From the NCBI RefSeq assembly GCF_019204005.1, contig NZ_JAGSPA010000005.1:1-64000 (forward strand): 64,000 nucleotides of DNA, written 5' to 3'. The translations under genes and the position numbers were made by a program. Positions 1-64,000 of the stretch are shown piece by piece. Position 1 is the stretch's first letter. Each line of letters begins with the position of its first letter. Below the pieces are notes generated by a model that ran no database searches, was not told the DNA's origin, and was given only the letters and a program-made list of their open reading frames with translations. The DNA comes from Pacificimonas pallii (GTDB lineage: Bacteria > Pseudomonadota > Alphaproteobacteria > Sphingomonadales > Sphingomonadaceae).

Positions 1-1883
1 TCGATTCCTCCAATGCCGTCGCGACGGGCGGTGGTCTGAACCTTGAGACGCTTGATCCAAACACGAATACGGTTGTTCGCAATCCTTTCGTGCCGGACGC
101 GATTTTCGATGATGCGATCGACACCAATGGCGACGGCCTGAAAGACATCAATCTGGTGAAGCGTCTGGTTGATTTCGGTCCTCGCGCCAGCGAGGCAACT
201 CGCCAGACGTTCCGTATCGTTGGTGGCTTTAGAGGCGACATTGCTGAGGGCTGGAATTATGAAACGTTCGTCAATTATGGCGAAACGAACATCGCTCAAA
301 CAGGCACGGGTCAGATTAACATTCTGAATTACCGCGCTTCGCAGCAGATCATTTCCGATGGCCAGGGTGGTTTCCAGTGTGCGGATGCAAATGCGCGCGA
401 CGAAGGTTGCGTGCCGGTTGACTATTTCGGGCTGAATTCCTTCACGCCTGAAATGATTAACTATCTTGCTGCTCCGCAGGCGTTCAACGCGAAAATTTCG
501 CAGGTTTCCGTCGGTGGTAACGTGGGCGGTGAGCTGTTTTCAATCACGCCGGATGACCCCGTTCTGGTGACGTTCGGTGCGGAATATCGTAAGGAGCAGT
601 CGGCTAGCCAGTGGGATGCGCTGCAGCAGCAGGGGCTTAATGGCGGTAACGCGCTGCCCCCGACCGTCGGTGAGTTCGACGTTGTCGAAGGTTTTGCTGA
701 AGTTCTCGTGCCGCTCGTTCGTGAATCTTTCATCCACGATCTTTCGGTCCGCGGTGCTGTCCGGATTTCGGATTATTCCACGGTCGGTAGCACACTTAGC
801 TGGAATGCCGGCGGTGAGTTTGCACCGATTGAGGATATTCGCTTCCGCGCCATGTACGCAAAGACAGTGCGTGCGCCTAATATCAGTGAGCTTTTTGATG
901 GTCTGAATCAGACATTCCCGACGCTGACTGATCCTTGCGAAGGTGTTACTGCTGCGGGCACAGACGCGCTTTCCGTAAATTGTCGGGCCGCTCCCGGCGT
1001 TAACGAAAATATCGCTCAAAATGGCGGTGTCTTCTTTGTCGGCCAGGCCGATCGCCAGGGCATTTCCGGGTTTACGGGCGGTAATCCAAATCTTGATGAG
1101 GAAAAAGGTGAGACGATCACTGCCGGTGTTGTTATCAACCCGCGTTCGATTGATGCACTTCGTAACCTGAGCCTCTCGGTCGACTACTTCCAGGTCAAGA
1201 TTGAAGATGCGATTACGAACACGCCGCGCCAGTTTATTGTGAACCAATGCTATCAGGCTGGTAATCAGGACTTCTGCGACTTCATCACACGTCGTTCCGT
1301 CACCGCTGGCTTGAACAATGTCGGTGCGCTGGAGTTCGTGAATACGGGCCCATCTAACTCGGGGGGTGAAGAAATTCAGGGCATCGATGCTGTCCTTACT
1401 TACCGTCACAGCTTCCCGATGGGTGATGAGGATTTGGGCGTGAACTTGCGGGTTGCTTATACGCATCTGCTTGATCACTTTGTGATCCCGCTTCCTGGCT
1501 CCGACAAGGACAATCTGGATGGTGAAGTCGGTAACGCAAAGGATCGCTTTAACGTCTCCCTCGTTGCCGACCGTGGGCCAGTACAATTCAGCCTGACCGG
1601 TACATATATTGGTGAGTCCTTCCTCGATGATCAGTTTACTGGCGTGGAAGAAGGGGAAGATGATGCATTCCGTCTGCATCCTGAGTTCTATCTTGATACT
1701 CAGATCCGGTTTGCCATTGCCGAGCAGTACGAATTCTATGTTGGTGTAGACAACCTGCTCAACAACGATCCTATCTACACCGCCAGTGTCCCTGGAGCGT
1801 CGACGACTGGTCAAGATGCCAATACAGGTGTGTATGACCCACTGGGTCGCCGCTATTATGCGGGTGTCAAGTTGAGCTTCTAA
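1..1883 (+). CDS. TonB-dependent receptor, C-terminal part (5' end outside window)
   Basis: Outer-membrane beta-barrel receptor that would import a ligand with TonB energy. The reading frame is open from the left edge (codons from base 3) to the TAA at 1881-1883, so the plug domain and signal peptide lie outside the window. The visible part has the features of a TonB-dependent barrel: alternating amphipathic strands, the conserved segment FRAMYAKTVRAPNISELF in mid-barrel, a late IRFAIAEQYEFYVGVDNLLN segment, and a C-terminal strand RRYYAGVKLSF ending in Phe, as the BAM complex expects. Codon use is richer in A/T at third positions than in the GC-rich neighbours, which in sphingomonads often goes with highly expressed surface receptors (inference). 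The substrate cannot be told from the sequence. It is followed by a strong terminator, so it is the last gene of its transcript. Confidence 0.93.
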   Translation, partial: DSSNAVATGGGLNLETLDPNTNTVVRNPFVPDAIFDDAIDTNGDGLKDINLVKRLVDFGPRASEATRQTFRIVGGFRGDIAEGWNYETFVNYGETNIAQTGTGQINILNYRASQQIISDGQGGFQCADANARDEGCVPVDYFGLNSFTPEMINYLAAPQAFNAKISQVSVGGNVGGELFSITPDDPVLVTFGAEYRKEQSASQWDALQQQGLNGGNALPPTVGEFDVVEGFAEVLVPLVRESFIHDLSVRGAVRISDYSTVGSTLSWNAGGEFAPIEDIRFRAMYAKTVRAPNISELFDGLNQTFPTLTDPCEGVTAAGTDALSVNCRAAPGVNENIAQNGGVFFVGQADRQGISGFTGGNPNLDEEKGETITAGVVINPRSIDALRNLSLSVDYFQVKIEDAITNTPRQFIVNQCYQAGNQDFCDFITRRSVTAGLNNVGALEFVNTGPSNSGGEEIQGIDAVLTYRHSFPMGDEDLGVNLRVAYTHLLDHFVIPLPGSDKDNLDGEVGNAKDRFNVSLVADRGPVQFSLTGTYIGESFLDDQFTGVEEGEDDAFRLHPEFYLDTQIRFAIAEQYEFYVGVDNLLNNDPIYTASVPGASTTGQDANTGVYDPLGRRYYAGVKLSF

Positions 1884-1907
1884 TTCATAGCAGCATAACT
1901 TAAGTTA

Positions 1908-1942
1908 GGGGCGGTACTACGGTACTGCCCCTTTTCTTTTTG
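1908..1942 (+). terminator. Rho-independent terminator of the TonB receptor
   Basis: Arms GGGGCGGTAC and GTACTGCCCC (one G-U pair) close a short TACG-type loop at 1908-1931. They are followed by TTTTCTTTTT. It lies 25 bases after the receptor stop codon. Confidence 0.92.
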
Positions 1943-2119
1943 GTTTCCGAATATGGGGCCTGCTTGTCGCGATTGAGTCCCAATCCCGCTTGGGGGAAAC
2001 CGGCGCAAAGCGAATTGACGTTGGCACGCTCTTGAAGGGGTCTCTTGCGTAATTGACTATTGGAGGCTGATTTTCACCGCAGAGAATATTCAGAAATCAC
2101 ACGGACAGTGGAATTGTCC

Positions 2120-2818
2120 TTAGGCCGTAGACTCATAGAACTCGAAATCATGGGCGCATTGAGGCGAGTTGGGCCACTGCCAGGGAGTTTTCAGCAAACT
2201 TGCCGTATCTGGTGGTAACGTGACGGACATGCTTCAGCTTGGAAACGAAGCGTTCGATCAGGCTCCGCTCGCGATATAGCTGTGCTGAAGTAGGGTTTCC
2301 ATCGCCGGTTGGTCTTGGGCGGAATTTTGGCAAACGCTCCCCCGTTTCGCGGGAAGACACGCGGATGCGATTAGCATCGTATGTCTTATTATCCGCTAGC
2401 AAGCTTGTTTCTTCGCCAACATGATCTGGTAGCGCGTCATGGCTTTGCCCAGCGGACAGGCTCGGCCGGATCGGGAGACCCTTTCCGTCAACAACCGCAT
2501 GAATTTTGGTTGAGAGTCCACCTCGGGAACGACCGAGACGATGATCTCGATCCCTTTTTACCGTTGCGGCTTGTTGGTGGGTGCGGACGGAGGTGCTGTC
2601 GATCATTTGGATGTCGCCAGCGCGCGAAGCAGTTATAGCAGGTGGTACGCGGTCCATAGCATTCCGGTAGATCGCGCCACGGCGCACCGGATCTCAGCAC
2701 CCAGAAGTTGCCGTTCAAAACGCGGCGATATCATCAACGCGAGGTATGCCTCGAGGCTTGTCGGGCAGCAGGGGTTCGATCCCGCGCGATTCGAAGTCTG
2801 GGGACAGTATCGGCTCAT
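2120..2818 (-). pseudogene. Decayed IS5-family (IS427-like) transposase
   Basis: Fragments of a DDE transposase can be read in order on the minus strand but in different frames. A start-like MSRY is at 2818, then ESRGIEPLLPDKPRGIPRVDD, then NGNFWVLRSGAPWRDLP with YGPRTTCYN, then DIQMIDSTSVRTHQQ with the first catalytic Asp, GRSRGGLSTKIHAV, and RERSLIERFVSKLKH with the catalytic Glu. Between FARW and AGDIQMID (near 2617) about 20-25 family residues are missing, which looks like an internal deletion. At the C-terminus a TGA replaces the usual Trp, and a one-base shift separates it from the family ending FYESTA and its TAA at 2120-2122. IS427-type elements normally use one programmed frameshift. 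Here there are several shifts plus a nonsense codon, so the copy is inactive. I found no matching terminal inverted repeat upstream, so the 5' end seems lost. Confidence 0.88.
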
Positions 2819-2932
2819 GAGCAGCGTGAATTTGAGAGCGGCACGATATGAAGGCGATTTGTCGGGCAACGCCGATTAGGGCAATGTTCAAACGGGTTGC
2901 GGCCCCAGATTGAAGCAGTCATTGATCTTATT

Positions 2933-3406
2933 ATGACCCCGGCAACAGATACACAGACCACAATCGTCCGTCCTTACGTTACGTCCGACCGGCGAGACTG
3001 TTTTTCGTTGTTTGACGGTAATGTTCCCCGGTTCTTTTCTGCCGCGGAGCGAGCAGATTTTGCGGACTTTCTGGATCAGGAGGCAGGGGCCTGGTCATAT
3101 CAGGTTATTGAACGGAGCAATCGTGTCATAGCATGCGGCGGACATTCGGTGGATGCGCAAGGTCAGACGGCTTACCTTTGCTGGGGAATGGTTGCGAGGG
3201 AGCTTCAAGGTACGGGATTGGGCAACATCCTCACCAATGCACGCTTGCGCGCTGCCCAAACTACGCCCGGTGTGACGCAGGTCCGTTTAGACACCAGCCA
3301 GCACACCCAAGGGTTCTATCGCCGGTTCGGTTTTACCGTCGAGAAGATCGTACCTGACGGGTATGGACCTGGCTTAGATCGATGGGACATGCTTCTCTGC
3401 TTTTGA
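2933..3406 (+). CDS. GNAT-family N-acetyltransferase
   Basis: A 157-residue single-domain acetyltransferase expected to move an acetyl group from acetyl-CoA to an amine; the substrate is unknown. The GNAT core is visible: a beta-4 strand TAYLCWGMVARELQGTGLG, where ELQGTGLG stands in for the acetyl-CoA pyrophosphate loop (Q/R-x-x-G-x-G/A), then a helix NILTNARLRAAQ, and the late motif TSQHTQGFYRRFGFTVEKI, in which the Tyr is the usual general acid. I chose the ATG at 2933. A TTG twelve codons upstream would add an atypical leader. It lies between a transposase relic and the terminator region of the helicase, so it is a stand-alone gene, possibly brought in or rearranged with the IS. No operon partner is visible. 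Confidence 0.85.
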   Translation: MTPATDTQTTIVRPYVTSDRRDCFSLFDGNVPRFFSAAERADFADFLDQEAGAWSYQVIERSNRVIACGGHSVDAQGQTAYLCWGMVARELQGTGLGNILTNARLRAAQTTPGVTQVRLDTSQHTQGFYRRFGFTVEKIVPDGYGPGLDRWDMLLCF

Positions 3407-3574
3407 GCGAGATGCGCACTCCACCAGCCACAAAAGCCTGCCCTTGCCCAACCTTCCGATGTCAGCCATTCCCGTTTGTGGGTTCACGGCCTAGTATCTC
3501 ATGCGGCCGCCAGTGCCGAAGCACCAGACATGATACCTAATTCTAGACGGCGCCAATTCCTGGCACGCTATAAT

Positions 3575-3620
3575 CCAAAAATAGCGGCGGCCATGGTACC
3601 GTTCGGTGCCTTGGCCGCCC
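3575..3620 (-). terminator. Rho-independent terminator of the rhlE-type helicase gene
   Basis: Read on the minus strand, a long hairpin (arms GGGCGGCCAAGGCACC and GGTACCATGGCCGCC, with a G-U pair and a small mismatch) is followed by GCTATTTTTGG. It starts about 25 bases past the helicase stop codon. The flanking 3407-3574 shows no other feature. Confidence 0.8.
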
Positions 3621-3642
3621 TTCTCATGATCCGCGAGTATGA

Positions 3643-5112
3643 TTACCGACTTTTGGCTGTTTGTCCCTGCCGTCCAGCACCGGAAGGTCCGCTACGCCGT
3701 GGGCCCTGCTTGGCGCCGCGCGGTTTTCCGTGGTGCTGGCCCTGCGTTTCGCCCTGGGGACGACCGCCGGGCTTGCCCTTGCGATGCGGCTTGCCGCGAG
3801 TTTCCGGAACGGCCTCGCCGACCGGTTTGCCGCGTCGGTTGCCGCCGTTGCGGTTGCCATTCCGGTCGCCGCCGCCGCCATTGCGCGGCCCGCGTGAGCG
3901 GCCGCCGCGGCCGCCCTCATATTCTCCGCCTGACTTTTTCGGCGGCAGTTTGAGCGCGCCGATGCGGTCGACGTCGGCCATGAAATTGTCAGGCAGCGGG
4001 ACCATCTCGACCTTCTGGCGTGTCAGTCTTTCGATATCACGAAGATAGGGACGTTCGTCCTTCGCGACGAAACTGATGGCAAGGCCCTCAGCGCCGGCAC
4101 GCGCGGTGCGGCCGATGCGGTGTACATATTGCTCCGGCACGTTCGGAATCTCGAAATTGATGACGTGGCTGATGCCATCGACATCGATACCGCGCGCCGC
4201 GATGTCGGTCGCGACGAGGACACGGCATTTGCCCTCGCGGAACGCCTCCAGAGCGCGTTCACGCTGGGCCTGGCTTTTATTGCCGTGGATCGCCGCGGCC
4301 TTGACGTTCGCGGCGAGCAGGTGACGGACCACACGGTCCGCGCCATGTTTTGTGCGGGTAAAGACAAGCGCCCGCTCGATATTCTCGCGCTCGAGCGTGA
4401 CGGTCAGCAGCGCCTGCTTTTCCTTGCCGTTGACAAGCACTGCGCGCTGCTCGATCCGCTCCGCGGTCGTTGCAACGGGGGTGACAGCGACCTTTTTCGG
4501 GTTTGTCAGATACTTGCCTGCGAGCTCTGCAATGTCCTTCGGCATGGTTGCCGAGAAGAAGAGCGTCTGGCGGCTCTTGGGGACAAGAGGCACGATCCGG
4601 CGCAGCGCATGGATGAAGCCCATGTCCAGCATCTGGTCCGCCTCGTCGAGGACGAGAACTTCGATACCGTCAAGCGTCAAGGCGCGCTGTTCGAGAAGGT
4701 CGATCAGGCGTCCCGGCGTGGCAACGAGGATGTCGACACCGCGGTCGAGCGCGCGTTTCTGTTTGCCGACCGGCGTGCCGCCAAAAGCTGTCTCCACCGA
4801 CAAGCGAAGAAATCGGCCATAGGTCCGGAAGCTGACCGCAATCTGCGTCGCGAGTTCACGCGTGGGTGCGAGCACCAGTGCCCGCGGACGGCGCGGCGCA
4901 ATCTTCGTCGTATTGCGGCTGAACCGGTCGAGGATCGGCAGCGCGAAGGCTGCGGTCTTGCCGGTGCCCGTCTGCGCAATGCCGAGGACATCATGGCCGT
5001 CAAGGCAGATGGGAATGGTCTGCGCCTGGATGGGCGTCGGGGTATCATATCCTTCGCTCTCCAGCGCGCGTAGCAGCGGCTGGGCGAGGTTCATGTTCTT
5101 GAAACTGGTCAT
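3643..5112 (-). CDS. rhlE: DEAD-box ATP-dependent RNA helicase, RhlE type
   Basis: An ATP-driven RNA-duplex unwinding enzyme of 489 residues, acting in the cytoplasm in RNA decay, ribosome assembly and cold adaptation. All helicase motifs are present in order: Q motif (GYDTPTPIQ, residues 21-29), Walker A AQTGTGKT (46-53), PTRELA (83-88), TPGR, DEAD (156-159), SAT (187-189), then the second RecA domain with RGIDVDGISHVINFEIP and HRIGRTARAG. From about residue 395 the tail is rich in Arg, Gly and Asn (RGG-like), typical of RhlE proteins and likely to bind RNA non-specifically. The ATG at 5112 gives the standard short leader before the Q motif. The gene is monocistronic with its own terminator. 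It diverges from ribonuclease R, with which DEAD-box helicases often cooperate (context inference). Confidence 0.93.
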   Translation of the reverse strand: MTSFKNMNLAQPLLRALESEGYDTPTPIQAQTIPICLDGHDVLGIAQTGTGKTAAFALPILDRFSRNTTKIAPRRPRALVLAPTRELATQIAVSFRTYGRFLRLSVETAFGGTPVGKQKRALDRGVDILVATPGRLIDLLEQRALTLDGIEVLVLDEADQMLDMGFIHALRRIVPLVPKSRQTLFFSATMPKDIAELAGKYLTNPKKVAVTPVATTAERIEQRAVLVNGKEKQALLTVTLERENIERALVFTRTKHGADRVVRHLLAANVKAAAIHGNKSQAQRERALEAFREGKCRVLVATDIAARGIDVDGISHVINFEIPNVPEQYVHRIGRTARAGAEGLAISFVAKDERPYLRDIERLTRQKVEMVPLPDNFMADVDRIGALKLPPKKSGGEYEGGRGGRSRGPRNGGGGDRNGNRNGGNRRGKPVGEAVPETRGKPHRKGKPGGRPQGETQGQHHGKPRGAKQGPRRSGPSGAGRQGQTAKSR

Positions 5113-5474
5113 AATCTTTGTTCTTTATCTTTCTGTGCGCGCATGCTGCGCGCAGCGCCGCAGCACCATGCCGATGGGCAGGGCGCGTACGTCCGCGAGG
5201 GTTGACGCCCCGCGTGAATCAGGTCGCTTTTAAACTGGTGTGCATCCAAACGCGGTGACTCTACAGGGGATGTCTCTCCCCCGGCGATTCACGCCGCCCC
5301 GCGATCATGCCGCATAAAAGGGGCAGTGATGCTGGCGCGCATATGAGGGGCAAACCTGGCGAAGTCAATGGCGCTGCCTTTGACGCAGGCGGGCATAGCG
5401 GTAAGACGTACTGTTCCTTTGTATAGAAATCGCCATCACATGCAGTCTGATACTTCCTCCTCCGGAATTGCCTG
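5113..5474. promoter_or_regulatory. Divergent intergenic region rhlE / rnr
   Basis: 362 bases without a gene between two divergent RNA-metabolism genes. Just upstream of the helicase ATG there is an A/T-rich stretch and then a perfect GCGCGCA-TGC-TGCGCGC hairpin (5137-5153), which would lie in the helicase 5' leader. The rest shows no recognisable riboswitch, and I cannot place promoters with confidence. Confidence 0.45.
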
Positions 5475-7652
5475 GTGAGCGACCTTCCCGTCCGCGAGGC
5501 GATCCTTGAATTCGTGAAAGCTGCGCCCGGCCCGGTCGGGCGGCGGGAGATTGCCAAAGCGTTTGGCGTGCGCGGCGATCAGCGGCGCGGGCTGAGGGCG
5601 CTGCTGAATGAAATGGCGGATGAAGGCGTGATCGATTTCGGCCCTAAAAAGTCCGTATATGAAGGCGGCGGGTTGCCGCGCGTTACCGTGCTGCGCGTCA
5701 CTCATGTCGAGGATGGCCGGGCGTTCGCCGCTCCCGAAGGGTGGGACCGGCCTGACCCGCCGCCGCGCATTGTGATCAAGGAACTGCGCGGCGGGCGCGG
5801 CGGTGGCCGTCAGAATGCACGGCAGTCAGCGCTTGGCACTGGCGATCGTGTTCTGGCGCGCATCGAGGAAACCGGGCGCGGACACATTGCGCATGTGATG
5901 AAACCCATCGGCCGGGCCGAAGAACAGCTAATGGGCATCCTGCGCCGCGATGCGAGCGGATGGTATCTGCAGTCGGCGGACAAGCGTGTCCGCGCGATGC
6001 TGCCTGTCGACGATGCGGGCGGTGCCGATGCCGGTGAACTGGTGCTGGCGCGCAAGGAAGGACGCACGGCGCGGGTCACCGAGCGGCTGGGCGATCCCTT
6101 CGCGCCGCGGTCGATCTCGCTGATCGCCATTCATGCAAAAGGCATCCCGGACAGGTTTTCTGAAGATGTGCTCGAAGAGGCCGAAAAGGCCGCCGACCTC
6201 CCCCTTGGCGATGAGCGCGAGGACCTGCGGCACCTGCCCATCATCACCATAGATCCGGAAGATGCGCGCGATCATGACGACGCGATCTGGGTCGAGGCGA
6301 ATGAGGATAAGGATGGCTGGCACGCCGTCGTGGCCATTGCCGACGTATCCTTTTACGTCCGCCCGGGGACGGCCCTGGACCGGGAAGCGCGGAAACGCGG
6401 CAACAGCGTCTATTTTCCCGACAGGGTGGTCCCGATGCTCCCCGAAGTGTTGTCGGCGGGCGCATGTTCGATCGTCGAGAATAAGGACCGGGCCGTCATG
6501 GCCTGTCATCTGGATATTGCGGCGGACGGCAGCCTGCGCGGCTGGCGTTTTTCGCGTGCGGTTATCCGCTGCACAGCGAATATCGCTTATGAACAGGCGG
6601 CGGAATATCCGGGAATCGACGCGATGTGGGAGGCGTGGCGCGCGCTCTATGCCGCGCGGCAGCGCCGCGAGCCGCTGGAACTGGACCTGCCGGAGCGCCG
6701 CGTTGAACTGGATGAAGACGGGCGTGTCGCGCGGATCGCCGTCCGTGAACGCCTGGACGCACATAAGATGGTCGAGGATTACATGATCGCGGCGAATGTC
6801 GCGGCGGCAAAAGCGCTGGAGGCGAAACGCTCTCCGGTCGTTTACCGCGCGCATGAGACACCCAGCGCGGAGAAAATCGATGCCCTGCGGGAATATCTGA
6901 AGACGATCGGCATTCCGTTCGCGAAGGGGCAGGTCGTCAAACCAGCCATGTTCGCACGCGTCCTTGACGGGATCGAGGATGATCTGCTCCGCGAGCAGGT
7001 CAGTATCGAAGTGCTGCGCAGCCAGACGCAGGCCTATTACGGGACCGACAATTTCGGACATTTCGGACTTTCGCTGGCCAGCTATGCCCATTTCACCTCG
7101 CCGATCCGGCGCTATTCCGACACGCTGGTACACCGCGCTCTGGTGCGGTCGTACAAGCTGGGGGCAGGCGGCCTGACCGACGCGGAAATCGGCGAACTCG
7201 ATCAGATCGCCGAACATATCTCCAAAACCGAGCGCCGCGCAATGGAAGCGGAACGCGATACCACGGATCGCTATGTCGCCGCCTATCTTGCCGAGCGGGA
7301 AGGGGAGATGGTGACGGCGCGCGTGACCGGCGTCACGAAGCACGGGCTGTTCGCCACCGTTGACGGTGTCGGCGGCGATGGATTGCTGCCAATGCGTGCG
7401 CTGGGCGTCGACTATTATAATTTCGACGAGACGTCGCGGACCATAAAAGGGGAGCGGACGGGGGAGACGTTCTCGCTGGGCCAGCGGCTCGACCTGAAGC
7501 TGGCGGAGGCCAATCCCGTCACCGGTGGTCTGCGGTTCGAGCGCGCGGATGGTGAGTTCGCGCTGCCACCACGCGGCGGCGGGAAGCCAAGGACGAAGCA
7601 CCGCGGGAAGGCGGGCAAAAAATCAGGCAAGGTGAAGCGCCGCCGCGGCTAG
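5475..7652 (+). CDS. rnr: Ribonuclease R (3'-5' exoribonuclease)
   Basis: Processive 3'-5' exoribonuclease that degrades structured RNA, including rRNA and mRNA decay intermediates. The 725-residue protein has an N-terminal winged-helix-like region, cold-shock-like RNA-binding domains, and the RNB catalytic domain starting with HLPIITIDPEDARDHDDAIWV (about residues 253-273). That segment contains the Asp cluster that binds the catalytic metals. Later RNB signatures are ASYAHFTSPIRRYSD and a C-terminal S1 domain (VTARVTGVTKHGLFATV, about 610-690), followed by a Lys/Arg-rich tail. The start is a GTG at 5475: the frame is closed by a TGA shortly upstream, and the nearby ATG at 5440 is out of frame. 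Members without the GTG-encoded leader would lose the winged helix. It is probably transcribed alone, with the GST-like gene 37 bases downstream possibly co-transcribed. Confidence 0.94.
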   Translation: MSDLPVREAILEFVKAAPGPVGRREIAKAFGVRGDQRRGLRALLNEMADEGVIDFGPKKSVYEGGGLPRVTVLRVTHVEDGRAFAAPEGWDRPDPPPRIVIKELRGGRGGGRQNARQSALGTGDRVLARIEETGRGHIAHVMKPIGRAEEQLMGILRRDASGWYLQSADKRVRAMLPVDDAGGADAGELVLARKEGRTARVTERLGDPFAPRSISLIAIHAKGIPDRFSEDVLEEAEKAADLPLGDEREDLRHLPIITIDPEDARDHDDAIWVEANEDKDGWHAVVAIADVSFYVRPGTALDREARKRGNSVYFPDRVVPMLPEVLSAGACSIVENKDRAVMACHLDIAADGSLRGWRFSRAVIRCTANIAYEQAAEYPGIDAMWEAWRALYAARQRREPLELDLPERRVELDEDGRVARIAVRERLDAHKMVEDYMIAANVAAAKALEAKRSPVVYRAHETPSAEKIDALREYLKTIGIPFAKGQVVKPAMFARVLDGIEDDLLREQVSIEVLRSQTQAYYGTDNFGHFGLSLASYAHFTSPIRRYSDTLVHRALVRSYKLGAGGLTDAEIGELDQIAEHISKTERRAMEAERDTTDRYVAAYLAEREGEMVTARVTGVTKHGLFATVDGVGGDGLLPMRALGVDYYNFDETSRTIKGERTGETFSLGQRLDLKLAEANPVTGGLRFERADGEFALPPRGGGKPRTKHRGKAGKKSGKVKRRRG

Positions 7653-7689
7653 AAAGCGGCCGCGCGCGCCGTTATGACGGTTCCGGCCT

Positions 7690-8358
7690 ATGTGGACGCT
7701 CCATCATTTCACGCTCTGCCCATTCTCCCGGAAAGTACGCATTGTACTGGCCGAGAAAGGCGTGGAGTTCACGCTTGAAGAAGAACTGCCATGGCTGAAA
7801 TCTGACGAACTGATGGATATGAACCGTGCGGGACAGACGCCGGTTCTGTCAGGCGGCAAGGCTGGTCCCATCGCGGATTCCATTGCGATCTGTGAGTATT
7901 TTGAGGAAACCATCGAGAAGGCCCCGCTTCTGGGCAGCGGCGCAGCGGCGCGCGCCGAGGTGCGCAGGCTGACGGCATGGTTCGACCAGAAATTCTATGC
8001 GGAGGTCGTCAATCCGCTGCTGACGGAACGGATGTTCAAGCGGCTGGTCATGCGGGCCTCTCCCGACAGCGCCGCGCTGAGGGTTGCGGCGCGGGCGATG
8101 GCGGTGCATCTCGACTATATCGAATATCTGCTGGGCGACCGCCGCTGGCTGGCGGGATCGACATTCAGCCTCGCGGATATTGCCGCCGCCGCCCAATTAT
8201 CTGTCGCGGACTATCTTGGCGGCATCGACTGGCGCGGTTATCGCGATGCCAAGACCTGGTATGCCACCGTTAAATCGCGGCGCAGTATTCGCGCCATGTT
8301 ACCGGAACGGATGGCGGGGATCAGCCCGCCGATCCATTATGACAAGCTGGATTTCTAA
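7690..8358 (+). CDS. Glutathione S-transferase-fold protein, FzlA-like
   Basis: A 222-residue protein with an N-terminal thioredoxin-like GST domain (TLCPFSRKVRIVLAEKG, with Cys10-Pro-Phe-Ser) and an all-helical C-terminal domain containing the GST folding motif LAGSTFSLADIAAAAQL. In Caulobacter the FtsZ-binding protein FzlA has this fold. The C-terminal end here, PERMAGISPPIHYDKLDF, resembles the conserved tail that FzlA proteins use to contact FtsZ-linked partners, as I recall the family. If so, the protein acts in constriction of the division septum rather than in detoxification. A plain glutathione S-transferase of unknown substrate is the alternative. The gene ends 3 bases before the convergent membrane-protein gene. 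Confidence 0.8.
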   Translation: MWTLHHFTLCPFSRKVRIVLAEKGVEFTLEEELPWLKSDELMDMNRAGQTPVLSGGKAGPIADSIAICEYFEETIEKAPLLGSGAAARAEVRRLTAWFDQKFYAEVVNPLLTERMFKRLVMRASPDSAALRVAARAMAVHLDYIEYLLGDRRWLAGSTFSLADIAAAAQLSVADYLGGIDWRGYRDAKTWYATVKSRRSIRAMLPERMAGISPPIHYDKLDF

Positions 8359-8361
8359 CGC

Positions 8362-9075
8362 CTAGCTGAACGTATCGGCGATGGGCCTGCCAACGAGCAT
8401 TTCATAGGCTTTCGCCGCGAACACCGCCGCCAGGATGCCGGTGCCGGAGGCGACGACGCCCGCGGCAATCGCCTCCAGAAGACCGGCATCCCCGATTTTC
8501 GGATCACCCAGTCCCAGGATTCCGTCCAGCGCGGACAGGGCGACGACCGGCATCCCCGCCAAGAGAACCACGATCATAAGCATGGCGAACAGCCCCAGGA
8601 TCTTGAGCGTGTGTCCGTCGGTCATCGCCCAGCTGCGTTTCATGATGTCGATTGTCCTGCCCCGCTCCTCGATAAGCACCGGTATGACCAGCCACAGCCG
8701 CGCGGCGATGATAAGGCCGGGCACGATCAGCGCGAAAATGCCGATGATGGTGGCGATCCCCGACAGGAGTGCCAGTATGAACGCGGCAGGAAAGAGCTTC
8801 CCGGCCCGCCTGATCGCCATTCCGGTCGGGACTTCTGGCGATAGCGACTTGATCGTGATCGCCAGCGTTCCCATCACCGCGACGATGTTCGTCAGGCCGC
8901 CCCAGCGTATCGCGGGATTGTCGAGCAGTTCAGCATCCGGGGGGACATTGACCAGCAGGCTGACCGCAAGGCTTGGCAGGAAATAGAAGGCGGCGGCCGG
9001 AAGCAGATAATCGCCCAGTCGTAGGCGAAGGTCTGTCTGCACGGCGGCCCAGAGGCGATTCAGATTGAAGTCCAT
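8362..9075 (-). CDS. Multi-pass membrane protein, YciC / GPDPase-membrane-domain-like
   Basis: A predicted inner-membrane protein of 237 residues. Hydrophobic segments are visible at about residues 22-42 (YLLPAAAFYFLPSLAVSLLV), 60-80, 95-130 (FILALLSGIATIIGIFALIV), 160-185 (LKILGLFAMLMIVVLLAGM) and 205-225. The pattern PGLIIAARLWLVIPVLIEERG followed by MKRSWAMTDGH resembles the membrane-protein families UPF0259/YciC and GPDPase_memb, whose biochemical role is unknown. I start it at the ATG at 9075 (MDFNLNRLW). The open frame continues upstream to 9489, but that extension reads through the antisense of the glycine riboswitch and has no protein character. It is divergent from the gcv operon and convergent with the GST-like gene. 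Confidence 0.75.
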   Translation of the reverse strand: MDFNLNRLWAAVQTDLRLRLGDYLLPAAAFYFLPSLAVSLLVNVPPDAELLDNPAIRWGGLTNIVAVMGTLAITIKSLSPEVPTGMAIRRAGKLFPAAFILALLSGIATIIGIFALIVPGLIIAARLWLVIPVLIEERGRTIDIMKRSWAMTDGHTLKILGLFAMLMIVVLLAGMPVVALSALDGILGLGDPKIGDAGLLEAIAAGVVASGTGILAAVFAAKAYEMLVGRPIADTFS

Positions 9076-9196
9076 GATCGCTGCGCCTAGCGGGTTCGGG
9101 CGCCGATTAGCAAGTCGCGCGATTCGAACGATTGACTCATTCGCGGCCCTCCCGCAATGCCGTCCCTGCCGTCGGACTCCGGTCCGGCATCCCGCG

Positions 9197-9400
9197 CGGG
9201 AGAGGTGCTGGCAGGGACCGGTTTTGGAACCCCTGAAAGCGCCGCCGAAGGAGCAAGCCTTCCCCCGGAATCTCTCAGGCGCACAGGACCGCGTCGGGAT
9301 GCAGTCAAGCGGCACTCTGGAAAAGTCCGGCGACGGGCTACCGACGGGGTAAGGTCGTGCAGACGACTGGAAACTCTCAGGTTCCGCGACAGAGGGGGAA
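9197..9400 (+). promoter_or_regulatory. Tandem glycine riboswitch
   Basis: Two glycine aptamers in a row lie in the leader of gcvT. The first runs from GGGAGAGG (9198) through GCCGAAGGAGCAAGCC to CTCTCAGGCGCACAGGACCG. The second runs from ACTCTGGAAAAGTCCGG through CTACCGACGGGGTAAGG to CTCTCAGGTTCCGCGACAGA, then GGGGG (about 9398). These blocks match the conserved cores of the class. Glycine binding is expected to switch on the downstream glycine cleavage operon. A short GC-rich stem near 9414-9436 (CGCGCC / GCGCG) could be part of the expression platform. The remaining bases 9076-9196 hold the promoter region; I do not assign its boxes. Confidence 0.93.
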
Positions 9401-9469
9401 GACGTTCCGAATGCCGCGCCACAGTTGCGCGTGCGTTTCGGCCTGTCGAACCTAAATGCGTGGAACCAG

Positions 9470-10582
9470 ATGACCGATACCGAAACCACAAAAGATGTTG
9501 AGACGCTCTCGCTGGATGCGCTGCACAGGGAACTGGGCGCGAAAATGGTGGCGTTTGCGGGCTATTCCATGCCGATCCAATATGGTGACGGCATCATGGC
9601 GGAACATCTCTGGACCCGTGAGAAGGCCGGACTGTTCGACGTCAGCCATATGGGCCAGCTGGAGATACGCGGTAAGAATGTCGCCGCCGAACTCGAAGCG
9701 CACATGCCGGGCGACTTTATCGGTCTGAAAGAGGGACGTCTGCGCTACAGCATGCTGCTGGATGACAATGGCGGTATCATCGACGATCTGATGGTCACGC
9801 GCCGCGCCGACCATTTCTATCTGGTCGTGAACGGCGCGGTGAAGAATTCGGATATCGCACATCTGAACCGGCATCTGCCTGCCCATATCGAAGTCAGGGA
9901 ACGCGCCGACCTGGCGCTGCTGGCGCTGCAGGGGCCGCGGGCAGCCGACGTGCTGGAACGCCTTGGCGCGGAGGTTGGCCTGATCACGTTCATGCGCGGG
10001 TCCGAAATTCGTCTGCGCGGCGTCGAGATGTGGATCAGCCGCTCGGGTTACACCGGTGAGGACGGTTTTGAGATTTCCATACCGGCGAAGAAGGTTGCCG
10101 GCCTCGCCAGGCTTTTGCTGAAGGATAAGGATGTGCGTCCGGTCGGGCTCGGCGCGCGCGATTCCCTTCGTATGGAAGCAGGGATGCCGCTTTATGGCCA
10201 TGATCTCAGCCGCATGTCCACGCCGATCGAGGCGGGTTTGGCCTTTGCCGTGTCCAAGCGGCGAAAGATGGAAGGTGGCTTCGCCGGTTTCGACCGTATC
10301 GACAGGCAGATCAAGGACGGTACGAAGGTCCGCAGGGTCGGCCTGAAGCTTGAGGGGAAACGCCCCGCACGCGAGGGTGCGCCTGTTTATGCGGGCGAGA
10401 GGAAAACCGGCGTGCTGACATCGGGCGGCTTTGCCCCCTCCGTGGATGCACCGATCGCCATGGCATATGTTGCCAATGAAGACGCCGCTGACGGCACCGA
10501 GCTGGATGTCGAGGTGCGCGGCAAGCGCCTGCCCGCCACCGTCGTCGCGATGCCCTTCGTGCCGCACAAATACGTTAGATAA
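9470..10582 (+). CDS. gcvT: Aminomethyltransferase, glycine cleavage T protein
   Basis: T protein of the glycine cleavage system (370 residues). It takes the aminomethyl group from lipoylated H protein, releases ammonia and passes the one-carbon unit to tetrahydrofolate as 5,10-methylene-THF. Family signatures are visible: HRELGAKMVAFAGYSMPIQYGDGIMAEHLWTREKAGLFDVSHMGQ at the N-terminus, the folate-binding region with SGYTGEDGFEI, GLGARDSLRMEAGMPLYGHDL, and the late PVYAGERKTGVLTSGGFAPSV. I chose the ATG at 9470, which gives MTDTETTKD before the domain. The open frame runs 15 codons further upstream without a good start. It is the first gene of the riboswitch-controlled operon, 33 bases before gcvH. 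Confidence 0.96.
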   Translation: MTDTETTKDVETLSLDALHRELGAKMVAFAGYSMPIQYGDGIMAEHLWTREKAGLFDVSHMGQLEIRGKNVAAELEAHMPGDFIGLKEGRLRYSMLLDDNGGIIDDLMVTRRADHFYLVVNGAVKNSDIAHLNRHLPAHIEVRERADLALLALQGPRAADVLERLGAEVGLITFMRGSEIRLRGVEMWISRSGYTGEDGFEISIPAKKVAGLARLLLKDKDVRPVGLGARDSLRMEAGMPLYGHDLSRMSTPIEAGLAFAVSKRRKMEGGFAGFDRIDRQIKDGTKVRRVGLKLEGKRPAREGAPVYAGERKTGVLTSGGFAPSVDAPIAMAYVANEDAADGTELDVEVRGKRLPATVVAMPFVPHKYVR

Positions 10583-10615
10583 GAACTTCAAAAAAACGAG
10601 CATTGGGAGAGAGGG

Positions 10616-10993
10616 ATGAGCGTCTACTTCACCGAAGACCATGAGTGGGTCAGTGTCGAGGGGGATACCGGAACCGTCGGCATTACCGACTATGCGCAGA
10701 AGCAGCTTGGCGATGTTGTCTTCGTCGAGCTGCCTGAAGTCGGCAAAATGCTGGCACGAGGCGATGAGGTTGCCGTTGTTGAATCGGTAAAGGCGGCGTC
10801 GGAAGTCTATGCTCCGGTGTCCGGCGAAGTGATGGACGTCAACGAAGCGCTTGAGGATGAGCCCGCTACCGTGAATGCGTCAGCCGAAGAGGATGGCTGG
10901 TTCGTCAAGGTCGCGCTTTCCGACAAGTCCGAACTCAGCGAACTGATGGACGAACAGGCGTATAAATCCTTTGTAGGAGGTCTGGAAACCTGA
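10616..10993 (+). CDS. gcvH: Glycine cleavage system H protein
   Basis: Small lipoyl carrier protein (125 residues) that shuttles the methylamine group from P protein to T protein. The sequence begins with the family pattern YFTEDHEWV, continues with [22 protein letters not shown], and carries the lipoylation site in [17 protein letters not shown], where Lys59 is the acceptor. The end of the domain, [13 protein letters not shown], is normal. A GAGAGAGG-type ribosome binding site precedes the ATG. Its TGA overlaps the ATG of the following methyltransferase by one base (TGATG), so the two are likely translationally coupled. Confidence 0.97.
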
Positions 10994-11751
10994 TGGCAGG
11001 CGCGCCCTCAACCGCGGCCACAAACCTTTGGGATGCCGGCGCCTATGCTGAGAATGCAGGTTTCGTGCCCGCACTTGGCAATGCGGCGCTCGAGCTGCTG
11101 GCTCCGCGCGCGGGGGAACGGATATTGGACCTTGGCTGCGGCGACGGTGTCCTTACGGAAAAGATCGTTGCGGCGGGTGCGGATGTGCGCGGCGTGGATT
11201 TTGACGAGGGCATGGTCGCGGCGGCACGCGCACGCGGGATCACTGCGGATGTCGCCGATGGACAGGCACTTGCCTTTGACGCTGAATATGATGCGGTTTT
11301 CTCAAACGCCGCCCTGCACTGGATGCCTGACCATGATGCCGTGTTTTCGGGCGTTGCAAAGGCGCTGAAACCCGGCGGGCGCTTTGTTGCCGAATGCGGC
11401 GGGTTCGGCAATATTGCGGCCATGCGCACGGCACTTCGGGCCGTGCTTGCAAGACGCGGTCTCGGCTCCCCGGATCAACAGAATTACCCGACTGTCGCTG
11501 CGGCAACGCGGCAACTTGAGGCGGCGGGCTTTTCGGTCGAAACCTGCGTGCTGGTCCCCAGGGCGACACCGCTGGCGGCGGGTATGGCGGCGTGGTTCCA
11601 TACCTTCCGCCATGGCTTCCTGCCCGAGGAAGGCCGTGACGAGATAATTGCCGAGATCGCCGAGCTGCTGCGCCCGTCGCTCTGTGACGGGGATGGCAAC
11701 TGGACGGCGGACTATGTCCGGTTGCGGTTCAAGGCTGTAAAAACAGCATAA
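10993..11751 (+). CDS. Class I SAM-dependent methyltransferase inside the gcv operon
   Basis: A 252-residue protein with a Rossmann-type SAM domain: motif [18 protein letters not shown] (about residues 42-58), the acidic end of strand beta-2 in [15 protein letters not shown], motif III-like [36 protein letters not shown]. The FSNAALHW pattern and the later [11 protein letters not shown] / TWF-type helices resemble trans-aconitate-methyltransferase-like small-molecule methyltransferases, but the substrate is unknown. The start overlaps the gcvH stop codon, and the gene is followed 38 bases later by gcvPA, so it is a built-in member of the glycine cleavage transcript. A role connected with one-carbon or glycine metabolism is possible; that is inference from position only. 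Confidence 0.9.
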
Positions 11752-11789
11752 AAACAAACATTAACTTTTCTCCTTCGGAGTATGTTCGC

Positions 11790-13160
11790 TTGAGATACCT
11801 ACCCCTTACAGATACTGATCGGCAGCAGATGCTGTCGGCGATTGGCGCAGCCGACATAGACACGTTATTTGCGGATGTTCCTGAAAGCGTGCGGCTTGAC
11901 GGTCCGGTTCGGGAGCTGCCGCCACACGCCAGCGAGATGGCCGTCGAGCGCGACCTTGGCCGGATGGCGCGAAAGAACCTGACCGCATCTGACGCGCCCT
12001 TTTTCCTGGGCTGCGGCGCCTATAAGCATCACGTGCCCGCAAGTGTCGATCACCTGATCCAGCGCGGGGAGTTTCTGACGAGCTATACACCGTACCAGCC
12101 GGAAATCGCGCAGGGTACGCTGCAATATCTGTTTGAGTTCCAGACGCAGGTCGCCCGCCTGACCGGCATGGATGTCGCCAATGCCAGCATGTATGATGGT
12201 TCCACCGCATGCGTAGAGGCGATTTTCATGGCGCGCCGTATCACGCGCCGAAAGCGCGCGCTGATTTCCGGCGGCGTGCATCCGCATTATGTTTCTGTCG
12301 CAAAGACACTGACACATTTCACGGACGACGTGCTTGACGTTCATACGCCGGTTCTGCGGCCCGGCGCGCCGGGCGATGATCTGGACGCGCTCATCGCCGC
12401 CATTGACGAGGATACAAGCTGCGTCGTCGTGCAGAATCCCAATTTGTTCGGACATGTCGCGGACCTTGGTGCGCTCGCCAGTGCCTGTCATGAGAAGGGC
12501 GCATTGCTGATCGCCGTGGTTACGGAGATCGTGTCGCTCGGCGCGGTGCGCTCGCCCGGAGAAATGGGCGCGGATATTGTCGTGGGCGAAGGGCAGTCGA
12601 TCGGCGGCGGCCTCAATTTCGGCGGGCCGTATCTCGGTCTGTTTGCCTGTAACCAGAAACATATACGGCAGATCCCGGGGCGTCTTTGCGGTGAAACGGT
12701 CGACGCCAGCGGAAAGCGCGGCTTCGTGCTGACGCTGTCCACGCGCGAGCAGCACATCCGCCGCGAGAAGGCGACTTCGAACATCTGCACCAATTCCGGC
12801 CTTATGGCGCTGGCATTCACCATCCATATGAGCCTGCTGGGGGAGGCGGGCATCCGGAAACTGGCCGCGCTCAACCATGCACGCGCCTGTCAGGTCGCGG
12901 ACCGCCTTGGCGCATTGCCAGGTGTGACAGTCCTCAACGACACTTTCTTCAATGAGTTCACGATCCGGCTGGACCGCGAGGCCCGGCCGGTTATCCGGCA
13001 CCTGGCCGATAAGGGGGTGCTGGGCGGCGTCGCGCTCGGGCGTCTCTACGCCGACGATGGCGATATTGAAAACTGCGTCACGCTCGCGGTCACCGAAACG
13101 GTTACCGATAGCGATATCGATGCCCTGGTTGCCGCCTATGAAGGAGCGCTGTCATGCTGA
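11790..13160 (+). CDS. gcvPA: Glycine dehydrogenase (decarboxylating), subunit 1
   Basis: First half of the split P protein (456 residues). It decarboxylates glycine with PLP and loads the aminomethyl group onto GcvH, together with GcvPB. The family start [19 protein letters not shown] matches the annotated TTG at 11790, with GGAG ten bases upstream. Later conserved regions are [71 protein letters not shown] and [18 protein letters not shown]. The PLP lysine is in the partner subunit, as expected for this arrangement. A three-codon reading frame (ATG TTC GCT TGA, 11782-11793) overlaps the TTG, which is unusual and may help couple initiation. The last seven bases overlap gcvPB. Confidence 0.96.
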
Positions 13161-14722
13161 AGACGGGAAGAGCCACCGCCGCCGGTGTCACCATGAGCGA
13201 AGCGCCGGAAACCTTTTCTGGAAACCGTGCGCTGATGCTGGACGAGGCCCTGATCTTTGAGGTCGGCACGCGCGAAACAACCGGGGTCGACCTGCCTGAT
13301 GTGCCGGATGTCAGGATGCGGCTTGGCGGCACGGAGCGCAACAAGCCGATCGATCTTCCCGGCCTCGCAGAGCCTGAGGTTGTGCGTCATTTCACGCGCC
13401 TCTCGCGCATGAACTACGCCATCGACATGGGTGTTTTCCCGCTCGGTAGCTGCACCATGAAACACAATCCGCGCCTGAATGAGAAGGTGGCGCGCCTGCC
13501 GGGCTTTGCGGACATTCATCCGTTGCAGCCGGTCGGCACGGTGCAGGGCGCGATCGAACTGATCGATACGCTGGCTTTCTGGCTGAAGACGCTGTGCGGT
13601 ATGCCGGAGGTCGCGATGAGCCCGAAGGCGGGCGCGCATGGCGAATTGTGCGGCATGCTGGCGATCCGCGCCGCGCATGAGGCAAAGGGGGATGCAAGAA
13701 AACGCGTGCTCGTCCCGGAATCAGCGCATGGCACCAACCCGGCGACGGCGGCATTTTGCGGCTATGATGTCGATTCCATTCCGGCCACACCGCAGGGCCG
13801 CGTCGATCTGGCCGCGCTGAAGGCAAAGCTTGGCCCGGACGTGGCGGGTGTGATGATCACCAATCCCAATACGTGCGGCCTTTTCGAAAGCGAGCTCAAG
13901 GACATTTCCGACGCTGTCCACGCCGCAGGCGGCTATGTTTATTGTGACGGCGCGAATTTCAATGCGATTGTCGGCAAGGTCCGCCCCGGCGACCTTGGCG
14001 TCGACGCCATGCATATAAACTTGCACAAGACGTTTTCCACGCCGCATGGCGGCGGCGGTCCTGGCTCTGGCCCCGTCGTATTTTCCGCCGCGCTTGCGCC
14101 CTACGCACCGCTGCCATTCGTGCGAAAGGGCGATGAAGGTTATGAACTGGTGGAAGAGGAGCAGGTTGCCGCCGGCTCCCATAAGGGCAGCTTTGGCCGC
14201 ATGGTCGCGTTTCACGGCCAGATGGGCATGTTCGTGCGGGCCCTCAGTTATATGATGTCACATGGTGCAGACGGCCTCCGCCAGGTCGCGGAAGATGCGG
14301 TCCTCAATGCCAATTACGTCCTCCGCCAGCTTGAGGACGATATGACGGCACCCTTCGCGGAATCCGGCCCGTGCATGCACGAGGCGCTGTTTAGCGATGA
14401 ATGGCTGGATGGTACCGGAATTACGACGCTCGACATTGCAAAGGCGATGATCGACGAGGGGTATCACCCCATGACCATGTATTTCCCGCTGGTGGTGCAC
14501 GGCGCGATGCTCGTCGAACCGACGGAAACGGAATCGAAGGCGAACCTCGACGCTTTCATCGACACGATGCGTGCCCTGGCCCGTGCCGCCAAAGCCGGCG
14601 AAGTCGAGCGTTTCCACGAGGCACCGTTCTACGCGCCGCTACGCCGCCTCGATGAAACCGCGGCCGCGCGAAAGCCGAAACTAACATGGTCCGAACCGGA
14701 AGTCGCCAAGGCGGCTGAGTGA
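13154..14722 (+). CDS. gcvPB: Glycine dehydrogenase (decarboxylating), subunit 2
   Basis: Second half of the split P protein (522 residues), carrying the PLP-binding lysine. The segment [19 protein letters not shown] holds Lys292, the residue that forms the Schiff base with PLP. Other family regions are [46 protein letters not shown] and [11 protein letters not shown]. It starts at an ATG inside the end of gcvPA (seven-base overlap) and ends the glycine cleavage operon. The sigma-54 regulator converges 29 bases downstream with no obvious terminator between them. Confidence 0.96.
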
Positions 14723-14751
14723 AGCCGCCACAAATGGTGCCGCAATTCGCG

Positions 14752-16326
14752 TTATTCGTCGAGGTTGTGCTCACCAAGCTTACGGTAAAGCGTTGAGCGG
14801 CCGATACCGAGGCGGCGGGCGACTTCGCTCATTTTGCCGCGATAGTGGCGCAGTGCGTACTGGATATGTGCCGCTTCGACGTCGGCCAGACTGAGAATGT
14901 GGCCGTCATGATCGACGGCGGCGTGACTGTGCACGCCGCCTGCCTGATGCTGGTCGGGGCCATTGCCGGACGCGGCGGCGGGCGGGTGCACGCCATTTTT
15001 TGGATGAGCCGAATGACGATCTGCCTCGCCGCCTCCCGCCATCGCGGCTGACGCACCCGCAGCGGCTGCGGCACTGCCGCGGGGAATGACGAAGGTTCCG
15101 CTTTGTCTGGCAAGCTCCGGAAAGTCCTTTAATCCAAGGCAATCGCCGTCGCACAGGACGCCCGCGCGGAAGATGGCGTTCTGTAGCTGCCGGACATTAC
15201 CGGGCCAGTCGTAATTGCTGAGGAGGGCCATCGCCTCCTGGTCAATGTCCGCACAGGCAATATCGCCTTCTTCATGCAATTGGGCCGCGAAATAGCGGGC
15301 AAGAGCAGGAATGTCCTCACGCCGCTCCCGCAGCGGCGGGATTGTGATGGGAACCACACCCAGCCGATAATATAAATCCTCGCGGAAACGTCCTGCGATG
15401 ACTTCTTCGGCAAGGTCACGATTGGTGGCAGCCACGATCCGCACGTCTACGGTCAAGTGGCCCTTCCCGCCGACCGGTTCAATCTGACCGGTCTGCAATG
15501 CGCGCAGCAACTTGACCTGAGCGTCCAGCGGCAACTCGCCCACTTCATCGAGAAACAGCGTGCCGCCGTCCGCTTCAACGAAACGGCCTTCATGCTTCGC
15601 GGTCGCTCCTGTGAAGGCGCCCTTTTCATGGCCGAACAGGACGGATTCGACGAGGTTCGCCGGGATTGCGCCGCAATTGACGATGACCAGCGGTTTGTCC
15701 GCCCTCGGGCTTGCGGCATGGATGGCATTGGCAACGACTTCCTTGCCCGTTCCGCTTTCTCCGCCAACGAGAACGGGCACGTTCCGTTTTGCGGCCTTTG
15801 CCGCGATTTTCAGAGCGGCGCGGAACGAGGTTGCCGTGCCGACAACGTCCTTGAAGGCGGCCTGCACCGGCAGCTTTTCAGTGATCGGGCGTAGCTCGCC
15901 CGCCTCTTTCTCGCTGGACATCGCGCTGGAAAGAGCGGCGGCGATCTTGTCGGGCTTGGCGGGTTTTATGAGAAAATCGGTGGCGCCCGCGCGCATCGCG
16001 TCAATGGCGACTTTGACAGTGGAGTGACCTGTCAACATGATGACCGGAAGTTCGGGGCATTTTGGCCGCAGCGCCTGCAGCATCTCCAGACCGCTCATAT
16101 CCGGCATGGAGTGGTCAAGGATGACGGCACCTATATTCGTGTCGGGAGACGCAAGTGCTTCAAGCCCGCTGCGGCCGCAGCCTGCCTCCACCGTGTCGTA
16201 ACCGGCACGCTCGACGATCATCCTGAGCAGCGTGCGCTGCGCAGGTTCGTCGTCGACAATCAGGACGGAGGATGCGGTTCGATGCACGTTGTTTGAGGCC
16301 CTTCCCTGCTCAACTTCGCGGCCCAT
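14752..16326 (-). CDS. Sigma-54-dependent response regulator, NtrC family
   Basis: A 524-residue transcription activator for RpoN promoters. The receiver domain (about 18-135) has the phosphoacceptor Asp71 in VILDHSMPD and the Lys of the signalling pocket in FLIKP. The AAA+ domain follows with Walker A GESGTGKE (189-196), the sigma-54 contact loop GAFTGA (236-241) and Walker B GGTLFLDE (254-261). The arginine region RFREDLYYRL and NYDWPGNVRQLQN are also intact. The C-terminal Fis-type helix-turn-helix is HYRGKMSEVARRLGIGRSTLYRKL. Between AAA+ and DNA-binding domain lies an Ala/Gly-rich linker (about 417-477) with eight histidines. No sensor kinase is adjacent, so it is an orphan here. Targets cannot be told from the window. 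Confidence 0.94.
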   Translation of the reverse strand: MGREVEQGRASNNVHRTASSVLIVDDEPAQRTLLRMIVERAGYDTVEAGCGRSGLEALASPDTNIGAVILDHSMPDMSGLEMLQALRPKCPELPVIMLTGHSTVKVAIDAMRAGATDFLIKPAKPDKIAAALSSAMSSEKEAGELRPITEKLPVQAAFKDVVGTATSFRAALKIAAKAAKRNVPVLVGGESGTGKEVVANAIHAASPRADKPLVIVNCGAIPANLVESVLFGHEKGAFTGATAKHEGRFVEADGGTLFLDEVGELPLDAQVKLLRALQTGQIEPVGGKGHLTVDVRIVAATNRDLAEEVIAGRFREDLYYRLGVVPITIPPLRERREDIPALARYFAAQLHEEGDIACADIDQEAMALLSNYDWPGNVRQLQNAIFRAGVLCDGDCLGLKDFPELARQSGTFVIPRGSAAAAAGASAAMAGGGEADRHSAHPKNGVHPPAAASGNGPDQHQAGGVHSHAAVDHDGHILSLADVEAAHIQYALRHYRGKMSEVARRLGIGRSTLYRKLGEHNLDE

Positions 16327-16423
16327 CCGTTAAGACCGGACTAAAATGTCGCATCTTCCGCTTCACACGCCGCGCCGACCGGGTCATAAGGCGGTAAGAT
16401 GAACAAAAAGGATCATTCGGATC

Positions 16424-16561
16424 ATGAGTGCGCAGAAGCCTTATACCCATAAAGCGATGAAGGATCACGCGAATACATATGCCGGGTTCAAAAGCCTGAT
16501 GAAATGGTCGATCGCGGTAATTGTGCTGGTTTTACTGGCCCTCGCGGTTTTTGCGCTTTGA
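16424..16561 (+). CDS. aa3-type cytochrome c oxidase subunit IV (small)
   Basis: A 45-residue membrane protein: MSAQKPYTHKAMKDHANTYA, then GFKSLMKWSIAVIVLVLLALAVFAL with one transmembrane helix that reaches the C-terminus. The soluble start with H-x5-H-x3-Y-x3-F-K followed by one helix is the pattern of the bacterial aa3 oxidase subunit IV family (PF07835), an accessory of the cytochrome c oxidase. It ends seven bases before pntAA, so it is most likely co-transcribed with the transhydrogenase genes. From memory, this gene order is common in sphingomonads and relatives. The gap 16327-16423 before it must hold the operon promoter. Confidence 0.85.
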   Translation: MSAQKPYTHKAMKDHANTYAGFKSLMKWSIAVIVLVLLALAVFAL

Positions 16562-16568
16562 GCACGGT

Positions 16569-17699
16569 ATGAAGATTGCCGTTCTGAACGAAGGTGACGC
16601 GGACGAACCCCGCGTTGCCGCCACACCGGAAACGGTCAAGAAGTTTTGCGATCTCGGTGCGGACGTTCACGTTGAGGCGGGCGCAGGTCTGCGCGCCGGA
16701 GTCGCTGATTCTGCCTATGCGGATGCCGGGGCCGAGATCACGGCACTGCGCGCTGACGCGGTTAAGGGCGCTGATGTTATCCTTGCCGTTCGCGGACCTG
16801 AGCCGGCAACGCTTTCGGGTGCCGCGCCCGGCGCGGTTCTTTGCGGCATTTTAAATCCTGTCCAGAACCGTGACCTGCTGGACAGCTACGCGCAGGCGGG
16901 CCTGACGGCGATGGCGATGGAATTCATGCCGCGCATCACCCGGGCGCAGTCGATGGATGTGCTGTCATCGCAATCGAACCTTGCTGGTTATAAGGCTGTT
17001 CTGGATGCGGCCGCCGAATATGGCCGCGCCTTTCCCATGATGATGACGGCGGCAGGGACGATCAGCGCCGCGAAAGTTTTCGTCATGGGCGTCGGCGTCG
17101 CGGGATTGCAGGCCATTGCGACGGCTCGCCGCCTTGGCGGCCAGGTGAGTGCAACCGACGTACGCGCCGCAACGAAAGAGCAGATCGAGTCTCTCGGTGC
17201 GAAAGCCATCTTCGTCCAGGATGTCGCCGGTATCGAAGGCGAAGGCACGGGCGGCTATGCGACCGAAATGTCGGATGAATATAAGGCTGCGCAGGCCAAG
17301 CTCGTCAGCGATCATATCGCCAGGCAGGATATCGTCATTACGACAGCGCTGATCCCGGGCCGCGCCGCGCCGCGGCTGGTTTCGGACGAGCAACTGAAGA
17401 CGATGAAACCGGGCTCGGTGCTGGTTGACCTCGCCGCAGAGCAGGGCGGCAATGTCGAGGGGGCAATTCTCGGTGAGATTGTGGAGAAGCATGGCGTGAA
17501 GATCGTGGGACACAAGAATGTCCCCGGCCGCCTCGCCGAGGTGGCGAGCCAGCTTTACGCGCGGAATTTGTGGAATTTCCTCAGTGCTTTCTGGGACGCT
17601 GATGCCAAGGCGCTCATCTGGCCAAAGGATGATGAGATCGTTCAGGGGGTGCGCGTCACACATGGCGGTATTGTGGGCAATGAGCGGCTCGACGGCTAA
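16569..17699 (+). CDS. pntAA: NAD(P) transhydrogenase, alpha subunit part 1 (NAD(H)-binding domain I)
   Basis: Domain I of proton-translocating transhydrogenase (376 residues). It binds NAD(H) and exchanges hydride with NADP(H) on PntB, while the membrane subunits move protons. Visible are the AlaDH/PNT N-terminal pattern KIAVLNEGDADEPRVAATPETVKKF, the nucleotide-binding GVGVAGLQAIATARRLGGQVSATDVR, the long loop with EGTGGYATEMSDEY, ALIPGRAAPRLV and the end NLWNFLSAFWDADAKALIWPKDDEIV. I use the ATG at 16569; the frame upstream reads antisense-like sequence through the oxidase subunit gene. It ends in TAATG, overlapping the next gene. PntAA lacks the membrane part, which is encoded separately by pntAB, as in Rhodospirillum rubrum. 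Confidence 0.96.
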   Translation: MKIAVLNEGDADEPRVAATPETVKKFCDLGADVHVEAGAGLRAGVADSAYADAGAEITALRADAVKGADVILAVRGPEPATLSGAAPGAVLCGILNPVQNRDLLDSYAQAGLTAMAMEFMPRITRAQSMDVLSSQSNLAGYKAVLDAAAEYGRAFPMMMTAAGTISAAKVFVMGVGVAGLQAIATARRLGGQVSATDVRAATKEQIESLGAKAIFVQDVAGIEGEGTGGYATEMSDEYKAAQAKLVSDHIARQDIVITTALIPGRAAPRLVSDEQLKTMKPGSVLVDLAAEQGGNVEGAILGEIVEKHGVKIVGHKNVPGRLAEVASQLYARNLWNFLSAFWDADAKALIWPKDDEIVQGVRVTHGGIVGNERLDG

Positions 17700-18067
17700 T
17701 GGGCCTGTTTAGCTCCCACGAGATCACGCCTGGCGAAATTCAGGAAAAGTTCGGGCAGCATTTGTTGCCGGACGAAAATGTGCTCGCTGCTTTCAAGACG
17801 ATCCGGGATATCGCCTTTCTGACCGATCTTCGTTTTGTGATGATCGACGTGCAGGGCCTTACAGGCAGCAAGGTGGACGTCGCCAGTGTGCCTTATAAGT
17901 CCATTACGCGTTTCAGCGTTGAAAGTGCCGGAACGCTCGACCTGGACACCGACATGAAGATTTGGGTGTCTTCGCGTTCACAGCCCTTCGAAGTCAAAAT
18001 TTCTCGCAAAAGCGACCCGGCGTTGATCCAGCGCCTGCTCGCCGAGCGCGTGCTCGCGCATAATTAG
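17699..18067 (+). CDS. Bacterial PH-domain protein within the pnt operon
   Basis: A 122-residue soluble protein made of a single bacterial pleckstrin-homology domain (PF08000-like): a short leader MGLFSSHEITPGEIQEKFGQHLLPDENV, then strands AAFKTIRDIAFLTDLRFVMIDVQG, KVDVASVPYKSITRFSVESAG, DTDMKIWVSSRSQPFEVKIS and a closing helix ALIQRLLAERVL. The biochemical role of this family is not known. It starts on the last base of pntAA's stop codon and ends 13 bases before pntAB, so it is inserted between two subunits of one enzyme complex and is probably translated together with them. Confidence 0.85.
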   Translation: MGLFSSHEITPGEIQEKFGQHLLPDENVLAAFKTIRDIAFLTDLRFVMIDVQGLTGSKVDVASVPYKSITRFSVESAGTLDLDTDMKIWVSSRSQPFEVKISRKSDPALIQRLLAERVLAHN

Positions 18068-18080
18068 GAGGACACTCGAA

Positions 18081-18389
18081 ATGGACTTCATTTCAATCCT
18101 GTCGATCTTCGTGATGGCCTGTTTCGTGGGCTATTACGTGGTCTGGTCGGTGACCCCCGCGCTGCACACGCCGCTTATGGCGGTCACGAACGCGATCTCT
18201 TCGGTGATTATTGTCGGCGCGTTGATCGCATCCGCCGCGGCGGGTGTCGCGTCTGCGAAGTGGCTGGGATTGATCGCCGTCGCGCTGGCCAGCGTCAACA
18301 TTTTCGGTGGCTTCGCCGTCACAGCGCGTATGCTCGCCATGTACAAGAAAAAAGAGAAAAAGGCCCTGGCCGTAAAGGCGGGGAGCTAG
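18081..18389 (+). CDS. pntAB: NAD(P) transhydrogenase, alpha subunit part 2 (membrane)
   Basis: Small membrane subunit (102 residues) that, with PntB, forms the proton channel (domain II). Three hydrophobic helices are visible: ISILSIFVMACFVGYYVVW, then NAISSVIIVGALIASAAAG, then LGLIAVALASVNIFGGFAVTARML, followed by MYKKKEKK at the cytoplasmic side. The sequence VTPALHTPLMAVTNAISSVIIVGAL is the family hallmark. A strong ribosome binding site (GGAGGA) precedes the ATG. Four bases separate it from pntB. Confidence 0.95.
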   Translation: MDFISILSIFVMACFVGYYVVWSVTPALHTPLMAVTNAISSVIIVGALIASAAAGVASAKWLGLIAVALASVNIFGGFAVTARMLAMYKKKEKKALAVKAGS

Positions 18390-18393
18390 CGCG

Positions 18394-19818
18394 ATGGAGC
18401 ATGTCGTAAACACACCTGCATGGGCGCTACTCGCCTATCTCGTTTCGGGCGTTCTTTTCATTCTTGCACTGCGCGGGCTTTCCTCGCCGGAAACGAGCCG
18501 TGCGGGCAACCGCTATGGCATGGCAGGCATGCTGATCGCCGTGGTGACGACGCTCGTCATGCAGCAGCTGGCCGGAATCCTCGAAATTGCTGTCGCCATT
18601 GCGGTTGGCGGTGCCATCGGGCTCGTCACCGCGCGCAGGATCGCGATGACCGATATGCCGCAGCTGGTCGCGGCGTTTCACTCGCTGGTCGGCATGGCGG
18701 CCGTGCTCGTCGGACTTGCGGCCTGGCTGAATCCCGCCGCCTTTGGCATCGCCGACAGTGCGGGTCAGATCTTCGCCATCAGCCGTGTGGAGCTGGCGCT
18801 TGGCACCGCGATTGGCGCGATTACATTTTCCGGGTCGATCATCGCCTTCGCGAAGTTGAACGGCAACATGTCCGGCGCGCCGATCATTCTGCCGGGGCGG
18901 CATCTTATCAACTTCGGCATTCTTGGCGGAATTATCGTTCTGGTTGTTCTCTACGTCCTGTCCGGGGCGGGCGGGGCCGGAGAGGGGTCGCTGATCCCGA
19001 CCGTGGTCGCCCTCAGCTTTCTGATCGGCTTCCTGTTGATTATTCCCATTGGCGGCGCGGACATGCCCGTCGTCGTATCCATGCTCAACAGCTACTCCGG
19101 CTGGGCCGCGGCGGCGATGGGGTTCACCCTGTCGAACAGCGCGATGATCATCACCGGCGCGCTGGTGGGCTCATCGGGTGCGATCCTCAGTTACATCATG
19201 TGCAAGGCGATGAATCGCAGCTTCATCAGCGTGATTTCGGGCGGCTTTGGCCAGGACGCGACCGCCGCGGGTGGCGGTCCCGTCATCGATCGCCCCTATA
19301 AGACCGGCAGCGCCGACGATGCCGCGTTCCTCCTTAAAAATGCGGAGAAGGTCATCATCGTCCCGGGCTATGGTATGGCTGTGGCGCAGGCGCAGCATGT
19401 CCTGCGCGAGATGGGTGATCTGCTGGAGGAGCAGGGCGTGGACGTGCGTTATGCCATCCACCCGGTGGCGGGCCGCATGCCGGGCCATATGAACGTCCTC
19501 CTCGCCGAGGCAAATGTGGATTATGAGAAGGTTTTCGAACTGGAAGACATTAATTCCGATTTCGGGCAGGCGGACGTCGCCTTCGTGATCGGCGCGAACG
19601 ATGTCACCAATCCAGCCGCGAAGACAGACAAGACATCGCCGATTTACGGCATGCCGATTCTGGACGTCGAAAAGGCGGCCACAACGCTGTTCATCAAGCG
19701 TTCGATGGGGGGCGCGGGGTATGCCGGCGTCGAGAACGAACTGTTCTTTCGTGACAACACCATGATGCTCCTCTCCGATGCTAAGAAGATGGTGGAAGAG
19801 ATTGTGAAGGCGCTCTGA
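18394..19818 (+). CDS. pntB: NAD(P) transhydrogenase, beta subunit
   Basis: A 474-residue subunit. The N-terminal two thirds are a membrane domain with about nine hydrophobic helices; the C-terminal third is the soluble NADP(H)-binding domain III. Domain III shows the family sequences VIIVPGYGMAVAQAQH, HPVAGRMPGHMNVLLAEA, FVIGANDVTNPAA and PIYGMPILDVEKAATTLFIKRSMGGAGYAGVENELFF. The complex uses the proton gradient to make NADPH from NADH. The last gene of the pnt operon; the SOD lipoprotein gene starts 63 bases later. Confidence 0.96.
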   Translation: MEHVVNTPAWALLAYLVSGVLFILALRGLSSPETSRAGNRYGMAGMLIAVVTTLVMQQLAGILEIAVAIAVGGAIGLVTARRIAMTDMPQLVAAFHSLVGMAAVLVGLAAWLNPAAFGIADSAGQIFAISRVELALGTAIGAITFSGSIIAFAKLNGNMSGAPIILPGRHLINFGILGGIIVLVVLYVLSGAGGAGEGSLIPTVVALSFLIGFLLIIPIGGADMPVVVSMLNSYSGWAAAAMGFTLSNSAMIITGALVGSSGAILSYIMCKAMNRSFISVISGGFGQDATAAGGGPVIDRPYKTGSADDAAFLLKNAEKVIIVPGYGMAVAQAQHVLREMGDLLEEQGVDVRYAIHPVAGRMPGHMNVLLAEANVDYEKVFELEDINSDFGQADVAFVIGANDVTNPAAKTDKTSPIYGMPILDVEKAATTLFIKRSMGGAGYAGVENELFFRDNTMMLLSDAKKMVEEIVKAL

Positions 19819-19881
19819 GCGCGGGCCACTGAACAATCCGCGTATATCGGCGTTGGGTATCCTGAAACGGGAGAATAACGC

Positions 19882-20442
19882 ATGAAACGCATCGGCCCTG
19901 TCCTGGGTGCCTCCACCGCAGTCTGTCTCGCAATGGCCATCGCCGCCTGTGCAGCGGGCGCGGATGACGAGACGGTCCAGGCTGCCAGCAGCGCGCCGCC
20001 ACCGCCGTCCAGCGTTGCCTATGCGCAATTGACGGGCGCGGCGGGCACGTTTCATGGCCGCGCGGTATTCACCGATGTCGGCAATGATATTTCGGTCGAC
20101 GTGAAGTTTCAAAATCTGCCTGGCGGAACCCACGGCGTCCATATTCATGCCGTCGGCCGCTGTGCCGCCCCGGATTTCACAAGTGCGGGCGGGCATTGGA
20201 ATCCGACCGATGAGGCGCATCCCCGGCATAAGGGGGATCTGGGCAATGTGACCGCGAATGCTGACGGCACGGCACAATTGCGTGCGATCGTTTCGGGCGC
20301 GTCTTTGCTGGACGGTGAGATATCATTGATCGATTTCGACGGTGCCGCGCTGATTGTGCACGCCATGGCGGACGATATGATCAGCCAGCCATCAGGAGCG
20401 GCTGGCGCGCGGATTGCCTGCAGCGCGATCACGGTAGGATGA
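19882..20442 (+). CDS. sodC: Cu/Zn superoxide dismutase family lipoprotein
   Basis: A 186-residue protein with a lipoprotein signal (AMAIAAC, lipobox Cys23), hence expected in the envelope, where it would remove superoxide. Copper ligands fit His87 and His89 (HGVHIHAVG), His105 (GGHWNP) and His160 (IVHAMADD). Cys94 and Cys180 (GARIACSAI) would form the usual disulfide. Zinc ligands would be His105, His113, His116 and Asp119 (HPRHKGDLGN). The two middle histidines are only three residues apart instead of about nine, so the zinc loop is clearly shortened and activity should not be taken for granted. The stop codon overlaps the next start (ATGA). Confidence 0.9.
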   Translation: MKRIGPVLGASTAVCLAMAIAACAAGADDETVQAASSAPPPPSSVAYAQLTGAAGTFHGRAVFTDVGNDISVDVKFQNLPGGTHGVHIHAVGRCAAPDFTSAGGHWNPTDEAHPRHKGDLGNVTANADGTAQLRAIVSGASLLDGEISLIDFDGAALIVHAMADDMISQPSGAAGARIACSAITVG

Positions 20443-20918
20443 GTGAAATGCCCAAGGCACGTCCTTTCAATGTCGATCAGCAGGCCTTTGAGGATATTGC
20501 GCGGCAGATAGACCGCGATGGTATCGATCCAAAATCACCGGCGGCGATCCGCGCCCGCGTCGAAGTGCTGGAGACCGTGCTGGAGAAGGCCATCCGCCTG
20601 CCTGTGCGGCTGCCGATCATCGGTGACCGTGTCGGCCTGGACGCCATTCTTGGATTTCTGCCGGTTGTCGGCGACGTTATCGGCGGCATCATGTCGAGCT
20701 ACCTGATCTGGGAGGCGCGCAATCTCGGCATGTCAAAATGGAGCCTGGTGCGCATGGGGTGGAATACGCTGTTCGACACAGCGATCGGTTTCGTCCCGTT
20801 CCTCGGCGACGCCGCCGACGTCCTGTTCCGGTCGAACACCAAGAATTTGCGTATCGTGAAGAAGCATCTCGACAAACATCATCCCGAAAGCGCGATTATA
20901 GACGGCGACTCCCGCTAG
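20439..20918 (+). CDS. DUF4112 domain protein
   Basis: A 159-residue protein of the DUF4112 family, function unknown. The core is RVEVLETVLEKAIRLPVRLP, then IIGDRVGLDAILGFLPVVGDVIGGIMSSYLIWEARNLGMS and IGFVPFLGDAADVLFRSNTKNLRIVKKHL. Two short hydrophobic segments (LDAILGFLPVVGDVIGGIMS and LFDTAIGFVPFLGDAADVLF) share the repeated pattern GFxPxxGD and may lie in or at the membrane. It is translationally coupled to the SOD gene by an ATGA overlap, so both probably belong to one transcript, which ends at the terminator just downstream. Confidence 0.85.
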   Translation: MSEMPKARPFNVDQQAFEDIARQIDRDGIDPKSPAAIRARVEVLETVLEKAIRLPVRLPIIGDRVGLDAILGFLPVVGDVIGGIMSSYLIWEARNLGMSKWSLVRMGWNTLFDTAIGFVPFLGDAADVLFRSNTKNLRIVKKHLDKHHPESAIIDGDSR

Positions 20919-20926
20919 CTCGTTCG

Positions 20927-20958
20927 CCGCTGAACTCGCCGAAAGTTCATCGGTTTTT
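20927..20958 (+). terminator. Rho-independent terminator after the sodC-DUF4112 pair
   Basis: Arms CCGCTGAACT and AGTTCATCGG pair over ten positions with one mismatch around a seven-base loop, followed by TTTTT. It sits nine bases past the DUF4112 stop codon and before the convergent LacI gene. Confidence 0.75.
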
Positions 20959-20964
20959 AAAGAT

Positions 20965-22023
20965 TTAGCATTTTCCCGTGCTACCGCGCTCGACCAGCCT
21001 GTAGGGCAGGGTCATCTGCGTAACCTCCACATCCGCACCGCTAATGACGCCGGTAAGGATGCGCACCGCCTCCGACACCATGTCGACGATCGGTTGATAT
21101 ACCGTCGTTAGCTGGGGGCTGATCACGCTTGCGACGGACGTATCGCCGAAGCCCGCAACGCTAAGATCGCCCGGCACGCGCATGTCGCGGCGATAGGCGG
21201 CGGCGATGACAGCGGCGGCCATATCGTCATTGGCGGCGAAAATCGCGCTTGGCGGATCGTCCAGATCGAGCAGCCTGTCCGCCGCCACGAGGCCGCTGTC
21301 CCAATCAAACCTGCCAGAGACAACCAGCGTGTCCTCGGCGGCGATATGGGCGTCTGCGAGGGCCGAGAGATATCCCCTGCGGCGCAACGATGACGCCGGG
21401 TCGTCCGGATCGCCCTGGATAAAGCCGATTTGCCGATGACCAAGGCCGATCAGCAAAGCCGTCATTTCCCGTGCCGCCGCCTCATCATCCATTCCGACAT
21501 GTGGGGTGCCAGGCCCCGGCGCGACAGGCGAGATCAGCACGTAACGGAAATGATGGCGCTCAAGCAGGGCGATAATCTCAGCATTGTCGCAAAGCGGCGG
21601 TGTCACGACAACGCCCATCGGCGCCGTTTCGAGAAGGCTACGCTCCAAAGCCTCGATATTCACCTCTATGTCCGCCGCCGCGCTTTCGACGACCACGTGC
21701 ACACCGGCCTGCTGGCATTGCTGTAGCGCGCCCAGATGCACGCTTTGGGTGTACGCGCGGCTTTGATTGCCAGTCAGAAGACTGACGATCTGCGCGGACC
21801 CCGAGCGCAGGCTGCGGGCCGCATGATTGAACTGATAATCGAGGCTGCGGGCGGCCTCCAACACCTTGCCGCGCGTTGATTCCCGGACATAGGCTTCACC
21901 ATTGAGCACGCGGGACACGGTCTTGAACGATACGCCTGCGGCATTTGCCACGTCGATCATCGTCGTTCGCGCAGCGACGCCTGCCTGCCCGCCTTTGCTG
22001 TCAGCCATATGCGGCCATGCCAT
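20965..22023 (-). CDS. LacI-family transcriptional regulator
   Basis: A DNA-binding repressor of 352 residues with an N-terminal helix-turn-helix (TMIDVANAAGVSFKTVSRVLNGEAYVRESTRGKVLEAARSLDYQFN, including the hinge region) and a periplasmic-binding-protein-like effector domain (IVSLLTGNQSRAYTQSVHLGALQQC to PQLTTVYQPIVDMVSEAVRILTG). The effector is probably a sugar; nothing in the immediate neighbourhood names it. Two starts are possible: the ATG at 22023 with a purine-rich stretch almost touching it, or the ATG at 22008 (MADSKGG), which would have better spacing. A perfect LacI-type palindrome lies 42 bases upstream, which suggests autoregulation. It is divergent from the cobalamin operon but unlikely to control it, since a riboswitch does. 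Confidence 0.92.
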   Translation of the reverse strand: MAWPHMADSKGGQAGVAARTTMIDVANAAGVSFKTVSRVLNGEAYVRESTRGKVLEAARSLDYQFNHAARSLRSGSAQIVSLLTGNQSRAYTQSVHLGALQQCQQAGVHVVVESAAADIEVNIEALERSLLETAPMGVVVTPPLCDNAEIIALLERHHFRYVLISPVAPGPGTPHVGMDDEAAAREMTALLIGLGHRQIGFIQGDPDDPASSLRRRGYLSALADAHIAAEDTLVVSGRFDWDSGLVAADRLLDLDDPPSAIFAANDDMAAAVIAAAYRRDMRVPGDLSVAGFGDTSVASVISPQLTTVYQPIVDMVSEAVRILTGVISGADVEVTQMTLPYRLVERGSTGKC

Positions 22024-22064
22024 CTCTCCCAGGAACAGAAGCGCCTAACCGATCGGCCTTTTCG

Positions 22065-22078
22065 TGACAATGTTGTCA
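22065..22078. promoter_or_regulatory. Palindromic operator upstream of the LacI regulator
   Basis: TGACAATGTTGTCA is a 14-base inverted repeat with six-base half sites (TGACAA/TTGTCA). Its shape matches operators of LacI-family proteins. It lies 42 bases before the regulator's start, fitting autoregulation. Confidence 0.6.
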
Positions 22079-22199
22079 GTGAAGGTACGGCGGTCGCGTC
22101 GTATACCGGGTCGCCCGCGCCCGGCGCATCGGGTCGGCACTTCGCGCCGATGTTGTCGTCGCAGCATTTTCGTTGACGGCCTGATGCCCCCTTGGCAAT

Positions 22200-22420
22200 A
22201 GCGGCCCCAGACGGTGCCTTGCGGGCCATTGCGGCGCGCAAAGCTAAGAGGGAAGCCGGTTCAATGCCGGCGCTGTACCCGCAACTGTATGCCGGGAATT
22301 CCGGGCCATTCATGTCACTGGACGCGCACGCGACCGGGAAGACGGCCTTGGGAGTGAAGATCGGCAAGCCAGGAAACCTGCCGTCGCGTCGTTCGTCCGG
22401 GACCGGGTAAGTCCGCCGGG
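22200..22420 (+). promoter_or_regulatory. Cobalamin (B12) riboswitch
   Basis: The leader of btuB contains the conserved adenosylcobalamin aptamer blocks in order: CGGTGCCTTGCGGG, then AAAGCTAAGAGGGAAGCCGGT with AATGCCGGCGCTGTACCCGC, AACTGTAT, GTCACTGGAC, ACCGGGAAGACGGCC, and the B12 box AGCCAGGAAACCTGCC (22367-22382). Binding of cobalamin is expected to switch off btuB and the transport genes behind it. Just after the box a GC-rich hairpin (CGTCCGGG ... CCGGGACG, about 22391-22425) without a T-run could act as the expression platform. The stretch 22079-22200 shows nothing clear. Confidence 0.95.
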
Positions 22421-22592
22421 ACGGGGAACATGTGTTTCCAGAGTAACGACAAGAGATGGCCGCCTTATGGCGTGACCGGGTGAACCGTCGTGTCTTCATG
22501 CGCAGACGGAATGCCGGGTCACGGGCCGGATTGTCATGAACCCGCGCTCGGCCCCGGCCCGCGCGTCGGGACCGTTCTGGATTACTGAAATT

Positions 22593-24497
22593 ATGAGAAG
22601 TCTATTCATCAGCCCATGGTTTGCCGGGTGCGTTCTGGCGAGCACGGCCCCTGTCAGCGCTCAGGTCGCCGACATCGATGCCGCCACCGACCAGACCATT
22701 GTCGTCACCGCGAACCGGACGGCGCGTGCGCTGTCACAGGTCGGCGAGTCTGTCGCGATCATCGGCGAGGAGGAAATTACGCGCCGCCAGTCTACCGAGA
22801 CGCTCGATATTCTGCGCACCGTGCCGGGCCTGACGTTCAATCGAAACGGCGGTATTGGCGGCAGCGCCTTTGTCAGCATTCGCGGCGCCAATACTGATCA
22901 GACCGTTGTGCTGATCGATGGTGTGAAGCTGAACGATCCCGCATCGCCCGGCGGCGGTTTCGATTTCGGCCCGCTATTGACCGGAAATATTGCGCGCATC
23001 GAGGTCGTGCGCGGTTCGCAGTCGGTGCTGTACGGCAGCCAGGCCATTGGCGGCGTGATTAACATGATCACGCGCGTGCCGACAGACGACCTGGCCGTTA
23101 CGGGCCGTGCCGAATATGGCGAACGGAACAGCGCGCAGCTGATCGGCAATGTGTCAGGCCGTGCCGGTCCCGCCGCCATCAGTGTTGGCGGCGGCTATGC
23201 AAGGACGGACGGCATTTCTGCCTTTAACGCAGCGGGCGGTGGGCAGGAGGCCGACGGCTTCGAAAGCTACGGCGCGAATGCGAAAGTCGGTGTTGAGCTG
23301 ACAGAGGCGCTTTCCGTCGATCTTCGCGGTTTCTACGCCGACAGCACGACCGAGATTGATGGCTTCGGCCTTGGCGGTTTTCAGGACACGCTCGATGAAA
23401 GTCATCGCCGGGACCTGGTTGGCTATGCCGGTCTGAACGCGGCGTTCCTGGACGGGCGGTTCCGCAATCGCATCGCCTTTGCCTATACGAACATCGACCG
23501 GCTGAATGTCGATGGCAGCGGCGCGGACACGTTCGAAGCGGAGGGCGAGAACCGCCGCTTCGAATATCAGGGCGTCTTTGACGCGACTTCGTTCGCGCAG
23601 CTGATCTTTGGCGCGGAGCGCGAGACGTCGGAATTTCGCACGGTCAGTTTCGGTGGACCGGCGTCACGCGCGAACACATCCATCGACAGCGCCTATGCGC
23701 AGCTGAACCTGACGCCTGTGACCGGCCTGTCGCTAACCGGCGGCGTACGGCATGACGATCATGAGACATTTGGCGGGGAGACGACGTTTGCCGCGAGCGG
23801 TGCCTATACACCGAATGATGGCGCGACGGTTCTTCGGGCGAGTTATGGCGAGGGCTTCAAGGCACCGTCGCTGTTCCAGTTGTTCAGCGATTTCGGCAAC
23901 CGCACGCTGACACCCGAAACCGCATCGACGTGGGACATTGGTGTCCGTCAGAACCTTTTGGACGGCCGCGCCGAAATCGGCATTACCTATTTCAGTCGGC
24001 AAGCCCGGAACCAGATCGTCTTTGCCAGCTGCTTTGGCGTGACCGATGCGATCTGCGACAATCGCCCCTTCGGTACCTATGACAATGTGGACAGCGCGAG
24101 CGCGGAAGGCGTCGAGATCGGTCTGGCCCTGCGTCCGGTGGACGGCTTCGACCTCAGCGCGAGCTATTCGCTCATCGATACGCAGGATGACGAAACCGGC
24201 GAGCCGCTGGCACGGCGGCCAAAGCATCAGCTCAATATGGTTGCGGACTACGCATTCGACTTCGGCCTCAAGATGGGTGCGACCGTGCTGCATGTCGGCG
24301 AGAGTTTCAATGGCGGTTTCTTCAATCAGCGCCTGGACGGTTATGTTGTCACGGATGTGCGCATGGCCTTTCAGCTGAAAGACGGCCTTGAACTGTTCGG
24401 CCGCGTGGAGAATGTGTTTGACGAGGAGTATGAGACCGTCTTTCAATATGGCTCACCCGGCCGCACGGTCCTTGGCGGCATAAGGATGGCCCTGTAG
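22593..24497 (+). CDS. btuB: TonB-dependent vitamin B12 receptor
   Basis: Outer-membrane cobalamin receptor of 634 residues. A signal peptide (MRSLFISPWFAGCVLASTAPVSAQ) is followed by a TonB box DQTIVVTANR, the plug domain (VGESVAIIGEEEITRRQSTETLDILRTVPGL and IRGANTDQTVVLIDGVKLNDP, the BtuB/CirA pattern, and GSQSVLYGSQAIGGVINMITR), and a 22-strand barrel ending in GRTVLGGIRMAL. I start at the ATG at 22593; an upstream in-frame ATG at 22536 would put 19 non-signal residues in front of the signal peptide. The identity as a B12 receptor rests on the upstream cobalamin riboswitch and on the downstream btuF-C-D genes. Confidence 0.94.
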   Translation: MRSLFISPWFAGCVLASTAPVSAQVADIDAATDQTIVVTANRTARALSQVGESVAIIGEEEITRRQSTETLDILRTVPGLTFNRNGGIGGSAFVSIRGANTDQTVVLIDGVKLNDPASPGGGFDFGPLLTGNIARIEVVRGSQSVLYGSQAIGGVINMITRVPTDDLAVTGRAEYGERNSAQLIGNVSGRAGPAAISVGGGYARTDGISAFNAAGGGQEADGFESYGANAKVGVELTEALSVDLRGFYADSTTEIDGFGLGGFQDTLDESHRRDLVGYAGLNAAFLDGRFRNRIAFAYTNIDRLNVDGSGADTFEAEGENRRFEYQGVFDATSFAQLIFGAERETSEFRTVSFGGPASRANTSIDSAYAQLNLTPVTGLSLTGGVRHDDHETFGGETTFAASGAYTPNDGATVLRASYGEGFKAPSLFQLFSDFGNRTLTPETASTWDIGVRQNLLDGRAEIGITYFSRQARNQIVFASCFGVTDAICDNRPFGTYDNVDSASAEGVEIGLALRPVDGFDLSASYSLIDTQDDETGEPLARRPKHQLNMVADYAFDFGLKMGATVLHVGESFNGGFFNQRLDGYVVTDVRMAFQLKDGLELFGRVENVFDEEYETVFQYGSPGRTVLGGIRMAL

Positions 24498-24503
24498 CGG
24501 GCG

Positions 24504-25319
24504 ATGACGGTTCGGCTGCCTCTCCTCATGATCCTCGCGCTGGCGGGATGTGCAGGGGAGGCTGTGCCCGCAGCCGATGGGCCGCGCCGGATTGTCAGTC
24601 TGGATTATTGTGCTGACCAGTATGTCCTCAAATTCGCCGCGCGCCGGGACGTCCTCGCTTTGTCGCCTTTTGCCGAGGCAGACTTTTCCTATATGCGTGA
24701 AGCCGCGGCGGGTCTGCCGACCGTGCGCCCGCGCGCGGCAGACATATTGGCACTGCAACCCGATCTGGTCGTCCGTTCCTATGGCGGCGGCGCGCAGATG
24801 GCGGGCTTTCTGAAACGGGCAGGTGTGCCCGTCGTGCAAGTCGGCTATCCGGGCACCATCGCCGATGTCCGCAGCGAAATCGCACGCATGTCGGCGGCGC
24901 TCGGCAATCCGGAAAAAGGGCGAACGGTAATTGCGGATATGGATGCGCGTCTTACGGAAATCGCGAGCCGGAAAGGGCGCAGCGCGCTTTACATGACACA
25001 GCTGGGCGCGACGAGCGGTACGGGCACGCTGGTCAATGATATCATCGAAGCGGCGGGCCTCCGCAATTTCGAGGCCCGCTGCGGCTGGCATCCGATCCCG
25101 CTGGAACGGCTTGCCTATGAAAGCCCCGACATCGTCGCGGCGGCATTTTTCGATGAAGATGGAGACGATGTCGACAGCTGGAGTGCGGCCCGGCATCCGG
25201 TCGCGAAGCGGCAATTGGAGCGCCGCGCGGCCGTGCCGATCTCGGGCGCGTGGACGTCATGCGGCGGTTGGTTCCTGATGGACGCTGTCGAGCGTCTTGC
25301 CGAGGCAGCCGAAGAATGA
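24504..25319 (+). CDS. btuF: Cobalamin-binding ABC transporter lipoprotein (BtuF-like)
   Basis: Substrate-binding protein of the B12 ABC importer, 271 residues. It has a short lipoprotein-type signal (LLMILALAGC, Cys16), then the helical-backbone type III binding fold: RRIVSLDYCADQYVLKFAARRDVLALSPF, LPTVRPRAADILALQPDLVV, GGAQMAGFLKRAGVPVVQVGY and GTLVNDIIEAAGLRNF. Family members bind vitamin B12 or iron siderophores; the riboswitch and the btuB neighbour favour B12. It starts six bases after btuB and shares ATGA with the permease gene, so it is part of one coupled operon. Confidence 0.92.
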   Translation: MTVRLPLLMILALAGCAGEAVPAADGPRRIVSLDYCADQYVLKFAARRDVLALSPFAEADFSYMREAAAGLPTVRPRAADILALQPDLVVRSYGGGAQMAGFLKRAGVPVVQVGYPGTIADVRSEIARMSAALGNPEKGRTVIADMDARLTEIASRKGRSALYMTQLGATSGTGTLVNDIIEAAGLRNFEARCGWHPIPLERLAYESPDIVAAAFFDEDGDDVDSWSAARHPVAKRQLERRAAVPISGAWTSCGGWFLMDAVERLAEAAEE

Positions 25320-26299
25320 CACGGTCCGCCCTTATTCTGTGCGCAGCGTGGCTTGCCGCGATGGCGACCGCGATCATGTTCGGATCGGTGCCGCTCGGCC
25401 CCGAACGTGTTTTGGCCGCGGTATCCGGTATGGGCAGCGCAGGCGACCAGATCGTCATATGGCAGATACGCCTGCCGCGCGCGCTGGCGGCAACTCTGGT
25501 GGGCGCCGCGCTTGGTATGAGCGGTGCGGCACTGCAAGGGCTCCTTCGCAATCCGCTTGCCGAGCCGGGGGTGCTTGGCGTTTCCGCCAGCGCCGCGCTC
25601 GCAGCGACGACGGCGCTCTATTTCGGACTGGTCAGCGCAGGACCGCTCGTATTGCCGCTGGCCGCGATCACCGGCGCGCTCGCCGCCACCTTCATCGTCG
25701 CCGCGGCGGCGATCAGGACGCGCTCCGTCGTCACGCTGATCCTGATCGGTGTCGGTCTGTCGAGTTTCGCCGGGGCGCTGATGGCGCTTTTGATGAATCT
25801 CGCACCCAATCCGTTTTCGCTCGCGGATATGGTGAACTGGATGTTGGGCACGGTGGCAAATCGCAGTCTTGATGACCTGATGATGTCGGCGCCGTTCCTG
25901 ATCGCGGGCATGGCCATGCTGATGAGCCGCCGCCGCGGCCTTGCGGCGCTCAGCCTGGGTGAAGAAGCCGCCGAAGGGATCGGCCTTGACCTTCGCCGCC
26001 AGCGGCTGATGGTGATCCTCGGGGCCGGTCTTGCGACGGGCGGCGCTGTCGCACTAGCAGGCGCCATTGGCTTTGTCGGCATTGTCGCTCCGCACCTTGT
26101 TCGGCCCTTTGTCAGATATGATCCGGCACGGCTATTGCTGCCGTCTGCGATGCTGGGGGCGGTGATGCTCGTTGTCGCCGACATTGGCGTGCGCCTTCTG
26201 CCGACGGATGCGGAACTGAAGCTGGGCGTGGTCGCCGCGCTTGTCGGTGCGCCGGTCTTCATCTGGATCGCTGCGCGCCGCAGGAGCGTGGGCGCATGA
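25316..26299 (+). CDS. btuC: B12 ABC transporter permease (FecCD/BtuC family)
   Basis: Inner-membrane permease of 327 residues with about nine to ten hydrophobic helices. Family marks are IRLPRALAATLVGAALGMSGAALQGLLRNPLAEPGVLGVSASAALAA near the start and the coupling-helix region GLDLRRQRLMVILGAGLATGGAVALAGAIGFVGIVAPHLVRPFV. I start it at the ATG in the ATGA overlap with btuF; the longer frame from 25250 adds only a non-helical leader. It pairs with BtuD to move cobalamin from the periplasm to the cytoplasm. Its end overlaps btuD by four bases. Confidence 0.93.
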   Translation: MTRSALILCAAWLAAMATAIMFGSVPLGPERVLAAVSGMGSAGDQIVIWQIRLPRALAATLVGAALGMSGAALQGLLRNPLAEPGVLGVSASAALAATTALYFGLVSAGPLVLPLAAITGALAATFIVAAAAIRTRSVVTLILIGVGLSSFAGALMALLMNLAPNPFSLADMVNWMLGTVANRSLDDLMMSAPFLIAGMAMLMSRRRGLAALSLGEEAAEGIGLDLRRQRLMVILGAGLATGGAVALAGAIGFVGIVAPHLVRPFVRYDPARLLLPSAMLGAVMLVVADIGVRLLPTDAELKLGVVAALVGAPVFIWIAARRRSVGA

Positions 26300-27069
26300 C
26301 GATCCTGTCCGCCATGGGCCTGAGCTATCGTGCAGACGAACGCGCGCTGGTCGACAATGCATCTTTCCAGCTTGGCGAAGGCGGTTTTACCATGCTGATC
26401 GGGCCAAACGGGTCGGGCAAGACGACCTTGCTTCGTCTGGCGCTCGGCCTGCTGCGGCCGGCCGCCGGCCGTGCTCTGCTTTGCGGGAAGGATATGTCGG
26501 CGCTGCCCGCCGCTGCGCGTGCCCGCAGCGTTGCGTATCTTCCGCAAGGGCGCAGCCTGGCATGGCCCCAGCCCGTTCGTGACGTCGTGGCGCTGGGCCG
26601 TTTTGCCCATGGCGGTGCCGTGGGCCAGCTGGCAGCGGCTGACAGGCAGGCGATCGAGATGGCCATGCAGGATTGCGGGCTGACCGGGTTCGAGAACCGC
26701 GCGGTCGATACGCTATCGGGCGGCGAACTGGCGCGTGTACATATTGCGCGCGCGCTTGCAGGCCAGGCGCCGTTGCTCATGGCTGATGAGCCGATCGCCG
26801 CGCTCGACCCGCATTATCAGCATGACGTGATGCAGCTATTCCGCACGCTGTCGCGCAGCGGGCGGACGGTGCTCAGCGTCGTGCACGATCTTGGCCTTGC
26901 CGCGCTTTACGCCGACCGGCTGATCTGGATGCAGGGCGGGCGGATCGTGGCTGACGGTTCCCCGGCGGACACGATGACAGCGGCGCGGCTGCGCGACGTG
27001 TTCGGGGTGTCAGCCGAGGTTCGGCAGACGGCACATGGCCTTCAGGTGGATATCCATGGTGCCGCGTGA
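26296..27069 (+). CDS. btuD: B12 ABC transporter ATP-binding protein
   Basis: ATPase subunit of 257 residues. Walker A is GPNGSGKTT, the signature is LSGGELARVHIARAL, Walker B is LLMADEP with the following D-loop AALD, and the H-loop is VVHDLGLAALYADR. All catalytic parts are intact. It starts in the stop codon of the permease and ends the operon, eleven bases before the convergent oxygenase gene, with no terminator in between. Confidence 0.94.
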   Translation: MTILSAMGLSYRADERALVDNASFQLGEGGFTMLIGPNGSGKTTLLRLALGLLRPAAGRALLCGKDMSALPAAARARSVAYLPQGRSLAWPQPVRDVVALGRFAHGGAVGQLAAADRQAIEMAMQDCGLTGFENRAVDTLSGGELARVHIARALAGQAPLLMADEPIAALDPHYQHDVMQLFRTLSRSGRTVLSVVHDLGLAALYADRLIWMQGGRIVADGSPADTMTAARLRDVFGVSAEVRQTAHGLQVDIHGAA

Positions 27070-27080
27070 TCCCGGGGGCG

Positions 27081-28016
27081 TCAGGCCAGACCGATCTCGC
27101 GCAGACGCTGTTCCAGAAAATTCTGCGCCGTAATCGGCTCAGGATAACGATTTTCCCGTCCGTCCAGACATGAAGGCAGCGTCTCAATCAGGAAATCAGG
27201 GCGGAAGTGCAGGAAGAACGGCATGGAATAGCGGGCATTGCCTCGCCGCTCCGGTGGGGGATTGACGACCCGGTGACTGGTTGATGGCAGTACATCATTG
27301 GTCAGGCGCGACAGCATGTCGCCAATGTTGACAACCAGCGCGCCGGGCGGCGGCGCGACCGGCAACCACCTGCCGCTCCTGTCCTTCAGTTCCAGACCGG
27401 CCTCTTCCGCGCCCAGCAATAGCGTTATGGTATTGATATCCTCATGCGCGCCGGCCCGGACGCCAGGTGCGTCGACGGATATGGGCGGGTAGTGCAGTAG
27501 ACGAAGCACTGAATTCCCGTCCGTCACGCCGTCCCGCAGCAGGTCACGGCCAATATCAAGATAGTCGGATATGCCGTCGAGAATGCGGATACCCGCCTTG
27601 TCGAGGGCATCGAACAGGGCGGCGAACGTCTGCTCGAATCGCGCGACCTCCTTTGGCCAGATGTTCGGCGGCATTATCTCCGCATGTTGGTGATCCGCGG
27701 GAAGCGCGCGGCCGATATGCCAGAATTCCTTCAGATCATGTGCCTTCGCGTCCTTGGCGATTTCGGTGCCAAAGGGCGTGAATCCGCGCGCTCCGGCGGC
27801 ACCCGGCACGTGGTAGGCGCGCTTCACATCCTCCGGCAGGGCGAAGAAGACGCGCATGTCCTCTTCTGCCTGTGCGATCAGATCGGCAGGCACGCCATGG
27901 TCTGCGATGACCGCAAAGCCATATTCGCGAAACGAGGCGCCAAGGCGCTCGGCAAAGCCGGCGGCGTCTTTGTTTTGCAGGTCAAGCGAAAGGGCGGGCA
28001 GCACGGTTTCGGTCAT
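27081..28016 (-). CDS. 2-oxoglutarate/Fe(II)-dependent oxygenase, isopenicillin-N-synthase-like
   Basis: A 311-residue non-haem iron enzyme. The N-terminal DIOX_N region (ASFREYGFAVIADHGVPADLI) and the C-terminal jelly-roll domain are both present. Iron ligands are His191 and Asp193 (GAHEDINTITLLL) and His248 (TSHRVVNP); Arg262-x-Ser264 (RYSMPFF) is the 2-oxoglutarate anchor. The substrate is unknown. It is the last gene of a minus-strand run behind kinase, LOG hydrolase and nucleoside transporter, starting eleven bases after nupC, so a substrate related to nucleosides or purines is a reasonable guess. A general catabolic oxygenase is the alternative. Confidence 0.92.
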   Translation of the reverse strand: MTETVLPALSLDLQNKDAAGFAERLGASFREYGFAVIADHGVPADLIAQAEEDMRVFFALPEDVKRAYHVPGAAGARGFTPFGTEIAKDAKAHDLKEFWHIGRALPADHQHAEIMPPNIWPKEVARFEQTFAALFDALDKAGIRILDGISDYLDIGRDLLRDGVTDGNSVLRLLHYPPISVDAPGVRAGAHEDINTITLLLGAEEAGLELKDRSGRWLPVAPPPGALVVNIGDMLSRLTNDVLPSTSHRVVNPPPERRGNARYSMPFFLHFRPDFLIETLPSCLDGRENRYPEPITAQNFLEQRLREIGLA

Positions 28017-28026
28017 GCCGGCATCA

Positions 28027-29250
28027 TTATAGGGAAAGTATCATCCCTGCCAGCGCTGCACTCATCAGGTTTGCGAGCGATCCGGCCAGCAATGCGCGCA
28101 AGCCAAGTCTGGCAATGACTGGCCTTTGATTCGGAGCCAGACTGCCGGTGACCGCCATCTGGATGGCAATGGAGCTGAGATTGGCGAAGCCGCAAAGCGC
28201 GAACGTCACGACAGCGACGGTACGCTCGCTCAGCGTGTCCTCGACGGCGCTTAGCGAGATGAACGCGACGAATTCGTTCAGCACGATCTTTTCGCCAAAG
28301 AGGCTGCCAGCCGTGCCTGCTTCCGCCCACGGAATGCCAAGCAGATACATGATCGGCGCGAAAATATAGCCCAGGATCTGCTGAAAGCTCAGGCCCTCGG
28401 CGCCGATCAGGTCGCCGATCCAGCCGCAAATGCCATTGGCCAGCGCGATCAGGCCCACAAATGCAAGCACCATGGCACCGACAGCAACAGCGATCTTGAG
28501 GCCGATCTGCGCGCCTTCGGCGGCGGCCATGATGATGTTGGCGGGCTTTTCGTCCTTCTCAAGTTCCAAATCGGCCTCGGGTTCGACAATCGGGCCTGGC
28601 GGATCCGGCATGATGAGCTTCGCCATCAGGATTCCGCCCGGTGCGGACATGAAGCTGGCCGCGAGTAGATAAGGCAGTGCCCGGTCGCCAAGCAGCGCGG
28701 CATAAGCGGCCAGGATCGTACCTGCGACACCGGCCATGCCGACGGTCATGATCACGAACAGCTGTTCGGGCGCCAATGAGCGCAGGAACGGCTTCACTGT
28801 CAGCGGCGATTCCGACTGGCCGACAAAGATATTCGCCGCCGAACATAATGCCTCGACACGGGAAATGCCGGTGATGAATTTCAGGCCGCCGCCGACCCAG
28901 CGGATGACAATCTGCATGATACCAATATGGTACAGAACCGAAACCAGCGCCGCGAAGAAGATGATGACGGGCAGGGCCGCGATCAGAAAGCTGCTGCCGC
29001 CGATTTCCGGCGACGCCAGCGGTCCGAACACGAAATTCGTCCCAGCCTGCGCGTAGCCAAGCAGGCTCGAGACGCCGCGCGAAAGGCCGCCGATCGCGGC
29101 GCGGCCCCAGGGCGTGTAAAGCACCAGAATTGCCATGCCCGCCTGTAACAGGAATGCGGGACCGACTGTCCTGATGCGGATGGCGCGGCGGTTGGTGGAA
29201 AACAGGATCGCCACCGCGATGATGGCCAGCATTCCCAGAAGTGCGATCAC
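28027..29250 (-). CDS. nupC: Concentrative nucleoside transporter, NupC family
   Basis: Cation-coupled nucleoside uptake protein of 407 residues in the inner membrane. It has a hydrophobic start, then LLQAGMAILVLYTPWG, the CNT core with FVGQSESPLTVKPFL, LAASFMSAPGGILMAKLI and ILGYIFAPIMYLLGIPW, and the family end VVTFALCGFANLSSIAIQMAVTGSLAP. The start is a GTG at 29250 whose last two bases and the next A form the TGA of the upstream LOG gene (GTGA overlap), so it is translationally coupled. Confidence 0.94.
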   Translation of the reverse strand: MIALLGMLAIIAVAILFSTNRRAIRIRTVGPAFLLQAGMAILVLYTPWGRAAIGGLSRGVSSLLGYAQAGTNFVFGPLASPEIGGSSFLIAALPVIIFFAALVSVLYHIGIMQIVIRWVGGGLKFITGISRVEALCSAANIFVGQSESPLTVKPFLRSLAPEQLFVIMTVGMAGVAGTILAAYAALLGDRALPYLLAASFMSAPGGILMAKLIMPDPPGPIVEPEADLELEKDEKPANIIMAAAEGAQIGLKIAVAVGAMVLAFVGLIALANGICGWIGDLIGAEGLSFQQILGYIFAPIMYLLGIPWAEAGTAGSLFGEKIVLNEFVAFISLSAVEDTLSERTVAVVTFALCGFANLSSIAIQMAVTGSLAPNQRPVIARLGLRALLAGSLANLMSAALAGMILSL

Positions 29251-29813
29251 CAGATCATCCCCGCTTCAGTGCCCGCTCCTTCGCCAAGGGCGTCGATCAG
29301 TTCGTTGATATTGTCCGACACGATCAGCTTTTCACGCCGCTTCGCCGACATGAAACCTTCTGTCGTGACTCTGTCCAGAAAGCTCGCCAGTTCGTTCCAA
29401 TAGCCGTTGATGTTAAGCAGGCCGAACGGTTTCGAGTGATAGCCGAGCGCATTCCAGCTCCACGCCTCGAACAGTTCGTCCAATGTACCGATCCCGCCCG
29501 GCATGACGATGAACCCATCGGACAATTCGGTCATCAGCGCCTTGCGCTCGTGCATGGTCTCGACCTTGTGAAGCCGGGTGAGGCCGGTGTGCGCGACCTC
29601 CAGTTCGACAAGGGCGCTCGGAATGACGCCGTCCACCTCGCCGCCCGCGACGAGGGCGCTGTCGGCGACCATGCCCATCAGGCCAAGCCGTCCGCCGCCA
29701 TAAACCGTCCCGATACCGCGCATGGCGAGCGCGGTGCCGACAGCCCTTGCGGCCTCCGCATAAGCCGGACGCGCACCTTCGCTCGATCCGCAATAGACCG
29801 CGACCCGTTTCAT
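29247..29813 (-). CDS. LOG-family nucleoside 5'-monophosphate phosphoribohydrolase
   Basis: A 188-residue Rossmann-fold protein of the LOG/TIGR00730 family. Members cleave AMP or cytokinin nucleotides to the free base and ribose 5-phosphate. The fold starts MKRVAVYCGSSEG; catalytic motifs are MHERKALM (87-94) and PGGIGTLDE (105-113), both intact. I use the ATG at 29813; an upstream ATG adds eight residues without homology. It stands 20 bases after the kinase gene and overlaps the nucleoside transporter, which supports a job in purine nucleoside or nucleotide recycling. Confidence 0.93.
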   Translation of the reverse strand: MKRVAVYCGSSEGARPAYAEAARAVGTALAMRGIGTVYGGGRLGLMGMVADSALVAGGEVDGVIPSALVELEVAHTGLTRLHKVETMHERKALMTELSDGFIVMPGGIGTLDELFEAWSWNALGYHSKPFGLLNINGYWNELASFLDRVTTEGFMSAKRREKLIVSDNINELIDALGEGAGTEAGMIW

Positions 29814-29833
29814 ATGCGCAAAAACCCCCGCCC

Positions 29834-30871
29834 TCATTTTTGAGGCATTGTCATGCCGTGTCGGTCTGCGCCCGTAAAGCCGCCCGCGGTCAGGCGAGCC
29901 GCAAGTCCCGGCGCAGGCCGCGCTCCGATGGCGCAGATCACGTCCGCCGCCGCTGCCGCGCCCAGCCGCAGGCAGCTGCGCTCGTCCTGCCCATTGGCTT
30001 CGGCGGCGAGATAGCCTGCCGCGAAGATATCGCCAGCGCCCGTCGTGTCGCGCAGCTGCAAGCAGTCGACCGAAGCGGCCTCTGTCACGCCGTCCGCCGT
30101 TACCGACAGCGCGCCGCCCCGCCCACGGGTGACCACCGACAGGGGAACCAGCGCGCGCAGCGCGGCCACGGCGTCATTCAGCGTCGTCTCCCTTGTGAGC
30201 GCCAGCACTTCTTCCTCATTGGCGAATAATTGATCGATTGCGCCGTCCGCCATCAGGGCGAGCAGGTCATGGCGGTTATTTTCGACCATGCGGATTGCGG
30301 CGAGCGTGAAGGCGATACGGCGGCCGGCGGCCCTCGCGATCTCAATCGCGCGGCGCATGGCAATGCGCGGCACCGGCTGATCCCAAAGATACGCCTCCAG
30401 CAGGATCGTTTTCGCCGCTGCGATTTCGGTTTCGTCCGTTTTGGTGAGCGCCAGGGTTTCGGACGCACCGCGCCATGTGTTCATCGTACGCTCGCCGTCC
30501 GGCGTGACGAAGATGAGGCAGCGGCCCGTCATGGGCGGTCCGGGCTGCGGCGGCTTTGGCATTGCCGCGCCGACGGCGACAAGGTCGCGGGTAAACAGGT
30601 CCCCCATCTCGTCATCGGCGACCTGTCCGATAAAGGCGGCGCGCCCGCCCAGCATGGCAAGGCCCGCCATTGTGTTCGCAGCCGAACCACCTGCCACGGC
30701 GTTCCGGTGCGACATCAATGCTTCGAGGCGTGCGGCCTCCGCTTCGCTCGTCATCACGCGCATCTGACCATGGACCATGCCTTCATCGGCAAGCAGGTCA
30801 GTGGTCGCCGGGCTGAGAATATCGACCATGGCATCGCCAAGGGCGAGCGCGTCGTAGCGAATGTCCGTCAT
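29834..30871 (-). CDS. PfkB-family kinase, adenosine kinase-like
   Basis: A 345-residue ribokinase-fold enzyme that would phosphorylate a nucleoside or sugar with ATP. GGSAANTMAGLAMLGG (61-76) is the substrate-side glycine motif, and DTTGAGDIFAAGYL (275-288) is the PfkB signature with the catalytic Asp281. The overall length and the start YDALALGDAMVDILSPA fit the adenosine kinase-like proteins of alphaproteobacteria. It is the first gene of the nucleoside-related run (LOG hydrolase, NupC and oxygenase follow). Substrate identity is inferred from context. Confidence 0.88.
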   Translation of the reverse strand: MTDIRYDALALGDAMVDILSPATTDLLADEGMVHGQMRVMTSEAEAARLEALMSHRNAVAGGSAANTMAGLAMLGGRAAFIGQVADDEMGDLFTRDLVAVGAAMPKPPQPGPPMTGRCLIFVTPDGERTMNTWRGASETLALTKTDETEIAAAKTILLEAYLWDQPVPRIAMRRAIEIARAAGRRIAFTLAAIRMVENNRHDLLALMADGAIDQLFANEEEVLALTRETTLNDAVAALRALVPLSVVTRGRGGALSVTADGVTEAASVDCLQLRDTTGAGDIFAAGYLAAEANGQDERSCLRLGAAAAADVICAIGARPAPGLAARLTAGGFTGADRHGMTMPQK

Positions 30872-30947
30872 GCCATCCGCTTAGGCGGCCCGGTGCCGCG
30901 TTGAAAGCGCGCTTTCCTCCACCGTCCAGCCGCGTTACGAACTTGTG

Positions 30948-31598
30948 ATGGTGCCTTCACGTTCGCTCTTCGCAATTTCGGTTTTTTATGGCGGCATGAC
31001 CTGCATTGCGGGCGTGCTTGGCAATAAGCTGGTCGCGCTCGGCCCGCTGGCGGTGGAGGCGGGCATTTTCGCCTTTCTGCTGCTCGTTGTGATGTCGAGC
31101 GTCGTTGCGGAAACCGCAGGGCGCGCGACGGCAAACCGGCTTGTCATATTCGGTTTCATTCCGCTGATTATTTCCATGTTACTGATCCGCCTGGTGCTTG
31201 CCTTGCCGCCTGCGGAGTTCTGGGAAGAAGAACGGCGCGCCGCTTTCGATATCATTCTGAACCAGTCATCGCGCCTGATGCTGGCGGGAATGATCGCCTA
31301 TGGCGTATCGCAATTGCTCAACGTGTCGATTTTCGCGTGGCTGAAGGGCAAGGCAGGGGCGGGCAGCCGCTTCGCCTGGGCACGCGGCCTGATTGCGGGC
31401 GTGCTCAGCCAGACCGTCGATACGGTTCTGTTCATTACCATCGCGTTTTACGGCGTCGAGCCTATCGAGCTGATCCTGCCCGGACAGCTGATTGCGAAAA
31501 TCGTGCTGACCGCGCTTCTGGTACCGCCGCTGATCCAGCTCGGCATCGCGCTGTCGCGGCGTGTCGATGGTCCTGCGATAGGGAAGCAGCCCGCTTAG
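30948..31598 (+). CDS. Queuosine precursor transporter, YhhQ/VUT family
   Basis: An inner-membrane protein of 216 residues with about six hydrophobic helices. The order FYGGMTCIAGVLGNKLVALGPLAVEAGIFAFLLLVVMSSVVAETAG, the middle FDIILNQSSRLMLAGMIAYGVSQLLNV, and RGLIAGVLSQTVDTVLFITIAFYG match the YhhQ family, which imports queuine or preQ bases for tRNA modification. I use the ATG at 30948 rather than the GTG one codon before. It diverges from the kinase operon across about 76 bases. Confidence 0.88.
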   Translation: MVPSRSLFAISVFYGGMTCIAGVLGNKLVALGPLAVEAGIFAFLLLVVMSSVVAETAGRATANRLVIFGFIPLIISMLLIRLVLALPPAEFWEEERRAAFDIILNQSSRLMLAGMIAYGVSQLLNVSIFAWLKGKAGAGSRFAWARGLIAGVLSQTVDTVLFITIAFYGVEPIELILPGQLIAKIVLTALLVPPLIQLGIALSRRVDGPAIGKQPA

Positions 31599-31710
31599 GC
31601 CTCAAACAAGAAGGCAGCGATATTCGAGGCGGGCGCATCGCTATCTGCTTCGCGCCTGTCAAGCGCGGACATTCGCACGGAGACGAGTCGATGTCTCAAT
31701 ATCGGCGACC

Positions 31711-31743
31711 GAAAAAAAAGCCGCCTTCCGGTAGGAAGGCGGC
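31711..31743 (-). terminator. Rho-independent terminator of the Oar-like receptor
   Basis: Arms GCCGCCTTCC and GGAAGGCGGC pair perfectly over ten bases around a four-base loop. On the minus strand the hairpin is followed by TTTTTTTT, 28 bases past the receptor stop codon. The rest of 31599-31770 shows no gene. Confidence 0.95.
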
Positions 31744-31770
31744 CTTAATTGCCTGCTATTGGCACCGCTA

Positions 31771-34700
31771 CTAGAACTCGTAACGAACACCTAAAACAAT
31801 GCGCCAGGTAGAAGAGCTGACCGTTACGTCATTGTCGTCATCCGGATTGAAATCGGAGATGATGTAACGGCCTTGGTCGTCAACACCGCCATCGACAATG
31901 TCGACCAGCTCTTCACGTGAGCGCAGCTCGTTCCACTCACCGTTCAGGAGATTCAGAAAGTTATCGACATCGGCAAACACTTCGATGCGGTCGTTGCCGC
32001 CAAAGAGAGTACCAGGGCCGGGCAGTTCCTGCGCCAGACGCAGGTCGAGGTCGAAATACCAGTCGTTCCGGCAGCTATTGGCGCGGATCGACGTTCCGCG
32101 AGCATCCTTGGCGCAGCTCAGTTTGTCGATATAGCTGTTGAACATCATTTCAGTCTCGGCCGCCGTTTGGACAACGGTATCTACACCGTCGATCTCACGG
32201 ATGGTGTCGACATATACGACATTCGTATCGCCCTGACCTGTCGGGATGTAAAGTAGCGCATTGTCCTCACCTGAAGATGCGTCGGCAAAAACGCCGCCAC
32301 CATCGAATGTCAGGCTGTACGGACGACCCGAACGTGCTTGGAAGAAAAGGCCGAGCTCAGTTGCATAGTCTTCGAAGAACTGCTCTTCAAACCGGGCAGC
32401 GAACGTAATGTTGTGCCGCGTTTCATAGGTTGAGGTGCGCGTTGCTGGGTTCTGACGGTCGAAAGCCGCTGTTCGGTCGAAGCCGGAAGTTGCCGTCGAG
32501 TTGTCGTTCGTGCGGCGCTCTTCGGCGTCAGTGAAGGCATAGCCAAAGTTCATCGTAACGCTACCGCCCTCTGTGAAAACACCGCGGTCAAAGTTCTTTT
32601 GAAGGATGAACGATACCGCATGGCTGTCGAAACCACCGGCATTGGTCAGCTGAATTTCGTCGTCGCGGCGTGTGCCGAAGCAATCCGCCGTGACATTATT
32701 ATAGACCGGCGATGTGCCACCGTCACCGACAAGGTTGGCGTTGCAGCCGTCGTTCAGCGGGTCAATCGGGCGCAGGATCGGACGACCGTCAACGGTAAAG
32801 CCGCCAATGCCACGGGAAGGATCGGGAATCTGCGATAGATCGACAAAGTTATACGGGTCGCGGAAACGGCTGTAGATATAGTCTATTTTCGCGGTCCAGT
32901 CGTCAAAGAACCCGCCATTTCCCGAACCGAAGTCGGTCGAAAAGCCGATATTGGCACGCAGCACTGTTGGAATTTTGATGTTCTGATTGGTCGACTGTGT
33001 GTCGGCGGAGCCGGCGCTTGCACGTTCGGATGCATTCTCGACAGCACACTGCGGGAAGCCTGTAAACTGACCTCCTGCCAATACATTGAAGCTGCCATCG
33101 TCATCCTGCAGGCCTGCGCAATTGCCACTGAACGTGCTACCGCTTGCCGTTGAGAAGCCATTGTTGGAAAACGCATTGGAGAACCAAACCGTTGGATCGC
33201 CGCCAGCGAAAAGGCCAACACCGCCGCTGACCTGCGAGTTGTACATAAACCCATCATTGTTGAAATCATAGGTAGCTGCAAGACGTGGCAGGAACAGTGG
33301 CTCTATGCGCGAGAAAGGCGTTGCATTCGAGATGCCATAGCGCTCGCGGAACTGCGGATTCTGGCGCGGCGCGTCTCCATCATACAGATCAACACGGGCA
33401 CCGGCGAGGATACTCAATTGGTCGGTGACCTGCCAATCGTCCTGCGCGTAGAAAGTGTAGATCTGGCGTTTGAACGTTGCGGCTGCGTCATTGATGTCGC
33501 CGCTGGGCGATGCGTTGATGGTGCCGCCACCAATCAAGCCACCAACGAGATTTTCGCCAACGTCGCCGAAGACGGACGAGAAAAAGCCCGGTGCGACGCG
33601 GCCCGCTGCGAAATCGTCGAGATTTCGGAAGTACAGCGTGCCGGTTGCATTGATCGCAAACAGGTTGAAGACCTTGAGGCCATTATATTCGGCGCCGACT
33701 GTAAAATTGTGATCGCCAGCGTTCAAGCGCGCGGCGACCTTGAACTGGTCAACCGTAGTGTCGAGCTGGTTCGCGGAGCGGAAGATACCTGGGCCATCGG
33801 ATAAGAATCCTGCCTCGCCATCGGGGCCGACAACGCCGACTGCCAGACGGACGCGCGGGTCGGCGGATTGAGCTTCGCCGCCACCTACAGGCCCCTGAAT
33901 ATCACCAACCTCGGAGCGTGAAAAGCGAACTTCGGTAGAGAAATTATCAGTCCAGTTCGAGAACAGGCGCGCCGAGTAATAGTCCGACACGGTCCCTTCG
34001 ACCTCGAAGCTGTTCAGGCCGGTGTAATTATTGTCGTCGAAATCGGTTTCGACATTTTCTTCCTCGAGGCGTTGATAGGTCAATTCCAAGCGGTGGTCGT
34101 CGGTCAAATACGCATCAAGGCGACCGAAATAGCGAACACTCGATTCTGGCAGGGCGCGCGGGGCACCGCCACTGTCGCGACCATAGGAGGAGGACAGGAT
34201 GCTCGAGAAGCGATCAAACTGATTCTGCGTCACAAAGTCCGCATCATTTGGGAAGCCGCCACCGTCGGGGCCAAAGTCTTGGCTATCACCAAGGTCCGTC
34301 TCCTCATAGCCGCCGAAAAAGAACAAGCGGTCCTTGATGATCGGCCCGGAGAACGTGGCACCCCAGCGCTTTTCTTGGAAGTCCGCCGGAATGAATTCCT
34401 GACCACCTGCTGTATCGCCGCGGAGACCGCCGTCGCGATAGGTAAAGAAGGCTGAGCCGTGGAAATCATTTTCGCCAGACTTTGTGACGACATTGATCGC
34501 ACAGCCTGTGAAGGAGCCATATTCAACGTCGAACGGTGCGAACTCAACGGTCGTCTCGCGCACGGCATCAAACGGAATCGGCAGTGCATTGCGAGCCGCA
34601 AATGGCGTGCCATTCAAACCAAATACGTCGGCCTGCGCAATGCCGTCGACGGTAAAGGCGTTCGTGCGGTCATTGCCGCCGAGGCAAGAAATGCGGTCGA

Positions 34701-35232
34701 CTTCATTGTCACGGTCTAGGCTTACGCGCGGGTCAATGCGAATAAGGTCGCGAATGTCTCGGGAGATACTGGGCAGTGCTTCAAGCGTCTCTATGCCGAA
34801 GGACTGGCCGGGGCCAACGGCCAACTGAGTCTGCCGGGCACGCGTACCGGTTACCACAATGGTGTCTTCGGCGACTTCGGAGGATGTAGCCGCCAGTGAG
34901 AAGGCAAGTTCGGTTGCACCCGAGAGTGTTGTGTTGATGTTTTCGAGCGTCTGACCTTGGAAGCCGGATGCTGTCGCTGTTACCGTATATGGACCACCGG
35001 TTGTCAGATTGCCTGCATTGAAGCGGCCCTGACTGCCGGTCGTCAACGTGCGCATGGAGCCAGTACGCTCGTCGCGAACCGTGACGGTGGCACCGGCGAC
35101 GGCCGCGCCGTCTTCGCCTGTAACAGTACCTTCGATGGACGACGTAATTTGCTGCGCATGGACTGGCGCGGCGATCATGGCGGCCGGTGCGACAAGCGCG
35201 GTGGCGGCAAGCAGTAATTTCAGGTGACGCAT
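31771..35232 (-). CDS. Oar-like TonB-dependent receptor with carboxypeptidase-regulatory-like domain
   Basis: A large outer-membrane receptor of 1153 residues. A signal peptide (MRHLKLLLAATALVAPAAMIAAPVHAQ) is followed by a carboxypeptidase-regulatory-like beta-sandwich (SSIEGTVTGEDGAAVAGATVTVRDERTGSMRT to about residue 110), a TonB box region DTIVVTGTRARQTQ, the plug (EALPSISRDIRDLIRIDPRVSLD and DRTNAFTVDGIAQADVFGLNG) and a very long barrel ending with WRIVLGVRYEF. The domain order is that of Oar-type receptors; substrates are not known. Codon use is less GC-rich than in flanking genes, like the receptor at the left edge. It is monocistronic with a strong terminator. A perfect 18-base palindrome lies upstream. 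Confidence 0.95.
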   Translation of the reverse strand: MRHLKLLLAATALVAPAAMIAAPVHAQQITSSIEGTVTGEDGAAVAGATVTVRDERTGSMRTLTTGSQGRFNAGNLTTGGPYTVTATASGFQGQTLENINTTLSGATELAFSLAATSSEVAEDTIVVTGTRARQTQLAVGPGQSFGIETLEALPSISRDIRDLIRIDPRVSLDRDNEVDRISCLGGNDRTNAFTVDGIAQADVFGLNGTPFAARNALPIPFDAVRETTVEFAPFDVEYGSFTGCAINVVTKSGENDFHGSAFFTYRDGGLRGDTAGGQEFIPADFQEKRWGATFSGPIIKDRLFFFGGYEETDLGDSQDFGPDGGGFPNDADFVTQNQFDRFSSILSSSYGRDSGGAPRALPESSVRYFGRLDAYLTDDHRLELTYQRLEEENVETDFDDNNYTGLNSFEVEGTVSDYYSARLFSNWTDNFSTEVRFSRSEVGDIQGPVGGGEAQSADPRVRLAVGVVGPDGEAGFLSDGPGIFRSANQLDTTVDQFKVAARLNAGDHNFTVGAEYNGLKVFNLFAINATGTLYFRNLDDFAAGRVAPGFFSSVFGDVGENLVGGLIGGGTINASPSGDINDAAATFKRQIYTFYAQDDWQVTDQLSILAGARVDLYDGDAPRQNPQFRERYGISNATPFSRIEPLFLPRLAATYDFNNDGFMYNSQVSGGVGLFAGGDPTVWFSNAFSNNGFSTASGSTFSGNCAGLQDDDGSFNVLAGGQFTGFPQCAVENASERASAGSADTQSTNQNIKIPTVLRANIGFSTDFGSGNGGFFDDWTAKIDYIYSRFRDPYNFVDLSQIPDPSRGIGGFTVDGRPILRPIDPLNDGCNANLVGDGGTSPVYNNVTADCFGTRRDDEIQLTNAGGFDSHAVSFILQKNFDRGVFTEGGSVTMNFGYAFTDAEERRTNDNSTATSGFDRTAAFDRQNPATRTSTYETRHNITFAARFEEQFFEDYATELGLFFQARSGRPYSLTFDGGGVFADASSGEDNALLYIPTGQGDTNVVYVDTIREIDGVDTVVQTAAETEMMFNSYIDKLSCAKDARGTSIRANSCRNDWYFDLDLRLAQELPGPGTLFGGNDRIEVFADVDNFLNLLNGEWNELRSREELVDIVDGGVDDQGRYIISDFNPDDDNDVTVSSSTWRIVLGVRYEF

Positions 35233-35375
35233 GAGGGGGGTCCTTGCATTGGGTAAAGTGTGGCACTTGAGGAGAATGTTGCTGGCCTAATTATGCTGCG
35301 GTGCAGCGTAGGCTTGAGCGTCCGCGTAGAGGCCGAACGTGACAGCTTCTTTACAAAGATTGTTTTGGTAACTTC

Positions 35376-35393
35376 TGTTGCCGATCGGCAACA
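35376..35393. promoter_or_regulatory. Perfect 18-base palindrome between the Oar-like receptor and cdd
   Basis: TGTTGCCGATCGGCAACA reads the same on both strands. It lies 144 bases before the receptor start and 67 bases before cdd. It is likely an operator for a dimeric regulator. The rest of 35233-35459 is A/T-richer promoter-like sequence without other clear features. Confidence 0.55.
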
Positions 35394-35459
35394 AGGGTGA
35401 CATGCGACGAGTGGGGCCAAGCGGAAATTCGAGATGCGACAATTCAAGGGCAAGGCATT

Positions 35460-35891
35460 ATGAAAGAACGTGAAATTTTTTTGCTGCGACGCGCTTGCGA
35501 CGCAAGAATGCAGGCTTATGCGCCCTATTCGAACTTTCATGTGGGCTGCGCCATCGAGGCGACCGATGGCCGAATCGTGCTTGGCGCCAATGTCGAAAAT
35601 GCCTGTTACCGGCTCGGTCAGTGCGCGGAACAGGTCGCGCTTGGCGCGGCGCAGCAGACATTTGGTATGGATAGTATCGCGCGCATCGCAATCGTCGGCG
35701 GGCCGGTGGAGACGGCAGGTGGCGGCGCGCTTATCACGCCCTGCGGCGGTTGCCGCCAGGCCATCGCCGAGGCCCAGGCCTTGTGCGGCGCGCCGATCGA
35801 GATCATCTGCGGCAATGCCGATGGCAGCGCATGTTCGCGGCACACCCTGCCGGAACTCTTGCCGGGTGCTTTCACGCTGACGCAGAGGTGA
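35460..35891 (+). CDS. cdd: Cytidine deaminase
   Basis: A 143-residue zinc enzyme that deaminates cytidine and deoxycytidine to uridine forms in pyrimidine salvage. Zinc ligands are Cys55 in CAE (with catalytic Glu57) and Cys95 and Cys98 in PCGGCRQ. The opening AYAPYSNFHVGCAIEATDGRIVLGANVENACY is typical. I use the ATG at 35460; an upstream in-frame GTG has no homology support. It lies near the nupC group, so nucleoside uptake and use are loosely grouped in this part of the chromosome. Its stop codon lies eleven bases from the convergent SRPBCC-like gene. Confidence 0.93.
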   Translation: MKEREIFLLRRACDARMQAYAPYSNFHVGCAIEATDGRIVLGANVENACYRLGQCAEQVALGAAQQTFGMDSIARIAIVGGPVETAGGGALITPCGGCRQAIAEAQALCGAPIEIICGNADGSACSRHTLPELLPGAFTLTQR

Positions 35892-35901
35892 GACGCAGGG
35901 G

Positions 35902-36429
35902 TCAGTCCAGAAGGGCTGCCGCGGCCTCGATCGTCTTGCGGAAGTTGCGCGGGATCATTGATCCGACAATCATCTCGATTGCGGAAGTTGCGGCCCCGCG
36001 CCAGGCCACGGGAATTCTTGACAGCGCGGCGGGGTCGACATCGAATTCGCCCGTGAAGACGGCCTTTGTGCCGCGGCCGCCCATTGCTGTTTCGAAGCGT
36101 GTCGTCCCCGCACACCGAATTGCGCCAGGCATGAAAAAAGGCTCGATCCGCCACGTGCATTGGGTCAGGTCCGCTGTCCACAGGGCGTGATCGTTCCAGC
36201 CGAGCCTGTCGCCCGGGATCGCCTGTCTGACCGCGCTGGGGAGTTTCGGGTCCACCCGCCATTCATTGACGAGCCGCAGGCAGCCGTCCGCAATCTCCTC
36301 CCGATCCGTGACCCTGATGCTCGTGACATCGGCAAGCGATGGTGCGATCTCCGGCAGCCGGTCGCGAACAGCGGTAGCAATGTCCCGCAGAGGTTTTCTG
36401 ACGCCGACGAGCGTGCTGAATGGTTTCAC
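35902..36429 (-). CDS. SRPBCC/START-like protein, last gene of the uncharacterised operon
   Basis: A 175-residue soluble protein. The order of an N-terminal helix (KPLRDIATAVRDRLPEIAPSL), strands DVTSIRVTDREEIADGCLRLVNEWRVDP, a strand with WTADLTQCTWRIEPFFMPGAIRCAGTTRFETAM, FTGEFDVDP and a long C-terminal helix (ATSAIEMIVGSMIPRNFRKTIEAAAALL) fits the lipid-binding SRPBCC/START fold. This is a fold impression, not a motif match, and the function is unknown. It overlaps the epimerase gene by four bases (ATGA) and therefore belongs to the long minus-strand operon. Confidence 0.75.
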   Translation of the reverse strand: MKPFSTLVGVRKPLRDIATAVRDRLPEIAPSLADVTSIRVTDREEIADGCLRLVNEWRVDPKLPSAVRQAIPGDRLGWNDHALWTADLTQCTWRIEPFFMPGAIRCAGTTRFETAMGGRGTKAVFTGEFDVDPAALSRIPVAWRGAATSAIEMIVGSMIPRNFRKTIEAAAALLD

Positions 36430-37511
36430 ACTGCCTCCCGTTCCAGCGTGCGCTCTGCTGCATGCCGCGCCGCGCGCGCCGCATGGACCTTCCTGTCGAG
36501 GCGCATGTTGATGCGCGTCTCACGCGATACATGCGGTCCGGCTGATAGCCAGGCGAGCGCTCCTGCCAGGGCGTCCCGCGCGCTTTGCGGGCGGTAACCA
36601 AGCGCGGCCGCCGCCCCATGATCATACCAGTAATACCGCCCGACCATGGCGGCTTGTGTCCGCGTCGCGAGCGGCGCCCTGCCAGTGACGAGCGCGCGCA
36701 CCTCTTCCGCGGCGGCAATGATCTGGCAGGTGAGGGCGCTCGCCATGTGCCGCGGCGGTTCGACACCTGCCAGCTGTGCGATCATCGTGTGGATCGCAAG
36801 CCAGGTCAGATTTTCCGAACCAAGTATATAGCGTCCGCCCGCCGCGCCGCGCTCCGCGAGCAGCAGGTGCCCGTCGGCGACGTCCTGAACGGCGACGATA
36901 TTGCAGCCGCCCGCCCAGCTCAGCTTCAGCGGATCGGCAAGATAGCTTGTGATGACGCCGTTGCTCGGCCCCAGCGCGCTGCCATAGGCGCCGACGCTCA
37001 TGGTGGGCAGAGCGAACACGACCTCCACACCGGCCTTTCCTGCGAAATCGGCGGCGGCTATTTCCTGCGCGATCTTCGCGCCGACATAGCCTGGCTGTCC
37101 GGCATCGTCTGGATCCGCGACGTCTCCTTCATTGCGCACGATCGGCTTAAGCCCTGCGCCCAGCGTGACGGACGAGGACGTTATGACGACACGCCGAACG
37201 CCCGCCTCCTGCGCGGCCCTGATGACATTGCGTGTGCCGTCCACGGCCGTTGCCTGCATGGCGGCGTTGTCATGGCCCCAATAGCTGAAATGAACGGCCG
37301 TGTGGAAAACGACGTCGCAGCCGGACATGGCCCGGGCGAGCGACTCGATATCCGTGACATCGCCGATTGAGAGAGGTGCAGGTAAATCGGAAATGTAGCT
37401 GACATCGGAGGTCGCCCGCACCAGACCAAGAGCCTGGTGCCCCTTGCGGATAAGCGACCGCAGAAGATTGGCGCCGATCAGGCCGTTCGCACCTGTTACC
37501 AGCGCTTTCAC
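36426..37511 (-). CDS. NAD(P)-dependent epimerase/reductase (extended SDR)
   Basis: A 361-residue extended short-chain dehydrogenase/reductase. The cofactor motif is TGANGLIGANLLRSLI (residues 6-21), followed by GCDVVFHTAVHFSYWG and VVITSSSVTLGAG. The catalytic YVGAK supplies the YxxxK pair. Family relatives include HpnA-type hopanoid-associated epimerases, 3-beta-hydroxysteroid dehydrogenases and dihydroflavonol reductases; I cannot choose among them. The Arg-rich C-terminal extension (NMRLDRKVHAARAARHAAERTL) is unusual. It is coupled to genes on both sides by ATGA overlaps and so is part of the uncharacterised operon. Confidence 0.9.
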   Translation of the reverse strand: MKALVTGANGLIGANLLRSLIRKGHQALGLVRATSDVSYISDLPAPLSIGDVTDIESLARAMSGCDVVFHTAVHFSYWGHDNAAMQATAVDGTRNVIRAAQEAGVRRVVITSSSVTLGAGLKPIVRNEGDVADPDDAGQPGYVGAKIAQEIAAADFAGKAGVEVVFALPTMSVGAYGSALGPSNGVITSYLADPLKLSWAGGCNIVAVQDVADGHLLLAERGAAGGRYILGSENLTWLAIHTMIAQLAGVEPPRHMASALTCQIIAAAEEVRALVTGRAPLATRTQAAMVGRYYWYDHGAAAALGYRPQSARDALAGALAWLSAGPHVSRETRINMRLDRKVHAARAARHAAERTLEREAV

Positions 37512-39610
37512 GACCGTATCCCAAGATCGACAGCCACTGCGCGCGTCATGTCGTTGAGCAGGCCACTGACGGCGCCGCGGGTCATCCTGACATCGGCTTC
37601 GCCCCCCGCCCGCCCACTAAAATGGCGCAGACCGTCAGCGTCGATGCGCGTCGGCACCGGCTGATCCTTGTGGTTCCCGTCTACGCGGCTGCGCAATGCC
37701 TCGATCCAGTCGTCAGGAAGGTCGTCACGCAGCCGTTCGGCAATGGCGGCAAGGCTGTCCACAGGAAGCGGCTCTTCGGCGTCAATGCGCGCGGCAGGCT
37801 TGCCGATACGCACATCGCGCCCCTCCAGAACGGCCTCCAGATTGGCAAATGTGCGGCTCGCGAAACGGCGGTACGCGTCGGTGACCAGCCAGTCGTGCAG
37901 CGCCGGAAACCGGCTGAGATCGATGGCCTCAACCAAAGCGGGCTGCCGGAAGTGCTGCCGCGCGAAGATCGTGACGACGGTGTCATCGCCCACGCCAGCA
38001 AATTCGACCAGCCCATCGTCCGCGAGCGCGGAGTCATTTTCACTGAACAGTGTCTGCCAGGCCATGGACTGGCGTCCGGCACCATATCGGATCGTTTCGA
38101 TCTTCGTCACATCAATGACGCTGCCGCCAAGCAGTGCCGTGAAATTTGGTTGCGGCAGATACAGATTGCGTTCCAGCTGCCGCGTCACACGGCCTTCTGT
38201 ATCGCGTGCGACGGTCAGGGCCTCGCCGCCAATATAGTCGTTCATGAACTGGATGGTGCGATTGACCGGGACGGCAGCCGCGAAGACGCCGAGCGGCAGC
38301 GGGAACCTGCGCACGCAATCGAACAGGACCGCATCGTCGATCATCCGCCAGCGCAAACCCTCCTCATCCGCGATGCATCCGCGCAGCAGCGCGCGCTGCC
38401 GCGCGATGGCGGGCGCGATTTTCCGCCATTCGGCGTCATCGATATTCTCGGCGCGTACGTTCAGCGCCGCCGGGCTGCGAATGATGGCATCCTTCGCGAA
38501 CATGGTCTGCCACGCCGTTCGCGCCTCCGCGAGTTGAGCGAGGATGAGCCCGAGCAGCGCGTAGGTGCCGCGCCCGGGCGCCGCGTCCGCCGATAAAAAC
38601 TGCCGCAGCCAGCCGTTCAGACGCGCATTTGCCTCATTCCGAAACGGAAACAGCGCTTCGTCCACCGCTTGCAGGACCGGAATTGCGCTGCGATCGAGGG
38701 CGGCGTCTTTTTGCCGTCGCCGCGCGGCATCCCGCGCCCTTGGTGACACGTTTATCCAGTCGGCATAGGGACGCAGCGATCCGATCATCGCATCACCGTC
38801 ATCGCCTGGCACCTGCCACAGCCGAGAGACGTTTGGATCCAGACCCATTTTCAGCGCGCCAACCTGATCCGCCTGATAGGGGTCGCGCGCGACGATGATC
38901 GTGTGCGTGTCCAGCGGTAGCGGCTGGCTGCATCCGCCCTCACCGTGGCTGCTGACACAGCCATCGATGAGGGCGAGATCGACGGGCGCGGCGGCGAGGA
39001 GGGCGCGCACGACCGCGCCCGGATTTCGCTGCCGCACGTAGAGGCTGTCCTTGTCACGGCCGGGCAATACCGACAGCAGCGTACCCAGTGTCAGCGCAAA
39101 GCCATCCGCCACGTCCGTACGATTGGCGGCGAAGACGATCCGGAACGCCGCGTTCTGCCAAATCGCGGATAGCGGCACGCCGCAAAGCACGCCGTCCTCC
39201 GGGAACGGCGACTCCTCCGCATCTTCCGACAGATCGACAATATCATAGTCCCGGCCCGCGGGCGTTACGTAGCGATAGCCGAGCAGGTCTGCGCGCATGA
39301 ACACGTCACGATTTTCCGCCCACATAGCATCGCTGCTCTCCGTCGTGCCGATGACGACGGAGTCTGCGCCGAGGGCGTAGAGATGATCGGCCAGATGTTC
39401 GACCAGCGCCGGGTCCGTCATGGCAGGCGAGCGTTTCGCAAATCCGGCCATAGCAGGCACGATCACGACCTGGCGATTGCTGTCTTTTGCCTTGAGGGCC
39501 GCGCGGACCAGCCGATCGAGCGAGATGGCCGCCGCCGCCCGGTCGAGAAGATGCGCAGGCTGCGCCGCCGCATCTGTCACCACGGCAATTGCGGGCGGCG
39601 GGGTCGTCAA
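37508..39610 (-). CDS. DUF362-like protein with SRPBCC-like C-terminal region (700 residues)
   Basis: Uncharacterised. The first about 290 residues resemble DUF362: RQVVIVPAMAGFAKRSPAMTDPALVEHLADHLYALGADSVVIGTTESSDA, DYDIVDLSED, and DLALIDGCVSSHGEGGC. No ferredoxin-type Cys cluster follows, unlike many DUF362 proteins. The middle is helical. Residues from about 450 to 590 (TRQLERNLYLPQPNFTALLGGSVIDVTKIETIRYGAG, then AWQTLFSEND and DDTVVTIFARQHF) look like the curved sheet of an SRPBCC/START domain. No signal peptide or membrane segment is visible, so it is probably cytoplasmic. Both ends overlap neighbours by four bases. A role in modifying or carrying a hydrophobic compound is inference from fold and operon. 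Confidence 0.8.
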   Translation of the reverse strand: MTTPPPAIAVVTDAAAQPAHLLDRAAAAISLDRLVRAALKAKDSNRQVVIVPAMAGFAKRSPAMTDPALVEHLADHLYALGADSVVIGTTESSDAMWAENRDVFMRADLLGYRYVTPAGRDYDIVDLSEDAEESPFPEDGVLCGVPLSAIWQNAAFRIVFAANRTDVADGFALTLGTLLSVLPGRDKDSLYVRQRNPGAVVRALLAAAPVDLALIDGCVSSHGEGGCSQPLPLDTHTIIVARDPYQADQVGALKMGLDPNVSRLWQVPGDDGDAMIGSLRPYADWINVSPRARDAARRRQKDAALDRSAIPVLQAVDEALFPFRNEANARLNGWLRQFLSADAAPGRGTYALLGLILAQLAEARTAWQTMFAKDAIIRSPAALNVRAENIDDAEWRKIAPAIARQRALLRGCIADEEGLRWRMIDDAVLFDCVRRFPLPLGVFAAAVPVNRTIQFMNDYIGGEALTVARDTEGRVTRQLERNLYLPQPNFTALLGGSVIDVTKIETIRYGAGRQSMAWQTLFSENDSALADDGLVEFAGVGDDTVVTIFARQHFRQPALVEAIDLSRFPALHDWLVTDAYRRFASRTFANLEAVLEGRDVRIGKPAARIDAEEPLPVDSLAAIAERLRDDLPDDWIEALRSRVDGNHKDQPVPTRIDADGLRHFSGRAGGEADVRMTRGAVSGLLNDMTRAVAVDLGIRS

Positions 39611-40245
39611 GCGGCGTCTACGGCCAGGTTCAGGCGCAGTACCATGTCGTCAAAACCGTCCACGACGGCCTGCGCGGCGTAAGTCTCGCCAGCGTTCACT
39701 GTCCGGCCGTCCAATTTTACCGAGACGGCGATCTTCCGCTCGCTACCGGGCGGCAATGTGCAGGTCGGCGGATCAAACGAGGGCGTCAGCTTGGTCACGC
39801 GGGCGTCGGTGGAAAAGGCGGTTGCCGCAAAGCCGATGGTGACTTCGGCGTCACGCGGGTTTTCAATCAACATGTCTGCCGTCGCGGTTTCGCCGATCTT
39901 TCCGGACAGCATCAGGTCATGGACCGCACGCTGGCTGCCGGGCGATGTGCGGGCGCCCTTCGCGGAAAGCCCCGCCATCCGCGCGACGCCGCTTGCATAG
40001 TCCGAGGCCAGGTCAAGCAGTTCTCCGGGATATTTCACCGCTTCTTCCGCCGTCAGCCTAAGAGCGGCGCTCGCCGTCTTGCGGACGTCTGTGCGGCCCG
40101 CGCCATAATCGGAGAGGATTTGCCGATAGCCGTTCAGCGCGCCAACGCGGCGGCCCGCCCAGCGGCGGGCGAGTTCGGAGAGCAGCTCACTGACGTCTGC
40201 GATGGTTTCGGCAGCGCCTGGCGCTTCCTGCGCACGCTTTTCCAT
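39607..40245 (-). CDS. Uncharacterised protein: helical N-terminus plus beta-sandwich
   Basis: A 212-residue protein with no signal peptide. The first about 100 residues are strongly helical and amphipathic (IADVSELLSELARRWAGRRVGALNGYRQILSDYG, then AVKYPGELLDLASDYASGVARM), somewhat like granule-associated phasins. The rest (residues 115-212) reads as an Ig-like beta-sandwich: GETATADMLIENPRDAEVTIGFAATAFS, TLPPGSERKIAVSVKLDGRTVNAGETYAAQAVVDGFDDMVLRLNLAV. I use the ATG at 40245, which forms TGATG with the previous stop codon; a longer frame starts at 40287. The next protein in the operon has the same helical-plus-sandwich layout. Function unknown. Confidence 0.78.
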   Translation of the reverse strand: MEKRAQEAPGAAETIADVSELLSELARRWAGRRVGALNGYRQILSDYGAGRTDVRKTASAALRLTAEEAVKYPGELLDLASDYASGVARMAGLSAKGARTSPGSQRAVHDLMLSGKIGETATADMLIENPRDAEVTIGFAATAFSTDARVTKLTPSFDPPTCTLPPGSERKIAVSVKLDGRTVNAGETYAAQAVVDGFDDMVLRLNLAVDAA

Positions 40246-40895
40246 CAGCAGCAGGCCTGGCAGCAGTCGACCCGGTATGCGCCGCATTCGCAGGGCAGCA
40301 CGGCAACGGCGATCCGAATGGGCCGCACATCGCAGCCCTTCATACGCAGGTCGGCATAGCAGACCACACAGCTTTCCACGTCCTCGGGAAGTCTGGCCGT
40401 CGTTCCGGTCGAATCATTGAGGCTTGCGATGCCCGCAATGCTGACGACCAGCATCAGCTTGTGCTCGCCGCAGGGTTCGATGGTGAACTTCAACGGGTCG
40501 GCAATGCGTCCTTCGATCTTCAGCTTGCTATCGCCGCAAGCCCAGTCGGACAGTTGCACCTCAATGTCTCTTTTGCGGCGCCATTTGTTCTCGATGATAA
40601 TCGGAATGACGCGCTGTTCGCCAACCCTGGCCTCGATCACCAGGTCGCTGTCAGCGACGCAGCAGGTGCATCCGCAATCGTCGGTTTGGCAGTCGTCTTC
40701 ACAGGCACAGCCATTTGCATTTCTGGTCCGCCTTGTTGTGCCCGTCCTACGCGCGATCATGTCCTCGACGCCGCCGCGCCAGCTGTCAAAGGCGTCTGTC
40801 CATGGCCGCATCACGTCGCGCGCCAGGGTTTCTATCGCCGCCACCGGATCTGCATTTGCGCTGATGGGTGACTGTCTTATGATTTGGGTCTGCAT
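40245..40895 (-). CDS. Uncharacterised cysteine-rich protein (18 Cys in 216 residues)
   Basis: A protein with three parts. Residues 15-50 are an amphipathic helix (DPVAAIETLARDVMRPWTDAFDSWRGGVEDMIARR). Residues 63-79 hold seven cysteines (C-x-C-x3-C-x4-C-x-C-x-CC). The rest is a beta-sandwich (DLVIEARVGEQRVIPIIIENKWRRKRDIEVQLSDW, KFTIEPCGEHKLMLVVSI), closed by another cysteine-rich tail (C-x2-C at 176/179, C188, then C-x-C-x6-CC-x2-CC at 202-216). With no signal peptide the protein should be in the reducing cytoplasm, so metal binding is more likely than disulfides. I use the ATG at 40895; the open frame continues upstream to 41042 inside the preceding gene. Function unknown. Confidence 0.78.
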   Translation of the reverse strand: MQTQIIRQSPISANADPVAAIETLARDVMRPWTDAFDSWRGGVEDMIARRTGTTRRTRNANGCACEDDCQTDDCGCTCCVADSDLVIEARVGEQRVIPIIIENKWRRKRDIEVQLSDWACGDSKLKIEGRIADPLKFTIEPCGEHKLMLVVSIAGIASLNDSTGTTARLPEDVESCVVCYADLRMKGCDVRPIRIAVAVLPCECGAYRVDCCQACC

Positions 40896-40899
40896 GGGA

Positions 40900-41718
40900 T
40901 CAGCTCCTCTTCCTTTTTCCGCCGCCGGAGGTAGCGGGTTTGCGTAGATCAGGCTTGATGGCAGTGATGACGGCGATCTCGATTTCCGCGGCGTAGACGG
41001 GGACAAAAGCGCGGTACCGGCGAACCGGATCCAGCTTCGCATCCCAACTTGCCGAAAGGCGCGCGCAATGGGTCTGCCCCGGCGACAGGGTGAAGGGCCC
41101 CGCGGGCATGTCGATCGTGATAAGGCCGATTTCGGTCAGGACACGCGGCGCCCTGCTAAGCGCAGCGGTCAGGACGGCAAGAGCGGAATCAGCGCTTGAC
41201 TGGTCCGCCGCCAGTGGGTCTTCCCGGCCAAGCGGATAAGCACCTCTGACATCGACCGGCAGCGAAACATTGCCGCGGTTTTCAAAGCTCACCATGGCCT
41301 CGCTGATGCGGGACCGGCCGGTGTCGATCACGACGGGGGCAGGGCGAATCCGTAGGGATACGTCCTCGACGATACCGAAGGACACGTCGCGCGCCAGGCC
41401 TGCGATGTCTATCGATGCCACATAGTCGCCCGGCGGCATGTTCCGGTCGAGCCTTAGCGACACATCACCGGTCGCTATGTTGCCATTTCCTCTCAGGTTC
41501 AGCGGTGCCGCGCTCGCGGCGTAGCTGTTGGCAGTCTTGGCTTCGGCTTTGTTGCTAACGGGTTTCACGCTCTTCACGCGCACCGGTTTGGCTACATTGA
41601 TGTCACCGATTGTCTTCATTTTCATCGTGACGGGAAAGTTCAATGCCGCGCGCCGCGAAGATGTCGAGAGCGACGTCTTTTCGGGCCAGTCGATCAGTTC
41701 GAGGTCGTCAGTTGCCAT
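40900..41718 (-). CDS. Uncharacterised protein with repeated Ig-like strands
   Basis: A 272-residue protein of unknown function. After a basic, disordered-looking leader (VTMKMKTIGDINVAKPVRVKSVKPVSNKAEAKT) come beta-rich segments: GDVSLRLDRNMPPGDYVASIDIAGLARDVSFGIVEDVSLRIRPA, then SEAMVSFENRGNVSLPVDVRGAYPLG, then GPFTLSPGQTHCARLSASWDAKLDPVRRYRAFVPVYAAEIEIAV. The pattern suggests two Ig-like sandwiches. The C-terminus is basic (GGGKRKRS). No signal peptide is seen. It lies three bases after the 158-residue gene and four before the cysteine-rich one, so it is clearly in the same operon. Confidence 0.75.
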   Translation of the reverse strand: MATDDLELIDWPEKTSLSTSSRRAALNFPVTMKMKTIGDINVAKPVRVKSVKPVSNKAEAKTANSYAASAAPLNLRGNGNIATGDVSLRLDRNMPPGDYVASIDIAGLARDVSFGIVEDVSLRIRPAPVVIDTGRSRISEAMVSFENRGNVSLPVDVRGAYPLGREDPLAADQSSADSALAVLTAALSRAPRVLTEIGLITIDMPAGPFTLSPGQTHCARLSASWDAKLDPVRRYRAFVPVYAAEIEIAVITAIKPDLRKPATSGGGKRKRS

Positions 41719-41720
41719 GG

Positions 41721-42197
41721 CTATTTACCCAGCCTGACGCGCAGCCCGCCGGATTTCTGTTTTGGCTTGGCGAGCTTTATGAACGGGGCCTTTGGCAGGT
41801 CGGAAATATCAATGCGTGCCTCTCCCTCCAGCGTGACGCCGACGACTTCCACACCGAACAGGCGCAGCCCCACATGCTGGCGGCTGGGCAGGCAGATGCG
41901 GGTCGGCGGCAGCGGCGCCAGCGACAGACGCAGACACTGGTCAAGAACCACCGGTTGCAGGTCGACATTCGCGTTTACGTCCGACGTTGCGGTGATGTCC
42001 GACGCGCTGTCCAGACGGAGCTTGCTGTCGGTCTGGATCATATCGGGAATGCGCAGCGTCAGCTCGGATTCGACTTCCGCCTCCGTCCTGATCGGGTCGG
42101 GGAATCGGATGCGGACATCGTCGAGGCCGGTGATGTCGACATTTACCGGACCGCTATTCACCGTAATCGGATCATAATTTACATCGACATCCGCCAT
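41721..42197 (-). CDS. Uncharacterised beta-rich protein (158 residues)
   Basis: A protein of unknown function. It is dominated by alternating strands (MADVDVNYDPITVNSGPVNVDITGLDDVRIRF, EVESELTLRIPDMIQTDSKLRLDSASDITATSDVNANVDLQPVVLDQ) and then CLRLSLAPLPPTRICLPSRQHVGLRLFGVEVVGVTLEGEARIDISDLP. The many DVxV repeats suggest a beta-solenoid or stacked sandwich. There is no signal peptide. A strong ribosome binding site (GGAGGG) sits five bases before the ATG, so this may be the first strongly translated gene of the operon. It begins 65 bases after the PAP2 gene. Confidence 0.72.
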   Translation of the reverse strand: MADVDVNYDPITVNSGPVNVDITGLDDVRIRFPDPIRTEAEVESELTLRIPDMIQTDSKLRLDSASDITATSDVNANVDLQPVVLDQCLRLSLAPLPPTRICLPSRQHVGLRLFGVEVVGVTLEGEARIDISDLPKAPFIKLAKPKQKSGGLRVRLGK

Positions 42198-42262
42198 ATC
42201 TTCCCTCCGGAAACGTACATTTGGTTCAGTTTCGTTTCTTGTCTTTTCCGACGTCCGGCCGG

Positions 42263-42865
42263 TCAGCCATAGGTCACCTGCAAGGCAGCGCTGGGCAGCG
42301 CCACCATCAGGCCCAGCAGGCTTCCCGCGATCAAGTCAGTCGGATAATGATGTCCCGCTGCCAGACGCGCCCAGCCGACCATCAGCAGAAGCGCGGCCAT
42401 CGCCGGTAACAGCGTCGGCACGGCGACGCACAGCGGCGTCAGGACCGCGACGCAGCTCATCATGTGCCCGCTTGGAAAGCTGAAATCGTCGAGGGGAGGC
42501 AGCAAGGACGGGATCGATGGGTCGTACCTGAATGGTCTGCGCCGACAATAACGGCGCTTGATCAGTGGATAAATCAAGTGACCGAATGCCATGGCGACGG
42601 CCGCGCCGGCTACCGCGCCCGGCATGCCGTACCATAGCCAGAAAGCCGCGCCGATAATCAGATACAAGCTGCCATTTGCGAGCCGATTGGCGGCAAGCGC
42701 GAACATACGAATGGCTGGCTGTCGCATCTGCCGCGTGAACCAGCGTACGGTATTGATTTCCCTGGCGTTACCTTCAGCCAGAATATGCACTACCGGAGCG
42801 CGCGCCGTGCGTGCATGCGCACGCATTCGGCCAGCAAGCTCGGACGATTCAGTCAATCTTGTCAT
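42263..42865 (-). CDS. PAP2-family lipid phosphatase
   Basis: A 200-residue integral membrane phosphatase. The three PAP2 motifs are present: KRRYCRRRP (Lys103 to Pro111), PSGH (131-134) and R167-x5-H173-x3-D177 (WARLAAGHHYPTD). Hydrophobic helices lie at about 65-100 and 135-195. Members dephosphorylate phosphatidic acid, undecaprenyl pyrophosphate or similar lipids on the periplasmic side. It is the first gene of the uncharacterised minus-strand group, and a lipid substrate would match the SRPBCC-like and SDR genes downstream (inference). Possible separate transcription cannot be excluded because of the 65-base gap. Confidence 0.88.
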   Translation of the reverse strand: MTRLTESSELAGRMRAHARTARAPVVHILAEGNAREINTVRWFTRQMRQPAIRMFALAANRLANGSLYLIIGAAFWLWYGMPGAVAGAAVAMAFGHLIYPLIKRRYCRRRPFRYDPSIPSLLPPLDDFSFPSGHMMSCVAVLTPLCVAVPTLLPAMAALLLMVGWARLAAGHHYPTDLIAGSLLGLMVALPSAALQVTYG

Positions 42866-43020
42866 ACTACCGCCTCAGTCAAGATGGTGTTTGGCAAGCA
42901 ATTCAACAGACGAACGAACAGTCACGTATCAGAAAAGAGTCGCAAAGTCAGCATAGTGCCGATAAAATATTTGATAACGTATGCGTAACCTCTTTATTCT
43001 CTTGAAGTGAGCACAGCGTC

Positions 43021-44241
43021 ATGCGTGATTATCCACTTGTTTTCTACGTCGCTCTCGACGGGAACGGAGTGAATGGTCTTGAGGGTATGGCGGGCATGTG
43101 CATGTTCCTGTTCAATCCCGCAGACGACAGCTACGCGTGGAAAATCCTGTACTATGACGGCATTGCGGCCGGGCATGCCTGCGCGATCAATCCTTCCGCA
43201 ACGACCGGATTTCTGGGCAATGCCGGACAGCATTTGCTGTTTTTCGATCCGGAGACGCTGGAGGAGCAGGCCCGTATATCGACATTGCGTTTCGAAACGC
43301 CGCGCACATCACTTCATGGCAGCACGCATCTTGCCTGGCTGAACGATGACGAATTCATCACCGCCATAGGTGCGCATTTTTACCGCTTTTCCCTTGGCAG
43401 ACTTGACGAGCCCGCGCAGCTGGAACCGCACGGGGTGAAGTTGCCGCACGCCATGAAGCTGACCCCGTCCGGGCGCTATCTTTGCTATGGCTCAATGGAC
43501 AGCCCTGCGGACGGTCGGCGCGGCGAAGCCTGCCATGTCGGCGTCCGTGATATGGAAACGGGCGAGATCCGCATCGTGCCGCTGCCTGCGACGTGCTGGC
43601 ATGTCCTGCCGCACAAAAGGAAGGAACTGTTTTACGCCATATCTTTCCGCGTCGCTCCGCAGGACCATCAGGATTATCACGAATGGGGCATGGCCTATCT
43701 GAAGGAATATGTATTTGAAATCGACCCGGCGGCGGGAAAGGTCGTGCGGCACTGGGCGACCGGGCGGGAAACCCCCGCGCACATCAATTCGGACATCACC
43801 ATGTCGGACAGCGAACTGATCTTCTGCAATGGCGGCAGTCAGTCGGTGATCTTCCTGGATCTTGACGGGCTGGCGCGGTTCCGGATGATCGACGAGAAGG
43901 CCAGTCTGGCAGACCTCAGCCAGCGCCCGCGAGAGGTTGTGACACAGGTCTGCGATACGTTCGTCCGAGGCAATATATTCAGCAATTCCCAGCATTTTCT
44001 TGGCGCGCTGCGCGTCAGCCGGGGGTCGCTTCTCGATAGTGTCTATGGCTGCCAATTGTCGGCGGATCAGAGCCTGCTGTTCACGGCCAATCGCGGAATG
44101 AACCATATCAGCATCTACAATTATCCGGACAACAGCCTGCGTCTTCGCGTCCCCATGCCGGATCTGCAGGAATTCGTCCCGTCGCTATCGGCAAAGGCTG
44201 ATCCGCGGCTTGGCTTCCACCATGCCGCGCTGATCGGCTGA
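43021..44241 (+). CDS. Uncharacterised histidine-rich beta-propeller-like protein
   Basis: A 406-residue protein with no signal peptide and repeated four-strand-like blocks of a beta-propeller: DSYAWKILYYDG, GQHLLFFDPETLEEQARI, LAWLNDDEFITAIGAHFYRFSLG, GRYLCYGSMDSP, CHVGVRDMETGEIRIVPLP, KEYVFEIDPAAGKVVRHWATG, ELIFCNGGSQSVIFLDLDG, QSLLFTANRGMNHISIYNYPDN. Many His residues sit at blade edges (AGHACAINP, LHGSTHLAW, LPHAMKL, CWHVLPHK, DHQDYHEWGMAYL, TPAHINSDI, SNSQHF, GFHHAAL). This could form a metal site as in carotenoid oxygenases, though I see no firm family match. It is divergent to the uncharacterised operon across an A/T-rich gap (42866-43020) that probably holds both promoters. Function unknown. 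Confidence 0.75.
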   Translation: MRDYPLVFYVALDGNGVNGLEGMAGMCMFLFNPADDSYAWKILYYDGIAAGHACAINPSATTGFLGNAGQHLLFFDPETLEEQARISTLRFETPRTSLHGSTHLAWLNDDEFITAIGAHFYRFSLGRLDEPAQLEPHGVKLPHAMKLTPSGRYLCYGSMDSPADGRRGEACHVGVRDMETGEIRIVPLPATCWHVLPHKRKELFYAISFRVAPQDHQDYHEWGMAYLKEYVFEIDPAAGKVVRHWATGRETPAHINSDITMSDSELIFCNGGSQSVIFLDLDGLARFRMIDEKASLADLSQRPREVVTQVCDTFVRGNIFSNSQHFLGALRVSRGSLLDSVYGCQLSADQSLLFTANRGMNHISIYNYPDNSLRLRVPMPDLQEFVPSLSAKADPRLGFHHAALIG

Positions 44242-44269
44242 GCCCGGTACGGCAGAACCGGTGCCGGGC
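44242..44269 (+). other. GC-rich inverted repeat after the propeller gene
   Basis: GCCCGGTAC and GTGCCGGGC pair directly after the stop codon, without a T-run, so a terminator role is uncertain. The rest of 44270-44413 holds a good AGGGGG ribosome binding site for the next gene and nothing else clear. Confidence 0.3.
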
Positions 44270-44413
44270 CCAGTCCAGGCCCAGCCGGACGGTCCCCCGC
44301 ATCCATGTTCACCGGGCTGGCACGATGAACCTTCCCCGATCGCCATGTGACAGGTGTTCGCGCGGCGGAAAATCTTTATCTAGCTGCAAAGTCGGAGACG
44401 AGGGGGATGGTTC

Positions 44414-45097
44414 TTGCAGTATGATGACGTGATTTTCGGTCGGCGGAGTATTCGCGGATACAAGGCCGATGCCGTGCCGCGCGCGCTGATCGAGGACATT
44501 CTCAAACTGGCGATGCGCGCACCTTCGTCGATGAATACCCAGCCCTATCATTTCTACGTCATCACTGGCGATGCGCTTGACCGAATACGCAAGGGGAACA
44601 CCGAGCGGATGGCGGCGGGCGTTCCGCAATCGCGCGAATTTCGAACGGGCGAGGCGTTTGCGGGCGCGCACCGCGAGCGGCAGATCGGCGTCGCCAAGCA
44701 GCTCTTCTCGGCCATGGGCATCGCGCGCGAGGATCAGGATGCGCGCCAGAACTGGGTCATGCGCGGCTTTCGCCAATTCGACGCTCCTGTCTGTGTCATC
44801 ATCACATATGACCGCGAACTTGCCGGCAGCGACGATACCGCGTTCGACTGCGGTGCGGTCGCAACCGCGCTTGTCAATGCCGCCTGGTCTCGTGGACTGG
44901 GCGCGGTCATCAACAGTCAGGGCATCATGCAATCCCCGGTGGTTCGTGAACATGCCGGGATCGCCGATGATCAAGTGATTATGAAAAGCATTGCGCTCGG
45001 CTGGCCGGACCATGATTTTCCGGCGAACGCCGTAATATCCGAACGGCGCCCGGTTGAGGAGGCAGCCATGTTTGTCGGTTTCGATGACGCCTGCTGA
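44414..45097 (+). CDS. Nitroreductase-family FMN oxidoreductase
   Basis: A 227-residue flavin enzyme that would reduce nitro groups or quinone-like acceptors with NAD(P)H. Family marks are FGRRSIRGYKADAVPRALIEDILKLAMRAPSSMNTQPYHFYVITG, in which the Arg/Ser cluster contacts the FMN phosphate, and the later QSPVVREHAGIADDQVIMKSIALGWPD. The start is a TTG at 44414 with AGGGGG seven bases upstream; no in-frame ATG exists in front of FGRRSI. The physiological substrate is unknown. No operon partner is visible; the dehydrogenase operon begins 124 bases later. Confidence 0.9.
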   Translation: MQYDDVIFGRRSIRGYKADAVPRALIEDILKLAMRAPSSMNTQPYHFYVITGDALDRIRKGNTERMAAGVPQSREFRTGEAFAGAHRERQIGVAKQLFSAMGIAREDQDARQNWVMRGFRQFDAPVCVIITYDRELAGSDDTAFDCGAVATALVNAAWSRGLGAVINSQGIMQSPVVREHAGIADDQVIMKSIALGWPDHDFPANAVISERRPVEEAAMFVGFDDAC

Positions 45098-45197
45098 GAT
45101 GTTTCACCGGTAACTTTCCCTGATGGACACGAGTTGCCATCGCCATTTGGGACTTGAGGACCTATGCAGGGTGCCGCGCTATATTCGGAACGAATAG

Positions 45198-46453
<1,256 letters not shown>

Positions 46454-46454
<1 letters not shown>

Positions 46455-47470
46455 TGGCACGCATGACCATGATCGAGGCGATCCGCGACGCCCAGGACAT
46501 CTGTATGGAGCGCGATGATAAGGTCGTCGTATTCGGTCAGGACGTTGGCTATTTCGGCGGCGTATTCCGCTGTACCAAAGGCCTTCAGGAAAAATACGGT
46601 CCGCAGCGCTGTTTCGATACGCCGATCAATGAAAGCGGCATTGTCGGCGCGGCCATAGGTATGGGTGCCTATGGCCTGCGCCCCTGCGTCGAAATCCAGT
46701 TCGCCGACTATATGTACCCGGCCTACGACCAGATCGTGTCGGAAGCCGCACGGCTAAGGCACCGGTCGAACAAGGACTTCATCGCCCCCCTGACGATACG
46801 CATGCCCACGGGCGGCGGTATTTTCGGCGGCCAGACGCATTCGCAGAGTCCCGAAGCGCTGTTCGCGCATGTGTCCGGGCTGAAGACGGTCATCCCGTCC
46901 AATCCCTATGACGCCAAGGGCATGCTAATCGCCAGCATCGAGGATGACGATCCGGTTATCTACCTTGAACCCAAGCGTCTTTATAATGGTCCGTTCGACG
47001 GCCATCACGAAGCCGCGATCACGCCCTGGTCGAAGCATGAATTGGGCGAGGTTCCCGAGGGGCACTATACGGTCCCGCTTGGCAGCGCCGCCATCCGCCG
47101 CGCCGGTTCGGACGTCACCGTTCTTGCTTATGGAACCATGGTGCATGTCGCGCTCGCCGCGGCTGAGGAAACCGGCGTTGATGCCGAAGTGATCGACCTG
47201 CGCTCGATCGTGCCGCTCGACCTCGAGACGATCAAGGCATCGGTGGAGAAGACCGGGCGCTGCGTCATCGTGCACGAGGCGACACGCACGTGCGGCTTTG
47301 GCGCCGAACTGGCCGCTCTGGTTGCGCATCACTGCTTTTATTCCCTGGAGGCGCCGATGGTCCGAGTGACAGGCTATGATACGCCCTATCCACATGCGCA
47401 TGAGTGGGATTATTTCCCCGGCCCGGCACGCGTCGGCAAAGCGCTTCTGCACGTCATGGAGACCGAATGA
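46454..47470 (+). CDS. Branched-chain 2-oxoacid dehydrogenase E1 beta subunit
   Basis: A 338-residue transketolase-like subunit that completes the E1 active site. Family sequences are MTMIEAIRDAQDICMERDDKVVVFGQDVGYFGGVFRCTKGL, INESGIVGAAIGMGAYGLRPCVEIQFADYMYPAYDQIVSEAARLRHRS, RMPTGGGIFGGQTHSQSPEALFAHVSGLKTV, and the C-terminal EVIDLRSIVPLDLETI. It is translated in a chain with E1 alpha (TGATG) and E2 (ATGA). Confidence 0.95.
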
Positions 47471-48828
47471 TGGGCGAACAGGTCATCAAGATGCCGGACA
47501 TTGGCGAGGGCGTCGCCGAAGCGGAACTGGTCGAATGGGAGGTCGCGGTCGGCGACCAGGTGCGTGAGGATCAGGTCCTCGCCGCCGTCATGACCGACAA
47601 GGCCACGGTCGAGATCCCCGCGCCGCGCGATGGCAAGATCATATGGCTGGGTCCCGACATCGGCGAAATCGTCGCCGTAGGCTCCCCGATTATCCGCATG
47701 GAAGTCGAGGGGGACGGCAATGCCACGCCCGGCGAGATGGATGAACCCGTCATGCGGTCTGCCGTTGACGATGGTTCCGAACCGCAGTCGCCCGGCGCCG
47801 CCGCCCGCGCGCAGGAGGGCACCGCGCCCGCGCCTGCCGAGACCGCCCAGCCAGATGCGGCTGTTCCAGACGCCAAGCCCGCTGCCCCGGCAAAACCGGG
47901 GTCCGCGCCGTCCGGCAATTACAAGCCGATCGCTGCCGTGCCGCGCGCGGACGGAGAAAAACCACTGGCGTCCCCCGCTGTCCGCCGCCGGGCGATGGAT
48001 GTGGGTATCGACCTGCGCCGGGTACCGGGAAGCGCTGCGGCAAATCGGATCACCATGGACGATCTGGACGCCTTCATCGCATCGGGCGGCGAAGCCGCGG
48101 CTCATTCTGCCAGGCGGACGCGCGACACGTCCGTCGATGATGTGAAGATCGTTGGCCTGCGCCGCAAGATCGCCGAGAAGATGGCGACCGCCAAGTCGCG
48201 CATTCCGCACATTACCTATGTCGAGGAAATCGACGTCACCGCGCTGGAAGAGCTGCGCGCGAAACTGAATGCAGGTCGCGGCGAAGGGCGACCGAAGCTG
48301 ACGCTGCTGCCCTTTTTGATGCAGGCCATGGTCCGCGCCATCCGTGAACAGCCGCAGATGAACGCGCGCTATGACGACGATGCGAATGTGGTCCACCGGC
48401 ATGGCGGTATGCATATCGGCGTCGCGGCGCAGACCGATAATGGCTTGATGGTCCCCGTGGTGAAGCACGTGGAGTCGCTGTCGCTATGGGACTGCGCGGG
48501 CGAGTTGAGCCGTCTGGCCGAGGCCGCGAAGGACGGCACGGCCAGCCGCGATGATCTGTCCGGTTCCACCATCACCATCACATCGCTTGGCGCGATGGGC
48601 GGTATCGTCACAACTCCTGTTATCAATTATCCCGAAGTGGCCATCGTCGGCGTCAACAAGATGCGGATCATGCCCGTCTGGCAGGACACCCAGTTCGTGC
48701 CGCGCAAAATGATGAATCTGTCCTCCAGCTTCGATCACCGGGTGATCGACGGCTGGGACGCCGCCGTTTTCATTCAGCGCATCAAGGCGCTGCTGGAAGC
48801 CCCCGCCATGATTTTCATCGAGGACTGA
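47467..48828 (+). CDS. Dihydrolipoamide acyltransferase (E2) of the branched-chain dehydrogenase
   Basis: The complex core, 453 residues. The N-terminal lipoyl domain has the lipoylated Lys45 in VMTDKATVEI. A Pro/Ala-rich hinge (about 100-155) leads to an E3-binding domain (LASPAVRRRAMDVGIDLRRVPGSAAANRITMDDLDAFI) and the catalytic domain with SSSFDHRVIDGWDAAVFIQRI, where the His is the acid/base. Two ATGs (47467 and 47470) are possible starts; the first forms ATGA with the E1 beta stop codon. The E3 gene begins directly after the stop codon. Confidence 0.95.
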   Translation: MMGEQVIKMPDIGEGVAEAELVEWEVAVGDQVREDQVLAAVMTDKATVEIPAPRDGKIIWLGPDIGEIVAVGSPIIRMEVEGDGNATPGEMDEPVMRSAVDDGSEPQSPGAAARAQEGTAPAPAETAQPDAAVPDAKPAAPAKPGSAPSGNYKPIAAVPRADGEKPLASPAVRRRAMDVGIDLRRVPGSAAANRITMDDLDAFIASGGEAAAHSARRTRDTSVDDVKIVGLRRKIAEKMATAKSRIPHITYVEEIDVTALEELRAKLNAGRGEGRPKLTLLPFLMQAMVRAIREQPQMNARYDDDANVVHRHGGMHIGVAAQTDNGLMVPVVKHVESLSLWDCAGELSRLAEAAKDGTASRDDLSGSTITITSLGAMGGIVTTPVINYPEVAIVGVNKMRIMPVWQDTQFVPRKMMNLSSSFDHRVIDGWDAAVFIQRIKALLEAPAMIFIED

Positions 48829-50217
48829 ATGACCGACCTTTCCTGCAAATTTCTCGTTATCGGTGCTGGTCCCGGCGGTTATATCGCCGCCATTCGCGCG
48901 GGGCAGCTAGGGATCGAGACGGTTATCGTCGAGGCGGCCCCCGTCGGCGGAACATGTCTGAATGTCGGCTGCATTCCGTCAAAGGCACTGATCCACGCTG
49001 CCGAGGAGTTTGAAAAGGCGGTGCACTTCGCTGGCGATAACCCGCTCGGCATCAGTGCCGGTACGCCGAAGCTCGACCTGGCGCAGACCATCGCGTGGAA
49101 AGACGGCATTGTTGGCAAGCTGACCGGCGGTGTCGCCGCACTTTTGAAAAAGGCTGGCGTGAAAACCGTGAAGGGCCGGGCGACGTTCGTGGACGGGAAA
49201 ACCGTTCGCGTGGACGGCGAAGATGGCCCCATGACCATCCGCGCCGAAGCCATATGCATCGCGACCGGGTCGGTGCCTGTGGAACTCCCCTTCCTGCCCT
49301 TTGGTAAGGACATCATATCCTCGACAGAGGCGCTGTCGCTGAGCGCGCCGCCAAAACATCTGGCCATCGTCGGCGCGGGCTATATTGGTATGGAACTTGG
49401 CATGGCCTATGCCAAGCTGGGATCGAAGGTCACCATCGTCGAGGCGGAAGAGCGGATCCTCCCGCTATATGACAAGGAACTGACCAGACCCGTTCAGAAA
49501 CGCGCACAAGCGCTGGGTATCGAATTGCTGTTCGGCGCAAAGGCAAAAGGCAAGGCGGCAACCGGCCTGCAGATCGAAACCGCCGACGGCAAAGACGCAA
49601 CCGTCAAGGCGGACAAGATTCTGGTGACGGTCGGCCGCCGTCCGCTGACGGAAGGTTGGGGCCGCGAGAATCTGGTACTGGATATGCACGGACGCCACAT
49701 CCGCATTGACGAGCGATGCCGCACCAGCATGGCGGGGCTCTATGCCATCGGTGACGTGACCGGCGAACCCATGCTCGCACACCGCGCCATGGCGCAGGGC
49801 GAAATGGTCGCCGAAATCGTCGCGGGCGAACCGCGTAAATGGGACAAGGTGGCCATTCCCGCCATCTGTTTCACCGATCCCGAAATCATTAGCGTTGGCC
49901 TGTCACCTGACGAAGCCAGGGACGGGGAGCACGACATTGAAACTGCGATATTCCCCTTCGCCGCCAATGGCCGCGCATTGACCATGGAAGCGGATGACGG
50001 CTTTGTACGGGTCGTCGCCCGCAAGGACAATCATCTGGTGCTGGGCCTGCAGGCCGTTGGCAAGGGCTGCGCTGAACTTTCTGCCGCGTTCGGCCTCGCC
50101 ATGGAGATGGGCGCGACGCTCGAGGATATTGCCGGGACGATACACGCCCACCCCACACAGGGCGAGGCCTTGCAGGAAGCTGCCCTGCGCGCATTGGGTC
50201 ACGCGCTTCATATCTAG
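48829..50217 (+). CDS. Dihydrolipoyl dehydrogenase (E3)
   Basis: Flavoprotein disulfide reductase of 462 residues that reoxidises the E2 lipoyl groups and makes NADH. FAD motif [17 protein letters not shown] (12-28), redox disulfide Cys43/Cys48 in [16 protein letters not shown] motif [20 protein letters not shown], second FAD motif [22 protein letters not shown], and the C-terminal [14 protein letters not shown] with the His/Glu pair. All parts are intact. It ends the operon. The 115 bases after it show no clear terminator. Confidence 0.96.
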
Positions 50218-50332
50218 GTGAAATCGGGATCGCCAATTGCCGCGGCCCATCGCCATTGAGATGGCAGGGAGGGAGCCGGTCCACCGCATGACACTTCTGC
50301 ATATATGGCTCATTCAGGGATGAACTGCGGCG

Positions 50333-51106
50333 ATGATTGCATCTGGTAATATGATCTTGCTTTGGATGGCTATCCTGGGTGCGGTGATGGGTAGTTTTAT
50401 CGGCGTGGTGGCACTTCGCACCGGGCGGGACGACGGGATTGTCCGGGCTCGTTCGCGTTGCGACAATTGCCGCAGGCAACTCGACATATGGGAACTTGTT
50501 CCTGTCGTTTCCTTTGCCGTGCTTCGCGGGCGATGCCGAACATGCAAGGCGCGCATAGCCGTACTTCTGCCCCTTTTGGAAATAGCGGGAGCTGCGATCG
50601 GTATGGCGAGCGCATGGATCGCAGATGACTTCGCGGACCTGATGCTTGCGGGAATGGGATGGACGCTATTGTGCCTGGCTATTCTCGATATGCGGCATTT
50701 CTGGCTGCCGGACCGCGTCACGCTGCCCCTCGCTGTGGCGGGAATCATGTTCGCGGCGCTGCAGGGCGACTTAATATCGTCGCTTGCCGGCGGCGCAATT
50801 GGCTGGGCGGCGCTCGTTCTTGTTGCGGGTATATATGAACGTATTACGAGACGTCAGGGGCTGGGTGGCGGCGACCCGAAATTGCTGGCTGCCATCGGTA
50901 CATGGGTCGGCGCCGGGGCGCTGCCATTCATTGTCACGGCTGCGGCACTGGCAGGACTGGCTGCCGCGTTCATCATGGCGATACGCGGCCAGGACATCGG
51001 GCGTACGACCCGGCTGCCCTTTGGCACGTTGCTCGCCATCGGCACCTACATATATGTGCCGATGGCGAGCTTTTCCTTATCCCTGCCCTATGCGGTCGGC
51101 TGGTGA
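50333..51106 (+). CDS. gspO: Prepilin peptidase / N-methyltransferase (A24 family)
   Basis: Inner-membrane aspartic protease (257 residues) that cleaves the short leader of pseudopilins before Phe/Met and methylates the new N-terminus. Two catalytic Asps are visible: Asp119 in AILDMRHFWLPD and Asp181 in GGGDPKL. The N-terminal methyltransferase-like domain has the four-Cys zinc pattern (Cys43, Cys46, Cys68, Cys71). About seven to eight hydrophobic helices. It lies close to the gsp genes and is probably the processing enzyme for GspG-K. It converges on the TonB receptor gene. Confidence 0.93.
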   Translation: MIASGNMILLWMAILGAVMGSFIGVVALRTGRDDGIVRARSRCDNCRRQLDIWELVPVVSFAVLRGRCRTCKARIAVLLPLLEIAGAAIGMASAWIADDFADLMLAGMGWTLLCLAILDMRHFWLPDRVTLPLAVAGIMFAALQGDLISSLAGGAIGWAALVLVAGIYERITRRQGLGGGDPKLLAAIGTWVGAGALPFIVTAAALAGLAAAFIMAIRGQDIGRTTRLPFGTLLAIGTYIYVPMASFSLSLPYAVGW

Positions 51107-51134
51107 CCGTGCGGGTTGCTGGCGGCCGTGCCGT

Positions 51135-53876
51135 CTAGAACGTGACGCCAATGCTGGCGGCAAAGCTGCGGCCACGTTCAAAGACGTTACGGTCAAGGCG
51201 GGAACCGTTGAATTCCTGGAATTCCTCATAATCCTCGCCGAGAATATTGCGTGCCTCCAGCTTCAGCTCCGCCTCGATACCGCCAAGTTCGATGCCCTGA
51301 CGTACCACGAAGTCCAACTGAAACCCCGGATCTTCCTTGAACGGAATGGCGGCAATGCCGCCGCCGGAAGTTGCGCTGACAAAGCGGCTTGTCACACGCT
51401 CAGAGGCGTAATTCAGGAGAAGGGTCTGCTGCGATAGTCTCTCGGAATCTTCAAAGCCAATCTGCAGGTTGATCAAATGGTCGGATTGCCCGGTCAGCGG
51501 TTCGCCATCGGTAAACAGCGTGCTTGCGGCGACCTGCCGCCCCTCATTGTTGAGAACCTGCTCATTACCGACTTTGATTTCGGATTTTGTATAGGTGTAA
51601 TTCGCCACCAGCACGAGATCACGCGTTTCAAAGAAGCCGGTATCGGCGACTGTGAAGCGCTTCTGCACTTCAAGCTCGGCACCGTAAAGCTGCGCTTCGG
51701 GCGCATTTGCAAAGGTCGTGAAAAACGCCTCGCCCTGCACAAAGGCAACGGCTTCAATCGGGTTGTCGATATTCTTGTAGAAACCGGCCAGACTGATGGT
51801 CTCGTTGCGCCCGGGATACCATTCGAAGCGCGCCTCCGCATTGATCAGGCTGGAGTCCCGCAGGAACTGGTTGCCGATGAACGTCCGGTTGGATTCGATG
51901 TCCAGAAACTGTTGCGGTGCCAGTTCACGAAACTGCGGTCGTGCGATGGTTTTCGACGCGGCAAGCCGGAACTGCATGTCATCGGCGAAGTTCCAGGTCA
52001 GCGTACCTGCGGGCAGGAAATAGTCATTCTCCAGCCGCGTGTTGACCAGACTGGCATCGCCGCCTGTCCCGACACCGCCAAAAATATCAAACGTGTCGAT
52101 CGTCTGTGTCGCCGTTTCATAACGGACCCCAAGGGTACCGCGGACAAAGTCGATGGGTTCGGCTTCCACCTGCGCGTAGACGCCGTGAATTTCGAGGCCG
52201 GCGTCATATTCGATGACCTCTCCGCCGGCGGCCTGCTCGCGCAGGAGCACGTCGAATTCACGGACCACGAAATCGGATGTCAGATAGTCGGGCCGTGCCT
52301 GCGCGATGGTGGACGGTAGCGCGCGATCCGAGCGATAGACAAATGACCGGCGGAAACTGTTCCGGCTCGTGTCAGAGTAGGAGTAGCCTGCACTCAACGT
52401 CATGTCGAAAGCGGCGGGCACATTATAGGACAGGTCAACCGCGCCCGCATATAGGTCTTCCTGTAGTTCGGAGAATGCGATGGTGGCGTTCTGGCCGTTT
52501 GAGCGAAGATCGTTGACGAAATCGCCGATCTCGGGATTGAACTCGTAACTGAAGCTGCGTTCATACGGGCTTTCGCGCTCGGTCTTCGCATAGCTTGCCC
52601 GGATGTCGGCGCCGAAGTCACCAAAATCGAATTCCGCGACGAGCTGTGTGTCGATCAGCTGGCGCTCGAACCAGGTGGTCCGCTGGCGGAGCAGCCGGTT
52701 GTCGCCGACCACTGACGCAAACCCGTTATCAAGGCGCGCTTCCTTCAGAGAGTCGCGAATGTATAGATTCGTCCAGCGGATCTTGTGTTCGCCAAATTCG
52801 TAGCCAAAGCCAAGGAGGCCGTTCACGACAATCCTGTTCTGCGTTGCCAGAAATTCAAAATCGCTGGTGGGAACGAGCGTGTTATCGCCATCCAGACCTG
52901 TCGTGAACTGCTGAGTCCCGCCGCGCGTCTGCCAGCTATTGTCCCAGCCGATATTGGCGATGACGCCAAGGCGGTCATCGCCAATATCGATCGCCGTTCC
53001 CGCGGTCAGCTCAAGTGAACCGTTGATGGGAATATCGTCGTTACGCTGTACGATGGTGGTGGAGGCGTTGTTGAGCGCGGCGGTAATCCCCTCAAGCTGC
53101 TCGAGGGAGAAATTGGGACCGCGATTGATGCCGCCCTCAGCCGCGAAGGCGGCGCGCAGCGCATCGGGAATATCGCGCGATCCGTCGTCGAAGCCCAGAA
53201 AATCGGTATCCGACCCGAAATAGGTGTAACCGAGTTCGCCGGTCGTCTCGGTGTTGGCGCCGATGCCCGCACCGACCGTCAGGAATGTCTCCTCAGGAAC
53301 CGCCAGAGTCGTCAGGTTGATGACACCGCCGCCAAATTCACCCGGATAGGCGACGGAGTAGCTTTTCTGTACCACGGACGAAGCGATGACACTGGTAGGG
53401 AAAATGTCGAGCGGAACCACGCGGCGCTGCGGTTCAGGACTGGGCAGCGGCGAGCCGTTGAGGAGGGCGAGTGAATAGCGGTCGCCAAGGCCGCGGACAT
53501 AGACGAAGCGTCCACCAACGAGGCTGAGGCCGGTGACCCGCTGCAATGCCGAGGCGATGTCGCCTTCGCCTGAACGCGCAATGGCCTCGGCATCGAGGAC
53601 ATTGAGGACTTCCGAGGACGCGCGAACGGGTTCGGGAATGAAGCGTCCCTGAACGACAATGACCTCATCCTCGTCGACCGACCCCGGACCAGAAATATCG
53701 ACCGGGCGAGTCTCTTGCTGGACCTCCTCATTCGGATTCTGTTCGACGGTTTGAGTGGTTTCGGGGTCCTGGGCGCTCTGTGCGAACGCTGCGCCGCCGA
53801 AAAGTGGGCTGAAAAATGGGAGGGCGAGCGCGCTTGAGAGCAGCAGCAGGCGTGTTTTGGATGATGTCAGCGGCAT
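51135..53876 (-). CDS. TonB-dependent receptor linked to the type II secretion locus
   Basis: Outer-membrane receptor of 913 residues. A signal peptide (TRLLLLSSALALPFFSPLFGGAAFAQ) is followed by an acidic/Gln-rich stretch, the TonB box DEVIVVQGRFIPEPVRASSEV, the plug (DAEAIARSGEGDIASALQRVTGLSLVGGRFVYVRGLGDRYSLALLNGSPLPSPEPQRR and GEFGGGVINLTT) and a barrel ending in RGRSFAASIGVTF. I use the ATG at 53876; a longer frame from 53924 puts extra residues before the signal. It follows the lipoprotein gene on the same strand, with an inverted repeat/terminator between them. The substrate is unknown; pairing with a surface lipoprotein suggests a joint role. Confidence 0.93.
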   Translation of the reverse strand: MPLTSSKTRLLLLSSALALPFFSPLFGGAAFAQSAQDPETTQTVEQNPNEEVQQETRPVDISGPGSVDEDEVIVVQGRFIPEPVRASSEVLNVLDAEAIARSGEGDIASALQRVTGLSLVGGRFVYVRGLGDRYSLALLNGSPLPSPEPQRRVVPLDIFPTSVIASSVVQKSYSVAYPGEFGGGVINLTTLAVPEETFLTVGAGIGANTETTGELGYTYFGSDTDFLGFDDGSRDIPDALRAAFAAEGGINRGPNFSLEQLEGITAALNNASTTIVQRNDDIPINGSLELTAGTAIDIGDDRLGVIANIGWDNSWQTRGGTQQFTTGLDGDNTLVPTSDFEFLATQNRIVVNGLLGFGYEFGEHKIRWTNLYIRDSLKEARLDNGFASVVGDNRLLRQRTTWFERQLIDTQLVAEFDFGDFGADIRASYAKTERESPYERSFSYEFNPEIGDFVNDLRSNGQNATIAFSELQEDLYAGAVDLSYNVPAAFDMTLSAGYSYSDTSRNSFRRSFVYRSDRALPSTIAQARPDYLTSDFVVREFDVLLREQAAGGEVIEYDAGLEIHGVYAQVEAEPIDFVRGTLGVRYETATQTIDTFDIFGGVGTGGDASLVNTRLENDYFLPAGTLTWNFADDMQFRLAASKTIARPQFRELAPQQFLDIESNRTFIGNQFLRDSSLINAEARFEWYPGRNETISLAGFYKNIDNPIEAVAFVQGEAFFTTFANAPEAQLYGAELEVQKRFTVADTGFFETRDLVLVANYTYTKSEIKVGNEQVLNNEGRQVAASTLFTDGEPLTGQSDHLINLQIGFEDSERLSQQTLLLNYASERVTSRFVSATSGGGIAAIPFKEDPGFQLDFVVRQGIELGGIEAELKLEARNILGEDYEEFQEFNGSRLDRNVFERGRSFAASIGVTF

Positions 53877-53905
53877 GGCGGGGCAATCCCTTGATATGTC
53901 TTGTG

Positions 53906-53948
53906 AAAAGGGGGCGGCGGCCACCTATGTATGTGGACGCCGCCCCTC
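53906..53948 (-). terminator. Terminator/attenuator between lipoprotein and TonB receptor genes
   Basis: On the minus strand AGGGGCGGCGTCCAC and GTGGCCGCCGCCCCC pair with one mismatch around a seven-base loop and are followed by TTTT. It would let the lipoprotein be made in excess over the receptor if read-through is partial. Confidence 0.75.
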
Positions 53949-53968
53949 TTTGATACTCGTCCCGAAGC

Positions 53969-55525
53969 TTAGCTGCCTGCGGGGACGATGGTCTGCGGAC
54001 GGGTCTCGCAGGCCTCGCTGCTACCCAGGCCGCAAGCCCAGCCGTTGAACCACAGATCATTCTCATCCTTGACGGCGCCGATATAGTCGGTGGCGATAAG
54101 GAAGCTGTTCAGGGTCGACGCGTCGAAAGCTGTCACAGCCGTCTCATTGGCACCGTTTACGAGGCCAGACGTGCCGCCGAGGGTGGAGGTGAATGCAGCA
54201 TCATTATTGTCGCCGCCGCCCGTGAACAGCGCCAGATCGTCAATGCCATCGCTGTCATCCGACGCTGCGGTGCCGCAGGCAAGGACGACCGACTGGAAGA
54301 CCGGCGGGCCATTCTCGTCGTTCGCCGCATCTGCCGCTGCGGCGGTCTGCGCGCCGTCAATGTCGATGCAGGTGCCGGTGGGTGAAACATATATGCCATT
54401 GGCGAGCACATAGTCGCCGCCGCCGCGCAGCGTGTTCACCGTGCCGCCATTGGCCAGGAAGGTGAAGTTGGCAAGGACGGTATCCTGACGCGGCAGGCGG
54501 TTCTCATTGCCATCGGAATCTGCTTCCCAGGCATGGTCGCCGCCCGAGTCGCGCTGCGTAACGATCACGAACTGATTGACGCCGGTATAGCCGGAGTCGC
54601 TGTCGATCGAGTCATCGTCATTACCCGTGAGGACGAGGAACTTGCCGTTCACCGTGCCGCCGAACCATTCAATGCCGTCGTCCGAATTGTTATGGACCTG
54701 AACATTATTGAATGTCGTGCCGCTGCCGACACCGGCCAGCGTGATACCGTTCAGCTCGTTGCCAGCGGAAACTTCAAAGCCGGCATAGCGTACCGAAAGA
54801 TACTGGACCGAGCCGGACGAATCGCCGGGCAGGTCGCCGCCAAAGAAGGCGTTGGACGTGCCTTCAACCGCGCCCGTGCAGTCCGCCGTGCCGCCGGTGC
54901 CCGCCGTGCAGTCAGAGAAAGGTGCACGGCCAAGAATGACGACACCGCCCCACTGGCCGATCGATTCGGCCGTCGCGGTGCCTTCCATATTCTGGCGGCT
55001 GGTCATGATCACGGGCGCTTCCGCCGTACCATCGACGCGCAGTTGCGAACCGCGGTTGACGAGCAGGAAGTCCGCGCCGCTGGAGCCGAAGATAACGACG
55101 CCTGGATCGACGCTGAGCGTGGCCTGCCGCGAACCCGCTGCCGGGGCATCGGTCGGACCGACATCGGTGCCGACCTGAACGCGGCCGGACAGGGAATAAA
55201 CAACGCCCGGAAGCGCCTCGAGGCGGAGGTCGTTGCCGATGACGCCGCGTAGCTGGCAAACGCGCGCATCGTCACTGTCCGCCGCTGTGCCGTAGTCCAG
55301 AATCTCGTTCGTGCGCGTCGTGCCCGTGGGGCAGTCATCGGCTGGTCCCGAACCCGGGCCAGGAGTCGGCGTGGGTGTCGGGGTTGGCGTGGGTGTGGGC
55401 GTAGGTGTTGGAGCCGGTGCCGGAACGATGACAATTCCGTCACCGGGAGATGCGACATCGTCAGCGCCGCAGCTGGCAAGTGCGAAGGCGGAGCCAAGAA
55501 GGAGAAGAGAACGGGTGCAGGACAT
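53969..55525 (-). CDS. Surface-type lipoprotein with Pro-Thr repeat stalk
   Basis: A 518-residue lipoprotein: signal MSCTRSLLLLGSAFALASC with lipobox Cys19, then a stalk of about nine Pro-Thr repeats (residues 36-56), then a large Gly/Asn/Asp-rich domain. The domain has the look of a right-handed beta-helix: NDLRLEALPGVVYSLSGRVQVGTDVG, DPGVVIFGSSGADFLLVNRGSQLRVDGTAEAPVIMTS, IGQWGGVVILGRAP, VQYLSVRYAGFEVSAGNELNGITLAGVGSGTTFNNVQVHNNSDDGIEWFGGTVNGKFLVLTGNDDDSIDSDSGYTG. There are several Cys pairs. Function unknown. Position beside gsp genes and a TonB receptor makes it a candidate type II secretion substrate that is displayed on the cell surface (inference). Confidence 0.85.
   Translation of the reverse strand: MSCTRSLLLLGSAFALASCGADDVASPGDGIVIVPAPAPTPTPTPTPTPTPTPTPGPGSGPADDCPTGTTRTNEILDYGTAADSDDARVCQLRGVIGNDLRLEALPGVVYSLSGRVQVGTDVGPTDAPAAGSRQATLSVDPGVVIFGSSGADFLLVNRGSQLRVDGTAEAPVIMTSRQNMEGTATAESIGQWGGVVILGRAPFSDCTAGTGGTADCTGAVEGTSNAFFGGDLPGDSSGSVQYLSVRYAGFEVSAGNELNGITLAGVGSGTTFNNVQVHNNSDDGIEWFGGTVNGKFLVLTGNDDDSIDSDSGYTGVNQFVIVTQRDSGGDHAWEADSDGNENRLPRQDTVLANFTFLANGGTVNTLRGGGDYVLANGIYVSPTGTCIDIDGAQTAAAADAANDENGPPVFQSVVLACGTAASDDSDGIDDLALFTGGGDNNDAAFTSTLGGTSGLVNGANETAVTAFDASTLNSFLIATDYIGAVKDENDLWFNGWACGLGSSEACETRPQTIVPAGS
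55363..55422 (-). repeat. Hexanucleotide-type repeat encoding the Pro-Thr stalk
   Basis: Imperfect six-base units (CCNACN on the coding strand) encode alternating Pro-Thr. Slippage by a unit would change stalk length without breaking the frame. It is not a CRISPR array. Confidence 0.8.
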
Positions 55526-55631
55526 GGTGAAAACCCCTTTAGGTTCTAAGCAATATCTAGTCGGAGGATCCGAGTGTTGCGGGACGTGCAGCCGCGACCT
55601 GGCAAGAGCTTCGCCGCAGCTTCGAGCCGGG

Positions 55632-55652
55632 AGCTAGTCACAAACAATGATG
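55632..55652. promoter_or_regulatory. Shared element, copy 1 (lipoprotein upstream region)
   Basis: AGCTAGTC-A-CAAACA-A-T-G-ATG lies 107 to 127 bases before the lipoprotein start. It matches copy 2 at 56557 in 18 of 21 positions. The flanking 55526-55743 is A/T-rich and otherwise featureless. Confidence 0.5.
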
Positions 55653-55743
55653 CTTATATGACAATGAAAACAAAAAGTTTTCTATGAAAAACACATGACA
55701 TTGATGTTGCGTTTTTGTGACTCAAGTGGCCGCCGGTAGGGCG

Positions 55744-56526
55744 TCAGCGCTGGGGAATTTCCACCGTTCGTTCCGCGCCCGCGCGAACATATGTCAGCGT
55801 TCCGCCGCGTCCTGCGACAACATCTCCTGCAAGTTCCTGAACGCGCTCGGAATCGTCAAACGGATTATCATCGAACTCCACCAGCAGGTCGCCTGCGCGC
55901 AGACCGAGCGCCGACAGAACCGGCGGCGCGGCCGTCAGCCGATAGCCGCGATATCCCGCCTCTTCGGCTTCTTCCATGCTTAGGCTCATCGCGGTGAAGG
56001 CGGTGTCGCGCGCGGCTGTGGCGGTCTGAGCGGTTGCACCGATATCTGCGGATGCGGACGGTGCATCAGTTGACTTCGCGCCGTTAACGTCTGCGCTCTC
56101 CAGGCCCGCAGCTGTCAGTGTGAGACGCCGAGTCGCGCCCGACGCCGTACCAAAGATCGCGTAGCGCGGTCCGACTTCGGTCAGCGTCCAACCGCTTATC
56201 ATGGTGCGTCCAACAGGCACGCGGCGCTGTTTCCCGTCCGCCATTTCCAAAAAAGCGGCACCGCCGCCGTGCCGGGCGGAAACACCGGTCAGTGTGATCC
56301 CGGCGGGCCAGGTGGCGGTTGCGGGCGGCGCGGGCTGGGCACGCGAAATGGCTGGCCGCGCCATTTGCGGCTGGGGAGCGACAAGGATGGGAGCGCGGTC
56401 CGTCTCCTGGGTTTTATCCGTACTGGAAAACACGAACACCAGGGCAAGAATGACAATGATTGCCGCGCCAAATAGCAGCATGAGGCGCTCGCGGCGGGAC
56501 AGGCGGGTTAGATATTCGATAGCCAT
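55744..56526 (-). CDS. GspC-like protein with PDZ domain, divergent from the gsp operon
   Basis: A 260-residue inner-membrane protein with the complete layout of type II secretion GspC. One transmembrane helix (LMLLFGAAIIVILALVFVF, about 15-33), a Pro-rich periplasmic linker, the HR domain (ITLTGVSARHGGGAAFLEMADGKQRRVPVGRTMISGWTLTEVGPRYAIFG) and a C-terminal PDZ domain (YRLTAAPPVLSALGLRAGDLLVEFDDNPFDDSERVQELAGDV). GspC connects the inner-membrane platform with the secretin and helps choose substrates. That it is encoded apart from gspD, on the opposite strand and in addition to a PDZ-less GspC, is unusual. It leads in the direction of the lipoprotein and receptor genes. Confidence 0.85.
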   Translation of the reverse strand: MAIEYLTRLSRRERLMLLFGAAIIVILALVFVFSSTDKTQETDRAPILVAPQPQMARPAISRAQPAPPATATWPAGITLTGVSARHGGGAAFLEMADGKQRRVPVGRTMISGWTLTEVGPRYAIFGTASGATRRLTLTAAGLESADVNGAKSTDAPSASADIGATAQTATAARDTAFTAMSLSMEEAEEAGYRGYRLTAAPPVLSALGLRAGDLLVEFDDNPFDDSERVQELAGDVVAGRGGTLTYVRAGAERTVEIPQR

Positions 56527-56556
56527 AGGTCGCCGCTAAACGGATGCGGCTGTTCC

Positions 56557-56577
56557 AGCTAGTCGCAAACATTAATG
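56557..56577. promoter_or_regulatory. Shared element, copy 2 (gsp divergent promoter region)
   Basis: AGCTAGTC-G-CAAACA-T-T-A-ATG lies 31 to 51 bases before the divergent GspC-like gene and 96 to 116 before the plus-strand gspC. It matches copy 1 in 18 of 21 positions and in the same orientation. The rest of 56527-56672 shows no other feature. Confidence 0.5.
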
Positions 56578-56672
56578 TGACGAAATTGACCGAGAAATGT
56601 CAATAAAGTGTCACGTCGTCGGCCTAGTCATGCGGAAAATTTCCATCCGCTACTTAACGATTCGGACGGCTC

Positions 56673-57146
56673 ATGACACCTGTTATCCACAGGGCATTTC
56701 CGCGCGCCTTTCCTGTATTGGAGGGCATATTCATGTTTGGCGTCGCCATTGCCGCCGCGCATCTGATATGGGCATTCTTCGCAACTGTCGGACCTGTCGG
56801 CGACTATCCGGTGCCGCAGAAGACCACTGCGCCGGCAACCGAATTTGTCGGTCTGGACGCGGTTTTCGGATTTCAGGCGCAGGGCGGCGATACCGTGATC
56901 AGCGCCAGCGGCATCGAATTGTTCGGGCTTCGCCTCAATCGTGCCAGCGGCCAGGGTTCGGCCATTCTCGCGCTGCCTGCCGAGCCGCAGCGGAGTTATC
57001 GCGTGGGTGAAGAGATCGGGCCCGGTATCGCGCTTTCCAGCGTGCATTTCGATCATGTCATCCTGACCAATCGCGGCGTCCGGGAGGCGATCTATATCGA
57101 TCAGTCCAGGCCCGCCGCGCCGGTCGGGCAGGGGACAGGTGAATGA
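56673..57146 (+). CDS. gspC: Type II secretion GspC (short form, no PDZ)
   Basis: A 157-residue protein with one transmembrane helix (LEGIFMFGVAIAAAHLIWAFF) and a periplasmic HR domain (TVISASGIELFGLRLNRASGQGSAILALPAEPQRSYRVGEEIGPGIALSSVHFDHVILTNRG). It ends soon after, so the PDZ domain of classical GspC is absent. It would link the inner-membrane complex to the secretin GspD. Its stop codon overlaps gspD (ATGA), so it is the first gene of the plus-strand gsp operon. Similar short forms are sometimes named type II secretion protein N. Confidence 0.85.
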   Translation: MTPVIHRAFPRAFPVLEGIFMFGVAIAAAHLIWAFFATVGPVGDYPVPQKTTAPATEFVGLDAVFGFQAQGGDTVISASGIELFGLRLNRASGQGSAILALPAEPQRSYRVGEEIGPGIALSSVHFDHVILTNRGVREAIYIDQSRPAAPVGQGTGE

Positions 57147-59221
57147 GCATTTTCGCAAGATTCGCTCTGGCCCTCACGCTGATCCTGTCATTCGCCGGGC
57201 CTGCGGGCGCGCAGCAATATCTTAACCTGCGCGATGCTGATATTCGCGCCTTTATCGAGGATGCCAGCCGCGTCACCGGTCGCACGATGGTGATCGATCC
57301 CGCTGTCGAAGGCACGGTGTCGATCGTCAGCGAGCGCCCGCTCAGCCGTGCCCAGTATTTCGAGGTCTTCCTCGAAACGCTGCGCGCCAATGGCCTGGTG
57401 GCGGTACCCATTTCAGGCGGCGGTCTTCGAATCGCACCCGCTGCGGATGCGGCAAGAGAGCCGACGCGGGGCGGCGGCGGCCGGTTTGTCACGCGGGTGA
57501 TCCCGCTCAGCCAGATTGGCGCCGCCGCCGCGAGGGAGGCTGTGACGCCTCTCATCAGTACCAATGGCCAGGTAAGCGCCAGTGTTAGCGGTAACGCGCT
57601 GGTCGTCGCGGACTATGAAGATAATCTGGCGCGCATTCGCGGCGTCCTGTCGGAAATTGACCGCGACCGCTCGGCCATGCGTCTGATCGGCCTCGACAAC
57701 GCCGGCGCGCGGGAGATCGCCGCCGCCATTTCGGATATTGGCCGTTCGGAAACGGGCGGCAGTCCGATTGCTGTCGTGCCCGTGGACAGTTCCAACTCCG
57801 TGATCCTGCGCGGTGATCCTGCACGGGTGGCGCAAATGGCATCGATTGTCGCGCAGCTCGATTCGCGCGCCGCGCTGGGTGCGGACGTGCGGGTGCATTA
57901 CCTCGAACATGCCGATGCGGCGGCGCTGCTACCTGTGCTCCAGCAGATTGCGGGACAGCGGACCAGCGTGTCGACCGTTGCGCCCGTACCGACGAATACG
58001 GCAAGCGATACCAATACCGCACCGGCGCAGCCAATGGCCACGGGCAATCCGGGCCGCGCTGTCATCGCGCGCTACGAGGGCACGAATGCGCTCATCATTT
58101 CCGCGCCGCCTGATGTGCAGCGTACGCTGGGCGAGGTGATCCGCCAACTCGATACGCGGCGCGAGCAGGTGCTGGTCGAGGCACTGATCCTTGAGGTATC
58201 CGACAATGCCGCGCGGGAACTCGGCGTGCAGTTCCTGCTGGCGGGCACTGACGGCACAATCCCTTTCGCGAGCACCAATTATTCCAACCAGGTGGTCAAT
58301 CCTCTGGTCCTGGGCGGTGCGATCGCGACGGAGCGGCTGAAGAATGATACGACTGTATCCGTGGACGGCGACGTCGTCGCGCGCAGCGGCGGCACCGCGC
58401 TTCGCGAGCCATTGCAGCAGGCGGCGGCGCAGCAGCTGCTGAATGTGCAGGGCGGTCTGTTCGGCGTCGGCGGACAGGTGGGGCAGGTCATCTTCGGCGC
58501 GATCCTGAATGCGGTGAAGACGGACACGGCCTCCAACGTCCTGTCCACACCGTCTCTCATGATGCTGGACAATCAGCCGGGCCGCATTCTTGTCGGTCAG
58601 GAAATTCCCATCACGACGGGCGAAGCGCTGAGCGATAATTTCGACAACGCGTTTCGGACCGTCGAGCGGCAGAATGTCGGCATTCAGCTGGAGGTGACGC
58701 CGCAGATCAATGCCGGCGGCGCGATCAAGCTGTTTATCCGGCAGGAAGTCTCTTCGATCGCCGGTCCTGTCACCCGCGGCAGTGCCGATCTGATCCTCAA
58801 CACACGTGAAATCGAAACGGTGATCACCGTCGACGACGGCGACATCGTCGCGATGGGGGGGCTGCTCGATGAAAACGAGCGCCGGACCATTGAGAAGATT
58901 CCGCTGCTTGGTGACATTCCGGTCATCGGCGAGCTCTTCACCAGCCGCTCCCGCTCGAAACAGCAGACCAACCTGATCGTTTTTATCCGCCCCCGGATTT
59001 TGAAGGATCGCAAGGACGCGCAGGCCGTCGCGGCCCAGCGCTATGATTATATGCGCGCGACGCATCTCGCTCACGACCCCGATAGCGAGCCTGCCATGGA
59101 CCGCGTGCTCCGGACATATCTCGGCACTGTGCCGCCCTCCGTAATTCCTGCGGAACTGGTGCCGACGGCGGCGCCGAATGCTGCGCCGCCCGCGGTTCAA
59201 CAGGGGGAGGGCAATAATTGA
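57143..59221 (+). CDS. gspD: Type II secretion secretin
   Basis: Outer-membrane channel of 692 residues. A signal peptide (FARFALALTLILSFAGPAGAQ) is followed by the N0 domain (YLNLRDADIRAFIEDASRVTGRTMVIDPAVEGTVSIVS), N1-N3 domains (VTRVIPLSQIGAAAAREAVTPLIS, MRLIGLDNAGAREIAAAI, VHYLEHADAAALLPVLQQIAG) and the secretin core (VEALILEVSDNAARELGVQFLLAG, NVLSTPSLMMLDNQPGRILVGQEIPITTG, ENERRTIEKIPLLGDIPVIGELFTSRSRSKQQTNLIVFIRPRIL). The C-terminal tail would bind a pilotin, which I do not see in the window. It is coupled to gspC and gspE by overlaps. Confidence 0.95.
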   Translation: MSIFARFALALTLILSFAGPAGAQQYLNLRDADIRAFIEDASRVTGRTMVIDPAVEGTVSIVSERPLSRAQYFEVFLETLRANGLVAVPISGGGLRIAPAADAAREPTRGGGGRFVTRVIPLSQIGAAAAREAVTPLISTNGQVSASVSGNALVVADYEDNLARIRGVLSEIDRDRSAMRLIGLDNAGAREIAAAISDIGRSETGGSPIAVVPVDSSNSVILRGDPARVAQMASIVAQLDSRAALGADVRVHYLEHADAAALLPVLQQIAGQRTSVSTVAPVPTNTASDTNTAPAQPMATGNPGRAVIARYEGTNALIISAPPDVQRTLGEVIRQLDTRREQVLVEALILEVSDNAARELGVQFLLAGTDGTIPFASTNYSNQVVNPLVLGGAIATERLKNDTTVSVDGDVVARSGGTALREPLQQAAAQQLLNVQGGLFGVGGQVGQVIFGAILNAVKTDTASNVLSTPSLMMLDNQPGRILVGQEIPITTGEALSDNFDNAFRTVERQNVGIQLEVTPQINAGGAIKLFIRQEVSSIAGPVTRGSADLILNTREIETVITVDDGDIVAMGGLLDENERRTIEKIPLLGDIPVIGELFTSRSRSKQQTNLIVFIRPRILKDRKDAQAVAAQRYDYMRATHLAHDPDSEPAMDRVLRTYLGTVPPSVIPAELVPTAAPNAAPPAVQQGEGNN

Positions 59222-60780
59222 CCATGGATGACCGGGACATTTCACCCGCTGGTGCATCAGGGCAGGCGCTGGCGCCAGCCGATCCGCTTCCCTATGCCTT
59301 CGCAAAAAGGCACGGCATTCTCATCGTCGATCCGGCGGGCGCGGAAGTCAGCGTCGGTATGCGGGATGATGCAGACCCGTCGATCCTGACGGAAGTCCGC
59401 CGCCATGTGGGCCGTGCCATCACCGTTCGCTTTGTGAGCGCGAAGGAATTCGAAGACCTGCTGAGCGATGCGTACGGCGCCAATGGCCTCGATGCCGGTG
59501 CGATGAGCGGCGAGCTGGAGGGCATGGCCGACCTCGGTGCTCTCAGTGAGGATTTCCCAGACGCTGCCGACCTGCTCGATTCCAGCGACGATGCCCCCGT
59601 CATCCGTCTGATCAATGGCGTGCTTGCGGAATCCATCCGCGAGGGCGCGTCTGACATTCATGTCGAACCGTTTGAAAGCGCGCTCGTCGTTCGCCTGCGT
59701 GTCGACGGTATGTTGCGTGAAGTGCTGCGCCTGCCCGCCAAGGTCGCGCCGCTCGTCACCAGCCGAATCAAGGTCATGGCGCGCCTCGATATTGCCGAGC
59801 GGCGCGTGCCGCAGGATGGGCGCATTGGGCTCACGCTGGGCGGGCGCCAGCTCGACGTTCGCGTTTCCACATTGCCCGCGCGGGGCGGGGAGCGCGTGGT
59901 CATGCGTATCCTCGACAAGGAACAGGCAGAGCTTGGCCTGGCCGATCTGGGCATGCCGTCCGACCTGTTGGCGCACTTCACCGACGCCATCGGCGAACCC
60001 AATGGCATCATATTGGTGACGGGCCCAACCGGCTCGGGCAAAACGACGACGCTCTATTCCGGCCTTCGCATGCTCAATGACGGGCAGCGCAATATCCTGA
60101 CGGTGGAGGATCCCGTCGAATATGCCGTCGAGGGCATCGGTCAGACCCAGGTCAATGCCAAGGTCGGCATGAGCTTTGCGACCGGCCTGCGGGCGATCCT
60201 GCGGCAGGACCCGGATATCGTCATGGTGGGCGAGATTCGCGATCATGAGACGGCGGAGATTGCCGTGCAGGCATCGCTTACGGGTCACCTCGTGCTTTCG
60301 ACGGTGCACACGAATGACGCCGTCGGCGCGATCAGCCGCCTGCGCGATCTTGGGGTCGAGCCATTCCTGCTGGCATCATCCCTAAGGCTTGTGATGGCGC
60401 AGCGACTGGTGCGCGCGCTTTGCAATGATTGCGCCGAGGCGCATCCGGCAACGGCGTCAGAGGCGGCCCCGCTCGGCCTTGATACGGGAACGACCATCCG
60501 TACGCCGCGCGGCTGCCCTGCCTGCGGAAACACGGGCTATCGCGGGCGCGTGGGCATTTACGAGATGATACGGATCGACCAGTCGATGCGCGATTTGATG
60601 CTATCCGGGGCGGATGAAGGCATTCTTGCCCGTCAGGCGTTCGGGACCATGCCAAATCTGGCATCGTCTGCCCGCCGCCTGGTTATGGAGGGCCGGACGA
60701 CGGTCGCTGAAGCCGTCCGGATCCTGCGCAAGGATTCTCCGACCGATCCCGAACCGGTGATGGCCGATGCCCAGCTATGA
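59218..60780 (+). CDS. gspE: Type II secretion ATPase
   Basis: Cytoplasmic hexameric ATPase of 520 residues that drives pseudopilus assembly. Walker A GPTGSGKTTT (about 268-277), the Asp box ILTVEDPVEYAVEGIGQTQVNAKVGMSFATGLRAILRQDPDIVMVGEIRDHETAEIAVQASLTGHLVLSTVHTNDA with Walker B and the His box, and the tetracysteine zinc domain (CNDC and CPAC). The TTG at 59218 forms TTGA with the gspD stop codon and has GGGGGAGG seven bases upstream; the ATG at 59224 is the alternative and would be only two codons shorter. It overlaps gspF by 14 bases. Confidence 0.95.
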   Translation: MTMDDRDISPAGASGQALAPADPLPYAFAKRHGILIVDPAGAEVSVGMRDDADPSILTEVRRHVGRAITVRFVSAKEFEDLLSDAYGANGLDAGAMSGELEGMADLGALSEDFPDAADLLDSSDDAPVIRLINGVLAESIREGASDIHVEPFESALVVRLRVDGMLREVLRLPAKVAPLVTSRIKVMARLDIAERRVPQDGRIGLTLGGRQLDVRVSTLPARGGERVVMRILDKEQAELGLADLGMPSDLLAHFTDAIGEPNGIILVTGPTGSGKTTTLYSGLRMLNDGQRNILTVEDPVEYAVEGIGQTQVNAKVGMSFATGLRAILRQDPDIVMVGEIRDHETAEIAVQASLTGHLVLSTVHTNDAVGAISRLRDLGVEPFLLASSLRLVMAQRLVRALCNDCAEAHPATASEAAPLGLDTGTTIRTPRGCPACGNTGYRGRVGIYEMIRIDQSMRDLMLSGADEGILARQAFGTMPNLASSARRLVMEGRTTVAEAVRILRKDSPTDPEPVMADAQL

Positions 60781-61981
60781 TTACCTCGCCATCGACGCGG
60801 GCGGGAGGGAGCGCAGTGGCGCCCTGACGGCGGCAGGCGAAATGGCGGTGCGCGATCTGCTGTCCGCGCGCGGCCTTATTCCCGTTCGCATAAACGCAGC
60901 GACGCGCGCGGCACCGTCGGCCGCCGGTCCGGCACTGTTCGAAAAGAAGCTGTCGGCAAAACAGCTGACCCTCTTCACGCGGCAGCTGTCGACGCTGATC
61001 ACCGTAACCCCCCTGGAGGAGGCGCTTCGCAGTATCTCCGGTCAGGCGGACAAACCGCATATTCGGCGGATCATCGGCAATGTTCACGCGGGCGTGGTGG
61101 AGGGCAAACGCCTCGGCGCGGCGCTTGGCGATGAGCCCGGCAGCTTTCCGCCGCTATACCGCGCGATGGTCGCGGCGGGCGAAGGCTCCGGCGCGATGAC
61201 GGAAATCCTCGACCGTCTCGCGGCGCTGATGGAACGGCAGGCCGAGGTACGGTCGAAGATCGTGACCGCGCTGGTCTACCCGGTCATGCTGGCGCTGGTC
61301 GCCCTGCTGATTGTTACTGGCCTGATGGTCTTCGTCATTCCGCGCGTCGTCGAACAGTTCGACAATATGGGCCAGCAATTGCCGATGCTGACGCGTATCA
61401 CCATCGGCACTTCAGACGCCATGACGACCTACGGTCCCTATGCGCTGATCGCATTTTTCCTTGCGGGCGCGGCGCTCATCTATCGTTTGCGCGATGAGCG
61501 TTTCCGCCTGCGCTTCGACCGGTGGCTGCTGACCTGGCCGCTGATCGGCCGGCTGATCCGGGAGGTGAACGCGGCGCGGCTTGCCCGCACATTGTCCACG
61601 GTTGTCGCCAATGGCATGCCGCTGCTCGACGGCCTGACGGTCACCGCGCGCACCGTGCCCAACCGCGCTGTCCGCGCTGCCTGCCTGTCGATGGTCGAGG
61701 CGGTGAACGAAGGTGGCAGTCTAAGCGGTGCCATGCGCCGCACGGCGCTGTTTCCGCCGCTTCTGGTCCATATGGCGACATCGGGGGAACAGTCGGGCCA
61801 GCTGGACGAGATGCTGGCGCGCGCCGCCGACTATATGGAGCGCGAATTTGACGCCTTCACCACTGGCGCGTTGTCGCTTCTGGAACCAGCCATCATCGTG
61901 GTTATGGGCGGCATGGTCGCGGTTATCGTTCTTTCCATCCTGCTGCCGATCATGCAGCTCAACACCCTTGCAATCAGCTGA
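60767..61981 (+). CDS. gspF: Type II secretion inner-membrane platform protein
   Basis: A 404-residue platform protein with two repeated cytoplasmic domains and three membrane helices. The start YDYLAIDAGGRERSGALTAAGEMAVRDLLSARGLIPVRI, the first T2SSF domain (LTLFTRQLSTLITVTPLEEALRSI), the helix VYPVMLALVALLIVTGLMVFVIPRVVEQF, and the second domain (NAARLARTLSTVVANGMPLLDGLTV) are all typical. The C-terminal membrane helix LEPAIIVVMGGMVAVIVLSILLPIMQLNTLA closes it. GspE and the pseudopilins contact it. Confidence 0.95.
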   Translation: MPSYDYLAIDAGGRERSGALTAAGEMAVRDLLSARGLIPVRINAATRAAPSAAGPALFEKKLSAKQLTLFTRQLSTLITVTPLEEALRSISGQADKPHIRRIIGNVHAGVVEGKRLGAALGDEPGSFPPLYRAMVAAGEGSGAMTEILDRLAALMERQAEVRSKIVTALVYPVMLALVALLIVTGLMVFVIPRVVEQFDNMGQQLPMLTRITIGTSDAMTTYGPYALIAFFLAGAALIYRLRDERFRLRFDRWLLTWPLIGRLIREVNAARLARTLSTVVANGMPLLDGLTVTARTVPNRAVRAACLSMVEAVNEGGSLSGAMRRTALFPPLLVHMATSGEQSGQLDEMLARAADYMEREFDAFTTGALSLLEPAIIVVMGGMVAVIVLSILLPIMQLNTLAIS

Positions 61982-61989
61982 GAAACGTC

Positions 61990-62433
61990 ATGCATAAACC
62001 TGAAGATAGATCTCAAGACGAAGATGGGTTCACCCTCGTCGAACTGATGGTGGTGATTGCCATCCTTGGCCTTTTGACGACCTTTGTCGTCCTGAATGTC
62101 CTTCCTGCCCAGGGTGTGGCGGAGCGCGAAAAGGCGCGCGCCGACATCGCCGTCATCGAGCAGGCGCTGCAGATGTACCGCATCGACAATCGCAGCTTCC
62201 CGTCCACCGCGGACGGCCTCGCGGCGCTGCAACAGGCCCCGGCCGGACTGGCACGTCCGGAGCGCTACCGCGCCGGCGGCTATGTGCAGCGGCTGCCCAC
62301 CGATCCGTGGGGAAATGCCTATCTTTACCAGTTCCCGGGCCAGCGCGGGCAGGTGGACATCTTCTCCTACGGTGCGGACGGCGTTCCCGGCGGGGAGGAT
62401 GAAAATGCCGATATTGGCAATTGGCAGGGATAA
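61990..62433 (+). CDS. gspG: Type II secretion major pseudopilin
   Basis: A 147-residue pseudopilin. The leader MHKPEDRSQDEDG is cleaved after Gly13, before FTLVELMVVIAILGLLTTFVVLNVL, with Glu at +5 of the mature protein. The globular part has the GspG pattern ALQMYRIDNRSFPSTADGLAALQQAP and GYVQRLPTDPWGNAYLYQFPG, then YGADGVPGGEDENADIGNW with the calcium loop. It forms the shaft of the pseudopilus. It starts eight bases after gspF. Confidence 0.96.
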   Translation: MHKPEDRSQDEDGFTLVELMVVIAILGLLTTFVVLNVLPAQGVAEREKARADIAVIEQALQMYRIDNRSFPSTADGLAALQQAPAGLARPERYRAGGYVQRLPTDPWGNAYLYQFPGQRGQVDIFSYGADGVPGGEDENADIGNWQG

Positions 62434-62437
62434 AAGC

Positions 62438-62893
62438 ATGCCGCTTTCCGCTCGCCAGACCGGCTTTACGCTTGTCGAACTGATGGTGGTGTTGGCCATT
62501 GTCGGCGTGGCGAGCGCTGCCGTTGTCATGACCATTCCCGGTGACGAGGTCCGTGCCCGCGAAGAGGCGGAGCGTCTCGGCTCGCGCCTGATCGCCGCGC
62601 GGGACCGGGCGCTGTTTTCCGGCCGGGACACTGCCGCCGTGATGTCCGCCGAGGGCTACCGGTTCGAGGAACGGGTCAATGGCGCCTGGCGGCAAATCCA
62701 GGAAAAACCGCTGGCACCCGCTTCCTGGGAAAGCGGCGTGGGCGTGGGACTGGCACAAGGCGAAGTCGAGCGCGTCCGCTTCGATGCGGTCGGTCTGTCC
62801 GAGGGGACGGCACTCGCACTCACAGGCGGCGCCGAACGCTATATTGTCAACATATCCACCGCCGGGGACGTCACCATCGATGCGCGCCGCTGA
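62438..62893 (+). CDS. gspH: Type II secretion minor pseudopilin
   Basis: A 151-residue minor pseudopilin. The leader MPLSARQTG is cleaved before FTLVELMVVLAIVGVASAAVV. The globular domain follows (DEVRAREEAERLGSRLIAARDRALFSGRDTAAVMSAEGYRFEERVNGAW). I use the ATG at 62438, four bases after gspG; an in-frame ATG at 62405 lies inside gspG and would lengthen the leader. Its end overlaps gspI by 14 bases. GspH tops the pseudopilus with GspI, GspJ and GspK. Confidence 0.9.
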   Translation: MPLSARQTGFTLVELMVVLAIVGVASAAVVMTIPGDEVRAREEAERLGSRLIAARDRALFSGRDTAAVMSAEGYRFEERVNGAWRQIQEKPLAPASWESGVGVGLAQGEVERVRFDAVGLSEGTALALTGGAERYIVNISTAGDVTIDARR

Positions 62894-63236
62894 GACTGGA
62901 TTCAGCCTGGTCGAGGTCATGGTGGCGCTCGGCATCTTATCGCTCGCGATGATGGCGCTGCTGCGCCTGAACGGTGCAAGTGCGAGTACCGCGGTCGCCG
63001 CCGAGCGCGCCGCGCTTGCCGATATCGCCGCCGAAAATGCGATGGTGGAGGCGATGCTCCTGCCGCGTGCGCCCGCCTTTGGAACGAGCACGGCGACGAT
63101 TTTCAATGCCGGGCAGAACTGGACCGTTACGACCGAAGCGGAACGGCTTGGCGACGGTCTGATCCGTCTCCGGGTCGATGTCGCTGATGGAAACGGCGTC
63201 GCCGCATCTCTACAGGGCATGCGGAGCGCCGGATGA
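62880..63236 (+). CDS. gspI: Type II secretion minor pseudopilin
   Basis: A 118-residue pseudopilin with a very short leader (MRAAETG) before FSLVEVMVALGILSLAMMALLRL and Glu at +5. The rest ADIAAENAMVEAMLLPRAPAFGTSTATIFNAGQNWTVT fits GspI. It starts inside gspH and overlaps gspJ by four bases. Confidence 0.93.
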   Translation: MRAAETGFSLVEVMVALGILSLAMMALLRLNGASASTAVAAERAALADIAAENAMVEAMLLPRAPAFGTSTATIFNAGQNWTVTTEAERLGDGLIRLRVDVADGNGVAASLQGMRSAG

Positions 63237-63838
63237 TGCGCCGCAACGAGGTCAGCAGGGAACAGGGTTTCACTTTGGTCGAGACGCTGGTCGCGCTATT
63301 CGTATTCGCACTTGTCGTCGGCGCCAGCACATTTGTTTTCGGGCAGACCGTGAGAGCCAGTCAGGGCATCGAGGCGGCGTCGAAAGAGGTGCAGGCGCTG
63401 CAACGCACCCGCGCCGCGCTGCGCGCCGACCTGCTTCAGATGGTTGCCCGTCCATCGCGCGACGAAAATGGCGATGCGCGCGCCATTCTTGCGGGCGGTG
63501 ACAATGCCGAGGTGCTGCTCGCCTTCGTGCGCCGCGGGCCGGACGACCAGGAACGCGCCGGACGCCCGTCGATGCAATATGTCGAATGGCAGCTGACAGG
63601 GCGGGGTCTTGAACGGCGGACAGCACCTTTTGTCGACGGCGTCGCCGCGGAAACGCCTGCGCTGCTTTTTCCCGGTGCCAGACGTGCCAAAGTGGAATTC
63701 AACGTCAAAGGCGCTTGGAGCGACCGTGTCCCGCGTACCTTGCCGAGCGGCACATATGTGCAGGCAATTCGCCTGACGCTCGATCATCCGCGCTTTGGTC
63801 CCACGCAGCAGCTGTTCATGACCGGCCTTCCCTCGTGA
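63233..63838 (+). CDS. gspJ: Type II secretion minor pseudopilin
   Basis: A 201-residue pseudopilin. The leader MMRRNEVSREQG precedes FTLVETLVALFVFALVVGASTFVFGQTV, with Glu at +5. The globular domain includes SMQYVEWQLTGRGLERRTAPF and ALLFPGARRAKVEF. Length and position between gspI and gspK fit GspJ. The stop codon overlaps the gspK ATG by one base. Confidence 0.93.
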   Translation: MMRRNEVSREQGFTLVETLVALFVFALVVGASTFVFGQTVRASQGIEAASKEVQALQRTRAALRADLLQMVARPSRDENGDARAILAGGDNAEVLLAFVRRGPDDQERAGRPSMQYVEWQLTGRGLERRTAPFVDGVAAETPALLFPGARRAKVEFNVKGAWSDRVPRTLPSGTYVQAIRLTLDHPRFGPTQQLFMTGLPS

Positions 63839-64000
63839 TGCGGGTGACGACTTCGGAATGCGGCATGGCGCTGATCAGTGTCCTGCTGCTGGTGGCCGTG
63901 ATGGGGACGCTGACGGCGGCGACGCTGGAAGTCATGAACCGCTCCGTCGCCATGGCCAGCAATGGGCGCAGTGCCATGCAGGCGCGGCATCACATGCGTG
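63838..64000 (+). CDS. gspK: Type II secretion minor pseudopilin GspK, N-terminal part
   Basis: Only the first 54 codons are in the window. The leader MRVTTSECG is followed by MALISVLLLVAVMGTLTAATLEVMNRSVAMASNG, with no Glu at +5, the known peculiarity of GspK as the tip pseudopilin. The start overlaps the gspJ stop codon (TGATG). The gene runs off the right edge; gspL and gspM would be expected after it. Confidence 0.88.
   Translation, partial: MRVTTSECGMALISVLLLVAVMGTLTAATLEVMNRSVAMASNGRSAMQARHHMR

Follow-up and report, generated by a model that had tools for sequence, protein, structure and literature searches.

An operon of eight genes was found in the window, i.e. the 64,000-nucleotide stretch of Pacificimonas pallii DNA analysed here (contig NZ_JAGSPA010000005.1, positions 1 to 64,000). 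Considered as a whole, it is a probable specialised-lipid cluster, of a kind already known, that carries an undescribed four-protein block. Gene order and sequence comparisons with a second genus indicate that the four genes of this block, B to E, are a conserved unit and not a chance grouping.

The eight genes occupy positions 35902-42865, head to tail on the minus strand, and are clearly readable in the sequence. They are transcribed in the order A to H. Gene A (42263-42865) codes for a PAP2-superfamily membrane phosphatase. It is followed by four genes for family-less proteins: B (41721-42197; 158 residues, strand-rich), which opens the conserved block, C (40900-41718; 272 residues), the Cys-rich D (40245-40895; 216 residues) and E (39607-40245; 212 residues). 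The last three genes code for a DUF362 protein of 700 residues (F, 37508-39610), an extended short-chain dehydrogenase/reductase (SDR; G, 36426-37511) and an SRPBCC/START-like protein of 175 residues (H, 35902-36429). A gap of 65 nt separates A from B, and spacing is near zero across the following seven genes, with 2 nt between B and C and 4 nt between C and D, a TGATG overlap between D and E, a 4-nt TTGA overlap between E and F, and GTGA overlaps at the F-G and G-H junctions. The tight packing described in the sequence-only reading and the TGATG overlap at D-E are thus confirmed, whereas ATGA overlaps do not predominate as it had stated. The start of D is most likely the ATG at 40895, behind a purine-rich stretch, rather than that at 41042; the longer, mechanically delimited ORF would overlap C by 143 nt. 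Altogether, this spacing gives the picture of a single operon that would be translationally coupled.

The flanks are ordinary. The other strand carries a cytidine deaminase gene, and there are genes for a TonB-type receptor, a nitroreductase and a branched-chain 2-oxoacid dehydrogenase. The receptor gene (31774-35232, minus) follows the operon in the same direction and codes for a protein with an N-terminal carboxypeptidase-regulatory-like domain. One close copy of the nitroreductase was found within the genus, in other surroundings. A family-less protein of 406 residues is encoded at 43021-44241 (plus strand) and transcribed divergently from the operon. It is cytoplasmic and propeller-like by eye, has no significant match in Pfam or NCBIfam, and has no copy in three other genomes of the genus or in plasmids. 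It is a possible accessory, and we do not claim it as a member of the operon.

Searches of Pfam, NCBIfam, PHROGs and PADLOC gave no match for any of the proteins B to E, in agreement with the view that four proteins of the operon belong to no recognised family. None of the operon proteins matches a PADLOC model of known anti-phage defence systems, and no signal peptide was seen in B to E. Sequence searches of the PDB with E and C yielded no significant match. C comprises two probable beta-sandwich segments and a basic C-terminal tail, GGGKRKRS.

A single other relative of E was detected among 301 genomes of the order, in Allopontixanthobacter sediminis (NZ_WTYL01000001.1), which belongs to the same family but to another genus. 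At this locus (L003), four genes have the same order and strand arrangement as in the window: B' (8525-8986), C' (7644-8519), D' (6922-7623) and E' (6056-6913). The proteins of the two genomes are about 23-24% identical. Similarity is significant for E and E' (phmmer E-value 9.2e-13, shuffle z 14.0), C and C' (3.2e-11, z 13.7) and B and B' (0.0025, z 6.3). The alignment score of D with D' is not significant; the similarity of these two proteins is one of position between C and E, of richness in Cys residues and of architecture, with an amphipathic N-terminal helix in both.

As the B-C-D-E order is kept at ~24% identity, a chance grouping is not expected. One might regard the operon as a fortuitous assemblage of unrelated genes, since the full eight-gene order occurs in one genome only and the closest sampled relatives do not have it. 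This is hardly credible given the independent retention of B-C-D-E in another genus and the near-zero spacing of seven genes in the window. For B to E we found neither ordinary families nor a gene order confined to close relatives, the combination that the sequence-only reading had tied to chance, and on comparative grounds a chance grouping of these four genes is already refuted. Gene-order conservation, singled out by the same reading as a key check, thus holds for the block but not for the complete operon.

The block is very rare within the genomes covered, with two instances. No third copy was found in ~1,990 genome look-ups (many of them repeated), 72,556 plasmids, 50,697 phages or viral contigs. 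Likewise, searches with E in overlapping samples from the order (301 genomes), the class (385), the family (301) and the phylum (299), and with C in 391 order genomes that overlap the other samples, revealed no third locus. Profile searches for relatives of B to E were confined to Pseudomonadota. A scan of 85,462 species for E patterns also found no third locus, using strict patterns of eight to nine residues that distant members would escape. A class-level match to E (E-value 7.7e-4; genome G659, locus L006) was rejected, as it lies antisense within or adjoining a 612-residue frame readable as an elongation-factor-type GTPase, in unrelated surroundings. The block was not found in other species of either genus. 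This patchy distribution fits horizontal transfer. Our literature search found no published description of such a system, as the sequence-only reading had anticipated.

We then turn to the features of the four proteins. A structure model of E, built from a two-sequence alignment, showed a helical N-terminal half predicted with low confidence and a confident C-terminal sandwich (residues ~106-212). The latter is a seven-strand immunoglobulin-type sandwich, with pLDDT values of 75-90 over most of residues 111-210. The best match of this model in a Foldseek search of the PDB was a VAP-A/MSP domain (E-value 5.5e-7), and HYDIN/ASH and PapD-like domains were also found. Viral fold matches were set aside as generic sandwiches. 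E shows no sequence-level membership of an MSP or PapD family in Pfam. A shuffle comparison revealed that the C-terminal half of D resembles E (z 7.0), and the sequences suggest that both C and D hold sandwiches similar to that of E. The pLDDT of the C model is 37, and C' gave a sub-threshold hint of NPCBM_assoc/NEW3 (E-value 0.2). MSP/VAP and PapD-like folds are used in protein-protein assembly, and MSP/VAP domains are cytoplasmic.

These folds also raise the question of an envelope or surface assembly, in which the PapD-like sandwiches would be chaperones or subunits of a surface structure. PapD and Csu-type chaperones do appear among the fold matches of E. Nevertheless, they are outranked by the cytoplasmic MSP/VAP domains, B to E show no signal peptide, and neither locus harbours an usher, pilin or secretion gene. 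We consider an envelope role very unlikely.

Two of the proteins were thought to combine an amphipathic helical N-terminus with a C-terminal beta-sandwich. For E, the model supports both the helices and the sandwich, but the amphipathicity of the N-terminal helix is not clear, being reached by 65 of 500 shuffled sequences (72 of 500 for E'). For D, this architecture is read from sequence, and the amphipathicity exceeds shuffled expectation, with 16 of 500 shuffles reaching it (2 of 500 for D'). Basic tails end C, C' and E', that of E' being rich in Ala, Lys and Arg.

The abundance of Cys residues in D is pronounced, with 18 in 216 residues, i.e. a fraction of 0.083, whereas 61 long open frames average 0.017; D' has 10. 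One explanation is metal or redox handling, with D binding an Fe-S cluster, Zn or Cu, the DUF362 protein F acting as a redox or maturation partner, and B to E providing the redox scaffold on which a lipid is modified. Besides the Cys residues, it can draw on an additional ispH gene near the A. sediminis block, IspH being an Fe-S enzyme, and on the copper protein PcoC as the sole, sub-threshold PDB match to the E profile (E-value 0.5). That match is, however, not significant and probably reflects a shared sandwich fold. Furthermore, no metal-binding family was matched and F is without a counterpart in A. sediminis, making this explanation unlikely.

The enzyme-type genes of the operon were assigned with various degrees of support. 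Gene A matches Pfam PF01569 (E-value 2.2e-19, 70 bits, cut-off 27.2), and its translation contains intact K-x6-RP (KRRYCRRRP), PSGH and R-x5-H-x3-D (RLAAGHHYPTD) motifs. Its match to the NCBIfam model of the undecaprenyl-diphosphatase SepP is weak (41.5 bits, under the cut-off). Residues 48-252 of F correspond to DUF362 (PF04015; E-value 1.5e-12, 48 bits), consistent with the earlier assignment, and are followed by ~450 residues without family match; the SRPBCC-like region postulated within this protein is not backed by any Pfam match. F has no match in PDB sequences and no relative among 299 phylum genomes or in plasmids.

The identification of G as an extended SDR is borne out by intact cofactor (TGxxGxxG; TGANGLIG) and catalytic (YxxxK; YVGAK) motifs and by matches to the Epimerase and 3Beta_HSD families of Pfam. 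Its best NCBIfam model is HpnA (TIGR03466; E-value 3.9e-70, 236.3 bits, below the 367.65 cut-off), with further matches to the sterol demethylase protein SdmB (7.5e-34) and the long-chain ketone reductase OleD (2.1e-20). For H, an SRPBCC-like nature is weakly supported by a match to DUF2505 (E-value 0.0017, 18.9 bits, below the 26.9 cut-off). Relatives of H are found in Nostoc (29.8% identity, E-value 7e-12) and in Picosynechococcus plasmids, in unrelated surroundings. Similarly, the plasmid neighbourhoods of F, G and H are unrelated to the operon.

Sequence analysis of the A. sediminis locus indicates that the enzyme partners of the block differ between the two genomes and are of lipid or isoprenoid type in both. 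Downstream of E' come two small family-less proteins, followed by DUF2804-type and SCP2-like proteins, both at sub-threshold Pfam scores. The small proteins (142 and 65 residues; L003:5441-6059) have no relative in the window operon. Up to the contig end (L003:1116-4009), genes for IspH, a DAGAT-type acyltransferase and a polyprenyl synthase lie in a row, convergent with the block. This ispH is a second copy in the genome, and the polyprenyl synthase a third. Upstream of B' (L003:9466-12857) are genes for AhpD/peroxidase-related, thiolase/lipid-transfer-type, DUF35-like and CoA-transferase proteins, which resemble a degradation cluster. The handling of a lipid or isoprenoid, previously proposed from the PAP2, SDR and START-like proteins of the window, thus gains independent strength from the extra ispH and polyprenyl synthase genes beside the A. 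sediminis block, as a link by neighbourhood. The isoprenoid tie is suggestive, the convergent genes being neighbours of the block rather than members of its operon. In total, P. pallii has a single ispH gene and two prenyl synthase genes, none of them inside the operon, which leaves room for another lipid as the substrate.

We propose that the operon is a specialised-lipid cluster distributed by horizontal transfer, in which B to E would form a cytoplasmic structural assembly serving a lipid or isoprenoid pathway. We infer that beta-sandwich domains hold these proteins together; the domain of E is MSP/PapD-like, and so probably are those of C and D. The proteins would be seated at the inner membrane, or at the surface of a small hydrophobic body, by the amphipathic N-terminal helix of D and perhaps by that of E. 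At the membrane, PAP2 might take the diphosphate or phosphate off a prenyl or lipid phosphate, and the SDR might oxidize or reduce the alcohol or ketone so formed. Binding or passing on the hydrophobic intermediate could fall to H, and perhaps to F, while the B-E assembly would hold product and enzymes together. The Cys-rich D might bind a metal or cross-link the assembly. B to E are best read as a putative scaffold or coat that surrounds a hydrophobic isoprenoid product.

We regard this assembly model as possible, and as equally likely a plain specialised-metabolite cluster devoid of coat or particle. B to E would then be soluble accessory proteins or enzyme subunits of one lipid pathway, as parts of a metabolon or as lipid-binding or carrier proteins. 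Indeed, PAP2, SDR, SRPBCC, SCP2-like, DUF2804, acyltransferase and prenyl synthase proteins are usual components of lipid or terpenoid clusters, and the assembly of B to E is putative. Nevertheless, four linked, family-less proteins with no recognised catalytic motif are kept while the enzymes change, and E has a modelled sandwich, so that they look more structural than catalytic.

A bolder, unlikely version of the assembly model is that B to E build a bacterial body not yet described, as its structural proteins. This would be an isoprenoid or lipid compartment, protein-coated or scaffolded, whose MSP/PapD-like sandwich proteins have no relation to phasins, encapsulins or microcompartments, and the block would spread as an exchangeable unit fitted with different lipid enzymes.

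If B to E assemble on a hydrophobic product, they would represent a bacterial structure that holds lipids or isoprenoids and is built from proteins unrelated to described coats or shells. The block could then be used as a movable scaffold when terpenoid pathways are engineered. The modest reading already provides four new families of proteins whose tie to isoprenoid supply can be tested; this tie is based on the duplicated ispH and prenyl synthase genes adjoining the block in A. sediminis, a culturable type strain.

With respect to known systems, G belongs to the same group as the extended SDRs of the HpnA, SdmB and OleD types, which act in hopanoid, sterol and long-chain lipid pathways, but it scores under every equivalog cut-off, and the operon contains no hopanoid or sterol genes. 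The C-terminal domain of E has its fold in common with the immunoglobulin-fold domains of the MSP/VAP, ASH and PapD-like types; the likeness is one of predicted fold, with identities of only ~9-20%.

Family 2B encapsulins have a polyprenyl transferase as cargo (PMC8346489). The assembly proposed here would likewise be tied to a prenyl synthase, in A. sediminis only. The best NCBIfam model of that synthase is a family 2 encapsulin cargo model, NF041169. However, its score of 183.7 bits is well under the cut-off of 450, and B to E match no shell protein family of the HK97 or cNMP-binding type. More generally, the operon proteins match no encapsulin or capsid family in Pfam, NCBIfam or PHROGs. 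We therefore rejected an encapsulin identity on the basis of the cargo score and the missing HK97-type match.

The other comparison is with the phasins PhaF and PhaP that coat polyhydroxyalkanoate (PHA) granules. Like them, D and D' would be cytoplasmic; their N-terminal helices are more amphipathic than those of most shuffled sequences, and a role at a hydrophobic surface is proposed. The basic, Ala/Lys/Arg-rich tail of E' recalls PhaF, a phasin with a histone-like tail (PMC5658603). Phasins, however, have no beta-sandwich domain like that modelled in E. B to E and B' to E' show no match to the phasin families PF05597, PF09602, PF09650 and PF09361 (Pfam, E-values up to 1), and no PHA synthase is seen in the operon. 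The comparison is weaker for E because the helices of E and E' are not clearly more amphipathic than those of shuffled sequences. Neither phasins nor encapsulins by sequence, B to E may at most work in the manner of a phasin layer.
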